A stretch of 64,000 nucleotides of DNA from Phytoseiulus persimilis. Lineage: Eukaryota; Arthropoda; Arachnida; Mesostigmata; Phytoseiidae. A program made the translations under genes and the position numbers. The notes below the pieces were generated by a model. The model was not told where the DNA came from. It saw only the letters and a program-made list of their open reading frames with translations, and made no database searches. Positions 1 to 64,000 of the stretch are shown here, in pieces. Numbering within the stretch: position 1 is the stretch's first letter; each line of letters starts with the position of its first letter. The DNA is taken from assembly GCA_037576195.1 (NCBI GenBank), contig CM075102.1, positions 4,154,001-4,218,000 of the forward strand. Direction: 5' to 3'.

Positions 1-1
1 A

Positions 2-217
2 TTGCAGTGGAATTCACAGATCAAATGGGATCTGGTTGCTGGGTGCGAGAGAGCTAATAATCGATCAGATTCTGAATGTTGGAATGTTGAAGTCGCAAGA
101 AGAGGCTCGTCGTCCGCGGTTTTGGTAATCTTGGTCGTTGTCGGTGTCGTTGGACTGGCAGCGCTCGCGTTCGTTGGCTACCGAAAGTTTGGTCACATCG
201 TTCTCCGGAATCGGTAA
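2..217 (+). CDS. C-terminal exon of a single-pass membrane protein (partial)
   Basis: The frame is open from the window edge and ends at a stop at 215-217. Its last 36 residues hold a strongly hydrophobic segment (AVLVILVVVGVVGLAALAFV) followed by a short basic tail (YRKFGHIVLRNR), the usual layout of a type I membrane protein whose C-terminus lies in the cytosol. The first methionine in the window is not necessarily a start, and the upstream gene lies outside the window. No family could be recognised. The hydrophobic stretch is valine-rich and could in principle be chance, so confidence is modest. Confidence 0.35.
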   Translation: MQWNSQIKWDLVAGCERANNRSDSECWNVEVARRGSSSAVLVILVVVGVVGLAALAFVGYRKFGHIVLRNR

Positions 218-604
218 AGATTGTATTCCATCTATAAAAAGCCGGATCTGGAGCTGTTCACCTTGCCTATGCCAAGTTTCTGAAAACGGCCAGACCTTTC
301 AGAGCCAGGACTTAGATGAGTATCTTTCGCCATGATTTATCTACAGCGATGTTCCCCTATGAAATGCATACTGAATAATGGATTCATCGATGAATCGGCA
401 CCATATTCACGGGTTCAACGACGAGCTCACGAAAGCGAGCTGTCGACTTTCGCCGCGGTTACCAGGAGCTTGAAAGCTCGAAGTCAATCAGCTCGCTGAT
501 CCGCTGTGGCTCCTGGATGGAAGCAAAGAACTCTGATCGTCACAGGAGGGAAGCACGACGAGGTCGCTTCGCCTAATCATTCGTCGGACTCTCTGGCTCC
601 TCGC
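218..604. other. Intergenic stretch, nothing recognised
   Basis: Only short frames without recognisable motifs. No repeat, RNA gene or splice-bounded exon was seen here. Confidence 0.4.
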
Positions 605-967
605 TCATTCGCATAGCATCACTGATTCCTCCAGCCCCTCGAGCTCGCACATTGAGAGTGCCCAGTAAGAGATGTCGTCTGAAGAATAGAAGGAGTCACA
701 AGTCGGAAAAGAACACTCGGCTCCCACGTGAAAGACTAGGCCCTCCAGCGGATCCGGATCCATGGGATCTGCAGAGATCAGCTGATCTTTGAAAGGCCTA
801 GAGCAGACCACGGACGTCAGCAAATCGAGGCAAATGGAACTAAACCCCCTCAAAAGGTCGGCGAAGCCCGCCCGAAAACTATCTTCCTGATTCCCGCCCT
901 CCGTGGGCAGTGGAAACTTCTTCCCCTGTGTCGCGATGGAATGAAACAGAACAACAGAGAGTAGCAT
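605..967 (-). CDS. Possible small secreted cysteine-containing protein
   Basis: A minus-strand frame of about 120 codons starts at an ATG at 967-965. It opens with a hydrophobic leader (MLLSVVLFHSIATQ) that resembles a secretion signal and continues with a cysteine-bearing, acidic sequence. A longer reading from the GTG at 991 would bury the leader, so the ATG is preferred. It lies on the same strand as, and just downstream of, the broken ionotropic receptor, so it could be the first exon of a related receptor-type gene whose remainder is lost. No family was recognised, and the frame may be spurious. Confidence 0.28.
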   Translation of the reverse strand: MLLSVVLFHSIATQGKKFPLPTEGGNQEDSFRAGFADLLRGFSSICLDLLTSVVCSRPFKDQLISADPMDPDPLEGLVFHVGAECSFPTCDSFYSSDDISYWALSMCELEGLEESVMLCE

Positions 968-1279
968 TCGCGGCTCAGCGTGAAATGACACATTTTTCCC
1001 ATTCGTAACATTTCCGCCTCACAGTTCATCGGGAACCTAAACACTCTCCTTTCAACGATCTGGGTACGGTCAAGTTCTCTCGACTCTATTCCTCGTTACG
1101 ACGATCGTAGACCGACATCCCCTTCTGGATAAAGGTCTGCTTCATGCAGATAACACCTTTCCACGGTCATGATGGAATCCGCTTCGGAATTCGACTCAGT
1201 CGTCATTCGGATTAATGTTCAAATTAAATTTGCTCTTTCCGAGCGCGTTCATATCTACGGCGAAGAGTACACTTCGAAG

Positions 1280-3245
1280 CTAAGGTCCGCAGTCAAATGC
1301 CTGGGGAGGTTGCCCCTCGGAAGGGTCTCGCTCTCCTTCTGACTTCACGAGAGAGGTCTCTTCGCGACGCCGAGTGCGCATCCTCTGCTTCTGAGATCTG
1401 TTCGCGATCTTCTTGCGAACAACCTGACCCAAAGCTTCTCCAAAGAAACACGCTATGCTGAAGACTAGCGAAACCGCAAAAACGAACAAGGTGGGAGTGA
1501 AATCGTTCATAAGTACTGCGTTTGCTGCTCGTGGCTGCAGATCGTCCAATAGGAAGCAGCTGCCGGACACGTCCCGCGTGATTGATTCGTTCACCTCAAA
1601 GGAAAAGGTGAATGAACGCAGCTTTCTAGTCAACTCCGAAGCGATGCAAGCTTTGGTGAAGTTATAAGGAGGGAGTTTGTGCTTCAACGTAGAATCGAGG
1701 GCGGAAAGGAAAGCGCCGTGACCGTATGTTTCAGTTGGTTCCCCGTTCCGGTGCTGGGACAGCGAGAAAGCAAGACTCAGCCGCGTGAAGCGGGAGCAGC
1801 ACAAATTATGGGGATCAGAATCTATCGGTAGAATCATCCGCCGGATCTTCATGTATGCTCTCCCCACGTAGGAACCGGGCATCGTCTCTTGTTCTAAGGC
1901 TAATGGGTAGGTGGGAACGTTTCGCAACAATGACTTTCGAGCGAGACTCGACATCCTGATGTCTTTGCAGGAAGGCATCCCTTTGAGGAATTTTGATAAG
2001 TATCCGGACAAGAATTCGGGAAGTGCGCCAATCTCAATGAAGCCGACCTGGTCTTGTGATGCACTATCGTGGCGCGTGGGATCGAACGGGTCACATTTTT
2101 GGATCGTCCTCAAACGGTCTCTCGGGAGACCATGAATCGCGGCAACGATTTCCCCTCTGAAACGAACTCCGATGACTTGCAGAAGGAGAATCCATGTTCC
2201 GACAACGAGGAGGAATTGTTTTGGCTTTGCTCGGAAGTCGAATCCGATTGGGAACGCTACACAGAATACAAGTCCGAAGAACATTGGAGCGGGCTTCTCT
2301 TTCAAATACCAGAGGATCAGGGTCACAGAGAAAGCAGTTGCTAAGGTCGGTAGCCAAATGCTCAAGTTCAGGAGGGAGGAAATCACCTGCTCACTCTTGC
2401 TAATGGAGGGCACGACAGCTACCGCACGAAGCGAGCGAAGAGATGAAACTCTATGCAACGGAACACCTTCTCCCAGTGAGTGATGAAAGAAAGGAAGAGT
2501 TGGGAATTCGACAAACACTGAAGTATTCGGATGCTCTGGATGATTCAACTCGATTTTGATCCCGGATTGATGATGGGTTGAAATTTTCCTGATTCAGAGG
2601 TTGCGCATGGAGTTTCTTCCGGATTTGAAATCTTCCAGCTCGAAGCGTTCTAACACTGCACCGCAATCTAGTTTGAGTTGAAGGAATGGACTATACCACT
2701 CATCGATCGCACACTTGGTGGCGCGCATTGTAGGTTCTCCTGTACGCTCATTGAAGAAAGCAATGATTTCTGTGTGAGCGGTCATTCTCCGAATGGAGTG
2801 AATATTGTGATCGTTTTCTGTCGTGAACACCAAACGAGCGAAACTGTGGAATCGGGCACGGATGTTTGGAAACAATTTCCGGACCATTCCGCGCGTGTAA
2901 GTTTTTTTGGGTCTCTCTAGGTGATTCATAGGGCAGAAGAGAGCCAAGTGGAAGCGATCCTTGTTGTTACTCGTCAAGAACACCTTTGAGTAGGTCGCCA
3001 TCAACTCCCAGTTTGGCGTACCATCCATTTCCGATGTATCCTACGACAGTTGCGAAGCTACGAGTGTTTTGAAGAAATCTCTCTCCAAGTTGCAGTTGAT
3101 ATTGATGAGAACGGGCGCGTTTCCGTCGCCGAACATGGAGAACATTTTCTGAATCGTTTCCTGGAGCTTCTTCACATATTCACACTGAGCCGCCAGAGGA
3201 GGCGCAAATCAGCAAAAGTATAGTTAGTTGGAGTAACTTCACCAT
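1280..3245 (-). pseudogene. Ionotropic receptor (IR-type ligand-gated channel), broken
   Basis: Read on the minus strand, an ATG at 3245-3243 starts a clear signal peptide (MVKLLQLTILLLICASSGGS). After a one-base frame change near 3186 comes an extracellular region (QCEYVKKLQETIQKMF), and the same frame then runs to 1280, broken only by a TAG near 3034 and a TGA at 2596-2594. The last 422 codons (2548-1280, beginning at a TTG that is not a true start) have the IR layout: two membrane segments, a W-rich third segment (KQFLLVVGTWILLLQVIG), an S2-like ligand region, and a final membrane helix (LFVFAVSLVFSIACFF) before a basic tail. IRs are arthropod chemosensory relatives of ionotropic glutamate receptors. 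One frameshift plus two in-frame stops argue for a pseudogene; unrecognised short introns are the alternative. Confidence 0.62.
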
Positions 3246-4967
3246 TTCTCCAAGAGACGATCGACGAGACGGATTCCAAGTTAAACTCAGGCAGTCGTTT
3301 GTGTTCTGAGGAAGCTCCGCAAGAGAGACCAAGCTGATAGGAACTGTAGAGTATCTTAGGTAAATTGCAGGAATCCAAGTCCAACGGTAAATGAAAGCGA
3401 TCTGGGTCGATGCGCTGTGACCACGCTGAATGAAGATCCCCTCGATTCAGATCGATGAAACATGGGTGGTGTTCATCGTTCTTGGATGACATTCGAGTCT
3501 GTTCATTCTGGAATGAAAGCATGAAACGAAATGAATAGATCTGGAGAGTCAACCCGCCATGGAGGCAACACTTCAAACCGAGACAACCCAGTGTCGGAGA
3601 GTCGTGCATCGCCTCTTAGAACTTCAAAGGATATCCGCTGTCCAATGCACTCAGCGGCTTGAGAATCCCCTCCCTTCCCGCGAAGCTCGTTCTCGTTTTC
3701 CTTCATCAGCGTCAGTTAATACGGCTCCGGCTATCAGTCCCCATGTAGCGGACAGGCAACTAAGTTCACAGCGTTCCCAGATCGAATTGCGAGCCAGGGT
3801 TGGCAATGAATTGCATGCGATGAAAAAGAATATCGATTCCGGAGGGAGGGTTTCGGAGGCTGTACCCGAGTTTGAAGAATGTGTTTTTTTTCTCGGCGAT
3901 CGTAATGAGGAAGTGTTTTTCACGAAGTGGGATTAAGGGACGTACGGTGATTGCTGGAGCTGCTTGATCGCTCATATATCCACCAATATTCGCAATACTC
4001 GCTTAATAATCACCTGATATACACCCGCAGGTCTCTCGGTTTTCCTTGATCGCTGAGTGTTTTGCGTTAAGTGTTGATATTGTTTCAGATGTCAACGATC
4101 TTCCATTATCACGATGACTGTTTTTATAACGATGAGAAAAGTCAGGAGCGAGTCAGGAGAACCCCGTCCAGATAACAGCTCACCATGGTCAGGTTGAAAT
4201 CATGCGGCTATTCGGCAGTCCGGAACGGACCCTCCGTAGGGGCGGCTCGAAATTCCCTCTAATTCCACGAGAGACTGATCTGAGTCGTCCTGACTTGAAT
4301 ATTGTCTCAGCATTGTCCGGTTGATGAAGTCGAACGGGCGAATTGTGATTTCCTTTTCTGAATTCACTTCATTTGCTATTCGTGAGCGTCTTCACACGTT
4401 GATCGATTGATTGATTGGTTTAATTACCATTTCTTGCCCATATACAGGGTGTATCCTCTAAGCGGCAACATTTTCGTGGCCTTCTTGTTTTGAGCTGTAT
4501 TTCGGCCAAATTTTATCCGATCTTGAAATTTCTTTTTTTGATCGGAAGCTCTTGAAGAGACGCATCTTCCACATCTTTATTCTTGAGGACCAGATCAGTG
4601 TCACGTTTTCCAGAGCTTGTCGAAGTTTTCCCCAATTCAATCCATGGCCCTTACAAGAACCTACCAGAGAATCGCCGATTCTCAACCAACTTCGGAGAAT
4701 AGAAAACGGAAAGATTCCTCTCAATCCCAGCTACAAAACGCTCGCGGGAACGCACAGATCGGTGGCGAAGCGGAGAAACGGTATCCAATACGAGATACCC
4801 CTAAATTGAGCCTTCCAGACCCCATGCCGACCCCTCCCGTGGAGAACCGCCCGTAACTTCTCAGGGAAGCTGATTTCGGAAATTTCACTGATGGCAAAAG
4901 TTTCTTATTTCGAGCCAAACTACCCGAAGTAACCGGGTCGATCGGATAACTTTTTTTTCCACCTCTC
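3246..4967. other. Intergenic region, nothing assigned
   Basis: Several short overlapping frames on both strands, none with a motif I recognise. At 4444-4452 the sequence ACAGGGTGT occurs, a string often found at ends of arthropod DNA transposons, but no matching inverted end was found. Confidence 0.4.
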
Positions 4968-5197
4968 AAGTCACTGGGCGCTCATCTCATGTCCCTGACT
5001 GAGAACGCGCCGACAACGCCCCCCCCCCCCCCCAGCAGGTTGGAGAAAGTCATCGCGGCAAACGGCTCCTGGTTCGATTAAGAAAATTTTGTTTCCATGC
5101 GCATCTGCCGAGCTGTTACTCGTCAAAGCCGTTCTGACCCCTGCCGAGTTGTCGGCGCGTTTTCAATGAGGGACATATGATGAGCGCCCGGTGACTT
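4968..5197. repeat. 50-bp inverted repeat pair with C-rich loop
   Basis: The left arm (4968-5017) and right arm (5148-5197) are reverse complements with only a few mismatches; both outer ends read AAGTCAC(T/C)GGGCGCTCAT and both inner ends read AACGCGCCGACAAC. The 130-base spacer begins with a run of 15 C (5019-5033). The structure ends 65 bases before the MULE transposase start. It may be a small foldback/MITE or a terminal structure of the MULE; I found no further copy downstream of the transposase, so its link to the transposase is unproven. Confidence 0.8.
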
Positions 5198-5262
5198 GGG
5201 CTCTACTCGCAGTCGTGGAGGAATTCTAGACGTCGCACGTCGATGAAGAAATCGGGGTCTCG

Positions 5263-6408
5263 ATGCCGAAATACGATGCTGCTCGATCCTCCTTGTACCG
5301 GGAACGGTCGAAGATCAGGCCGTCCCTGCCCAAGTTGAGGCAAGATATCGTGCTCGAAGGACCCTGGAAGAGAACGAGGGCAGACGGAGAGTTCTCGTTG
5401 TTCGATGAAGGAACGAGCCGCAGGCTTCTAGGTTCCAGCACAGCTGAGATGGTCAAAGTTCTGTGCAACGCACCGATTGTCTACATGGATGGGACATTCA
5501 GCGTGGTCCGTGGCTTGTTCCACCAGCTCTACAGCCTTTACACCATGTCTAAGAATCAGATGGTTCCTCCTGTTTTCTTCCTGCTTCACGATAAACAGAA
5601 AGAAACGTACCTCAAGATGTTTGAGCATTTGAAGAACTGCGCAATCTCCATGGGGGAGATCTTTGATACTCCAACTTCCCAGATTGATTTCGAGATTGGC
5701 ATGTTGAGAGCCATCGAGCTAGAATTCCCAACGGCAGAAATAAGAGGCTGTACTTTCCATTCCACACAATGTCTTTGGGGGAAAGCTCAATCAGTGGGAC
5801 TCAGCCGCTTCTACGCAGACGCCGGAGTGAAAAGGTTGGTTCGTTCGTGCATAGCGCTCGCCCTGGTGCCTCTGAGTCAAACTGATGATGCCTGGCTTGC
5901 GATCGAAGCCGAATCGCTTGGCATCGAACACGTAGCCCTTCAGCAGTTGGACGCGTTCAAAACATACTCCATCGACACATTGTTGGAGAACACGACCGCC
6001 TTCCCCAGAGGTCTTTGGAATCGATATAGAAATTCCGTACCCCAAACCACCAATCATCTTGAAGTTAGGCATCAGGCTCTGAGCATCAACTACAGATCGC
6101 CCAGGCAGTTCAGTGTGGAAGAAACTTCCAGAACGTTTTATGGATGCTCTAGGCTGCTTCTAGTTCTAGATGCCCTCCACAGCAAAAAGCACGTCAATCT
6201 CTCCGAGATGATTAAAGAACTACAGGAGCAGGAGGCGAAATACAATGCTCAGATGTTGATGCTCCGGATGGGGCAGTATCCGCCGCGGAAGTCCAACAAA
6301 TACGAGGTCCTCAACGAACGCCTCATCACCTTTGTGGATGAATACGAACATGATCAATTGACATTGATCCACTATATCCATAATGTCGCTTGCAACCTAC
6401 ACTTCTAA
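5263..6408 (+). CDS. MULE-type (Mutator-like) transposase
   Basis: A 381-codon frame from an ATG. The MULE catalytic core is visible: the first aspartate in YMDGTF (residue 76), the second in SQIDFEIGML (residue 142), the conserved GCTFHSTQ block (162-169), and the terminal TTNHLEVRH signature with E266 and H270. Such enzymes cut and move DNA elements in the nucleus. The frame is open back to about 5229 but no FLYWCH or other N-terminal zinc finger is seen, so the DNA-binding part is either absent or on a lost exon. All core residues are kept with no internal stop, which makes this the best-preserved transposase in the window. Host domestication is possible but not shown. Confidence 0.85.
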   Translation: MPKYDAARSSLYRERSKIRPSLPKLRQDIVLEGPWKRTRADGEFSLFDEGTSRRLLGSSTAEMVKVLCNAPIVYMDGTFSVVRGLFHQLYSLYTMSKNQMVPPVFFLLHDKQKETYLKMFEHLKNCAISMGEIFDTPTSQIDFEIGMLRAIELEFPTAEIRGCTFHSTQCLWGKAQSVGLSRFYADAGVKRLVRSCIALALVPLSQTDDAWLAIEAESLGIEHVALQQLDAFKTYSIDTLLENTTAFPRGLWNRYRNSVPQTTNHLEVRHQALSINYRSPRQFSVEETSRTFYGCSRLLLVLDALHSKKHVNLSEMIKELQEQEAKYNAQMLMLRMGQYPPRKSNKYEVLNERLITFVDEYEHDQLTLIHYIHNVACNLHF

Positions 6409-6654
6409 AGAGCACAAGGTGTCCCAAGTCAATAAACCTGCTATACATTCTTATGTTCGAGTGTCATTATTAGTGAAGCGCTACTCTTCACATTGGATTC
6501 GTCACAGATTGCTAAGATTGATGACGGAGGAAGCTGCAACTTATCGTTCATCACGCGACACTCCAATCTGATGGAAAGTTCGGTTTTCAAGAGAATACGA
6601 AGGGCGCTGCAGGAAAAGAAGAAGACTTGGGGGAGGATTGAGTCGAAGGAACGG

Positions 6655-6710
6655 GATTCGGGGAAACAAGATTCAGGGAAACGAGATTCGGGGAAACGAT
6701 ATTCGAGAAA
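6655..6710 (+). repeat. 15-bp tandem repeat, about 3.7 copies
   Basis: Units GATTCGGGGAAACAA, GATTCAGGGAAACGA and GATTCGGGGAAACGA are followed by a degenerate fourth unit (TATTCGAGAAAG). In one frame it encodes a repeated D-S-G-K-(R/Q) string directly upstream of the Tc1 helix-turn-helix relic. Confidence 0.8.
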
Positions 6711-6714
6711 GCCG

Positions 6715-7605
6715 CATCACGTATACCGAGAAGTGCCCCATCATTGCCTGTCGTGAGAACGGTTTGTCGATGAACAGAATAGCGATCATTCTCAATCGTT
6801 CGGAATGCGTGGTGCGGGTTTTCTTGAGGGACCCGAGGAATTAAGGCCAGAAATTCAGTTATTCAAGCGCGATCAAGTGAGGCTCTGACGGAAAACTTCG
6901 AAATGTTGACGAAGTCCTTCGAGGATCAAATCCGAGTTGGATCGGTATGTGTCTTCCGGACAAATAAGAGGCATTCCTGCGGGTGTCAAGCATCTGAAAT
7001 GGTAGAAAAATGGCAACTCTTTACGGTTTAAAAAGCATCATATTGAGGATCGAATCGATTGAAGAACACGCGGTCTGGAGCTACGTCATAGGTGGCGAAC
7101 ACTCATATCTTCGGATGGTAAGAAGTTCAATTTTGCTGGACTGGATGGTTCTCGCTATTCTTGCCGTGACCTGCGCAGGGAGAACGCAGCTTCCTGAGCC
7201 GAAACTCCCGTGGGTGTTCGATGAGTGTTCGGGCTGCGATTCCCGCTAGGGCTCGATCTTGAATCGCATTTCAAGCCGATGGGAGAACCTCAGGAAGATG
7301 CGCTCAAACATTGGAGGATTTCCTGTTGCCATTCTCGGGCGAATTCGATGGTCCAGGATTCATTTTCATGCAAGAGAGCGCTGCGATTCTCGGCTCAAAG
7401 TTCGCGAAGAGATGGAATTGCTGACTCCCATCCCCCACATAGTCTGGACCTCTGTCCGATTGAGGACTGTTGGGGTATGCTCTCACGCCTCGTTTACGCC
7501 GATGGAGAGGAATATGGCACAATTCATCGGGGAGAATCGGGGTGGAATCCAACTTTCCTACATGAAGAAGGTCGAAGAAGGGATGTTCTCTTGAAAAGAG
7601 GATAG
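6715..7605 (+). pseudogene. Tc1/mariner transposase, decayed
   Basis: Pieces of a Tc1 transposase appear in order but in different frames. A helix-turn-helix (ENGLSMNRIAIILNRS) lies at about 6755-6810. The first catalytic block, SSDGKKFNFAGLDGSRY, is at about 7108-7158. The block LEDFLLPFSGEFDGPGFIF begins at 7311, followed by QESAAIL where active enzymes have a Q-D-N-A-x-H motif. The third acidic block, PIEDCWGMLSRLVY, ends the core near 7490. Stops and frame changes lie between the blocks, and the second catalytic aspartate is replaced by glutamate. The element is dead as a transposase source. Terminal repeats were not located. Confidence 0.82.
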
Positions 7606-8551
7606 ATGACAAAGCGTTGATGTGGGGGTCTTGGCAACGCATTGCCTGCTCTGATTTCGGATTAGTATGAAGTATCGAGGAAAAGCCCTCGCAGCGCCCA
7701 CGAGTGAGGTCATTACGAATGGCTCCCGATGGAAACTCACAGCTCCACCTCTTTTTCGTTGGAGGAGTTAGCTCGTTCGTTGCAGTGAGAATCTAGCCAC
7801 AGAGGACCGTGGAATACAGAGAGTTCTGTTGAGAAAATGAGATTCCTCGATGAATTCCGAATTTTCGCGGACGAAGAATGTGGAAGAGCAAGACGAATGA
7901 GATGAACGCGTGTTATGATTCGATGTATTGGACAAGCAGATGATTCGTTTCGAGGTCATGGGGGCGTGAATATGTCTATTCAGAGTAGACCGGAACACGC
8001 ATACTTCCAGTGGGTCTTTTCCGGTAGGAGGCATTCTCTTTGGACCCCTGACAACATATCGATTCAGAGGAGTCCATCGGGCATCTTGAGGTTGACCTCG
8101 AATCATCAAAGAATGTCCCAGAACAGTGAGTTCGGATCTCTGGCCGGTAATCCTGGGATGATACAGACAGCCGCCTTCGGACTTTTTTATGCCTGGAACT
8201 TCTGGTTTCTCACTATCGAGTCGATGACTGGCCGCAGGATCTTTACCGAGGACTGATGACCTCCTCATGGGGCATACGCCAAACTTCTTCAGGAGTGGTC
8301 TCCACGGCGAGCTCGTTTGTGGGTTGCAATCCTGTCCCCGAAATGGCATTGCTACCTGCATATTCTGGGATGGCTGCAACGAGACTCGTTATTCCTGAAT
8401 CGGAGCCGATTGGAGGTCCATATCTAACTAGACTAAGGGGGTTCATGAACTAAAAACTTAGAAATGTGCATGCTTTCATGCAAGCGAAGCGAACGAATCA
8501 TGTGTTGAAGATATGCAGTGTGAATTTTATCATCAATAAATGTAGGTTCCC
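7606..8551. other. Unassigned region with medium open frames
   Basis: Overlapping frames exist on both strands (plus 7915-8256 of 113 codons and 8256-8453 of 65 codons; minus 7768-8379). None has a motif, signal peptide or splice context convincing enough to call a gene. Confidence 0.4.
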
Positions 8552-8557
8552 TTTATT
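8552..8557 (-). promoter_or_regulatory. Polyadenylation signal AATAAA
   Basis: AATAAA on the minus strand, about 107 bases beyond the stop codon of the zinc-finger gene at 8664. Its position fits cleavage of that transcript. Confidence 0.55.
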
Positions 8558-8663
8558 CGATGTATAAACCTCCGGGACAAATCCAGCAAATAACACGAAA
8601 AGTCCTGTTTGTGACGACAGGCTACCCGAACTTTTGTCGATGAACGTTAACCATGTATTCACA

Positions 8664-9296
8664 TCATACATTGATTTCTTCGATCTCTGAGACTTCTGAA
8701 TCCTGATGAAACTTCTCCCAAGGCAACAGAGTCGCAGTCGGGAATGATCGGGAATCGTGTTTGGAGGACTCCTGTCGAACGTGAGTGCGTTCATGCATTC
8801 TCAGAGTGTGCAAACGCGCAAACTTCCGGGAGCATGTCGGGCACTCACGGTTCTTCTCCCCACTGTGAGTCTTCCGGTGGTTCATGAGCACGTCATGACG
8901 AGTGAAGCGCCTACCACAATCTTCACAATCGTACGGTTTTTCGCCTGTATGTATTCGCTTGTGGTCCATAAGATTCGATCTTGATGCGAAGCTTGAAGAA
9001 CATTCACAACAGGTATGAGGCTTCTCTCCGGTATGAACGCGCCGATGCCTGTTTAGGTTCGACTTCATCGAAAACCTCAAGGAGCACTCCGTGCAGGCGT
9101 ATGGTTTCTCCCCACTGTGCGCACGGTTGTGAGATGTAAGCTCAGTGAGTGTGACGAATCTTTCCGAGCAATTCGAACACGGAAAGTGCTTCACTACATC
9201 ATGTCTGAGTAGATGGTCCCTCAAACCGCGTTTCGTTGAAAGAATTTTTCCACAAAGGGTATGCGGGCACTCGAATTTTCTGTCGCTCGCACTCAT
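8664..9296 (-). CDS. Six-finger C2H2 zinc-finger protein
   Basis: A single uninterrupted frame of 210 residues starts at an ATG at 9296-9294. It has six C2H2 fingers at about residues 10-32, 40-60, 68-88, 96-116, 124-144 and 152-172. The linkers between fingers are of the TGEKP/SGEKP kind, which marks sequence-specific DNA-binding proteins of the Kruppel-like class. The first finger has an unusual C-x4-C spacing (CPHTLC). The tail after the last finger is acidic (EVSEIEEINV) and carries no other domain. The intact frame, ATG and downstream AATAAA suggest an expressed single-exon transcription factor. Its target and exact orthologue cannot be told from the fingers. Confidence 0.9.
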   Translation of the reverse strand: MSASDRKFECPHTLCGKILSTKRGLRDHLLRHDVVKHFPCSNCSERFVTLTELTSHNRAHSGEKPYACTECSLRFSMKSNLNRHRRVHTGEKPHTCCECSSSFASRSNLMDHKRIHTGEKPYDCEDCGRRFTRHDVLMNHRKTHSGEKNRECPTCSRKFARLHTLRMHERTHVRQESSKHDSRSFPTATLLPWEKFHQDSEVSEIEEINV

Positions 9297-9736
9297 CGTC
9301 GAACTTGCAACTCTGTCCTTTTAGATGGTTTCCAAACCTTGGTTGCTTACAGTTCCGAGGGTGGTGGATGATTCTCGTTGATATGAAGCAGAAAACCGAT
9401 GTTACGTTTGAGGCGTGAACTGGATAGAGTCTTGTGAGTCCGGGTAGTCAAACTACAAGAATAACGCAGAACGTATGGTCTCGAATGCTTCGCGCAAGTG
9501 CTACGAGAGGAAAGGAGAGACAACAAGGTGAGAGAAAGGGAGTGACTTCAGCGAACAATCAAGTTCCTTCCTTCGTCGCGTCTGACGGGGTATCGTTCAC
9601 GAAACCGCTGCAATCCAGACACCCATCTTGTGGCTTTCTCAGACCGCTCTGCAAACCTCTCTACGATCCTCCCTGAATTCTAAGAATTCGCCCTTCGACC
9701 ACACCCCAGCGGTTCTCGATGCGGGCAGTGGCGGAC
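9297..9736. other. Intergenic, nothing recognised
   Basis: Short frames only. This is the presumed upstream region of the minus-strand zinc-finger gene; no TATA or initiator element stood out. Confidence 0.35.
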
Positions 9737-9747
9737 CTCGTCGGATT

Positions 9748-10031
9748 CTGTTTCCCGGCTGAACCTCTCAGCCAGCCCTCAGCAGTGTCCCGGAATCACC
9801 TTTCGGTATTGCTTCAGTAACACTCCCTATCGCCTCGCAAATCCCATTGCGGGCGGTGGGCTTGGGTCTTAAGATAGTTCAGATTTAATTCAGATATAAA
9901 TTGAATCCTCTTTTTACCACTCAAGAAATTTGTTGTCCCGGCCGGGGATCGAACCCGCGATTGCCAGCTTAGCGTGGCACCCAAGGCGTTGGTTTATGCC
10001 ACACGGCCAACGAGCCGACGAGCCGGTGAAG
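9748..10031 (-). mobile_element. tRNA-derived SINE, copy 1
   Basis: On the minus strand the unit starts with a tRNA-like head holding a pol III A box (TGGCCGTGTGG) and B box (GGTTCGATCCC) about 50 bases apart, followed by an AT-rich body and a conserved 3' part (AGGGCTGGCTGAGAGGTTC). It is flanked by an 11-base direct duplication CTCGTCGGATT at 9737-9747 and 10032-10042. A second copy of the same family sits at 31671-31942 in the other orientation. The 3' end has no poly-A tail. Confidence 0.88.
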
Positions 10032-10042
10032 CTCGTCGGATT

Positions 10043-11266
10043 TGTTCTGAGCGATTGTCGAAATCTAGAATATTCAGTAATGGAAATTTTCAGATCAGCC
10101 TCATCCGGTTCAGGTCGTCATTCTGTTGACTCTCAGAAGACATTCCAGCCTCGCAGCCAAGGTCGCTGTCAGAAAGTTCCGAGACCCACCCAGCTAGTTT
10201 CGCCGTGGAGGTCCGCTGCGAGGCCCCCGTACACGCTGCCAACACCTTCTTGGTGGAGAACAAGGAGTTCGGCAAGATTCTGGTCAAATCGGACTCTGCG
10301 GATGCATTCAATACTCTCCGCGGAGATCCTAACCCCCCCCCCCCCTCACCTCTCTCTTTTGCGCTGCTTCGCAGAAGCCCGTGTTCACTTTGGGATCGGA
10401 GTTCAGGCCTTGGATCCAGGCTTCGGCTTCAATATTGGAAGATCGTGGAGAAACCATCGATTGATACGTTTATGTCCCTGCTGTAATCACGGTAGGTTCT
10501 GAACGAGTAGTCTCAGGATAAGTGGGTGTTGGGATACATGCCTGTCTCGTTGAAATCTCAGCAACGAAAGCCTGAGACCTTATCGTGACATCCATTGCCT
10601 TGAGTTCCTGTGGCTTCAGGAACCCTGAATTGGTAAAATGACACTCGGGGCACGAACGTTTCAGCGGAAGCTTCTCCTGACTCAGACCAGTCTCCAATCT
10701 CCGCAATTACTCAGCCGCATGTCCACGCACACACGTGTTATGCGGATCGAATTCCAATAGACAGGACGATCTCCATTTAAAACGCGTCGTAGAGGTCCCA
10801 GTTCAACTCTGTTCGGCTTCATCCGGAACGAACCCGCCGTTGGTCGAACGAGGAATACGTTCTTTCGATCCGAAATCATGACTCCTTCATGGAGACTGTT
10901 TTTTGGTGACGAAACGTGAATGACGCGAAGCGTTCAGACCAGGAATATAAATCGGAAATGATCCTGAAACCGATCAGAGCTAAGGAACAATGAGAAACTG
11001 GGACGGAGAGAGCGAAGCCACGGGGAGCTCGGACCACGCCACTGAAGTTTTCTAAAAAGTCCCGGAAGCGATACGAAATCGTCGCAAGACTTCACGTTCG
11101 AACTTCTGACGGGATACTTCAGAGATCGGTCCGAAATGAGAGAGGGCAGAGAGGTTGTTCGATGAGAGAGACGAAGAAGGAGAGATGTTCTGCTTTAAAA
11201 CGGGTCGCCGGAGTCCATTCGTGATTCACTCTGCATCGATTCACGGAGCTCCGATATCCTCCGAAG
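10043..11266. other. Unassigned region
   Basis: Contains a 13-base C run at 10333-10345 and overlapping frames that look like antisense shadows. No gene is supported. Confidence 0.35.
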
Positions 11267-11758
11267 ATGCAAAGTTCGCAACTGTCCTCGACCTTCCAGA
11301 GAAGCTCGTCTTCCCTATCGCCGTTTGCTGAGGAATTCATTCCCAGCGAATCATCTCGATCAACCCCGGATTCGCTCGCGGAGGAGTTCGCCCAAGAAGA
11401 TCCCCCGAGATGCTACTCTCCAGCTACGGAGGGGTTGACCGAAGAGGAGACCGCGGAAGAGCTCACCGCCGACGTGATGACGAAGCTCAGGATTTTCATA
11501 TCGAATGTCACGCTGTCACCAGAGTTGTTCGAAACCGAGATGTGGCCGTTGCAAGAAACTCTCGGTCGATTCTTCGTCAATGGTGGCAGCGCAGACGAAG
11601 TCCTGAGTGTCATAGATGAGTACGACGCGAAGGTGGCCCAATTCCGGGCTCATGCTCCGAGACTCCGACAGATTGTTGACATTTCTGTCGGGGCCTCTCC
11701 AAGCCCCTTCGCGTTATTCTACGACTTGGGTGTAGGCCAATGGGTTTACTACTGCTGA
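11267..11758 (+). CDS. PAIP1-like fragment: PAM2 motif plus start of MIF4G-like domain
   Basis: A 163-codon frame from an ATG. Residues 16-27 read SLSPFAEEFIP, a good PAM2 motif, the peptide that binds the MLLE domain of poly(A)-binding protein. After an acidic linker, residues from about 72 (MTKLRIFISNVTLSPELF) through WPLQETLGRFF and a predicted helix ending APRLRQIVD resemble the opening helices of the MIF4G-like domain of PAIP1, a translation factor partner. The frame then ends soon after, so the domain would be far shorter than usual. Either the gene continues through introns (one candidate exon is at 11876-12017) or this is a truncated copy. Assignment rests on motif memory only. Confidence 0.55.
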   Translation: MQSSQLSSTFQRSSSSLSPFAEEFIPSESSRSTPDSLAEEFAQEDPPRCYSPATEGLTEEETAEELTADVMTKLRIFISNVTLSPELFETEMWPLQETLGRFFVNGGSADEVLSVIDEYDAKVAQFRAHAPRLRQIVDISVGASPSPFALFYDLGVGQWVYYC

Positions 11759-11875
11759 ACTTGCTCAGCCCCGCCGGATTGTTGAAAGTATGTATGCTCA
11801 ATGTTTGAAGCCGAAATAAATTCGATGACTTGATCTGAACATTCTGGACTCATGATTGCTCGGTGATCACTTGAG

Positions 11876-12017
11876 ATTCTCGACCCCAGAAACCGGTCCC
11901 ATGTGCTGCTCCGATTTCCTGAGGGTTCCGAACTCATCCGGAAACTCTGGAGAAACCTTTCCCCATCTTCTACCGAACCATTCGTGGAGACTCTACGAAA
12001 TCTCTCCATTGATAACG
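11876..12017 (+). CDS. Candidate internal exon, gene unknown
   Basis: Bounded by an acceptor-like ..CTTGAG and a donor GTGAG after ATAACG. It is open in the frame that gives SHVLLRFPEGSELIRKLW and later FVETLRNLSIDN, a helical-looking sequence. It lies 120 bases after the PAIP1-like frame on the same strand and could be its next exon, but the match to the family is not clear. Confidence 0.3.
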
Positions 12018-12168
12018 GTGAGATCGTCTTGTCAACAACAACAAGAGAGCTAAAATTCGACTTGAAAGCTCAGAAGCGAGCCGTTGAAGGTTTTCGTTCC
12101 TCATGTATTTCGGGGTCGATGGTATTAATTGATGATGTCTATCATACTACAACACGCGAGGGGACCTC

Positions 12169-12188
12169 CGGCCGACTGGAGTCGGCCG
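12169..12188. repeat. 9-bp perfect hairpin
   Basis: CGGCCGACT-GG-AGTCGGCCG, a GC-rich perfect inverted repeat with a two-base loop. No poly-T follows it and no function is assigned. Confidence 0.6.
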
Positions 12189-12479
12189 CGGTCGGACTGT
12201 GGCTCCTGGCATAGGGGCTCTTTTATCCCCCTCATCGGGTCAGGATCATTTCTAGAACTTTCGGAGAAAGTTCCCAACAGTACCCACATTCCAATCCAAT
12301 ATCAATACAGCGGGACCATGTATTTTCGATCTCTGACGACTGCTCAAGGCGGGTTCTCCGCTCGCTGCCCAATCGCGCGTCGAGAAAAATAGAACTAGGG
12401 GATACTAGAAACCAAAAGAACACTTATTTACGAGTAAAACGTCAGGAGGTGACAGAGATCAGCGAATTTAATATGCTGT

Positions 12480-12870
12480 GTCAAAAATCGGCAAGACGGG
12501 TGCTTCACGTTTGCTCCGACGGTGTTCCCAACTCGATTTATAGGAGAGCATTCGGTCGCATCGAGGACCGAAAAGGCTCGACGGCCCCACGTCGTTGAGC
12601 GCAGCCTCATCTTTTCTGCGCGCACCCGCGTCCTTCACGACCCTGACTTCTAGAAGCTTCTTCTCTGGGTCTCTCTTGACCACCGGCAAAATGGGGAGAT
12701 CGTGAACTAGCTCGCCTGGCTTTTTGAGTGCAGCTAACTTCGCGTACCCTTTACCTATGTACCGACTCATCTCCTCGTCTATCGCCGCGAGGAGTTCTCT
12801 GTCTTTGGAAGCTTTGAGTAGGAATCTTTTTAAGCTGCCTTGCGCGATATTTCCATGGTTTCCCAACGTT
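12480..12870 (-). pseudogene. Bel-Pao reverse transcriptase fragment
   Basis: The minus-strand frame contains the start of a Bel-Pao RT domain: GSLKRFLLKASKDRELLAAI, EEMSRYIGKGYA, then LPILPVVKRDPEKK and VRVVKDAGARRKDEAALNDV, which match the family's characteristic LP.(H/L)PVVK and V(F/V)DA(S/G)A...LNDV blocks. The palm motif and the rest of pol are missing; the frame continues into unrelated sequence after LNDV. Its 5' end runs directly into the long inverted repeat at 12871, so the insertion or rearrangement that made that repeat probably cut it. Confidence 0.75.
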
Positions 12871-13444
12871 CTCAGATTCTCCTTGAAAGGGAGACTGACC
12901 ATGTTCCCTGGCCATGGACTTCTTCCAGCCTCTCTAGATTATTTTTGAAACAAGGGTCTAGCCGGTCAGGTGCCCCACCTCGTCGGATTTTCCTGAAAAC
13001 TGCAGGATCGTGTTCCCCATGTGGAAGAACGTATTCCTGAAGTTTTCAGCCTTCTCCGTTACCTAGATCCGAATCTATTAACATTAATTAAAAATAAGTC
13101 ATTTGTACCCGCATGGTCGAGAGCAAACTTAAAATCGTTATATCTCGAGAACCACTGGGCGTACAGGGTTGAACGACAACTTTTTGGAAAGCTCTCTTGG
13201 AGTGCCATCTTTCCATCCAGTGATTTGATCGCATGATTCCAGAGGCATCAAAAATCGAGAGTTTCTCAATTAAGATGGTTATTACCCTTCCCGTCCAAGA
13301 ATCGGCGAAGACCATAATGCGGCCCTGAGTAACCTCTTCGTACTCAAGAAGTTCCATCAAAATCGAAGCTTAGCCTTCGGAGTTATCAGTCGGAGTAGGT
13401 AACCGACCAGACCCCTCCCTCACTTCGGAGTCCGGAAGTTCGAC
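12871..13444 (-). repeat. Left arm of a roughly 580-bp inverted repeat
   Basis: Reverse complement of 14964-15554 over nearly its whole length, with scattered mismatches and small indels. The outer end reads CTCAGATTC.CCTTGAAAGG in both arms. The inner end includes the last codons of the SWIM-domain frame (PDSEVREGSGRLPT). Confidence 0.9.
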
Positions 13445-13939
13445 CCAAACGCGCTTGAAACGTTCAAAAGACTGCAAAAATCGCTGAGCCACATCCAGGA
13501 GTTTTTTTTTCTCCTTTATTTCCTCTCCTGAGCGATCCTCAATCCTCGATATCGCTTTCTTCCGATTTCTTGGGGGCGTAGATTCCTGTCTGGGCCTCCG
13601 AAACGAGAAAGAGATTCGAGAGTTCGGCCGCGAGTCGCCGAATCGGGAGCTGGTACCTAGCCAAAGGTAGTACGCGGCAGCAGCCAGGTGAGCACAGCAT
13701 CCTACGGTCCGATTACCATTTGGGCATTCGCACCAGTAGGCTGAAATCCCTTGGAGATCGTTCTGGTAAGGCACGTATCGGATGAACACCTGCAAAGGAT
13801 TGACAAAGACGGTTCGCCTGTCAGACAACAGCTGGAATCTCATACGGTGACCAGTAGAGGGCTCTCCAAGCTGTAGACAGCAAAGTGAAATGATGTGTCG
13901 ACGGAATCGATACAACTCAGACGACCTGAGTGGGCCTGG
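13370..13939 (-). pseudogene. SWIM zinc-finger C-terminal part of a transposase-like protein
   Basis: The minus-strand frame reads through 13915 upstream to about 13939, where a pyrimidine tract and AACCAG look like a splice acceptor. It holds a C-x-C...C-x-H SWIM zinc finger (YWCECPNGNRTVGCCAHLAA) preceded by VFIRYVPYQND and followed by YYLWLG. This combination is known to me from the C-terminus of DDE-transposase-like proteins that are multicopy in cnidarians and arthropods; that link is from memory. A basic, coiled stretch and the ending PTPTDNSEG follow. The catalytic domain that should precede it is not visible in the 300 bases upstream, so the gene looks internally deleted or split by introns. 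Confidence 0.65.
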
Positions 13940-14469
13940 TTTTGAGGAAAAAGAAATAGGTGAAACCTACACACCCGTCAACTCTTCCGTTTGACGTGTC
14001 GGGATCTGATGTCGATCCGCACAATATCCCGCATCTCTTTCGCGTAGCTCATGGAAATATTCTCCTCTTCATCCATTATTTCGGCCAGATACGATCCAGA
14101 TTTCGGCAGTGACGATGGGTTGCAGCTCTTCGAGGGATTGCGATTTCGTTCCGTCCATCCGCAAATTCATCGCTAGACGGTGCCGCATTTTCACTTGATG
14201 CAGAGGATGAGGAATCCCACGAATCTCCCCCTGATGGTTTCGCAGCTGCGAGTCTCGCAACTGACGGTTGTGTACCTGGAGGACGCCCAACGAAATATAT
14301 TAGCTGATTGCCGTGCACTGCTGGAGAACGTGATTGGGTCTGTCCATCTGTGTCGACAGCAGTTCATGGACGCAATCAACGGAGTTCGGGAGAGAATACC
14401 TGAGGGTCCCGCTACCGAAGTTTCAACAACTGGAGCTTCTACAGCTGCCGCAACAGGTCTCGATGCACC

Positions 14470-14649
14470 GTAGCGAACGATCCGGTTCTGGCACATTTTG
14501 CGGCAGTACCCACACATGATATCGTTCAGGGAAATCTTGATGCCGTAAAAGGCACTGTAGCGACTTCGATCATACTCCGTCGCGATTCTTTTCGGAGTGC
14601 CTTCCACATTGTGAACTCGTAGATTACAGAGCGGGCATCGGTGCAGCAT
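14470..14649 (-). pseudogene. N-terminal zinc-binding part of the same transposase-like gene
   Basis: Minus-strand frame starting at an ATG at 14649 with CPLCNLRV...(about 40 residues)...MCGYCRKMC, two C-x2-C pairs that could bind zinc. It lies upstream of the SWIM piece on the same strand, within the space between the inverted arms. The frame loses sense after about 60 residues. It is likely the amino end of the element's protein. Confidence 0.45.
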
Positions 14650-14963
14650 GGCGGGACCTGACTCGTTGTTTCCGCGCGCACGTTCTCTCCTGTGACGAGA
14701 AACACGACCGATTATTTTTCAAACAGAATTCATGTTCATTCTCACTTGACTGCACTGCAGATCTCTCAGTCGGAAGTTTCAACCAACAACCCAGCGAAGA
14801 AGGACGAAGTTATGAATACCTTGAGTCACCGAATCGATTTCCAGGTTCTTTTCAATCACGAGGATGAGTTCCTGCACGTTTTACCGGAGCGAAACATACA
14901 TGGACGCCAGAGACTTGAGAGACGCACTCTCTTGAGACAGTTGCGCGCGTGAAAAATGTTCAC

Positions 14964-15554
14964 GACCGAATTTCCAGACTCCGAAGTGAGAGAGGGGTCT
15001 GGTCGCTTACCTACTCGGAGCGATGACTCCGAAGGCTAAGCTTCGATTTTGATAGAATTTCTTGAGTACGAAGAGGGTACTCAGGGCTGCATTCTGGTCT
15101 TCGCCGATTCTTGGCCGGCCGCGGGAAGGGCATTAACCATCTTAATTGGGAAACCCTCGATTTTTGATGCCTTTGGAATCATGCGATCATATGACTTGAA
15201 ATCACTATATGAAAATATGGCCCTCGAAGAAAGCTTTCCAAAAAGTTGTCGTTCAACGCTGTACGCCCAGTGATTCGCGAGATATAACGATTTTAAGTTT
15301 GCTCTCGACCATGCGGATTCAAATGAACTATTTTTAATTATTGTTCATAGATTCGGATCTAGGCAACGGAAAATGCTGGAAACTTCAGGAATACGTTCTT
15401 CCACATAGGGAACACGATCCTGCAGTTTTCAGGAAAATCCGACGAGGTGGGGCACCTGACCGGCCAGACCCTTGTTTCAAAAATAATCTAGAGAGGCTGG
15501 AAGAAGTCCATGGCCAAGGAACATGGTCAGTCTCCCTTTCAAGGCGAATCTGAG
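14964..15554 (+). repeat. Right arm of the roughly 580-bp inverted repeat
   Basis: Pairs with 12871-13444. The plus strand starts inside the coding-like peptide and runs through AT-rich sequence to CCTTGAAAGG/CGAATCTGAG near 15554. Confidence 0.9.
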
Positions 15555-16377
15555 TCTTGCCCGATTTCTCTGACGCTACAAGCTTGACGCGTCTCTGAAT
15601 CTCTGTGACGCTTCGAGTGAGACTTTTCGCTCGATCTCTATGACGCTTCGACCAATGATTCGCTCGATCTCTTCACGGTGGACGATTCGTGATCCATGCA
15701 CACCCTTCGACAATATGAGGTGGATCCAATTAAAACTTACATGAATATGTTTATTCAAACATCTCTGTGATGTCAACATACATATGTGTTCCTGTATAGA
15801 CTGGCTCTTCATATTTTCGTACTCCTGCAAATTTTACTCTCTTGTTCTCGATTGTGAGATCATTGTGGGGTACTAGAGTCCTGGTCCCACAGCGTCAGCT
15901 GATGCAGCACAAATACGAACACGAATATTTTCTCAAAGAAGAGGTCGCCGATGTTGTGTAGGCTATCTCGAGAGCCGGTTCGCACTCCCGAAGTTCCATG
16001 GAAATACATAATTTGTGATAGAAATCCCCCAGATATTCACCAGCACCTTTGAGGAAATATTCGAGCGACAGCATCAAAGAGATCGGAGCTCCCACACACA
16101 GTAGAGCCGCGTGAGATCTACATGGTCTCTTGTCTCCTGGTACTCCTGGCGCTGGTTCTTGAAAAGTCCTGCAAGACTGGAAATGTAGGAAGCCTTCCAT
16201 GTATTTTCCCGAATCGATTTTCCGTTGTCACGGAAATACTTTTTTCGATTGTGCGTTATGACGGAAAATATATATGATATAATGGAAGTCCGCGCAGGAA
16301 AGCCGCCGAGTTGTTTGTTTCCGCGCCAGAAGCAGGAGGCTGCAAACTACCCAGGTCAGTTCAACACATTCTCAGCG
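15555..16377. other. Unassigned region upstream of the Bel-Pao gag
   Basis: AT-richer stretch with no convincing frame. Just before the gag ATG, CGCGCCAGAAGCAGGAGG could be the remains of a primer-binding site, which would put a lost LTR upstream, but no second LTR was found to confirm it. Confidence 0.35.
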
Positions 16378-19319
16378 ATGGCGCCTAAGCGTCGCTGTAG
16401 TGTGAACCCGGCCCTGGTTCAGCGCAAAAAGTCAGCAGCGCAGGCTGAAGCCTCCCGGTACCTTCCGTGAAGAACTGAGCATAGCCAACGTCGCTCCTCA
16501 CAGACAAAAAACAAAAATTACGGACTCAAATCGCGACGACTGAGTCCGAATCCCTCGCACAAACCCAGAAGCAGGTGGTCTGTTCCGTTTGGCGGGTCTA
16601 AAACCAAGCAATTAGTCGCAAAGCTGTCGCGAAAGAACAAAAAGACATCGCGGATCCCAGTCCGCCATCGCACCATGATTCAGCACGTCTCCACCCCGTT
16701 CAGCAAAGACCTGTTTCTAGAAACAACGGTCAGAGCCCCAGAAGAGGAGTCCCAGGTCAAAACAAGGAAAAATGCAGGCGCATTCTGACTGCGAAGCGAG
16801 CGCTTCTGACCGAAGCCATCAACGAGGTCCCTGTATTCCTGGAGTTGGCGTCGGACTCATTCGCGTCGCGAATAGCGGCGATATGACGCGAGAAGCCCAT
16901 CGCAACAAAAATTGGCCGATGCAGCAGTCGCCTTGGGCAATCACGCTGACGCGTGCCCCAGTAATAGTGACTCGATCAAACTAGACCAGGACTACGAGAA
17001 GCACACGCTGTGCCTTCATTGGCGGGGCAAAATCCCAGGCAAATCAGAATCGCAGAGTCATCCAAATTACCACGAGAGTCTCGAGCGCGGCGATGCGGAG
17101 CAGGATCAAATCACGGAACCACCACAGACGGCGCCGGTAGATGCGAGCAGTCCGTTCTTCCAGCAGCAACTCGGCACAGGCCATCAGATCTGCGTCGCAC
17201 AAGACCCGGCATCAAAAATTACCAAATTCACCCGCTGAAGTTCAGGGAATGGTGGGATCTGTTACACTTCTACGTTGACTCGAGGCCGCTGGAAATCATC
17301 TAAAAGTGCAGAATATTCAAGAACTCCCTGCTGGGGAAAGCATCGCGCCCAGTGTACTACCTCAACGTCAGCGCTGAAAATTACGAGAGCATGAAGCAGA
17401 TCATCCAGAAACGCTTCGGAGACAGCTCAGAGGCTCAGAATCAGCACGTGCACCGCATCATGAACATCTGTAATATGAAGGACATCTCGACAGACGATAA
17501 GTTCCTTCAATTCGTGTCCCTTCTCGTGCAGCATGTGCAGTCCCTCCTAGCATCAGGCAATAGCTATGAAAGCCTCTCTGCGATCTTTTCACCAGTTATT
17601 CTCGCGGCGCTGCCGATGTCGTATAGGGGACGTTTCAATGCGCAATGTGGGTGTGGCACTAAGTCGCATCAATGCGAATTGGAAGCACTCATGAATTCCC
17701 TCGAAGATCCAGCGGATTCGATTAAAAAGTCTTAATACCAAAATCGCGGTACTTCAACCAGTTCAATGTTCCGGGGAAAAGGTCCCGAAGGTTTCGCCAA
17801 TAAAGCAGCATCAGGTCAAAGCAAAGCAATAAAAAAAATACTTTGATCACGAACTTCAATACGGCCCAAAGTCGCAATGCTGCAGGAAAATGACGAATCA
17901 GGAACGTAGAGATGCCATAGAGGCGAAGAACGCGTGCTAAGGATGCCTTCGACGTAACCACCTAAGCTAAAAAGTGTCGTGCCAAAACTTCTTGTTCGAA
18001 CTGTTCCAGGAAACCACCCACCCTGGTGTGTGTTGGACCGGAAAGGCCAGCGGAACCTGCAGCAGAGACTTCCGCACCCGCAGTTACAGTTACTTCCCGT
18101 CAAACCTCGTTTAGTCCGAGAGCAAGTGGAATTCTCGTTCAAACCGCTTAGGTCTGGGTCCAAAGTGACAGGAAAAGTTGATATGCAGAGCGATGCTCGA
18201 TCCAGGGTCGTTGCGACAGTGGCGTAGCGAACCTTCATGATGCCCGGGGCGGATTTGATGCCCCCGTCTCTTTTTGGGGTATTTTTGTGTGTCCTCAAAC
18301 ACAAAATATGATCGTCTGAGATGGAGATCTTCAGGGAAATGGAGACGATTTGCGCGAGCTGACCCCTTTGTGAGCAACTAGAATATTACATGAGCAACTG
18401 GCTCACCTATTCTTGAAGGGTTATTTGCTTCGCCCCTGGAACTGCGAATCTTCTATTGACTCCTCGAAGTCAAACTCATCCGTGATGGACATCTCGATAG
18501 ATAGGACAGCGAGGTTTGTCAACTTCGTTTGCTCGATCTCTGGTCCGAGGCAGAAAGAAAAAGAACTCAACGTTCAGTTGCCTCTCGATCAGGAAGGAGG
18601 ACGAAAATTATACGGTGGTTCGTCAATAGGGTGACCAATTAGATGCAACGATCGGACTTCGCCCCACTCTGAGGATACCGGGAAAATATCTACGTGGAAG
18701 AGCTTAGAAACTCGAATGTGATAGGCATGGAGAGGCATTCTGATGCCCCCAGCGACCTGTTGCCCGGGGCGGACCGCCCCCCCGCCCCCCGCCTCGCTAC
18801 GCTATTGCTTTGCGATCCCTTGTCTCACAAAGATTCGCCAACTAACTGAGGATCAAACCGCGCGGTTCAGAGTGCGTAAAAACTCGCGGGATCGCAGGCC
18901 AAGTCATGACCAGTGACCACGTCGAGATTTTCGATCTCGAGCTTAAAAGTAGATTCTCGGAGAAAGAAATCTCTATCATTTGTCTGTCGTTTCACATAGT
19001 CATAAAGGGCGACATTTCGAGAGTCAAAAATACCAGAAAGTTCAGCCCAGTCGCCGACGAAAGAGTCGATGGTTTCCCGGAAGAGGTAGATTCGATCATC
19101 GGAAACGGCAACCTCTGGCAGGTCTACGATGGAATGAACGAAGCATTCAGCAAGCTTTTTGTCTCTCAAACGATCTTTGGTTATGTGAACTGGGGAGATG
19201 AAGGAAAAAATGAAATCTCTCAGTCAGTTGTCACTTCAATAGAAGTCATCCAAAACGTCGGAGACAGGAAATGCCAAAGAATGGGGTTCCTGGAACAGGC
19301 GAAAACATGCAATATTTGA
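16378..19319 (+). pseudogene. Bel-Pao retrotransposon gag-protease, frameshifted and interrupted
   Basis: Gag probably begins at ATG 16378 (MAPKRRCSVNPALVQRKK). A DUF1759-type gag block is spread over two frames: REWWDLLHFYVDSRPLEI near 17240-17300 and NYESMKQIIQKRFGDSSEAQ in 17352-17735. Zinc-knuckle remains (CLRRNHL, CSNCSRKPPTLVCV) follow at about 17930-18030. After the 591-base insertion at 18217-18807 the protease resumes: SLVSQRFAN, IKPRGSECVKTRGIAGQ, DLELKSRFSEKEIS, IKGDISRVKN, then VDSIIGNGNLWQVYDG in the frame 18906-19319. The catalytic D-S/T-G sits where the insertion landed. In-frame stops and frameshifts make it non-functional, and no RT follows. Confidence 0.85.
18217..18807. mobile_element. 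Non-autonomous hAT-like DNA transposon (591 bp)
   Basis: Terminal inverted ends CAGTGGCGTAGCGA (18217-18230) and, on the other strand, CAATAGCGTAGCGA (18807 inward). An 8-base flanking duplication, CGTTGCGA at 18209-18216 and CTTTGCGA at 18808-18815 (7 of 8 match), fits the hAT superfamily. The ends are GC-rich with GCCCGGGGCGGA repeated near both sides. It has no transposase. It is inserted in the protease region of the Bel-Pao element. Confidence 0.85.
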
Positions 19320-19373
19320 TCAATAAGAGTCAGAGAACCTTCCTCCGGTTTTACTGGTCGTTGGTTTCACAAG

Positions 19374-20746
19374 GACCTTCTCGATTTCATCGCTGCGGGA
19401 ACCAATCGGAACGCGAGAAAGTACATCAGCACTGAGAAGTTAAGTCCGGAGAGCAGAGCCAAATCTTGGAGAGAAACGTGCTCAGAAGAGCTGAGGAAAT
19501 TTTTTGGCATCGTTCTGTATACTGGAATCGTGAGGTATCCGTGGATCTACGATTACTGGAGCAGTAACTCTCTGTATGAGAATGATCTCATCACCTCCTG
19601 CATGAGCCGAAACAGGTTCCAATCACTGCTTCTATTCGTGCATTCCCCAGACAACAGCGAAGGTGACCACGCTGATAATTCAAGAAAGTTCATCGAGGTG
19701 CTCAACAAGCTCCAAGACAAATTCTTCGAAGTTTTCACACTGGGAGAAAAACTGACGGTAGATGAGACCATGATCCCGTTCAGTGGCCGGATTTCGTTCC
19801 GCCAGTATATACCAAGTCAAAGTCACAAAAATTGCGTTTAAATGTTCAAACTCTGCAATCCTGAGGGAGGGATACACGCTTCGAATGCAGATATACACGG
19901 AAAAAAAATGCCGTTCTGAGGATTCTCCCGGCCAACATCGTAATGGACCTTTCTGAAGCATACCTAGATGAGGGAAGGACATTGGCCACTGAAGACCACT
20001 CCGATTCCGTGCCCCTCACGAGAGAAATACTGCGACGGAGAACCCATCTTGTTGGAACGCAGCGGAAAACCCGGAAACATCTGCCGCAATACGTTGTGAA
20101 CACGCGGTCACAGCGGGATCAAATCTTTGGAAGGGTGTCCGGTGATGGAATCGTTGTCGGAACATGGAGAGACAAACGCGATGTGTTTTTCCTCAGTACA
20201 AAAAACGATCTCCGGCGGATGGTGGAATCAGGGAAGCTGAGGAGGGATGGCTCTCGAAAAATCACACCAGCCGTAATCCTTGACTACGACATAACTACCA
20301 AACAAGGCGTCAACATGTCGGATCATATAGCGAGCTATAATTCTCCATTGAGGCGAAGTATCCGATGGTATCACAAGGTTGTTTCCGAAATCGTCTTGAG
20401 CACCGACATTGTCAATTCTAGAATTCTTTTCAACAAACTGACGAAGAAAAACGTATCGATGAAGAGTTTTCGCGAAGCAATCGTCCGGTATCCTCTTGGC
20501 ATCGACGAGGCTCCGTTCCAGAACGAGGAACGCTCCTCTCGCTCGAAACAGGGCCATAACTCTGGTTCCATCGATGTCAACGATAATAGGGTGCGGAAAA
20601 TCAGAGGGAAAGGCCAAGAATTTCATTCCAAGATCGCGAGCACTCAGGGTAGGCTGGCGGCTCAGAGCACAGTGAAAAAAGTGAATACGAGGTGCCGAGA
20701 ATGTGCGAAATGGCTGTGCAGGGGCTGTTTCATCAAGTCTCACTAG
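19374..20746 (+). pseudogene. piggyBac-type transposase, frameshifted
   Basis: N-terminal core at 19374-19841 (FIAAGTNRNARKYISTEKLS, FFGIVLYTGIVRYPWIYDYW, CMSRNRFQSLL, LTVDETMIPFSGRISFRQYI) carries the first catalytic aspartate in VDE. A short scrambled stretch at 19842-19942 changes frame, then 19943-20746 continues with GRTLATEDHSDSVPL, the RRRTHLVGTQRKTRKHLPQY block, NMSDHIASYNSPLRRSIRWY and a C-terminal cysteine finger (CRECAKWLCRGC). The block that normally reads G-V-D-x-x-D reads G-V-N-M-S-D, so one conserved aspartate is lost. The frameshift plus this change mean it is not active. TTAA flanks were not established. Confidence 0.9.
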
Positions 20747-22074
20747 AGCTCTCCTCGGGCAGAAGCCAAGTATTTAGAATGCCCGCTTGGCTTAGATGTG
20801 GATATATTTCTCCTTCCTGTGCGAGTTGGTCGTGTTTTCATTCGAAGTTCTACAGCAGCAGCTCTCAGAAGTTTTTTAGCTCCCCAGGTGCCGTGAAGCC
20901 CCCAATACATGAGCGGCACCTGGCATATGCGGTTTCGTTCAACATGGATGGTACTCAACAGATTAAACTGCGTTCCCGAGCTACAATAATTATATAGGTG
21001 GTAGGAAACTATCGAGTCAGTAATGAAATGGTTGTATTCCAAGCTTTCCTGTTAGAGATGTTTGGCACTGCCCGGCGGAGTCCGCGGAACGGAGGTATCA
21101 CTCTCGGCCGGGGATTGGAGTTCAGACCCGAGTCTGACGATGAGTCTTCTCAGAACACAATATGTTGTCTGAGGGCACGCGCACGAACTATCGTGGACCT
21201 TCCTCCAGTGGGAACCTCGTGGACCTACTGATCTTGGTTTGCTCGGTCTGCTTCTCTTCCTGCTCCGAAACAGCAATATAAGGAGTCAGATCGCCCATGA
21301 TTGTGCCCATTATCGTTTAGGGTCGGGATCCATATCCTCGAGTGAAAACAGAGTCTGGTTGATAATGGAGAATCACCGGATCTTTTTGATGCGGAAGTCT
21401 CGTTGCTCACTTTCTGATTCACTGGCACTGGCTCCGCTCTCGATTCCGTCTTCACAGAAATTCGTCCACTCCCCAGCGGAGAGGAGCCAAGTCGTTGATG
21501 GTTTCTTCTTTACCGGGTTGCTCACCACAACAGGGATAGGATTCGGGACATAGCTGGCTCCATAAATTATCCCCGTTAGCCTCCCCGACGAGCCATCGAG
21601 GTCAAGTTCCGCCACGTGGACTCCTTCGGGTCTGTGCTTTTCATTGTTTGCGACAGATTGCTTGTATGAGTGCAGTGCCAGAAGTTCAAGAAGATTGTGG
21701 ACTTCCAACTGCTGCTCGGAGGTCGCTCTGTTTCCCATTGAGCAGAACGCACTTGAAACTTCCCCGAATTACCGTCCTGCTCGGGGCCCCAGGGTCTGGT
21801 TCTGTTTCTCCTGGGTTGGAATACATACATGGCTCGACCCTCCCCACGAAAACAGTTGGACGACTCAAAACGCTTCATTATGCTGAATTCGCATCAGGTT
21901 TCATTGGCGGGCTACTAACATGACCTGACAGATCTGAAACCTCAAGTGAGTCCGAGGCCGACGAAAGTCGGGACCCTATTGTATATATTTGGCCAGATTG
22001 CCTATGATTCGGGCTGACATTGAATCGTCCTCAATCCTCCTCTGCGATCTCTGCCATTCTCGGCATTGACCACG
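20747..22074. other. Unassigned region between piggyBac and a hAT fragment
   Basis: Only one frame deserves a separate entry (21373-21738, minus). Other frames overlap it antisense. Confidence 0.35.
21373..21738 (-). CDS. Hypothetical 121-residue protein
   Basis: Opens with an ATG at 21738 and has a low-complexity but plausible composition: an N-terminal helical part (QQLEVHNLLELLALHSYKQS), a middle PNPIPVVVSNPVKKKP, and an acidic serine-rich end (GASASESESEQ). No family recognised. It sits in transposon-rich DNA, so it may be chance. Confidence 0.25.
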   Translation of the reverse strand: MGNRATSEQQLEVHNLLELLALHSYKQSVANNEKHRPEGVHVAELDLDGSSGRLTGIIYGASYVPNPIPVVVSNPVKKKPSTTWLLSAGEWTNFCEDGIESGASASESESEQRDFRIKKIR

Positions 22075-22263
22075 ACAACTCAGAACATTCGAATCACTGC
22101 AGTAAGTCCTGAGTTCGTCTCCGAGCATATTTCCTGGTCCAGCGAAGACGACTTGGCGGAGGCGGAGGTCGGAATGTTCTTGAACTCGATCAGGGACTTC
22201 AATAGCTTCAGTCAACCCGTGGACTTCTGGCTTGCCTGATACCAACGCTTCCCGAAACTTTCG
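22075..22263 (+). pseudogene. hAT transposase C-terminal fragment (second copy)
   Basis: Reads FVSEHISWSSEDDLAEAEVG then FLNSIRDFNSFSQPVDFWLA, closely matching the stretch at about 28010-28140 of the larger hAT element in this window (FLNSIKDFISFGHPVDFWLA). The nucleotide match extends to about 22263. The rest of the gene is absent, and the piece abuts the truncated end of the Copia element. Confidence 0.75.
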
Positions 22264-22499
22264 GTATGAAAATCATGCTGAAATCACATTCGACCACCAC
22301 ACTTCGTGATTTCGGAGATCTCGAGATATTCTGGCTAATCATCATATATCGATGAAAATACAACTCTGAATGAATACCGATGAGGTATCAGCTCTCTTCG
22401 AAAGCGGTTAGGCTTGCGCAACGTTCCACGTCGAGTCTCTGGAGAATTCGAGAGGAAACGGGCAGCCAGTCCTCTTTAGTCATTCCTCCGCGAGTGTCA

Positions 22500-22905
22500 G
22501 ATGATACGAGCCTCACCTGTGGAGGATATCATCACACAGAGGATAAGAGCCTCACCATACGGGCCAGTGGCTCGCCATTCAATTTTGATTGCAAGGGTTC
22601 CGCGGAATCTGATTTCTCCTGACGCCTTGGTATTTGCATCGAAAATTACATCCCGCTTTCGCTCTATTACCGAGGTGTTCTCGATCGGAACCAAACGATA
22701 GGCTTTCGACGTGTCACTATAGCCGACAAAAATATACTTTTTGCTTTTGAAGTCCCACTTCTCGCGCTTTTCTTTTGCTACGTGACCATACGCGAGGGAC
22801 CCGGAAACTCTGAGAAATTTCAGATCGGGCTTCTTCCCGGTCCTGCCTCCTCTGGCGTCTGCCGTTGCAAGCTCGAAGTCGGACTTATGTTCTCCAACTT
22901 ACAAG
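22500..22905 (-). pseudogene. Copia integrase C-terminal region
   Basis: Continues the integrase after the nested insertion: NIACKLENISP, a frame change near TPEEAGPG, then KKPDLKFLRVSGSLAYGHVA, KSKKYIFVGYSDTSKAYRLV and ERKRDVIFDANTKAS, which are the standard copia blocks KP.v.hLRvFGs.ay, YifvGYs...KgYRl and R.VvFdE. The frame decays after about 22500. Confidence 0.85.
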
Positions 22906-22910
22906 CTATG

Positions 22911-22950
22911 TGTGGTGTCGCGTAGTGAACCACACGTACAGTCGTTCTGC
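22911..22950 (-). repeat. Partial 3' LTR of the nested Ty3 derivative
   Basis: About 40 bases matching 23904-23943 (GTGGTGTCGCGTAGTGAACC and onward) with one or two differences. The U3 part is absent. Confidence 0.8.
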
Positions 22951-23058
22951 CTCGGATTCTTCTTGGCTTTGATCTTGGTCTATTAGCCGATCCGTTTCCT
23001 GCTCCCGTGATGTCTCCCCCGGCTCGCCGGCCAGAGTCTTTGCTGAATCTGGCTCCTC

Positions 23059-23900
23059 CTACTCCGACTGCGAAAAGGTTGAGTCGCCCCACATCATTGG
23101 CTCGGTTTCCTGCCCGTTCGTTCGGTGCCACGTCGTCCCTCCGGCCACCAGCCGCTCCTCTGCTGGCCCAGCGGGCTGGACTTTTGCTATGCGGTTACGA
23201 TGCCACCATTTTCCGTCGTCCGTGCTGTACACGTTTCTTCCTTTTCTTCGTGTGATCTGTACCGGAGGTCCGAACTTGGCTTCGCCCTTTCCTGCCTGTG
23301 GTTTCCTTGTTCGCATCCACTGCCCTGGATACAAAGTGTCCTCAACCGCGGCCCTTCGTTGGTCAGCGTACTTCTTCTGTTGTTGCTGTTTCTTCTCAAC
23401 CCTGGCGCGCACCAATGTTTCGTTTCTGTTCCCGGATCCTGGGGCTCCTGCGACATCTAGTTTGGTCCTCATTCGTCGTCCGTGTAGTAACTCCGATGGT
23501 GATCTTCCCGTTGTTGCCTGCGGCGTCGCGTTGTAAGCCCCGACGATCTGGGCGATTCTTCTCGGTACGTCTCCGCCAAGTCGGGATGCTGTTTCTAGAA
23601 AACCGCCCAGCGTACGATTGAAACGTTCCACAAGCGCATTTCCCATCGGGTGATACACTGCCGTTTTATGATGCGAGATTCCATGTTCGTTCAGAAATCG
23701 AGTGAACTCCCCGCTCAGAAATTGGGGTCCGTTGTCGCTGGATACATACTTCGGAATACCCTCTCGGTCGAACAGGCGCTGGAACATGTTTACCACCTGG
23801 CGGGTTGTCACCTCCGGCAGCAACTCCACCTCTGCGCATTTCGAATAGTAGTCAATCACAACCAGCGCGAAACGGTGTCGGGATCCTGCTGAGTGCGCCA
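23059..23900 (-). pseudogene. Ty3/Gypsy integrase, truncated at its N-terminus
   Basis: A single frame with the DD35E core: ALVVIDYYSKCAEV (first D), YVSSDNGPQFLSGEF (second D) and GNALVERFNRTL (E). It is followed by NATPQATTGRSPSELLHGRR and a C-terminal DNA-binding part (YPGQWMRTRKP, GKWWHRNRIAKVQP). The HHCC zinc domain that should lie upstream is replaced by LTR sequence, so this is an internally deleted copy. The core residues are intact, suggesting the deletion is recent or the frame has been kept. Confidence 0.88.
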
Positions 23901-23903
23901 AAC

Positions 23904-24080
23904 GTGGTGTCGCGTAGTGAACCACACGTACCGTCGTTCTGCGAGAGACACTCATGTTTATTGAACATTCCCTTATATCTAGCAGCGCGGCACCTTGGCC
24001 TACTGCGGGGAGATCTCTTCCGATTCCCTCGCCTTATCCATCGTATCCCTTAGTCCTCGTATCCCTACGCGAATACTACA
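23904..24080 (-). repeat. 5' LTR of the nested Ty3 derivative
   Basis: Starts TGTAGTATTCG, carries AATAAA (minus strand) and ends at ..GCGACACCAC. It is followed by TTTGGCGC, resembling the beginning of a primer-binding site. Confidence 0.65.
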
Positions 24081-24456
24081 CTATGTTGAAGGCCTCCGCC
24101 CAGAAGGTTGACGGTAATCCTGAATGGGCTAGCATCGTTCTCGCTTTCTCGCTGATCGTTCGCATCGCGCGCTCCGCCGAGCCATTGGATGCCGGAGAAA
24201 ATTGAACTGTGAATTCATGCCGAATACCTTTCTTTCTGAAGTACTCCTTCACGCGATCATTCGCATACTCCGTACCGTTGTCGCTCCTCAGTGTTTTCGT
24301 CTTGTTTCCACTGAGTCGTTCAACGGACACAACGAAATTTTTCAGATGATCGAACACTTCACCTTTCGATCGCATGAAATACACGAAGGTCATCTTGGTC
24401 AGATCATCGATGAAAATCAGGAAGTAACGATAACCACTCATGCTAGTAACATTCAT
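24076..24456 (-). pseudogene. Copia integrase core
   Basis: Encodes YFLIFIDDLTKMTFVYFM with the first catalytic aspartate, LRSDNGTEYANDRVKEYF with the second, and SNGSAERAMRTISEKARTML with the glutamate. It ends ..FWAEAFN where the nested element inserted. It is separated from the upstream gag-protease frame by a small frame change near 24458. Confidence 0.88.
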
Positions 24457-24459
24457 TGG

Positions 24460-25963
24460 TCAACAAACGTCTGTGTGGATAAGTTCTAATTTCTGCTTCG
24501 ATTGAGACTCTGAACGTCGAAACGGTGCTCTGTCTTGCTTGCCTTCGGCACAGGCGCCACACACTGGCAGCATCTTCGGAACTTGATATTTAGCGCCTCT
24601 CGCCAACCCTTGAGGTAACAGTTTCATGCTTTCGTAGTTCAAGTGACCTAATCTTCTGTGCCACAATTCGAAGTCTCCGTCGCTCGCTCTTGTCATCAAG
24701 ACGCTCGCCGAGCAGCATCTAAGTTGATATAATCCACTCGCATTGCAAACGGCTTCTGCGCATAGCTCCCCATCTGGATCCCGAATCTCACACCTTCGCT
24801 TGTTGCAGAAGATGGTTCTGAAGCCTTCAAGGCTGATCTGCTTTACGCTCAGGAGATTCACGTTCCAATCCGTAACATACAGAACGTTCGTCAAACGGGT
24901 CGGACACAACTTGCCTTGCACTCGAAGCTTCAGTTGAACATCTCCGAAACCTTTTGATTCAAGAACTTGACCGTTTGCAGTGGCAATTGACTCCTTCGGA
25001 CCGTCAGTTCTCAGATTGATGAAGAGGTGCTTGCTCCTGGACATGTGCACACTGGCACCCGAGTCTACGAACCAGTCGTCTGACTCAACACTGGAGCAGC
25101 ATACCACTCTCTCGGTCTCTTCTTTTTCGTCCCACATAACTTCCGCGATGTGTCCACGCTCACCGCTGGACTCACAATCTTTTGCCATAAGACCGAACTT
25201 CTTCCACCTGTTGCACTTACCACGGAATCTCGCAGCTTCACCTCTGTAGCCTTTGTTATTTCGGTTATCATTCCTGAACTGTGGTTGTTCTCCTCTCCGG
25301 TCACTGTTCCTGAACTGAGACTGTTCTCCACTTCCGCGTAGAACCTGGCGACCCGCCAGTGCAGACTCTTGCTTCTGTACTTCCTGACGCGCTGCTTCAG
25401 CCAGCAAGCGCTCCTTCACCATTTCTGTCGTGATCAGATCGCCCACGCCCGAAATGCTCTGGATTAACGGGTTGAATTCCTCTGGTAACTTCATCAGAAT
25501 GAGACCAGCCAGCAGACGATCTTTGATTTCTCCATCGATGGCTTTCAACTTCTGCGCTGCACTCATCTTCCGGTTCAGGTACTCCTCCATACCCTTGCAG
25601 TCGCTGAATCGTACACTGGTCAGAAGAGCTACTTCTCTGTACAGACCTTTCGGCTGGTACAATTTTTCCAGCTCATCCCAGATCTCTTTCCCAGTTTTCT
25701 TGTCCCGGATTGAAGAGAAAAGGCTGCTCATGATCCCTGATACAATAGCACCTTTCGCTCTTCTCTCTTGACGATCATCCTTTCTTGAGCCGTCGACGAA
25801 ATCCCATCAATCACAGTTGAACAGGTGGGATTCCATTGCGAATTTCCAGTCAAAAGTCCAGATGATTGGAAGCTCCTTTCAACTTCTCGAATGAGCTTGG
25901 TACAGCGACATTCTGCACGACTGCTCCGGACCCTGCTGACGTTGCACAATCGTTCGGTGCCAT
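24460..25963 (-). pseudogene. Copia gag-protease-GAG_pre-integrase region
   Basis: Gag starts at an ATG at 25963 (MAPNDCATSAGSG, then VAVPSSFEKLKGASN). Frame changes occur between 25850 and 25731, after which a 423-codon frame runs to 24460. It contains the gag UBN2-type region (KEIWDELEKLYQPKG), a damaged zinc knuckle (CNRWKKFGLMAKDC, with the second cysteine replaced by tryptophan), the aspartic protease site (WFVDSGASVHMS), and the pre-integrase zinc region (LWHRRLGHLNYESM ... CGACAEGK). The long open frame suggests fairly recent activity, but the early frameshifts and lost cysteine make this copy defective. Confidence 0.88.
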
Positions 25964-26055
25964 CTGTCGATCCGCTGCGACCTCTTCTTGCACGGACTCT
26001 AAGACGTCTTCGTAGAGCTCTGCTTGCTTGTCTTCGCCCTGTCCCTTCGGGTGTT

Positions 26056-26069
26056 CTGGGCCCATAACC
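26056..26069 (-). other. Copia primer-binding site (half-tRNA-iMet type)
   Basis: GGTTATGGGCCCAG on the minus strand lies directly after the LTR end ..CCATCA. This sequence is known from Drosophila copia, which primes from an internal fragment of initiator tRNA-Met. Confidence 0.75.
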
Positions 26070-26550
26070 TGATGGATCTACTTAGCAAGGATAACCAGAC
26101 GTACGCTAGAAGAAGTGACGATTTTATTGAATCGCTCCCATTTGCAGTCGCCCGAGACAACGATGCTGGGCATGCGCACCAATCTTCCAGAATCCCCTTT
26201 CTCTAAATGCGCGGCAGAGTCCGCTTGGTTCGAAAAGTCAAGGGCCCGCTCGGGACTGCACCGAACCGTCGGACGAGACAGCGGCGCCCTTTGAGTTCGA
26301 GGGAGCGAACGAGAACGGGACGCACAAACGGGAAACGCTATCTTTGATGTGCAGGGGGCCAACAGACCGTTTTTGAGCAGGTTGATTGAAGCTAGCGCAT
26401 GGCACTGGGTCACGTCAAACAGGTTGTACACTTGGTCGAGGAAACTTTCATCGCCTTTCCTCCTCTCCCTTGAACTCGTCGTCAGCCGCCATCTTGTAGT
26501 TGTCTCGACGTAAACCCCGCGCGGTCTTCGACACGCTGTGGATGAGAGCG
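26070..26550 (-). repeat. Probable Copia 5' LTR (outer edge uncertain)
   Basis: Ends at 26070 (minus-strand ..CCATCA) immediately before the primer-binding site. The outer start could not be fixed because the 3' LTR is missing; a TGTCGAAGACC at about 26535 is one candidate. The hAT element begins close by. Confidence 0.5.
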
Positions 26551-26577
26551 ATTTCACGGCCTGTTATGCACGACGTG

Positions 26578-28335
26578 CAAATCTATGGATGAAAAACTCG
26601 CCTACAAAATTTCCCCTGCCCTACGAGCCAAGCAGTCCAACAAGGGAACGTTGCATGTAAGCGGCGCTCTGCTGTTCTGCAGCACTTGCAATGTACCCGT
26701 GGATCACCTCTGAAAGCATTCCTGCGAGAAACATCTTGCTACATCTGTTCATCTGAAAAGGACGGGAGCGAACGAGGCTTCGGAGAAAAAAAAACATTAA
26801 CTACAAACCGTAGTCACAGAACTATTCGCGCAACAAACACAGCAGCAACTACAACGGAAGATTGAGCTTCTAGGCCTTATCGAGGAACTCTGTGGTGCGA
26901 ACATTCCCCTCTATGTACTCGATCGTTCCCCCCCCCCTCAGAGCTTATCTGGAAGCGAATTTGAAGAACATTGGCGTACTCCCATCCTCAGCTTAGTTGA
27001 GACAAACTTACCTCCCAAAGGTTTTCGAGAAACATTCGAAAGAGCTCAAAGAACTGCTGGAGTACACAACGTCGCTGGCTCTCGTTTGCGACGAGACCAC
27101 CGACGCTCAAGATCGTTACGTGCTCAATCTTTTCGCGATCAGATGTCTCGAAGGTCGTCCGATTCAGGCCCCGCACAAGTTACAAGCTCTTCTCATGGCT
27201 TCCATAGTTCTCGAGTCGACGAATTTCAAGACCGTGAGTGAGACTGTGCTCACAGAACTCAGTAAATACGCAATCCCTTTTTCGAAGGTAAGCGCGTTCG
27301 TAACGGACCATGCTGCCTACATGCGTAAAGCATGGAGGGCGAGCTTAAAGGCCGTTCTCCGGAATGCTGTACACGTCACATGCTCAGCGCATTTGTTGGA
27401 TCTGATCTGTGAGATTTGGCAAAACGAGTTCACGTCCATCAACCAGCTTGTTTCCTCGGTTAAGAAGGCTTTCACTGCGTGCCCTCCGCGCAAAGCTCGT
27501 CTCAGATCACATTTAGCGGCAAAAGGTAAACCGGTCGCTCTTCCGCCAGCTCCAGTGGTGACTCGTTGGAATACATGGTTCCATGCGGCTCTTTACCACA
27601 AGTCCCACCTCCAAGACTACGTAGATTTCTTCGACGACGAAGCTGAGCTGAGCGGCAGCACGAATCTCTCAAAGATCATTGATTTCGGCAAATCCACTAG
27701 AATCGCCAGCGACCTCGAATGCCTGGGGAAGTACGCTCCGCGCCTGATGGCGATGCTCAAGGAATATGAAAGCGATAACGTGAAATCGCGTCTTGCTGTG
27801 AAGGGTCTCAACATGCTCGCCGAATGGCTCGAAGTTTCCGAGTTTTCTGAAAGTAACCCAAGTGGCATACGAGCCCTACAGCTGTCCCGCGAGAAACTGC
27901 GAGCATACATATCAGAGAACTCAAGCGCACTTTTTCGGCAGCCAGCATCCATGTTCTTCTCCGCCTGCCAGACTTTCGATCCCGAGTACGTTCGAATCAC
28001 CGCAGTGGCTCCTGAGTTCGTCTTCGAGCATATTCCCTGATTCGACGAAGACGACTTGGCGAAGGCGGAGCTCAGAATGTTTTTGAACTCCATCAAGGAC
28101 TTCATTAGCTTCGGTCACCCCGTGGACTTCTGGCTTGCCTCAGCCCAACCCTCCCCGGAACTTTCTCGAATAGCGCTAATTTGCCTCAGCGTCCCAGTCG
28201 GCAGTGTTGCCGCGGAGCGATCTTTTAGCATGTACTCGAAAGTACGTATTGAGAGATGACCGCCGTAGCATCGCTGAGCCAAATTTAGTCGTCTACAACA
28301 TGCTTTATCAGAACGCCGGTATGTTCTTGAGCTTG
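26578..28335 (+). pseudogene. hAT transposase, nearly full length, with a few breaks
   Basis: An N-terminal zinc finger (LLFCSTCNVPVDHL, stop, KHSCEKHLATSVH) of the CGG-binding/BED-like type begins near 26580. After a poorly preserved linker a long frame (26997-28040) carries LALVCDETTDAQDRYVLNL (first catalytic aspartate region), AFVTDHAAYMRKAW, VHVTCSAHLLDLI and APVVTRWNTWFHAALYH. One stop at 28038-28040 is followed in the same frame by FLNSIKDFISFGHPVDFWLA and the dimerisation block VAAERSFSMYSKV. A frame change at about 28235 leads to RRSIAEPNLVVYNMLYQN. Few lesions, so a fairly young loss. Target duplication not determined. Confidence 0.9.
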
Positions 28336-28722
28336 GATACAAATCAAGTTCAGCGCAAATCTACAGTATCATATCCTAAGTCAAACCGTAAACTAAGTCA
28401 AATCCGTTCTCGTGGTCTGAGGCGGACAAATTTTCAGGCTGTGATAGTACCTCTTCAATATTGCAAGGTGCTCATGTTGTGTTCAAATGAAAAATGGTGT
28501 AATTCTACATCGTTTCATCATGTACTCAGTTTTGATCAAGTTAGCTGCGGAATTCGCACAATCTCATCACCCTCGACGATTCGCGAGCGATTTACTCAGT
28601 TCCCGCGATTTTCCGACTCGTCACCGCGACTCGCCCGCGATATTCGCATTTTTTTACCGCGACAAATTTGCAGCCCTAGTCATTGCCAACCAGGTGATCC
28701 GGAACTCTCACTGAATCCATGC

Positions 28723-28943
28723 TGTTGGGCCGGTTGTCTCTGGGGGCTGGCCCATAGACCACAAGGAGCCCTCTCCCGGCCGTCTCTCTCGGGAGATCTG
28801 GCGTTAGATGGAAGGAAAATAAACGGACAAGTTGTCCATGAGCACTAGACCCGACTAGACTCTTTATTCTTGCAATTCGTGTATAGATCAGGCTAGATTT
28901 GAGGAACACTGAAGTTTGGTGCGACTCCCACCACAACGATACA
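28723..28943 (+). repeat. 5' LTR of the Ty3/Gypsy element
   Basis: 221 bases, TGTTGGGCCGG...CGATACA. Shares CTCTGGGGGCTGGCCCATAG and CTCTCTCGGGAGATCTGG with the 3' LTR, plus TCTTTATTCTT, which could act in 3' end formation. Confidence 0.92.
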
Positions 28944-29077
28944 ACGAGTGGCGACGAGGAACTCATTAGTGATTGATCAACACGAAGTGAAAAGGACCTA
29001 CGACGTTCGTGACGCGAGGAGTGACTAGACTTCAATGAAGAACTACAAGCCTACAGCCAACGGACAACCTCAGAAAG

Positions 29078-29884
29078 ATGGCAAAATACACGGGAGAAGA
29101 TTTGCAAGTAATTGTCCAGAGAACGATCGCGAACCTCAACCTCGATTCGCGGAGCGGTGGATCGGAAAAACCACATGAAGGCAAAAAAGACTACAAACTC
29201 AGCATCGACAGGATCCCAGAATTCAAGTTCGACGCCGAGAACGGTAACAACTTCAAAAATTGTATCGAACGATACCAATCCAGAGTGGAATCAGATGCAG
29301 GACGCCTTCGAAGCAGTGACTCACGAGCCCAGTTCATCCTCTTGAGACTGGGCACGGAGGAATACAACCAATTTTCTCGGAGAATGGTGCGGAGGAGAAT
29401 CATGGAACTCGACTTCGAAGAGCTGATCGAGGAGCTGAGTTTCTTCTTCGACCCTCCAATCACACTTTTCAGAAGTCGCCTCAAATTCTTCGACATCACA
29501 ATTGATACGTCCAGCTATCGCGAACTGTGGGGCTGCATAAAAGTCCAATCAGCCATTGGCGACCTCAACTTCTGTGCAACCGAAGACTTGCACTGGTTCG
29601 TCGCAATCAACGCTCTGAAAGGCCCTGAACACAAACTGGCAAGAATGCGAGCGATGAACTTCGTCGAAACTCAGGAGAACCCTACCTTCGACGAGATGTT
29701 GGAAGACTTGGAGCTGTTCGAGTCAATCCGCAAAGACGCGATGGAAGACAACGAAAGACGAAACCCATCCGTCTATCAAGTGAACGGCAGATTCAACGGC
29801 CCGGGACCCAGCAGCTCGCACCTTGCCTGCTACGGGTGCTGTGGGGAAAACCCACGACTTCAAGCAGTGCCGATTCAAAAATGA
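29078..29884 (+). pseudogene. Ty3/Gypsy gag
   Basis: Starts at ATG 29078 (MAKYTGEDLQVIVQRTIANL). The middle part (IPEFKFDAENGNNFKNCIER, later FFFDPPITLFRSRLKFFDI) has the layout of arthropod Gypsy gag capsid-like proteins. The frame enters a zinc-knuckle region (ACYGC) and then shifts; the remaining knuckle (CKLCKKKKHLAKVC) is in the next frame from about 29823. The overlap of roughly 60 bases could be a programmed frameshift, but no slippery site is obvious. Confidence 0.85.
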
Positions 29885-30435
29885 AACGTGCAAACTCTGC
29901 AAAAAGAAAAAGCACCTAGCAAAAGTGTGCAGGAAGGCAAACAACCCCGACTCAAATTGCTCGAGGCCACGCAGACTCAGGGTAAACCAAGTGAGAGCAA
30001 CGGTAAACCAGTCAACAATCAACCTCATCCACACAACTGTAACCATCAAAGGACTACCAGTAAAGATGACAATCGATACGGGAGCTGAGGTCACCCTGAT
30101 CAACCGGAGAACCTGGAAACAACTTGGGAGCCCGAGGTTGAGCCCGTCCCCGTGCAGATTGACGGCGGCGAATGGACTAGCATTGAAATCCTACGGCGTG
30201 TTGCGATGCGAAGTCAACCTGAAGGACGAAACCTTTCAAGGAAGCTGCCATGTCACAGACAACTGTTCGATCATGGGCCTGGATTGGAGCACGAAAGAAA
30301 GGAAAGGGTTCATCTTGAATCCTAACCTATGGACACAACCGATTCTGCGAGTCAACGAGCAACAGCCTCCAAACAAAGCTACAACAAAGATGCTCGAAAC
30401 CCTGAAGCGCAAGTTCCCCATGGTTACAAGCAAGT
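29823..30435 (+). pseudogene. Ty3/Gypsy protease with zinc knuckle
   Basis: Contains CKLCKKKKHLAKVCRKAN, then the retropepsin active site MTIDTGAEVTLINRRTW, and IMGLDWSTKERKGF before a spacer ending TLKRKFPMV. At about 30435 the sequence jumps straight into the middle of the RT palm, so the N-terminal RT half (fingers and first aspartate) is deleted. Confidence 0.88.
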
Positions 30436-30441
30436 CAACAC

Positions 30442-31575
30442 TTGCTAACCATCAACACCCCGAAGGGCCTGTTCAAGATGGAGAGACTACCGTTCGGAGT
30501 CAAAACAGCACCAAGCATTTTTCAACGACTGATGGATACGATCGTGCAAGACCTGCCAGGTGCGACAGCTCACCTAGACGACATCATCGTCACAAGCAAA
30601 GACGAGGAAGAGCACGAGAAAAGGCTGCTCAAACTGTTCCAACGACTCACCGAATTCGGGCTCAACGTTCGACTCGACAAGAGCACACTCATGGAGCCCG
30701 AGATCACGTACCTGGGGTTCATCATCAACAAGGAAGAAAGAAAACCAGGCCCTGAGAAGACGGAGGCCATCGCAAACATGCAAGCCCCTTCGAACATCAC
30801 TCAGCTGAGAGCATTCCTGGGGATGATTAACTTCTACAACAACTTCGTCCCGGACATCGCAAACCTACGGGAACCTCTCAACAAACTCCTGAAGAAGAAC
30901 GCATCGTTCAACTGGGATGCCCAGTGCGAACAAGCCTTCAAGGAAGCAAAGGAGATCCTTCAGTCAAACCTGCTACTCACGCATTTCGACCCGAACCTCC
31001 CAATGGTGATATCAGCAGACGCCTCGGGATATGACCTGGGTTGCGTGATTCCCCACGAGTTCCCGAACGGCACCCGCAAGGCAATCCAACACGCGGCAAG
31101 ATCGCTGACGGAAGCAGAGAAAAAGTACGCCCAAATAGAGAAAATGGCGCTCGCTCTCGTCTTCGCGGTCTGTGAATTTCACAAATACATTTACGGCCGG
31201 AAGTTCATCCTGAACACCGATCACAAGCCGCTGGTCACAATCTTCAAGCCCGGAGGAGGCATTTCGGCTCACACGGCTAACCGTCTACAGCGTTGGGCGC
31301 TGATCCTAATAAACTACGACTTCGAAATTCGTTACGTCAACACAAAAGACTTCGGAGAGGCCGCCGCGCTCAGTCGCTTACTCGACGAGCGACGGGCGAA
31401 CACTGGAGAGGAAGACACTGTCATCGCATGCGCCGAAACTGAAATCAAGGAAGATCTCGAAGGAAGCATCAAAGAGATGCCGATCACAGCCGAAGTGGTC
31501 AAGAGCGAAACAGAAAAGTGCCCTACTGCAAACAGCGATGAAATACACTTTCTCGGGCCAATGGCCAAAGATTGA
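30442..31575 (+). pseudogene. Ty3/Gypsy reverse transcriptase (C-terminal half) and RNase H
   Basis: Begins inside the RT at LTINTPKGLFKMERLPFGVK (the TTG at 30442 is not a genuine start). The active site reads AHLDDIIVTS, followed by the thumb (LRAFLGMINFYNNFVPDIAN) and RNase H blocks (ISADASGYDLGCVI, QIEKMALALVFAV, ILNTDHKPLVTIF). The usual D-A-L-S-R motif reads AAALSRL. The frame stays open to 31575, just before the SINE. Missing the first third of RT, it cannot copy nucleic acid. Confidence 0.9.
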
Positions 31576-31670
31576 CCGCCAAAACGAACTATTCAGCCTA
31601 GCTTCGAGGAAGGACAACTTCAGCATCGTGAACGACTGTTCAATCCATGACTCCAGGGTGGTCGTCCCTG

Positions 31671-31942
31671 ACGGCTCGTTGGCCGTGTGACATAAACCAA
31701 CGCCTTGGGTGCCACGCTAAGCTAGCAATCGCGGGTTCGATCCCCGGCCGGGACAATAAATTTCTCATATGGTAAAAAGAGGGTTCAATTTATATCAGAA
31801 TTAAATCTGAACCATCTTAAGACCCAAGAACACCGCCCGCAATGGGACTTGCGAGGCGATAGGGAGTGTCACTGAAGCAATACCGAAAGGTGATCCCGGG
31901 ACACTTCTGAGGGCTGGCTGAGAGGTTCAGCCGGAAAACAGA
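31671..31942 (+). mobile_element. tRNA-derived SINE, copy 2, inside the Ty3 pol
   Basis: Same family as 9748-10031, opposite orientation. The A box is degraded by one base (TGGCCGTGTGA); the B box GGTTCGATCCC is intact. Flanking duplication GTGGTCGTCCCTG (31658-31670) and ATGGTCGTTCCTG (31945-31957), 11 of 13 matching. The host frame reads RVVVP on both sides, showing the SINE duplicated the pol target. Confidence 0.9.
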
Positions 31943-31944
31943 GG

Positions 31945-32930
31945 ATGGTCGTTCCTGCTCCATTGAAGAAGAGCATACTGAGAACTCTTCATGAAGGACA
32001 CCCTGGAATGACGGAGATGAAAAATCTCGCCCGACAATACGTCTTCTGGCCGGGCATGGACGAAGACATCGAGAAAACAGTCCGCAGTTGTGACCAATGC
32101 CAACGTGCGGGGAAATCATCCCGTAGAGCGCGTTTGGAGCCAAGACCGATGTTCAAGGGCGGTGGAAACGAGTCCACATGGACTATGCGGGTCCAATCGA
32201 CGGATTTCACTATCTGGTTGTCGTCGACTCGTTCTCGAAATGGCCAGAAGTCCTGCGAACAAAGAAATTCGCAGCGGAAGCCACCATCGAGTTACTGGAG
32301 GAGCTGTTCACAAGACACGGCTACCCGGAAGAGCTCGTGTCAGACAACGGTGTACAGTTCAACGGAACACCAACAAAAGATTTCTGCAAGCAGAAAGGCA
32401 TCAAGAAAATTTTCACGGCACCTTACTGCCCCATGTCAAACGGACATGCAGAGCGCTTCGTCGACACTTTCAAACGTTCCTTGAGAAAAATGAAGGGAGA
32501 GAGGGGGAGCACGGTTCACAAAATCCGAGTTTTCCTGAGAACCTATCGGAATACTCCAAACCGTGCAGTCGAAGAGAAGTGCCCAGCCGAACTCTTCCTC
32601 GGGCGCCGGCTCCGCTCTCATTTGGACCTGCTCCGCCCGTCCACGGCGGTGAACTCCGTGAACCGTGAGAACACCCCGACATAATCTTAGTCGAGAAAAA
32701 TGAAGAACGACTACGACAGGCACCACGGCGTTGCAAGGAAAACGTTCGATCGAGACGACATGGTGTACGCTACCGAACATCGGAACAACAAAACGTTCTG
32801 GGTGCCAGGAACCGTGAAGAAGCGAACCGGCAACGTCAACTACGAAGTCGAGATCGACCGAAAAATAGAAAGAGAGCATGCGAATCAGATGAGGCCCCGG
32901 TTCGGCGGTCAGACTCCTAAATTGGACTGA
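31945..32930 (+). pseudogene. Ty3/Gypsy integrase
   Basis: The HHCC zinc domain (LHEGHPGMTEMKNLARQYVF ... CDQCQ) is in the frame 31945-32160. The core continues after a one-base shift in 32178-32684 with LVVVDSFSKWPEV, ELVSDNGVQFNGTPT and MSNGHAERFVDTFKRSLRK, keeping the D-D-E triad. A further frame change leads to 32700-32930 with the C-terminal DNA-binding part (WVPGTVKKRTGNVNYEVEI, HANQMRPRFGG). Two frameshifts make it inactive. Confidence 0.9.
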
Positions 32931-33301
32931 GAGGACCCCGTTGAACAGCTTGTACTCCAGCTACCACACTTTAGAAGACTTCGGGAGCCAACAAGGATCA
33001 AGCCAACGGAAACAGCAAGGGCCGATCCCCCATCTCCACCCAACGGGTTCCCGAAACACAGCTCCCAAAGATCGTCGAACGACTCGAGAGCAAAGTGTCA
33101 GCTAACGCTCGCCAAGTGGGACGCGCCGTCGCCGAGGCCATCCGAACCATCCGAGAGACCCGACATTCCATGGGACCAACTCTGAGCGAACAAACTACTC
33201 CGGCGAAAGACTCCGAGCCGAGCCGAGTATCGAATTGTCCAAAGGGGAGCAGAGCAGGATGACGTCAAGTCGACGACTGCACCGAGCAATCTTCCACGCT
33301 G

Positions 33302-33880
33302 TTGCCGACCGAGGAGCCGGGCCCCTTGAACGTGACGCTTGGTCTCATGGACATTGAGACCGCTTCGATGAAACGAGACGCGAACAACTCAATGTTGAAC
33401 ATTCCCGATCCAAAACGGGATAAAGAAAACACCATTTCGCTCGAAGAGACCAACCCAACGGCGGCGGATGAGGCGACAGCCGCGCTGGACATCCGCGGAA
33501 TCGAAGAGATCCCAAGTCAACCCAAGACAAGGTCAACACGACGTTTCAGGCCCCCCGATCCGGTTACCCTTGAGTTGGCTAGCCGACCGCTCGTCCGGGG
33601 CCAAACGAAGAGGAAATCAGCCTCTCCGGTAGAGAGGGGCAAGCACGCTCCGCGGCGCCAATTAAAACCTAGGTTACCCGAGAGGAAGGTCCGAACCGCA
33701 CCAGAGCAACCCTACGACGATGTTGATGCCGTCGTGTCAGGAAACTATTGGCATTGTGATGTTCCTGAACATCCTCACCGCAATCGGATGGCTGGTTTTC
33801 AACCGACCGGACTCAAAACCCCTAAGGGCGTGATCCCTCAAGTTCGTCGCCAGGGTGGCCGGGTAGGAACCCGGCCATAG
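33302..33880 (+). pseudogene. Ty3/Gypsy pol C-terminal tail
   Basis: Open frame rich in Arg, Pro and Glu with RSTRRFRPPDPVTLEL, a type of tail often found after the integrase of arthropod Gypsy elements. It ends shortly before the polypurine tract and 3' LTR. No enzymatic motif. Confidence 0.6.
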
Positions 33881-33895
33881 AAAAAGATGGGGGTG

Positions 33896-34111
33896 TGTTG
33901 TGCCGGCCGTCTCTGGGGGCTGGCCCATAGACCACAACGAGCCCTCTCCCGGCTGTCTCTCTCGGGAGATCTGGTGTTAGATGGAAGGAAAATGAGTGTT
34001 GTCCATGAGTACTAGATCCGACTAGACTCTTTATTCTTCTAACTCCGTGTATAGATTAGGCTAGATTGCAGGAACACAGAGGTTTTGTGCTAGTCCCATT
34101 ACAACGATACA
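33896..34111 (+). repeat. 3' LTR of the Ty3/Gypsy element
   Basis: 216 bases, TGTTGTGCCGG...CGATACA. It lacks about five bases present in the 5' LTR after GGAAAAT. Confidence 0.92.
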
Positions 34112-34574
34112 GCGCCTTCATGAAGCTACTTTTGCTCCATATCGTATCATACGTTCCGTTTTCCAGGCTGTAACTAGTTGAATACTGAGTCGGTACTCTC
34201 TTTCTCCAAATGGTGTTTCCGGATATGACGCATACGGGCGGGAATCCATCGATTATCTTACTTTCGATTCTCACCCGTTTCGAGACCGAAATTGAATGAG
34301 AATGTAACTTTAGAGCGGAACTAAGGCATGTGATGAATATGATGATTTTACGAATTTCATCCTCATGTTTTGAGGCCCCAGGGCAGTATCGGGAGAAGTC
34401 CCATATGCCTCTGTGTTATTCCCGACGCACCCCACATGCCCATCTCTGTATTATCAAATTCGGCGTGGGACAGTTTGTGCACACTCTTTTTTAGTCCTGG
34501 GCATTCCTTCTGATTACGCACACGTGATATCAACTCCGAATGCTGTTCATGTCAAAGATAAGTTAATTCCAATT
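34112..34574. other. AT-richer spacer, nothing recognised
   Basis: No motif-bearing frame and no repeat seen between the 3' LTR and the palindrome cluster. Confidence 0.4.
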
Positions 34575-35731
34575 TAGACATCATTTTCCGGAAGATGATA
34601 AATCGATTTCCGGACTGGCCAGTCCGATAAATCATTCTTCTTGGTCTGATGGTCCGGGAAGTGATTTCCAGTAAGGAGAGACCCTGCTGAGGGACTCCAC
34701 GCCGCTTCAGCCCTGATTCTGCTGATCCGAACATCCTCCATCCAATCTGAGCATACCTCTCCAAACCTGGAGGGATGATTCCGGGACCAATCTCACCATA
34801 CTCCTCCAAACCTGGAGGCTGGTTCCAAGATCGACCTGACCATAGTTCTCGGATTCTGAGGAGGCGATTGCGGAGTCCATCTGACCATAACAACATTGAC
34901 CAATCAACAAGAAGGAAATATGGTTTCAGGAATGATGCTGACCCAATAAAGAGAGAGAAAAGTGTCTCGATGCCAGGGACCGCAGTGCAACCGCGCCAGA
35001 TAGGCTTGCTCGGCGACTTCGGCCATCAGATTAACGCCTGGAGAACTGGTTCCGCGTTGAGCTTGTACACGAAATCCATTTCCGGTCATCCATCGACCAC
35101 AAAATGAATTAGGCAAGACACGGAGGACCCGCCCAAGCCGCATGAAGCTTGTGTTGAGGCGAATGGTTTCAAAAGTTCGTCTGCGTCGTGCAATGATATA
35201 TTCGAACTGACTCCGCTGAACTTTTGGACCAGTGGACATGGCAAACACACGTTTCCGATCGGTCCCAGAATCACCCCTCCAGACTTGGAAAGTATGGTCA
35301 GATTGGCCCTGGAATCAGCCCTCTGGAAAATCACTTTCCGGACCATCGGACCAGGACAAATGATTTATCGGACTGACTGGTCCGAATAATGATCGGTCTG
35401 GTTATCTATCGGAGGAGTCAGTCCGATAAATCATCGGTCTGTGGCGGATGATTTTCCGGACTTGGCAGAACGACCCGATCCGATCGGCAGTGCGGTGCTA
35501 AATGTTTCAGTGGAGGATGTTCGGATCAGCAGAATCAGGGCTGAAGCGGTGTGGAATCCCTCAGCAGGGTCTCTCCTCACGGGAAATCACTTTCCGGACC
35601 ATCAGACCAAGAAGAATGATTTATCGGACTGGCCAGTCCGGAAATAGATTTATCGGACCAGGTGGTCCGAAAATTCAGATTCCGGACCGGTCGGTCCGCC
35701 GCGGGTTCCGGACTCCGGAAAATGATGTCTA
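34575..35731. repeat. Cluster of short palindromes with inverted outer blocks
   Basis: The outer ends are inverted copies: TAGACATCATTTTCCGGA at 34575-34592 and its reverse complement at 35714-35731. An inverted pair of about 160 bases follows inward on each side (CATTCTTCTTGGTCTGATGG, CTTCAGCCCTGATTCTGCTG, GATCCGAACATCCTCCA). The right side has an extra 70 bases with more palindromes. Perfect or near-perfect palindromes include GGACTGGCCAGTCC (both sides), TCGGACCAGGTGGTCCGA, GGACCGGTCGGTCC and TTCCGGACTCCGGAA, spaced by ATAAATCATT-like strings. A third, direct copy of one block lies at 35327-35390. Inner units CCTCCAAACCTGGAGG recur about every 45 bases. No protein is supported. Confidence 0.8.
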
Positions 35732-36711
35732 TTCCAATTCCTTGATCAAAATGCTCGGCAATCCTGGTTGTACGAGCGGACTCCAAAGTTTGTATTGGAG
35801 CAATGCAGAAGTTGTTAATCCGGAAACCTGCACACGCGCAGCAGGGGAAAACTCAGATCTTTCCCTCAGACACATTATTCGACTCCCTTGCTCCAGAGCA
35901 GACAGGGCTCCTCCGATCACGCCTCTTAGATCGAAGTGCTCTCTCGATCAGACAGCGCCCATGGGCGGGCACAGGCATCGAGACGAGCTAGCCGGCACAT
36001 CGCTGCCAGTTATATCCGCCTTTGTGCTCCCCAATCGGTCCGATCATCTTGCAGAGCTACACACACACCCAGCAATGTACGGCAGGCCGAACCCGGGTGT
36101 TTTTTCCGAAGAAGTTCGAAAAAATCCGTACTAAGCGAAAACATGACGCCGTTCCACGGCCGTTGTTTGGTCGCGGACGCTATGACGACGAGCTCGTGCT
36201 GCTATTTCCAATCTCATCCTTTCCTTGATGGTAAGAATGCCGTGAGCCGTTCTACCCTGATCCTAGGAGGTTCGCCGCTCGAGGTTCCACGTTTCTTCCC
36301 CGCAGCCATCATCATACATCCTGCAATCCCAGTAGGTTTCGCAAATAACCACATTTTCAAATGATCGCGGGTACGGTTAGCCGATAAGCGCAACCTCATA
36401 ACCGCGGTTACAACCGCAAATCATTCAGAGAGTAATCTTTAGCATGGCTGGGATCTACTGCAATGAGATTTTTAGCGACAACGTCGGCAACCAGATGATT
36501 CTATGGACATAGAACCGTCAACTCAGCTCCTAGAGGCCCCACCTCATATCTTTAGCATAAATGAAGCCCCCGAGGAATTCACGTCAAGAGAGCATCAGCT
36601 TGTGAGAGTTACTGGACAATACATGTACACAACGCCTGCGGCACATGGTGGAGAGACTAGTTCTCTGTGACACTATTTCTCGCTCCACAAGAGACCGTTC
36701 TGGAATGCTTC
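35732..36711. other. Unassigned region
   Basis: Several overlapping frames without recognisable motifs. No repeat or splice-bounded exon was seen. Confidence 0.35.
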
Positions 36712-36930
36712 TCACAAGAAGAATCTGTCATCGAGGGTTCTCGCTTTCATCCTCGCACGGTTTTCCCCCAACAAGGATCGAGCCGGACTGAAGTCTCTTT
36801 CAATCTGTATGGAGGTCGGCGGGATACCCGATGAAGTGTTCAGGCATCGGTCGAGAAGACGGCCATGACCGCCTCCGGCTTCATGAAGTCCGAACTCACG
36901 TCTCAAGTTCAGTATTTCGTCGATCGCGGC
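36712..36930 (-). pseudogene. hAT transposase C-terminal dimerisation fragment
   Basis: The minus strand encodes EILNLRREFGLHEAGGGHGR and then GIPPTSIQIERDFSPARSLL followed by RARMKARTLDDRFFL, the classic hAT dimerisation block (PTS..(E/A)ERxFS...R..L...t.d...fL). It belongs to a different hAT lineage from the element at 26.6-28.3 kb. Only this tail remains. Confidence 0.8.
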
Positions 36931-37089
36931 TCCTGCAGTCGCAGAGGATCCGGGATGCTTGTAAATGGAATCCCATGGGATGTTTTTCTGGAAGTGGACA
37001 ATTCTCAATCGCGGGAGACATACTGCTTGACGTGACTCGCATCGGCTCACTCAACTCACCGAGATTCGCGGAACGGAGCCGGGCTTTGG

Positions 37090-37480
37090 CGGGGCGACGG
37101 GCTTGCCTACCAAAGTACGCCGGGGTCGCATGGCTGAAGCCCCACGGAGGACTTCTTGGGATGGCCGTTGAGGACGACACCGTCACTCATCAAGCCGAGG
37201 ATCGAGGCAGTGCCAAACAACTGCGACACGGGGGTCTCGCCAGAGAAGGACAAGTTCCACTTCGATGCTCGGCCGGGAGTCGGGGGGAAGGAACTACAAC
37301 GGAGGGAGCTCCGTTCTCTTCAAGGACTCCCGCAATGCCGACCGATCGAAGTGGACGGCCGGTGTCAGCCTGTACCGCATCGGCAAGGTTATGTATCGAG
37401 TCGGAGTTGAAGGTGCACAATGGATTCGTCATGCGAACCAACCCAAGCCGCGAGAAAGCGTCGGTCCTGACTCCTGAGAC
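37090..37480 (+). pseudogene. Ty3/Gypsy integrase C-terminal fragment (plus strand)
   Basis: The frame 37265-37477 reads VLFKDSRNADRSKWTAG, then VSLYRIGKVMYRVGVEGAQW and IRHANQPKPRE, the C-terminal integrase module with its terminal H-x-x-Q. Preceding sequence (AVPNNCDTGVSPEKDKFHFD) is plausibly the linker from the same protein. Orientation is opposite to the neighbouring pol fragment, so it comes from another copy. Confidence 0.7.
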
Positions 37481-37485
37481 ACCGA

Positions 37486-39460
37486 CTATTGAGAATGGAA
37501 AGTCATCAGTGTATGAGGATTGCGATTCACTTCTCTCCATGTTCTCGGCGAGCGGACTGTCGGACCGCGACAGAGAGATGGTGAGTTGGGCTGCGGATGC
37601 GAGAAGACCAATCGTACCTCCTCCGTCATGCCCGAACAGGGAGACGCCCTAAGTATGACGATACAACAGGGTGAATGACGGTCTGCGACCCCGTCGACTC
37701 GAATCCGACGACGACTGATTGCAAGCTGACACGGAGGAAAGTCAGCTCGGCGGAGGTGTCGGGGCCGGATACCATATAAATGAGCATTCTCGGTATAAAG
37801 AGCGTTGGGACTGGATAAGGAAAGCAACCGCTCCGCTTCTATGAACTCCGAAAAGCTGTCAACGACGACCACAAACGCTTTGTCGGCGGCCATGGGCTAA
37901 AATATACTTTTACAAAAAACCGAAGATGTTCGCAGACAGCGAGGACAGTCCTTCGCATATCTCTCCATGTCCGAAGTCTTGAGCTAGATGATTTTCAAGT
38001 GTGAGATATGGCTTCCGAAACCACCACTCGTTCGCCATATAGCGCTGTTCCGCCTGAGCTACAGAGAGAGTCTCCGCGAGTAGTGCGACGCAAAGCGGCA
38101 TCTTCCTTGTCACTCGAAGACACAACAGTCTGACAAAAGCCGACGTACTTGACAGAGGACCGGCTTTTCCCTGGTTCCCTCGACCACGAGATTCTCGCCC
38201 TGCTTCGACTGGAGCTCGTTGATAATCAGATCTTGGAGACTCGATTTAGAATGACTGCGCCTCAATCTCTTCCAAATCGGGATCTCCAGCGCCAGCCTCC
38301 TTTGGCGGATCAACCGTGATAAAGTATTCGCGGCTCCGGAATCTTCCGTCCTGACGTATTCTATTTCGGAATCAAACCCCACAAGACGAAGATCCCAACG
38401 CTGCAACCGGGCGGCCGTCCGTTCCGACTAGTCTTCCATGCTCGATGGATTGGAATAGACAACGAGCGGCTGATGATCTTTTCACAAAATGAAACGATGA
38501 CCCCAAATGAATCTCTTGAGACGTTCGACCGCGGTTACGAACGCTAGAGCTTCTTTTTCAATTTGAAGGTTGTTTTGCTGTGCCTCGGTCGAGTACTTGG
38601 CCATGCTGAACACCGGTTCCACATTATCGTCAGGATATCGTCGAAAAATAACCCCTCCGAATCCAGTCTGACTTGCGTCTGCTCCAGCTATGAGCGCTTG
38701 GCGAGGATGCTGATGTGCCAGAAGGAGCGGACCGGCGAATTAACCTTCATCTCTGAGGAGCACCTTTCATGCTCCTCTGTCCTCACGATCATCTGGTTCT
38801 TGGCGAGCAGTTTCTCTCTCTCTCTCGCTCTGCTCGTTTTCAAAGTGTGCAAGTGATCGGCAAACTTGCCGTAATAGTTCACCAGGCCAAGCAGAGATCG
38901 CACCCCTTCCTTTGTCGTGGGAGCGGCAAGCGAAGTCCCCTGTTTGACACAATGGAGCTCACATTCGTGAGTTGCACTTTCCCAAAAGTGGAATCGAATC
39001 CCACTTCTGGAGTCTGTCCAGAACGGCCATGAGGGGGCGATAATGGGCGGATGAGTCCGAATACACCAGAACCCCTTCCGAGCCAGCCAACGTCAGCTTA
39101 ATGTCTTTCTAGGCTGGGGCGGCCTTCAGGCCAAACACCAACCTCTCATAGCGGTACAGAACCCGACGAATCGCGATAGTGGTGTAAGCTCCCTTCAGCA
39201 TCAGCTAGATCGAGCCGCGAAAATCATCCGCTGCCGGAAAACTTCAATATGTTCTCCTCCGTGTTCGGAAACGGGTGAATCAAGACCTCTGAAGCAGCGT
39301 TGAGGCCCGTAGGATGGTCTGCACACAGGAGCCATGAGGCTCCTCGACGATTCGAGTAGCCCACTCCGACTGATCCACCTCCGATCAATCTTACCGATTC
39401 GCAGCCGCCTACGCTCTCATGCAAATAGAGCTTCGTCTCTTGGGCTGGGTCCAGCAACTC
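37486..39460 (-). pseudogene. Ty3/Gypsy pol (RT, RNase H, integrase start), heavily decayed
   Basis: From 39460 downward on the minus strand: YSNRRGASWLLCADHPTGLN and EVLIHPFPNTEENILKFSGS (RT fingers), FSRLDLADAEG, YERLVFGLKAAPA, a damaged active site (GVLVYSDSSAHYRPL), thumb RSLLGLVNYYGKFADHL, RNase H (AGADASQTGFGGVIF, EKEALAFVTAVERLKRFIWG) and RLQRWDLRLVGFDSEIEYVR with NTLSRLI. After a weak zinc-domain region comes AFVVVVDSFSEFIEAERL at about 37860, the first integrase block. Stops and frame changes are frequent. The RT active site has Y-S-D-S where active enzymes have Y-x-D-D. Confidence 0.82.
38812..38828. repeat. Short CT microsatellite inside the decayed RT
   Basis: TTTCTCTCTCTCTCTCGCTC. 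On the minus strand it has replaced part of the RT thumb with an Arg-Glu-rich string (SRAREREK), an example of repeat expansion in a dead gene. Confidence 0.7.
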
Positions 39461-41551
39461 GAACCTTTCTCGAACAAAGTAAGAGAATGAGCCGACACTC
39501 CGACTGAAAATCTGGGGCGTATTTCAAATAGAAGAATCTCCGATGGCTGACATTCAAGGAACCTTGACAGTTACCCATCGTATGAGACTCGACAGTTTCA
39601 GAATAGGACGCAAAGGAGATTTTTTGACGCTGAGCCAAGGACTATAATTGTCCAGTCCATTGACGATTCCAAGAGAGAAAGGTCGCCGGGGAATGACTTT
39701 CAGTACGCAACTCCTGCGTGCCCGCTTGCGTTCACAAATCCAGGTATGGTATCAGCTTAGGTGAACAAAAACTCATCCAAGCTTCCTCAGAAATCGTTGA
39801 CAGATGTGGTTCCGGATTCGGAGGAAAACAGGGGACCATGCACCTGTAGCGCAACTGATGTTCGTCCCTTCGGAAGTGCTTGAGCGAGAGCACGGGAGCA
39901 ATCTGTCCAGCATGTCTCCGAACTGTCTTGCTCGACCGAATCTTTGACCAAATTACCTCGCCTTCGGTAGATTTCGCATGTCCCATTGCGGAATTCGTAA
40001 TCTTCATGGAAATGATCTGGCGCGTCATCCGAGGCGCGGATTATCACTTCACGGCTTCGATGGTAAGATGGAACGACAGCGATAGAAACAACGAAAGAAA
40101 TTCGACGAAGAAGTGCTTCAGATTGAATGAAGCAAGCTCGAATTTGCCGTCTTTGAGGTTGGCCGAATCGATCATCCCTCATCGGGTTCAACTTTGAAGA
40201 AACCCATCGACAAGTAAAGTGTCATGGCGGGGGTGGAAGATAGATAGATTTTCTCAGGAGGGAGAAGAGGTCCTCGTACGTCACTTCTCCCAAAGTCTTC
40301 GGCGGAATACGGGCCACTTCCGCTCATACTCTTCTAGGCCAAGAGCTCGTAGGAAAAACCGACTCTCTCCCGTCAAGAGCGGGAGTGCTTGAATCAATCC
40401 GTGCGAAATATCGGGGTCTTGACCCTCCACATTGGACTCTCGATCTCCATTACAACCCTTCTCCTGCCATGGCTGTGCCTGAGCCGATTGTACTACTGTC
40501 GGCAGTCAAAATGTCTGTCTTTCTAATCAACTCGGAAATTCATCACCAGAGACCCAATATAAATATGGCACTCTCGCATGTATTCAACGCACATGGGCTG
40601 GTTATGAATGCATGAATGGGAGTTCCTTGGAGTTGCCGCGAAGGCAAGGTGGCGTTCCCGCATTCGTTCATGATTTTCAACGGTCCATACTGTGACGGGA
40701 CTCAGGTACCCTCAGTCCGATCACTTTCAGCATCATCATCCACCGGCAAAACCTCAGACCATTGCACGGCCGGATTTCCTCCACGATGGCAGAACTAGGA
40801 AACTAGAAAGTCGTTCATGGGTCTGCGGAGCGTTCGATGTTCCCGAAAGGTCAGCCTGCCAAACAGTTTTCCGTGAATGAACTCAGAGAGCTGTATACCC
40901 GCGGTGCAGTGTATCTACGGAAGTGTTCTTTGTACTAAAACGCTTCCATCACGCAACTCACAAGTGCTGGGTCGCCAAGCGACTCGCAACAAGCCTCTCG
41001 AGAAGCTGATGGTACCCCGCGAGTACGTGTCCGGTGCATCGCGATGTGTGTGTCATCCTGTGGAGCTGGCTGACGAAAGTTATCGGGTGGCTCTCGATGC
41101 TCGCGAGGAAGTCACTCTCGCATTCTGTCGGATCGACGAGATCTTTCTCGCATCCCTGCCACAAGGTGGGCAAACTGCGGCTCGCGGTCCGAATTTGGCC
41201 CGCCTCTTTTCCGTGGCCCGCGACGCTAGGAACATGTTCAAAGACTGACTCTTCGAGAACTGAAATCCAAAACGTTCCAAGCACGAAGTGACCGAAAAAA
41301 TAGAGTATTATTTTGTTATCTGGACTGACAAGAAACCAAGTGGAGTTTCGATCTCGTCTCTGCGAGAGTTTGGTTTACGATGAGGAACTTGATCCATCCT
41401 GTTTCTTGGAAAACAATACCATCACAGAACAGTTGAGAGAACTCGTGTTTTCGGTGCGAGAATTCAGAATTCGAGCAGTCTCTCCGACCGTTCTTCCCAA
41501 TCATCGTCTTCAACAATGGATGCTCAACTCTGATCGAGCTGACGGGATACA
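39461..41551. other. Unassigned region, possibly more retroelement debris
   Basis: Frames on both strands around 39732-40191 are adjacent to the Ty3 pol and may be decayed gag or protease, but no knuckle or protease site is visible. From 40.2 to 41.5 kb nothing is recognisable. Confidence 0.35.
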
Positions 41552-41688
41552 TTCTGGAGCGAGAACCAACTGTGGTCATATCCCGATTCCTACGACCCTG
41601 TGGAGTTCTTGACGAAATATGTGCTCGAAATCAAGCTCAACGGCTTTGAGTTCCATATTGTCGAGTTTCGCCAACCCCCTTTTGAGTG
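41552..41688 (+). CDS. Candidate exon of an unknown gene
   Basis: The open reading frame gives SENQLWSYPDSYDPVEFLTK, then YVLEIKLNGFEFHIVEFRQP and PFEW, a sequence with strongly protein-like character. It ends at a good donor (TG|GTGAGT at 41689). The 5' boundary is uncertain because an in-frame TGA lies just upstream; an acceptor near 41558 or 41563 would be needed. No family recognised. Confidence 0.35.
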
Positions 41689-42010
41689 GTGAGTGGTGAC
41701 TGAGGATGCTCATCGGAAACATGGAATGAAACTTGAAAAACAGGATGGTGAGAGTGTACATCCATCTGGTGCCGACTATGTTGGAAGTCGGTGGCCTGTC
41801 GGAAGTTTCTCAGCCCGCGTTCTGGCCCGCGGGAGAATTTCAGTTCCCAACACTGCTCTAGGCAGAGACCTGCCGGCCTCGCGCCAGCTCCTGACACTCA
41901 CTCCAGGTAACATCGGAACACTGGCATCGGACGAAATCCCCTTCCAGAACTTCGCGTTTCCATCGAAACCATTCAACGACGTTCCCATGCGGCCAACCTG
42001 CGCCAGGAGT

Positions 42011-42148
42011 TCAAGAATCCTCGTCGTCTCGAAAGGAGCATAACTCATGCATGCCGGCAGCGGTGGTGGCGGCGGCCGAGAGTGCCTCGGTGATCGCTAA
42101 CGAGCAGACGAAGGACCACAACAACAGCGCGGTCGCAGACGACGTCAT
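42011..42148 (-). CDS. Candidate first exon of a secreted protein
   Basis: A minus-strand ATG at 42148 starts MTSSATALLLWSFVCSLAIT followed by EALSAAATTAAG, a good signal peptide with an alanine-rich cleavage region. The frame stops after about 45 codons at 42011 and no clear donor was found, so it is either a first exon or a chance frame. Its start is 253 bases from the RWDD1 start on the other strand, so the two could share a promoter. Confidence 0.3.
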   Translation of the reverse strand: MTSSATALLLWSFVCSLAITEALSAAATTAAGMHELCSFRDDEDS

Positions 42149-42400
42149 CGTCTCTGTTCTCTGTCTCCGCGCGGATTTCTCGAAAGGCCTGGTAGATTGA
42201 GACGTTCGGCATGTCTCCATCTACCCAACAGCGGTGTTGATTTTAGCGGTGGAAGAAGCATTCGATTTACCACAGGCCATGAGAAAAACGTGGACCGGCA
42301 AGATAAACAGATGATGCCGTAGCGACTCTGTGCCAGCTGAGACAACTTCGTTTTTCGGGAGAACACTAGGAGTCAGCTGCGGAACAGATAAGTGACGGCC

Positions 42401-43402
42401 ATGGACTACAAAGAGGAGCAAGCACAGGAACTGGAAGCTCTCCAATCTATTTATCCAGCAGAACTCCGAGGTACATAACTTCTCATGAAGTGTCAACTCG
42501 CTAAACATTCGGAGATTCTACCGGAATATTAAGAAAACTGCCGCTGCGCTCATCGTGACGATTATGCATGCCACAAACGATACCCGACCTTGGGAATAGT
42601 TGTGTGTAAAATCAATTTATTGGCCTCGTTCTAGTTCTCGAAGAGGTTCCGAACTTGGCTCTCGAGATCGATGTCAAAGTCGAGGATGAAGATGACCGAG
42701 AGAAAACCGCGGAGGCGACTGTCAAATTTACTTTACCGGAAACCTACCCCGATGCCATACCCGACATCGAGTGCGATGATGAAGCTCTCCTGGAGGCCAT
42801 GCAGGACGGTCGGTTGAACAGAAACCTCGAAATGAAAGACTCACGATGGGATCGTCAGACACGAAGATGATCCTAACGTCTCCCTTCGATTTTTTGCTTC
42901 ATGGAATGCGGTGTTTTTCAGAGGCCAACGTTTGGGTGGGCAGCGTTATGATTTTCACATTGGTAAACGCAGCGCAAGAACATCTCCGGAAAGAAATGGA
43001 AGCAGAGAAACTCAAGAAGCGGAAACTACGCGAGATCGAGGACGAAGAACTGAAGAAGAAGCTTGAAGGTACGTGAAGGCGATGGCGGTCGTGTATGTGT
43101 CTGGATAAACGCTGAACACGACGAAGCGGCCAACGGCTTACACTCGGTAAGCTTCTGATCCTCCGGCAGGTACGAAGGTGACGGTCGAATCATTCACACA
43201 ATGGAAGGAGAAGTTCGACGAGGAAATGAGAGTGCTCAATCCCAAGGAGGACCTGATCAAGGGAAAACTTACCGGGAAGCAGATGTTTATCAGAGACAAG
43301 GCCTTGGCAGAAAGCGATCTCAAATTCGATGGAGCTGACGACGTTGACGTGGATGAGACTCTTTTCCAAGACGACGAGTTGGCAGAGCTGGAAGATGAAT
43401 AG
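42401..43402 (+). CDS. RWDD1: RWD domain-containing protein 1 (four exons)
   Basis: Exons 42401-42470, 42635-42808, 42922-43068 and 43170-43402 join in frame to give 207 residues. Introns of 164, 113 and 101 bases all start GT and end AG. The N-terminus MDYKEEQAQELEALQSIYP is the RWD hallmark, with the conserved tyrosine-proline turn in LPETYPDAIPDI. The block VGSVMIFTLVNAAQEHL matches the end of the RWD fold, then a basic coiled coil follows, then GTKVTVESFTQWKEKFDEEM and an acidic end (VDETLFQDDELAELEDE) typical of RWDD1. The vertebrate protein is of similar length. RWDD1 binds DRG-family GTPase partners and is linked to translation and redox control. Intact and probably expressed; no AATAAA was seen nearby. 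Confidence 0.95.
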
Positions 43403-46154
43403 AGTGTTGATTATTTTCTATTTTCGGACTGTTTTCTTCGATGCTTGTCGCTGCTCCGAATCGATCTCCTCATCTCGGAACGGATTGGGCTTGAAAAACG
43501 ACTTCGTGGAATCCCACCGGTTTCCACGGCATCGGGGTTGCTTTCATCCCTTCTCCAACTCCACGGACTCCTTCTCCATTCGCTTTTGGTCGGATTCCGA
43601 TAGATGGGGAGCAATCGTAAAGAATGTTCCCTCGTTTCACACGGTGCACCGTGAGCTCATGCAATCTCATTTTCTGGTGTGATCGTGTCATTCTCCATGA
43701 ACAAAAATCCTGGGCACGCCACATCAAAATTGCTCCAGCTCGGATACCCAGCCGACCGCGTACCGCAGGCGTTTCCAGACTTCAGACTTGTATTCTCGAA
43801 GATCACTATGAATAACCGCGAACCGAGGGATCAACTCCCACACGCTTCCCAGCTCGGGATCAATCGTTCTCCCTGAAGGTAATTGAAATCCGTGATGTCG
43901 ACATCTCGAATTCGGAAGTCGAAATCAAGAATTCGGATTCGATGGGCTGGGTGGAGAGCTGCGAATTCCCATACGGACGCGAATCTTCAGACCGTGGTGT
44001 GATTGGAGGGGCACGCCCAAGGAATAGTGGACAATCGAATATTCAGAGTCCTTGAGCCTGTGAAATCTGAGGCGTAGCTGCGGAATGATGAGTCGTTATT
44101 TCTGTTGGCGGAGTTCTGATGGAATCCGGCCCAGTTCCATTATAGATAAGGCTCTGCATCGGATCGTGTCAGAACATCTCGCCCGGGGACTAGAATTCAC
44201 TTGGTGTGGAGAAGGGCAGCACGGCCATCGATACCGAAGAAGCGAAACATGAATGCCCCTAGGACGTTGGAAAGGTCTGTGAGGATAGTTCCTCCAAGGC
44301 CACAACCTCCGTGCGCCTGTCGTCAAGCAGTACGCGAAATGAGGAAGATGAAGTCTGCCTCCGGCTCCCAGCTTAATTCGTTCTTCAGCCTATCTGACAA
44401 GGTGTATCGATATGCGTTGCCCGCAGAGTCACCTAAATAAGATATTTCAATAGAGACTGAGCGGCTCATCGTTTTTCGGAGTCCTTGCATGCCGTTCAAG
44501 CTTGAAGCTCGCAAGATCATCACAGCTAATTGATGGCAGTGCCGTCGAAACACGTCATCCCAGGCGCACATGTTCAAGGATTCTCTGACTGATTGTGAGC
44601 CACTCATTTTACCGTAAACTATGTGCATGCAAACTCGTTCACCTCGTGAGGACTACCATGGCATCACCAGGTCTTTGCCATTCCATGCCAATTCCAACAT
44701 GCCAATTCGTCAGGTTGCCAACGTCCCTGACGGCATGGGCGCAACATCTGAGAACTTAGTTCCTCGTTGTCGCGAAAACATTCGACGATGAGCCCAAGCA
44801 TTTCAGCGTCAACTTGGAGATACTAATATCCATTCCTCGGATCGCAAACAGGGGGCACTTTTGAGTCGGGAATTTCCGAGCCTGACAGTGTCGACCTTCG
44901 AAGTTTCTCGAACTTTTTTCTTCAAAAATCGAGAACCGATCGATGGAGGATTTCGAGGCTATCATTTCGGTCTTTTGTTGGAACGGATGTGTGTTGAAAA
45001 TCGCGGCCGAGAGGGGCATCGAATATAGCCCATTTTTCCCGAGGTATTCGTAGAAATGATCGGGTCAAGCTTCATCGGATCGGGCTTGCCGTGGCCGCGT
45101 TCAACGCGCAAAAGGAAGCCTGTCCTAGCGATAGGACCGATTGGAGTTATCACGACTCCTACAAAAAATGGCGAGCGATCATAACTAGGATCTCCGTGAA
45201 ACTCGGAGTGCTTTCAGGAGCCAACGGCAGAAAACTGAATGAGCGCCATATCCGGAGAAAACCGAACGATCCAATGAGAGGTGAAACGATGAGGTCAAAT
45301 CAGAGATGATTGGCTTGGAAACTCGATATTCGGGTGATTCGGCCATCTCTGAGTAATTTCCAAGGCGGGAGATACCTTCGATTTTTTTCGAAGGCTCTAA
45401 AGAAGGGGTGCATACAATCGCTTGCCATTTCGCGAGGAGTCGGGGTAACTCCAATCGGTGCTCTGGCTAGTGACCAGCTTTCAATCGCGCGTCGACCGCG
45501 ACGCCGGCGAGCACGAGCCTCTGAAATTCGACGTGTCTCCAAGCACTTCCAGGCAGACCTCGGAAGGAAAAAACGGGTCGTTTTCGGAACCATCTCCCGG
45601 CCGCAGTTCTCAACACTTCCAAGGGATATGACCGCCTCGGAATCCTCTATCAATCGCTTCTCAACTCGTGGAACAAATCGGGAATTGACATGGTCATTGC
45701 CAAAACAAGCCGACTCGAAAATGGCACTCTGTGGGCGGGCTGTCTCTCGTCGACTCCGGTTGCTCTCAGAAATGTGACATCCGCTGCGGGCAGCTGAATC
45801 TCACGGTATCGCACATGCGGGTTGAGTGAGCTTCCGTTATTCGGAGGACCCTTTTGGAGATTGAATTCCATGATGTGAGCAGCCTCAACATAATTACGGC
45901 CGGCCATGACAATACGGCTGCGAGCAGAGTCAGCTCGCATGACATGATTCATACGTTACATAGAGCGTCTGATGTCCAGACTCCAGACCGCTACATCACA
46001 ATTTTTCCTCTCCGTGATCACTGCCGGCACCTGAGCCCCGCCCCGTCCCGCTCCGTTATCAGGCTGGCGAATGAAAGATATCGGGTGTATTGGCCGCGAT
46101 TCATTCTGGACTAGACTCCGGCCTCGTGTTTTCCGTTTCCTTAATCTCCCACAG
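43403..46154. other. Unassigned region with coding-like minus-strand frames
   Basis: The minus-strand frames 44323-44628 (contains EISYLGDSAGNAYRYTLSD) and 43470-43727 have protein-like stretches but no recognisable domain. A plus-strand frame at 45310-45777 is basic and low complexity. None is called a gene. Confidence 0.35.
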
Positions 46155-46311
46155 TGACCGTCTCAGGAGGTCTGCCCAGGCTATGCAACTAAGACCCTCC
46201 CATTTCGAGCCCGGAGCCCTGAGTTTCCTTCGGGAACTCAGTGGAAACAGTGACGTGTATTATTCCTCGATCCTACTTATGCTCGTCATGGAGTCTGCTC
46301 TTATTGCCTGG
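46155..46311 (+). CDS. Candidate internal exon of an unknown gene
   Basis: A strong pyrimidine tract and acceptor (TTTCCTTAATCTCCCACAG) precede the exon and a good donor (TGG|GTATGT) follows. The open frame gives SHFEPGALSFLRELSGNSDV and YYSSILLMLVMESALIAW. A possible next acceptor (AAAATTTCAG) lies 57 bases on, giving a short intron. No family recognised. Confidence 0.42.
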
Positions 46312-46368
46312 GTATGTTCATCATGATGTCGACGGTGATGTCCATGGTCCCGAAATAGAAAATTTCAG

Positions 46369-49300
46369 ATGAAAATGCTTTCGGTATCGAAATCTATGAA
46401 GCACACAAATCGGAGCTTGAGAAACACGCTCCGCAGCCATGATACAGCGCTCCATTTCCATGATTTCTCTGAGGTTTGAGAACAAGTTCCCGAAGAGGGT
46501 TTATCGTAAAACTGAAATCTCGACGAACTCGATTTGTCACGATCAAACCTCATTGGAAATCGGCTCAGTCGCGCAGGGGTTGTTGAACAAAGATCGCGAT
46601 AATGACGTAGGTACTTTCAGGGCCTACGACATGAATATCTCCACTCTCGACGAGCGGCTCGTCAGCAAGGTTTGTTCGATCAAACACATGGCTCTGCATC
46701 GAGGTAGCATTCCGAACATTTCGACACTGCGGCAAATCTGGATACCCACGTGCAGATCTTCGCTTAACGACCTTTGCTGGGAAAAGTTATCACAACGAAG
46801 TAGATATGAAGGTGATAGTCCCTCTGAGGGAGAGAATCGACTTCCCGGAGAACATCTTCGGTTTCAAGGCGCTCAGTCTGAATCTCGTGTCCCCTCAAGA
46901 GCTCCGTAGGCAAAACCCTGCATGTGTGCTTCATGATGTATCACAGACTCGATATATCCCGAACATTGTCCTGCGTCTTACCTCAGAGCTCTGTCTCGTC
47001 GAACCTGCGCGCATTTCAGGGAGGGGGCTCGGAAGAATTCTTCTGCCCTCGAAGGCCTTCCCAGGGGTTGAAGCTGCCCGCTTAATATCGCAGCCATCGC
47101 GATTTCCTCATGCTGGCGATGAACATGGAGGAAGACAGAATTCTGTCGAAAGTTGGGGTTGCGTCGTCAAAGGGACATCAAACTGTCCTCCGCGAAGGGG
47201 GAGCAACAAAACTACAGTGCAAGTTGTAAAATACTAGGTCTGTTGTACTGAACCTCCTCTCTGATCTCGCAATGTGACACTATCGGAAGGAGCAGGTTAT
47301 ATCAATGGGATCGTCGAATCCATAAAAGTTTCAGGGGGATCCTCGGATGCAACAGCACGAATCTACCGGAGGCGTTTGTCCAGGTTTTTGTTGCTCAGTA
47401 ATAGGATACACACCCAGCTCTTGCGTTAAGCTCTCAGGTCGATTGCGTGTGAAACGTACCTCGTGGTCTGAGGAGGGACTCGGGGGACAACATAATCGTG
47501 CCACTCAATCTGGATAACGAATATACTCTTCGTTTGTTTTGCGCTCAGATACGAAGCAAGCGACGATTCACTCTCGATGGCTCCAGCTGTCGGGAGAAGC
47601 CGCGGTGAAACGAGGTCGGGGGCTGTGTCTTCGCTGAATCGCTCTCCCGAAGGAGAACATAAACTCAAAGATCACTGGAACGAGGTCAAACTAGAAGCTC
47701 GATATTCTTCCTGCTCCTCTCGTCCTGTTGTTCTTCCGAACGATGATCATAGGAAACGCCGTACCGATCAAGCACCGTTGTTAAGGCGGAGGGTTGCGTT
47801 TGGCGCTCCCTGTGCCGTTTTTGGTGTCGCTCTGGTCAGATTTGGTCAGGTCAGAGTTTGGGTTGCGTCGTTCTTTGATAAATTTTGAGCTCGAAGCCAA
47901 CGATATCCTGCCCAGTCTCGCCACTGTGCCCAAAGTGGTTCGTGAGTGAATTAGCCGTAGCGACCCGTCGTGGACAGCAGATTCGTGATCAGGAGGCTCG
48001 TTTCGAGTACAAAATGGTGACTCTTCAATATTGACAGGGTTTCCTCGGGAACCGCGGAGTCAGAGCTCCGGACTGGTGACAATCGATTCCTTGGATCCTT
48101 TCATGCTGAGAACGACTGCTTCCTGATGACGACGTCCGGTGGTGAATGAGGGAAACATCTTGAGTTTCCCACGCTCCCTCTTAAAGCGGCCCGGCTCTTT
48201 GGCTCGGGTTCGTAGCTCTCTCGACTACGTGCTGCTACGCCAGGGTGGGATTAGGTTTCTGGGAAACGCCATGGATCGGGAGGGTGTTCAGTTCTGTGAT
48301 TATCATGACTCGATGGCATCGGATTCTTTTGCGCGCGGGTCCATCGAAAGCAGCCCTTCACACTTTCGGAACAGGGAGTTCAGATGGAATGGGTCGGTTT
48401 CTGCCGCATGGGTCAACTCCGATCTGAGGTTAAAATTGCTCTCTACCTCCTGGATTTCTTCCGAGAGAAAACGTCGGGGAGCACTCGAGCGACTCAAGGA
48501 ACAAGAGGCCTGCACCTCACTGGTTTCGCCCATCCCCGCATCTGTCTTTCAATTTCGTAATGATATCATCCGGCTGAGTAGAGCGTGGAGCCCGTGGGAC
48601 GGCGATCGGAAGTTGTCGATCCATTCAATTCAGTTGGAGTCTCATGGTCGGCCTGCCGGGTCCATGTGTGACGGAAATTATCGAGGCGTTGATCCCGAAC
48701 GCATGAATAACAACCCAATTTATCGCGTCTCTCGAGTCCGGCATGGGAGGGCCTGACCTTGATCGATCATTGGACTTGGATAGAATGCGCGGCCAGTGAT
48801 CTTAACCTTGACTCAGAAGATCAGGTCGAGCAGAGGATATGAAGCAAGATCGGCTAACTCTTCCCCAGAGTCTCTCCCTCATCGAGACTCTTCCCACTTC
48901 TCCTCAGTCCTCTCCACTCGAGCACGTAGAGGAAGGAAGGCAGGCAGGTGCCCGCCGACCAAGACTACCGGAACAGGACCCAAGGATTCGACGACGTCGC
49001 ACGCAAGGCAAGTTATTCCCCCCGTGGTGTTTACTGACGCCAGATCGTCGCCTCTGACATCTAGAGGATTCACGCATTCGAGCAGCATTAGACATCAGCA
49101 CATGGCCAGACGATGTCTGATAATTTGAACGCGTCGCGAAGAATTGTAGAAATCGCGAAGAAATACCGCGAGAAGCAAGGGGGATCAAGTTGATGGAGTT
49201 CGAGCGAGGCATCTGCTGAACTTCTCTGGCAGTGCACTTCGGAAATATTAGTTCGTTGCAAGCGATGCATAACAGCCCGAACGGTGACACTTCTCTAGTG

Positions 49301-49661
49301 ATTGACATTCGGCGTCGGTTGTGTGGGCTGACACCTGGAGTCGCTGAAGTGAAGGGTCTGCAAATAATCCGTTCAGCTCACAGCATCAGGTACTGCTGCT
49401 CGGATAGGAGAATCCTCTCAAGCTCTCTGACGGTCCTCTACTTCCAGAGGTTGTGGCTGTCGCTGTGGCAGTGGACTCGACGATGTGCCCGGAAGTTCCG
49501 GCATAATTTTTTTTTGTCGTGCATCCACGCGCGTATGAACGCATGAATTGGAGGATGAACTCTCCGTGGCAACTGTCAGACCGAGGAAGTTCAGACAGTT
49601 TTCATTAACTAATCTGTCTGCTCATATTGTTGAAAGTAGCTTGGGACAGTACCTGAGCTTT
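46369..49661. other. Unassigned region with several protein-like frames
   Basis: The plus frame at 46806-47237 begins MKVIVPLRERIDFPENIFGF and could be part of the gene of the preceding exon. The plus frame at 48139-48756 (205 codons) is open but has no motif. Neither is supported well enough to name. Confidence 0.35.
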
Positions 49662-49707
49662 CCAGGCTGTATGCCCCGTCATTTCCTCCGCCGGGCATAC
49701 AGCCTGG
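49662..49707. repeat. Perfect 15-bp hairpin
   Basis: CCAGGCTGTATGCCC (49662-49676) and its exact reverse complement GGGCATACAGCCTGG (49693-49707) separated by 16 bases. There is no run of T after it. Role unknown. Confidence 0.8.
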
Positions 49708-52700
49708 GCTCGATTCTATTGTCACTGCTTTGCCAAAATGAACACCGAGCTCATTCCACCGAGAAGAGAAGCTTAGTGAGAGGTGAGAACGATACAGAGC
49801 TAACACCACTCGTTCCAGCTCTCGCCGGCACCGGTGTCGCGCTCAGACCGTCGGTTCGTCTGCGGCAGTCGGGTCTGATCGAGTTCGCACCGAGCCGCTG
49901 GACAGACTGAAGTAGTCAAACTTTCACAACCATGACGGCGCTCTGTCATTGGACGAGACCCGCGTCCCGGTGGTCGTGTGCAATCGTATCTTTCGAGTGC
50001 GATGATCACAAAAGTGCAGGATGTGGATCGAAGCCGTCGATATCCGACCTCGGAGCGAACGTTTACCGTAGGTATCGTTCCCAAAACAAGCTCGTGTCTG
50101 TTTGCGAAGACGTGCTTGCGGCCATCTGGCTATTCTCCGTAGATGATCCTCGAGCAGTCCCGCAATGCTCCGACTGAGCCAGAGGTTCAAATCCGGTCTA
50201 AAATTAGGCCGTCTGTAGCCTTGACTGCCGCATCAGCCGCTTACTTTCGCGTCCATTTGTGAGTTGATAATTCGGTGGAGGAGGAAGTGTCAAGACAGGA
50301 AGGAGCCTCACCGAATCTATTCACCGCGGGTGTTGATAGAGCGACTTCATACCCTCATGATCGAAATATCAGGCTCATCGTTCTTCTGTCTCGACGAGCT
50401 CGAATCGAAACCCCAATTGATTGGCGGACTACACGCGAGCCTCAATTGTATGCTCGCACGACTCCGCAGTCGATTTTGGGACGGAGTCGAAAGCCCCCGA
50501 CAAACTGAGACCGACCGACCGACCGGGTCGATGAACTCCGAGAGCTCTGTTACAACTGAATGCATGACGGTTCGATAACGTGATTGATAAACCGATCAAA
50601 TGGTATTATTCTGGAATCGAGGAGATTCGCGGAGCATGGAATGACTTCACTGGGAGAATATCCTGAGAGAGCTGGTGAACCGCCATTGAATTTGGGCATA
50701 CATCGCGATCCCACTCTCGCTGTTTACGGAAACCGTCGACTTGAGGAGGTACTTCGATTTGAGAGGTCCTCCTAGAGTGGTCCTTTGAGGAGAGCCCATG
50801 TCCATCGTATGTCATGTATTAGAAGATTGTCACGTGACCGAGCATTCGACAGCTGTTGAAGGATGCGCTTAGCGCGAACTCGTCGCAAAGTTCTTCCCTT
50901 CGCCTCATCTATCCACATCCTCGAGAACCGGAACGACCGTTTCGGAATCCTTGCAAGCCTCCAATATTTCCGAGAGCGACGCTGAGGACCAGGAACCACG
51001 TGATCAATTGAGACTGAATCGAGATCGCTCCTTAGCGCGATGAACTTCCCGGGACCTGCAAGACCTTCGTCATTTGCGAGAACGACCGTCGAACGCAACC
51101 GAGCGCCGGACAGAGAATCGGCTCACGGGCCATGGGGAGTGGACCGTTAACGAATCTTTCATTTCCTCCTCCACCTCGGAACAGAGCCCGTGACAACCAT
51201 CGGAGCACTCATTTTAAGCGTCGCTGGCACAAAGATTGCTTCGTTTGGTAAATCTTCTGTCCGTGCACTGAACAGCCAAACTTGGGAACCTTGCGACCCG
51301 CTCTCGTGAAGTTGCGAGCGGTTCACGCAGCGAGCGACACGATGACGAGGACATGTCCGACCCGCTCTCACAGGAGATGGGCAAATCAACAAAAAACAGT
51401 CGTCGAGAGCTGCTGCAATCAGGAAGCAAATCAAACGACAGTGGGACCGGACGCAACCAACCAATAGAATCAGCTTCTTACGTCGTCGCCATGACCGTCG
51501 TGATTAATGTATGCGGAACTGGAATAGTGAATAGCGACCGGTGTGAACAGCACGAAACAAAGCGACATGCAGAAGAGCTGACTTATCAATCTTGGATCGG
51601 TTTCCGTTGTGGAGTTGGACTGTGGGCTCGGGTTATGATCCGGTCGCTCTTCTGCGGGAACGCTTCCTGTCGTCAGGGTCTCCGAACTGATGGTAAGCTG
51701 TCGCGCACAACCATCTGTCCCCCACAGAACGGGGGATTAACGGAGCGTGAAACTCAGCTAAAGGTGCTACGACTCTGGCTCGATTCGCGCCTACCTGCTC
51801 GCGTCACACGCTCACAAGATCCAGCGATTGCGAGGCACCTGAGCGGGCATCTTGATATCGATCCTCGGCTTCCTCCGCAGCACTGGCTAAGACATCCTGA
51901 CGCAGCCCCTCGAGGACTCGGCTCCCCCGGGCGATCCGGAGGGCGACAACAATTGGGAACCCGGAACACTTTGGCAGCTTGACGAGCGCGCACAACAAGC
52001 GAAACTCCATCTCCGTTGAGATGATCACGTCCGTCAGCCGCTCCGGCGCTATCCTCGTCCGATAATGTCACGGGCCCTAATGAAGACTGCGCTCCGCCGA
52101 AAGGAGTTTGCGAGAGGAGTGGCCAGACCTGCGGCCCTCCCTTCCAGTGACGGAGAGCGCAGGGACAAGTATGAACGGATCTCAAGTCCGGCCGAAATAA
52201 AATTGAGCCGAAGCCGGGCCTTTCATCCGCTCGGTCGGCTAGTCGCTCTTGCTGGCGGCTGAGCGGGCGGGGTTTGACACGGTGGCTGATCGCTGCCGAC
52301 GACTCGAATACCCATCGTTAGTTGTGAATCACCATATTACACCTGTTACGGCATAAGTTGGCGGGGAGTCCACGATCGATGGGCTGGAACCGAACTTCAG
52401 ACGATTCGCGTTCCGTGCATCCTAGGCTCACAGATAGATAAATAAGGTCTCACCGGAGGAGCCTGAGCTGGATCGGGATCCTGATAGTTGCGAGCGAAAA
52501 AGCTTCCAACTCAGTAACCGCTCTAAATCAGAACAATAAAACGAAACTTTTGAATGGAGCGTCCCGTTCGATTGCGGGAGCTTGCGGTTTGTCGGGAAGC
52601 GAGACGAAAATATCGCAAGGAGCTAGAACCTCCGGCTGTGTAACGGGGATCATCTGCCATTAGGGTCGAATGTGATCGGTCGCGGCGAGTATTCGAGGAT

Positions 52701-55700
52701 CGCTTTATCGACGTCGGTGAACGAAAATAGAGGCAAGTCGTGGAAGCCGGACTCGTGGGTGGCGTCCACAACCTCTGGCAGAGTGCCCATCAATACACAG
52801 ACCTGAAGGCACCGTTCTGACGGCCGGTCGACGCACCGCCTGTCCCCGCTAACGTTCGCGCACATCATCGGATGACAGAAGCGTCACTTGTTGTCAATCC
52901 ACCGAACGTGATTAATTCGTCTTCCTTGTTCCTTCTGGACTGGACCGCATTCCCCAACTTTGTCGTGTTTCTCTCCCTCGTCTGACGTGGTCGGCAACAG
53001 CGCTCAACTCAAGTCGACGCGCTGATGGGGTCGCCCGAAGGAAGTCATGTGATATGCCCGGATCCGTCCGATAAAAATGAGCGAGCACTGATCGAGCGAG
53101 AAGACCTTGACAGATTTACCCTCATGCGCTTGTCGGGCGAGTCACTCGGAAATAGTGAGATTGGGCCGAACATTCCTGCCACATAGAGGTCGACCGTCAG
53201 GCACGCAACGGTCCTCGCATTCCTGTCTCGAAATTCATGCAGGGTTTTTAGAAAACTGAGAGCGGCTAGAGCGAGCGCTTCAACCTTGAGTGAATCATTG
53301 CCGTGATTGCGGATTTCGAGGGCACAACCTCAACCATGAGCAGAGTTCACTTTACAGAGCGAGGTGGCGCTCTTTCCGGATGCCGCTTGTCCAACGACTT
53401 CTCAAGTCCATAAGCCCCGGATCAAAGAGAAAAGTCCACAAAGCGCGCTCGGTGTTGAAACTCCATGAGGGAAGCGGACCAGGTTTATCAAGGCGTGGAA
53501 AAATCTCGCGACCTTCCCCACCAGCCTCGCCGCTGGAAGAGACTGACACTGGCGGCGGAAATTTATAACTCGATTCGGCCCGTGACGGTGCTCGCGACCG
53601 AGCTATGTGGACTTTTTGTCATTTTCCTTTGGGTCAGAACACCTGGTCGGTACAGCTGGCAAGGAAACGACGCTCTGGTGGGGTCTGAGCCGTAGTGTTC
53701 CTCACTCTCGCGGCTCTCCGAGTTTCTGCTTGTTTGGTTCCCTTCGACATCTTGACGAACTCTCGCTGGTGCCGTAAAGTGCAAATCCTACGACAAGCTG
53801 CATGTGAAGCGCGACTTTTCAGGGCTGCATCGGCACATAATTCAGGCGGCCCGCGACGATACCGACGATAAAGTCGGCCGGACAGAACGGGTTTGGGTGC
53901 AGCAGGCGCTCGGAACATAATTCGATCCCTGGGCCCGGTAGCAGTCCTATTTGGTTGCACAATTTCGATTGACGCATTCGTCTTCAAACGGCGATCACCC
54001 CATTCCTGTCGAATTCCAGATTTCGATCTGTTTGGGCTCTGGATTGTGCACGGGTGTGGGCACAGATTTGTAATATTCGCCCGCTTCCGCTGCGGATGAA
54101 TAGCTCGAAAACAGGTCATTTCCTGGAGGAGACAAGTCTGACGGTGGTTTCTTGTCGGCTAGAGAGTCCGACACAGCTGCATATCGGGGAGGAATGTATC
54201 CGAGAAGCACCGATTTTCACCGGAAGAGGTGGTTTATGCGGGTAAGCGCGCCAAGGAATCCCAGGAGCTTACAACGAGATCTCCCCGCCCCGCCCCCCCC
54301 CCCAAACGTGGGAACGCTATTCACCAGACGGGCGAACGGGTCGTTCCTGTTCTGCTGAGTTTATCTGTGAAATCAGCAGAATATATCTTCGGAGGCAATT
54401 TATAATTTGATATTTTGGACGCTGTATCTTGTGTTGAATGCTCCCGGTTCCGGCTCGAGCAACCGGACTCCCGATGGAAGGAGGGAAGCTCCTCCTCTCG
54501 TTGGTTCGTCTGAGTTCATTATATCCACCCTCAACTGCAAACCGAACAATGAGGGTCCCGCGAAGGAGTATGGCTGAAGCCCGGTTGAAATATAAGTAGT
54601 ATGTACGAGCCGGTGCTCTCGTGTCGATCTACTCAAATCAAATGCGAGAGAAACAGTTATATGAGCCGGGCGAACGTTGATCTCCAGGGATCTCTCCGTT
54701 GATCAATTAACGAACACCATAAATTCAAACAAGATGATTGCCTCAGCCGCCCCGCGTGGCCAACTGATTCGTGAAAGTGCCTATATTGGACTCTTCGTTC
54801 TTCAGTTCATCTGATACCGAAGTGTCACCGTCATCGTGCGCTCAGAGAATCCACCGGAATGAGGAAACGAGACTCCCGAAATCAACGAAAATTGACTCAT
54901 TGCCGATAATTTTCGAGTGTCTTCCGCAGCTCATGCTGGACTTGATCAGCTTGCGGTTCCGAGGCTGATTTTTTCCAGAGAAGAAATCTGGGACGATGAA
55001 AACGTGGAAAGAAACGGGATAAGACCCAGAAAGGCAAATAGGGGCTCCTCAATCCCTTCCGCTCTCACTTCAAAGATCCGGGGTCGCGTGTCACGAGTTC
55101 TCCAGTGCACCTCCTTCCGCTTAATCCCCCATCTCCGGGCGGCCTGTGAGCCTCGCCGGACTTCTCGGAGAAAATCCCACATGAGAAATCTGCGCAGTTC
55201 TGTGCCTTAAACGATCGCTTCTCTCGATTCAAATAAATGGCCGGTTCCCCCCTGCGCCCGGTTCGAGCGTTGTCAAAACGCATACGACTCGGGACGCAGA
55301 GTCGCCGCGCCGTGCGGGCGGGGTTTGAGACTTCACTCCGATGAACCGCTATCGCATCAGGATCATGTTTCGGATTACTTCCCCGGAGAATCCGCAGCGT
55401 CGAGTAGTTCTCCTCGACCTGGACTGAGCGATCGCCAGGACGGAGACGTTCCCCAGGACATAACCAAATGAGCAACCTTCGTCTACTGTGAGCGTGATGC
55501 CAACGTATGCCGGGGCTCCTGCTGGATATTTACCGCCGAGTTCCGAGCTTTGCTTCGTGTGTTTGGACGAGTCTGCTTTCGCTGCGGTACGGGTTCCGGG
55601 CTGAGGGGCAAGCGGCGTCACTCGACGTGGGGCGGAAGCGCTCGAACAGAGGCTGGTCGCTGTCATGCGCCATGGAGATGATTGATTCGAGAACGCAGAA

Positions 55701-55767
55701 GCACGACAGAGCAGACAGCCACAAACACAACTCACGTCTCTGACCAATGCTTGTTTGTCTATTGCAG
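49708..55767. other. Six kilobases without a recognisable gene
   Basis: Base composition is balanced and there are no transposase or RT motifs. Medium frames exist (for example plus 51353-51982, 209 codons) but lack motifs. On the minus strand around 52010-51810 one frame (SRVLEGLRQDVLASAAEEAE) runs to a donor-like GTGAGC near 51818 and could be an exon. An 11-base C run lies at 54293-54303. Confidence 0.35.
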
Positions 55768-55895
55768 AAACCGTCGATCTCGTCGATATCGAACGACTCC
55801 GCTCGTTCAAGCCAATCGCAGCACCGGGTTCTGCTTCGCCTCGAGAGCAGACGCGGCAGGAGCTGGATGAATATCGACATGTCCGAGGCCGTGAG
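55768..55895 (+). CDS. Candidate exon, possibly upstream exon of the IQ-motif gene
   Basis: Bounded by TTTGTCTATTGCAG| and GTGAG|GTAGGC. Its length (128 bases, phase 0 to 2) would join in phase with the exon at 57298 and give ..NIDMSEAV before EPHATAEA. An alternative frame (ETVDLVDIERLRSFKP) is also open, so neither frame nor membership is secure. Confidence 0.3.
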
Positions 55896-56037
55896 GTAGG
55901 CATCGAGCCCCATCACGGCAGAGCCATCGAAGGCGAATTATGGTTTGGCGTCGTTAACTTTGTGATGGTTTTCGGGGCCACCAGTTCCCGCTGGAATACA
56001 CAAGGGACCTTCACTCTTTCGAAAACCGATGAATTTA

Positions 56038-56101
56038 CCCTCTCTCTCTCCCTCCCCCTCTCTCTCTCTCCCTCTCCCTCTCTTTCTCTCTCGCCCTCTC
56101 T
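56038..56101 (+). repeat. CT-rich microsatellite
   Basis: Imperfect (CT)n/(CCT)n tract of about 64 bases between 56038 and 56101. Confidence 0.9.
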
Positions 56102-57297
56102 AAAACTCGGTTGACTGCAACCTGCTCGAGAGAGCCTGTATCGAGCAAGCCATTATCATGTGTCGCCACTGACACATGCTTCTGATGAGAGAGCTATCCA
56201 CGCGTGGGAAACAGTTTTTCTTCCTGATCTCCTTTTTCTGTTTCAATCTACTTTCTGGGATAGACCCGGGAACTGCTTTCCGCGTGAGTTTACGCCTCAT
56301 AAGACCAGACTCCGAGTCGAGCGCCAGCTCCTGGGCTCCCGGTCCCAATCTGTTCCAGACATGGAATAGCGTACACGGAATCAGAGGAGCAAAAATAGAC
56401 ACTGCGCAAGTGGGATACCGGGTCGACTCATTTTAGCCACGCACAATTGCTGCCGATGCTTTGTCTGCGCAAGCATTGTGGGAGCTAATAGAGTTCCCTC
56501 CGGCAAATGGGGTTTCGACCCGATAAACAACGACAGAGGACTTTGCCGCGATGAACGGACGCGGTACGATCCCTTCGGTTTTCCGTGGGCGATGAGACGC
56601 GGAAAGCATCTGAACACGCGCCTCCCACCCAGGCAACATTCAAGAACTTCTGTCTAGCTCCTCCATCCTGCGTGCTGCGTTCCACCAGCAGCTTTCTCTG
56701 ACTCTCCCGACATGGGCGCCTCTCGGGTCGGGAGAGGAATATTCGCTGCAAGACTCCTCCCTTTAATGAATTATCACAGCTGTATCTGGAAGCTGGGGTT
56801 TACGCTAGGACAGAGATTCAGTGCATCCGACGACTCTTCACACGCCACTAAATCCGACAACACTCCCAGCTTTGCTCGTCTCTCCGGCCGACTGGCTGAC
56901 ACTCGTCTAAAATTGAGATCTCGCCGTTCTGCCTCGGACCCAAATGGATCCGGGGGATCCGCGAACTTGGCGGAGCCATGGTCGTCTCTTCCGGAACTTC
57001 ATTCTGTCGAGGCGGTTTCCGCACTTCTGGCTCCGCTCTCAGGGGGCTCTCAAGCGAAATTGCATTCAAACAGAAGAGCAGAGCTTCGCTCATTCATGAG
57101 CCGAGTAAAATGTTCCCCGCATAAAAATCCGCAAACGAATAAACAAAGCCGGCGCGGTGCTCCCCAAGCCCACAGGAGGCGGTTGCTGCAATATCACCAA
57201 ATATCAGAGACCTTCCCAGAGAACGGAACGTACACGACTCCATGTTCGGTTTTTAGATCGCAGTTCTGTACTGCCTTCGTCTGTGCAATTTTTGCAG

Positions 57298-57403
57298 GGA
57301 ACCGCACGCGACAGCAGAAGCTGACGAAAACAAGGCCGATGGCTCACCCGCTCACGGTGACACGTCAGCCCATCAAGCCTCAGGAGAGTCCAAAGACGAT
57401 AAC
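57298..57403 (+). CDS. IQ-motif protein (PCP4/igloo-like), penultimate exon
   Basis: Acceptor TTTTTGCAG| and donor AAC|GTGAGT are both strong. The frame encodes EPHATAEADENKADGSPAHG then DTSAHQASGESKDDN, an acidic, disordered stretch like the N-terminal half of PCP4/PEP-19 and the linkers of Drosophila igloo. It ends in phase 0 and joins exactly to the exon at 58255 across an 851-base intron. A longer antisense-like frame (56712-57407) overlaps but is judged spurious. Confidence 0.62.
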
Positions 57404-58254
57404 GTGAGTTGCTGACAAGTACAGTTTCCGTTCTCACAGAACGAGCGGCGGTAGATGGAAACAGGAATTTCAATAAAGGCTCTTCTTGAAGCCGATCGAG
57501 CGCGTTTCGAGAAAATGGCGCCTAACGGTCGAGCTAGTACAGAATTCCGCCCGTTGGCGGTTCAAGCTGGTCACAGCCGCGCCTCAGCTCGAGCGAGAAA
57601 CAAATGGAAAGATGAACGAGCTGAGCCTGCGTCCATCTATCCAACCATCAAAAATCCATTTGACCGAGTGCAGGTGTACCAACATACGGTCCGGTGCCGT
57701 AAAGGCGAGACAAACTGTGACACACTCGCCGTGCCACTCTGCTCGAACGGAATTTTGAGTGTTCGCACACTCGGAGGGATGAGGGTGCCAGCGAACTATT
57801 GCACCCTGCCACTGGACAGCTGCCGGCTCGAGCAGGTGAATTCAGTGGTCCAACAGATTGACGGTCGTGTTGTGGTCCCCGAGCGAATCGGAATCACAGT
57901 GCCGTACTCATACAAGTACAATACAGTGGACTCCGCTCGTTACGGACACCGGATATTCGTGCGGTCCTGATGTGGTCCGGGTGAGCGGGTTCCGCGGAAT
58001 GTATTGTTCGAGCCCCTTAGCGGAGCGAAAACTCGGATGGTGGGCCAGTCCAGAGCTCATTCCAATATCGTTTTCGGCTGCAGCGGCCACCAGAGCCGAA
58101 TGACCACGATTTTAAGACGAAAGGGAATGAAGAACTCGAGGAGCCGATCGAGACGGATGGATTCACGGTTTCTTCACAGCTGGATGAAAGATTTTCCCAG
58201 AATTCAGAGACTCTGTAGGTTAGCTGCTTGAACGACCAATCTACTTCGTTGCAG

Positions 58255-58344
58255 GACGACGTCTCGGATATCAATCTGAAAGACCCCGAGCTAGAAAAAG
58301 TAGCGCTGAAAATGCAATCCAAATTCCGTTTCAAGAAGAAGTAA
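58255..58344 (+). CDS. IQ-motif protein (PCP4/igloo-like), last exon
   Basis: After the acceptor TTCGTTGCAG| the frame reads DDVSDINLKDPELEKVALKM then QSKFRFKKK and a TAA. This matches the PCP4/neuromodulin IQ core, in which an acidic D-I/P-E stretch leads into (A/V)A..IQ..FR...KKK. Here the central glutamine is kept, while the usual isoleucine before it is methionine. Proteins of this class bind calmodulin in neurons and set its calcium kinetics; igloo is the insect member. Upstream exons are incomplete, so the full number of IQ motifs is unknown. Confidence 0.68.
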   Translation, partial: DDVSDINLKDPELEKVALKMQSKFRFKKK

Positions 58345-58635
58345 TCCGCGAAAGACAATCGCCCGACGCCTGGACGAGATCGATGACCAAGAGCAGCTTG
58401 ACAGGGACTGCGGCAAGGGTCTTTCCGGATCCCACAGCGAGTCACCAGCGGCAGACGTTCCCGCTAGTTTTTGAGGGAGTTTGAATCGTTCAAATGAGAC
58501 CATTCACCGCAGCATTTCTAGTTCAGTCCGGCTCCAGCTCAGTGATAGAGATTCGGCTTGGGAGGAATCCAGAAGCTTCGTTCAAGAGGTTGGACGCCGG
58601 CTACACTGCGAAGTTTGAAGTTTAATCCCACACAG

Positions 58636-58756
58636 ATGCTTCGCAGACGTCATTGGATTCTACATGGAATCAGAGATTCCGTCAGTCGTCAGCAGTGAGA
58701 AACGGAGATCTTCATTCGCGGAACTGCTCGATCCGCCTGGAAGAGCTGGGCTATAA
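58636..58756 (+). CDS. Candidate terminal exon of an unknown gene
   Basis: Follows a CACACAG acceptor and reads CFADVIGFYMESEIPSVVSS, EKRRSSFAELLDPPGRAGL, stop. The sequence is protein-like with a basic-serine stretch that could be phosphorylated. It may be an alternative end of the IQ-motif gene or a separate gene. Confidence 0.33.
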
Positions 58757-58785
58757 ATTTGAGGTTTCGGGTGCCATCGATGTGT

Positions 58786-58790
<5 letters not shown>

Positions 58791-58825
<35 letters not shown>
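58791..58825 (+). repeat. (CT)n microsatellite
   Basis: Seventeen consecutive CT units preceded by a T run. Confidence 0.95.
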
Positions 58826-58829
<4 letters not shown>

Positions 58830-60434
58830 TCCCTTTCTCCCTGCCGCTTGAAGAGCCGAGAGAGTTGTGATGTCTCGGACACGCTCGAGACGCTCAAATC
58901 TTCTAGAGGAGCTTCCGATTCGCCCAAATCTCGGAGATCCCGGGGATGGGAAACATTTCAGATGCTTGACTCATCAGATAACGAACTCTCCAGGTAGCGA
59001 ACCCCTGCTACATCCGATAATCGCCATGTATGAATCACTTCTCGATCGGAACCTTAACGTAGAGGAAGGCTAGCTGGGATTAAAGAGTGTTTCTCTACGT
59101 GGCATCAATGTAGTTGCGCTCGCTCCCAAAACTTCCGTGCCTGCAGTGCATTGCGGAATCGGGACAGCTACCAAAAGTGCGCGAACCTCTCCAGATGTCG
59201 TTTCTCCCAGCCGCTTGAATTATTGTACTCTCGAGGGAGTTGCATCGAGGAACTAACGTGGGTTCTCGTCGTCATCGATTAAACGCGTTGCCATTCCCTT
59301 CTGGAATTCACAGCATCGGCTGAGGAAAAGGAAACTGTACAGCTGTTCAGACTGGAGCAATCGGCTCGAACGCACCTTTGCGTTGATTGATGATTTCCCC
59401 GGGGCTCAGGACAATTCGATCCCCTACATGCGGATTGTGAGGCGCGTAATCGAGCTCTCAAGGATAGCCTATGCGCGCAATGGAGAATACATCGCTCATC
59501 GGAAATTGGATATTTTCCGAATCCGGATCAAGTCAGCTCCGGAAGTTTTGGACAGTTTCTCTCCGAAAAAGTGCCGAGTTCTCCGCAAGGATGTTCCGAT
59601 GCAGCCGGCTTCAGGAATCGGACTTGGCAAACACCCGACATGAGGCTGCGTGACGTATTGAACCGAAGCAGCCGAGCAAAACTCGAGACGAGCGCTTCAC
59701 TGGCGCGACACAATGGTACAGACGACAGCGGCATCTTCCGCTCATCCTTCTGTCCGTCGCTGTTGGAAGATGTATCCGACAACAAATAAGCCATGCTTTG
59801 TTCGTCAGATCGATCAACCTCTGTTTCGCGGCGGCTGGAGACGCGACCTCGATCACGCTGTCGCGAGGAATTATTCTGGAGGCTGTTCATACATCGCACC
59901 GCCGATCACGCTCCAATAGCTGACTTTAACCACGGAATTGACCGAAACGTAAGTATAACGAACGCGCCGATCAATCGATTCATCAAACAACGTACTCAGT
60001 CGAGCAGAGATATCACGCGACACCACTCAAGCAGACAAACATGCGAAATGAATCCCCTCGTTCCGCATGCGCATCCAAATCCGGGTTCAAATCCAGACTC
60101 GATCCTGGACTCGAACCCAAATCTTATATCACTGGATAACCAGACATGTACGAGGTTCAGTTTTCGCCCGATTGACGCAAGTATGAGAGAGAAGGATGCC
60201 TCATCCCTCCAACTATCGATCGCAAAAAGAAAATTAATGCAGAATCCGATGGGTATTCAGAGAACGAGCCTCGCTCGGAACTCGGATTACTCATGTACTC
60301 GCGGCTAGAATCTCTGATGAAGCTTTCTTCGGAGCTTCCCCGTGCGAATATCTTTCTTCCTGTCGTTCTCGGCACCTCGATCGTGGCACCATGAGCTGTT
60401 CGAATTGAACGGAGCGTAGGTCGGGTCAGGTTAG
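58826..60434. other. Unassigned region
   Basis: Short frames only. At 60072-60122 related phrases AAATCCGGGTTCAAATCC and CTGGACTCGAACCCAAATC recur but do not form a clear repeat or tRNA. Confidence 0.35.
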
Positions 60435-60660
60435 GTGTTGGAACAACTCTGGAATCTGGGAATGCCATCACCCGATCGGTCTGTTGCCGACAATTATGAT
60501 CGCGACCTGAACCGAGAAACAGACTTCGATACTGATGATCTGGCTCCATTCGTCGAAGCCAATGTAAAAAAATTGATTCCTGAGCAGCGCACCGTCTACG
60601 ATATGATAATGCGAGCCATAAGGTTCGAGACTGGTGGATTGAACGACGGTTCAAGAAAGC
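60435..60660 (+). pseudogene. Helitron/PIF1-type helicase fragment
   Basis: Reads LWNLGMPSPDRSVADNYDRD then LNRETDFDTDDLAPFVEANV and KKLIPEQRTVYDMIMRAI followed by GGL, which is the segment just upstream of the Walker A motif in Helitron-encoded PIF1 helicases (L.EQR..YD.I..A....GG.FFLDAPGGTGKT). The sequence leaves the family exactly after GGL, so the ATP-binding loop is missing. No Rep domain was seen upstream. Possible later helicase traces at about 60790-60870 (LMESRPGTPAGHSLRLKPI) are weak. Confidence 0.65.
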
Positions 60661-60899
60661 AAGAACAACCTCGACTTGAGCCATCGAGTCCTACGAGCTG
60701 GTTCTCATAAAATATCAGCTGGAAAATTTGCTTCCAAGACCAGCGGATCACTTGCGAGAGATTGCGGTCATCAAACCTCTCGAGTCCCGCTCATGGAATC
60801 GCGGCCTGGAACTCCAGCAGGACATTCATTGAGATTGAAACCAATCCCCCTCGATAAGCTCGCTCGCGGAATTTCCATGCCTCAATAGCAAGGGTCGTT

Positions 60900-63800
60900 C
60901 GGGTTCCGCTGGGATTCCCGTTGCAAAAGGATCTGGACGGCTCTGGGAGTCCTGGTCTACGGGTCAAGAACACCCGGAGAAGCTGTCACACCCAGTGCGG
61001 GGAAGCAGGGAATACTTTATCAGGGCTTTCGGCCGTGAGCACTTGATTCGTTAGAGTTCCGATAAGACTCTTTTTCAACAGCCTATCCTTCCGTTCCACG
61101 AATCGCTTGTCTGGTGACGACCGGGGATGAGAGGCAGCACGGAGGCGAGAACGGACAGAAAATCAGACGAGGAAGACCTCGTGACCAATGGGAGTCAACG
61201 ATTGGTCATGAGGCTCCAGTCGGATATGATTCCGTAATTTCCGTGACTTCACGTCGATCCTTCATCCGAACGAGAAACGGAATCTCTTGCGGCTGAAGCA
61301 GCGAGTCTGAGTCTTACTTCAGTCCTCGTCGTAGAAGGCCCGGAAGGCTACCAAACGCTCGCTTGCAAGTGGACAAATCCAGACTTCGAGGGCGAGCGAC
61401 CTCAGCCAATTTCCACTTTCGCTGCAAAGTGGCTTGAAGCCGCGAGTGAACGAGGCATCGCCTATTTGACGAGGCTCGCGTTGCAGAGACTCGAATGTTT
61501 GATCAGACGATGGCCCGATAGTCCATCGGTGGCTGATTCCACTTCGCGTAGGAGTCGCGGTTTGGTTTACCTCGATGAGCAACGCGGAGCTGGCTTTCCG
61601 CGAGTCTTGGACCCTGGCTAAGAAAGCGGCGGTCGCCGTTGGGACCGTTTACAGAGCGGAAACTGAATCATCTTCGAATCACCCGCGCTCCGCCAGCTCG
61701 AGCTGAGGCCGCCTCGGTAGGTCGTAGGAAAATTTTGTCCTGGCACGCCCTGCAGTTAATCGCTGCCCGTTCTGAAGTTTCGTGCGCGTGCGAGTGAGCG
61801 CCGGGACGGGATCTCGCCGCCTACTCGCAAAATCTCATCTCTTCAATGAGGTTCAGCGAGCGGAGTTGTAGTCGACGTCGTCGTCGTTGACTCGCACAAG
61901 TCTGCCTGTTGAGCAATCCGAGTTTTCGTGTTCTCCGTCCGAGGGGAAGGAATAACTGACCGTTGATCGCTCCATCGAAAGTAGGCATCGGTGGCGTTCT
62001 ACGTTTTTCATTTCCAGGGTCCGTGCGACGCCCGTACATCGCGGATCCGGGACCTGGAGTTTTACGGCTCGTTGAGACGTCCGTCAGTGCAGCGAAACGG
62101 AAAGTGTCCGTCCGTCCGGACCGAACCGGGGGAAGGGGATGAATCGACTACTCGTTGGGTTCTCGCTTCGACAATCCAGCCCGAGTCGCTCTCGAGGGAT
62201 TTGCGAAGTCACGGACTCGAATTGCGTTTTTAGAGAGTCTGCTGAATTGGCGGAGTTCGGTCAGCCGAGTGGAATGAGGTTCGGGTCGCCACAGAAATCT
62301 TGCGGAATTTTTAGATTACACGCCCCGCCGGGAAAACTCCTGTGAGAGTTCTTCGACACCACGAGCTCATATTCATGCTCAAAACGCTCGCTCCCACCCG
62401 ATATTTCTCTCATGGTTTCCGGGCCTATGGCGCCTTCGTGGACGACCTGGTTCTGTCGTATCGATTGATCTCCATGGAAGCTACCCACTCGTGAATGCGT
62501 TGAATCCGGTGCATGACGAACCATTTTTCCTTCTCGCACTTGAGAACCTTGTCAATCTCTGTCCGGCGGCCTCCGATGAGCGGTTTTCCGAGCCTTTCCG
62601 AGTTAGCTCCGTTTCATTGCTCCGACTGCTCGGGAATCAAAAATTGAAGGTCGAGTATGGGCGCATTCAATATACCTCGGAGGATATTAAGGAAGCCATC
62701 CACATGTACATATGAAGCTTTTCCGAGCTATATTGCAGAGAGTGCGGAGACGCGCGGGGCTCTCACGACGTGCGTTTGGTCGTGGGCATTCATTGTGTGC
62801 TTTCGATCATGGTTTCGGGGCAACTTGCGGTCGTGCTGCGCGATCACGTTCGACTCGGATCTATGTTCCGAACGGGCTGATGACGTTCGAACGCCCCGGC
62901 TGAGGGGCTATCACCGCGCTTCATTCAGCGAGGTCGCGAATTTCCAACAGCTCCTCTGTAGTGGGGACAGTGGCGTACGCATCGTGGGGCTGATGAGGCC
63001 AAAGCCCCTTCCCAAGCTTCGAGACGCATACTATCCAAGTCGAGATTTCGAGTTGCTCTGCGATCTCTCACTCGCTCTTCAAGCCGCTAGGGCGTTCAGA
63101 CACACATCAGACGGCTCTCCTTGTCTTTAAGGCACATCTCGGACGAGAATCCAAGTCAATGAGTTAATTTCGTGCATTCGAATGTCATAGAAGAGGGTGA
63201 ATCGAGACCGTTGTAGCCGTCGAGTGGCGCAAGAGGGGGAGACTTGGTATCAAGGGGGCAAAATACCGCACAATCCTCTTCATGCTTGCCGCTGATAAGC
63301 TGTGGAAGAATAGGCATTGAATAAAATGAGCGAAGTTGAAAAACGTGTCCAGAGAGACTGCGAACTCGGATTTCGAGGAGATTTTGTGGAAGCCTCAGCT
63401 TCGTGCGCTCTTGAAATCCAAGTTCGACTGCCACGGCTAAGCGGCGGAGAGACTAAAATGCCTTACTACTCGGTGAAGAGTGTCAAATAGTATTCCCGGG
63501 TCGATGTTCACTTGCCATGTGCCGATGGGTTGATCGCTCCGATCCTCGCCTCCCGTTTTTCGGACTCGTGAGAGAATGCGTTGAAAACCCAGTTCTTGCA
63601 GCCGCATCGCATCGTAAAGAATTATTTTGATGACATCCTTTTTTTTATGACATCAATTATTCCATCAATCACCTGGACATTTTTGTCATCGCTCATGAAG
63701 TGCTTGACATTCTTGCGCACAGTTTAAGAAGGTTGGATCCGGTATTTTGGAATGACTCATGGAATCGGCTGCAAAAATGGGAACTTGCCCTCAGACCCAG

Positions 63801-64000
63801 ACAAATGAATAGTAGAGCTGTGGCAGCTCATCCATTTTTGGTTAAACGAGATGAGACGGGAATCATCTGACTTCGCCACAGACGCCTTCGAGAGAAAAAG
63901 AATGGAGTGAGCTCCCCTCCAAGAAAAATACTGCGTACGTGCTTGGGTGGGATCTAGGACTTACGTTCGCCTCGGACGGTTAAACGGGCCGGGAAGTCCG
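60900..64000. other. Unassigned right end
   Basis: No recognisable transposon or gene motif. Plus frames 62491-62715 and 62657-63130 are open but not identifiable. The last 850 bases (63150-64000) are AT-richer with no frame of note. Confidence 0.35.

Follow-up and report, generated by a model that had tools for sequence, protein, structure and literature searches.

The palindrome cluster at positions 34575-35731 of the window, by which we mean the whole 64,000-nucleotide stretch of Phytoseiulus persimilis DNA analysed here, represents a single copy of a mobile element that is non-coding and moves by cut and paste. Very probably it is a non-autonomous foldback DNA transposon, with hAT as the most likely superfamily. 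The element has perfect terminal inverted repeats (TIRs), an 8-bp target-site duplication (TSD) and a dispersed family of copies with the same ends. It is read as a non-autonomous hAT-type copy because relatives with these ends and with TSDs carry hAT-like transposase fragments. In our judgement the element is ordinary in kind and its architecture is somewhat unusual for hAT. The palindrome cluster thus becomes an annotated mobile-element family.

Ends and parts of the window copy

The outer 18-mer TAGACATCATTTTCCGGA stands at 34575-34592 (+) and again, perfectly inverted, at 35714-35731 (-). At three or fewer mismatches 0.06 matches are expected by chance, and two matches occurred in none of 100 shuffles. 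Each end is immediately flanked by TTCCAATT (34567-34574 and 35732-35739), the two copies being identical in 8 of 8 positions. These flanks are an 8-bp TSD, and 34575-35731 is accordingly a single insertion 1157 bp long. The TSD, which identifies the element, is missing from the earlier note on this DNA. Insertion would have been of the cut-and-paste type, duplicating 8 bp of target sequence.

Within the TIRs lie inverted subterminal arms of 144 bp, a feature of the foldback class: the left arm at 34597-34740 (+) is 96% complementary to its inverted partner, the right arm at 35511-35654 (-). An inner copy of the subterminal block at 35325-35393 (+) is a direct copy of 35581-35649 with 83% identity and holds the dyad at 35369-35384. 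Together with the perfect 18-mer pair, these blocks bear out the inverted and direct outer copies described earlier. The internal filler of 584 bp (34741-35324) contains 45-bp minisatellite units at 34742-34889 (+) and the same minisatellite in inverted orientation at 35257-35323 (-). Three other loci (L005, which is the place of L011, L019 and L042) share this filler over nearly its full length with 79-89% identity, and two (L009 and L010) share it in part. No Pfam match was obtained for the 114-aa ORF on the minus strand of the filler (34904-35248). The GC content of the window is about 50% and a tRNA search found none.

A dispersed family in the genome

Searching the genome for the outer 18-mer, as the earlier note had advised, revealed a dispersed family: at three or fewer mismatches the genome contains 773 TIR-like sites, whereas the reversed control yields 33. 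Among the 100 TIR sites listed, 33 are perfect and most others end in CCGTA, a sibling type; the commonest one-mismatch TIR among them has the ending TTTTCCGTA. The left arm (166 bases) has at least 110 matches in the 181-Mb genome, a lower bound obtained with 40 of 101 candidates scored. Most of this genome is contained in four contigs of 54.7, 52.0, 38.9 and 28.1 Mb, and its 112 matches to cuticle proteins, against none in 14 control genomes, suggest an arthropod.

We fetched 34 regions and 4 small ones and inspected them for complete copies. Scanning by rule for inward TIR pairs yielded 27 possibilities, a total that counts alternative pairings. Their flanks agree in 8 of 8 positions in 10 pairs, in 7 of 8 in 2, in 6 of 8 in 2 and in at most 4 of 8 in 13, some of these 13 being alternative pairings. 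An eleventh copy with an exact TSD (L032) fell outside the pairing rule of the scan. Copies with an exact 8-bp TSD therefore number 11, the window copy included, and range in length from 470 bp to 14.25 kb. Three loci (L011, L031 and L044) look like proper TIR pairs without a duplication.

Two further intervals, C3:21252709-21261271 and C2:17139106-17142036, were considered as single coding elements and rejected, since neither shows an 8-bp duplication and both contain other coding fragments, Tc1/mariner-like and LINE-like by eye. The right end of the former may be part of a separate copy of 535 bp with a 7/8 TSD. A named match for the family may exist in curated repeat collections.

Coding relatives and superfamily assignment

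Broken hAT-like transposase fragments are found between family TIRs in two TSD-bounded copies. One, L024, measures 3766 bp and has the TSD CACCGGAA; the other, spanning L025 and L026 at C3:30570251-30584502, measures 14,252 bp, has the TSD ATGGCGGC and retains intact TIRs. The 18-bp TIR delimits these two as well as the window copy, and is thus common to non-coding and coding-derived copies. The transposase fragments of L024 and L025 are 94% identical over 259 aa, and their coding sequence is split over several frames. Further fragments with 73-87% identity lie at C3:23.24 Mb, C2:45.14 Mb, C3:24.74 Mb, C4:26.73 Mb and C4:5.06 Mb.

A hAT transposase has an RNase H core of the hAT type, a BED finger and a dimerisation region at its C terminus. 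No Pfam family was matched by the core fragments (L025:5664-6440 and L024:4369-5142), and the last fragment of L025 has a weak match to Dimer_Tnp_hAT (0.038, below the curated cut-off). Two related longer genes, L045 and L046, align with the family fragments, which are 33% identical to L045. L045 matches DUF659 (5e-8) and zf-BED (0.0012), both just under the curated cut-offs. A BED motif was seen in these two related genes and not in the family's own fragments. A profile built from four sequences aligned with the window ORF 26997-28040 over 118 columns, the TDEW and C-x2-H motifs among them, with an E value of 1.9e-5 and a probability of 77.7; this hAT-type ORF is followed by a Dimer_Tnp_hAT match above cut-off. 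Among solved structures, no hAT protein was retrieved by either of two transposase pieces or by a profile, and NCBIfam, a library of prokaryote families, gave no match. Although no single profile of the family passes threshold, the profile evidence from the coding relatives and the 8-bp TSDs make hAT the best assignment.

Target-site duplications of hAT elements commonly follow the preference nTnnnnAn, which is not a defining trait. It was not seen here: of 12 TSDs, 6 have T at position 2 and 4 have A at position 7. Mutator-like elements have TSDs near 9 bp; the TSDs of this family are 8 bp, and no MULE match was found in the eight scanned fragments of L024 and L025.

The mover could instead belong to another superfamily whose TSDs measure some 8 bp (P, Merlin or Mutator-like), the hAT-like fragments being nested insertions, and the hAT profile scores under cut-off, the TSDs without the hAT consensus and the presence of a MULE gene elsewhere in the window would suit such an origin, as would the fact that foldbacks are mostly credited to Mutator in the study of Tetris (PMC4079207). 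Against this, one and the same transposase is enclosed by the family TIRs in two separately located copies bounded by TSDs, and the 8-bp TSDs of 11 copies as well as the lack of a MULE match in the eight scanned L024 and L025 fragments also speak against another superfamily, which we regard as quite improbable. On the preferred hAT assignment, the transposase of the coding relatives would act in trans on the window copy.

Structure and distribution of the dyads

The palindromes follow a common scheme, CGGAC-N6-GTCCG. The 64-kb window has five such dyads with exact arms, starting at 34611, 35369, 35625, 35654 and 35683; all five lie inside the element, and they carry four different 6-bp cores. 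Two are copies of the perfect 16-bp palindrome CGGAC-TGGCCA-GTCCG, at 34611-34626 and 35625-35640. In the remaining three the centre is imperfect: CGGAC-TGACTG-GTCCG at 35369-35384, CGGAC-CAGGTG-GTCCG at 35654-35669 and CGGAC-CGGTCG-GTCCG at 35683-35698. A degenerate dyad, CGGAG-GAGTCA-GTCCG, lies at 35410-35425. The earlier note had spoken of perfect short palindromes. The clustering of CGGAC/GTCCG dyads stands, but no sequence in the element other than CGGACTGGCCAGTCCG, in its two copies, is perfectly palindromic over 12 bp or more; the other centres, among them those of GGACCGGTCGGTCC and TCGGACCAGGTGGTCCGA, are mismatched. The perfect palindrome would be a dyad whose core is symmetric by chance.

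At the right end the dyads at 35625, 35654 and 35683 are spaced exactly 29 bp apart, the middle one thus lying 29 bp from both neighbours. Alignment of the ends shows that the left end of the window copy lacks the two outermost dyads present at the right end. With up to one change per arm, 447 dyads were counted against 66 in the reversed control, in a sample of 325,633 bases made up of the window and 35 fetched loci that were picked because the family is present there. The CGGAC-N6-GTCCG dyads in the aligned ends are subterminal repeats, a trait of hAT elements.

Hairpins or protein binding sites

Different cores between the same arms had been taken earlier to suggest either hairpins maintained by compensatory change or binding sites for a dimeric protein. 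Three homologous dyads were compared across 41 ends selected among the fetched loci, with cells that count sequences and not independent events: 126 changes were one-sided, 7 compensatory and 6 non-pairing double changes (23/1/0, 58/5/2 and 45/1/4 for the individual dyads). Pairing in these ends stayed near the shuffled mean, the largest excess being 29 versus 26.2 and the largest deficit 11 versus 14.1. By column, majority identity in the aligned ends is 0.949 for the arms, 0.836 for the cores and 0.874 for the linkers; the P values of 1e-5 and 0.004 are indicative only, since the columns are not independent.

The palindromes might nevertheless be selected as RNA or DNA hairpins, for example as a source of small RNAs, and be kept by compensatory change. 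The transcript folding check proposed earlier did yield a strong structure, the RNA strand of 35600-35731 folding at -57.1 kcal/mol with a z score of -5.09 and none of 200 shuffles as good, but such a fold is expected of any dyad-rich DNA. Among 212 distinct dyads, a set that includes chance sites, the outermost core pair is paired at 0.505, against a mean of 0.319 and a largest value of 0.429 in shuffles. The two inner core pairs, however, show no excess in the same set (0.292 and 0.330 versus 0.310 and 0.314), and Rfam at the gathering threshold gave no match within the window. With one-sided changes so far exceeding compensatory ones, hairpins kept by compensatory change are not supported, although the pairing of the outermost core pair speaks partly for them, and we consider selection for such hairpins highly improbable.

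A dimeric DNA-binding protein would be expected to leave a trace of this sort: half-sites that are conserved and regularly spaced, around cores that vary more freely. From the sequence pattern and by analogy with Hermes we favour the reading that the dyads are putative sites for such a protein, perhaps for BED fingers of the transposase. The degree of conservation (95% in the half-site arms versus 84% in the cores and 87% in the linkers) fits that part of the earlier proposal. By the same analogy we lean slightly towards the transposase as the protein that would bind the dyads.

Even within a transposon the dyads might be by-products of tandem amplification or arm copying, or sites for a host protein. 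Tandem units of 29 bp and 215 bp would copy dyads mechanically, and no BED domain appears in the family's own fragments; yet it is the cores and linkers that drift, the arms being conserved, and the same arms are found again in non-homologous dyads whose cores differ. We therefore hold a by-product or host-site origin to be unlikely, if clearly less so than hairpins or another superfamily. On the favoured reading of the dyads as sites of the transposase, its dimers would bind the CGGAC half-sites head to head in the 16-bp dyads, BED being weakly detected in the related genes. These dyads recur at 29-bp steps along the right end, and the dimers would bring both ends together, as in Hermes with its quasi-palindromic subterminal repeats. 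Similar dyads would have arisen from tandem duplication of end sequence together with arm-to-arm copying.

Growth of the element ends

In the long C3 copy, which has unequal arms, 215-bp units are present about 5.6 times in the left arm and about 44 times in the right, the latter figure being 9.47 kb of left-arm matches divided by 215. A dyad-bearing 29-bp unit is repeated 4.9 times in the same copy. These arrays are satellite-like growth within a transposon end. Tandem duplication and copying of the kind proposed for the dyads would have given the 29-bp and 215-bp arrays in the related copies.

Minisatellite units of 45 bp also adjoin, or lie between, sibling-family TIRs ending TTTTCCGTA (L025 1502-2185, L044, L029 and L030).

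As a tentative proposal, which we rate at a little under even chances, the family could represent a hAT lineage with expandable end arrays of symmetric dimer sites. Growth by 29-bp and 215-bp units would multiply putative docking sites and seed satellite DNA inside a TSD-bounded transposon, and the foldback class would be neither Mutator nor P.

Comparison with known systems

The earlier note knew no named element with this layout. In kind, however, the element belongs to a dispersed family of TSD-flanked DNA transposons with a foldback layout like that of Tetris, a foldback transposon of Drosophila virilis (PMC4079207). The study of Tetris reports no transposase for it, points to Mutator and notes that some foldbacks are not Mutator (PMC4079207). 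By layout the likeness comprises long TIRs, modular and rearranged copies, and TSDs of 8-10 bp, as against 8 bp here (PMC4079207). Tetris has a tandem unit of about 220 bp in the TIR, which also forms satellite-like arrays similar to the unit arrays of the mite family, where the unit is 215 bp; these units were compared by description (PMC4079207). We also count as a likeness the shorter, MITE-like relative of Tetris, DAIBAM (PMC4079207). Tetris is without a known coding copy, whereas here two TSD-bounded copies contain hAT-like transposase fragments (PMC4079207).

In Hermes, a hAT element with 8-bp TSDs, binding of the quasi-palindrome STR1-STR2 is cooperative and involves two BED domains (PMC10368747). 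The 8-bp TSD and quasi-palindromic subterminal repeats are points of likeness; the sites of Hermes are of the AAGT type, whereas the present element has CGGAC half-sites, symmetric dyads at both ends and long inverted arms (PMC10368747). In Ac/Ds of maize, TIRs and some subterminal repeats are likewise common to coding copies and heterogeneous non-autonomous ones, while foldback arms and palindromic dyads, features of the element described here, are absent from the start of the abstract on Ac/Ds (PMC3260210).

If the hAT assignment is true, foldback architecture, which the Tetris study mostly credits to Mutator-like elements, would be linked to hAT (PMC4079207). The same assignment would make the family a case in which satellite-like arrays expand within the ends of a transposon bounded by a TSD. 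In addition, the half-site variants present in the family form a natural series for studying how a transposase dimer recognises subterminal repeats in pairs. No paper joining foldback architecture to a hAT transposase came up in open-access full text, where a related search led to a Mutator-like element; this coverage is too narrow to call hAT foldbacks undescribed. In Galileo and FB of Drosophila, as in the element described here, a foldback architecture is combined with repeats that vary inside the TIRs; both differ from the present element in transposase superfamily and TSD length.

Other features of the window

The ORF at 26997-28040 belongs to a second, different hAT-type transposase gene (26997-28244, +), with DUF659 below cut-off in the ORF and Dimer_Tnp_hAT above cut-off at 28116-28244 (C2:4182116-4182244). 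Direct repeats of about 220 bp that are 86% identical (28723-28943 and 33896-34111) surround protease, reverse transcriptase and RNase H ORFs on the plus strand, and 28723-34111 (+) is probably an LTR retrotransposon. Copia-type gag and an integrase core lie at 23059-25731 (-), and an ORF at 5263-6408 (+) has a MULE transposase domain (E 5.4e-11). An inverted pair at 12871-13442 and 14967-15554 extends over 588 bp with 90% identity; by eye, no TSD was seen in its flanks.
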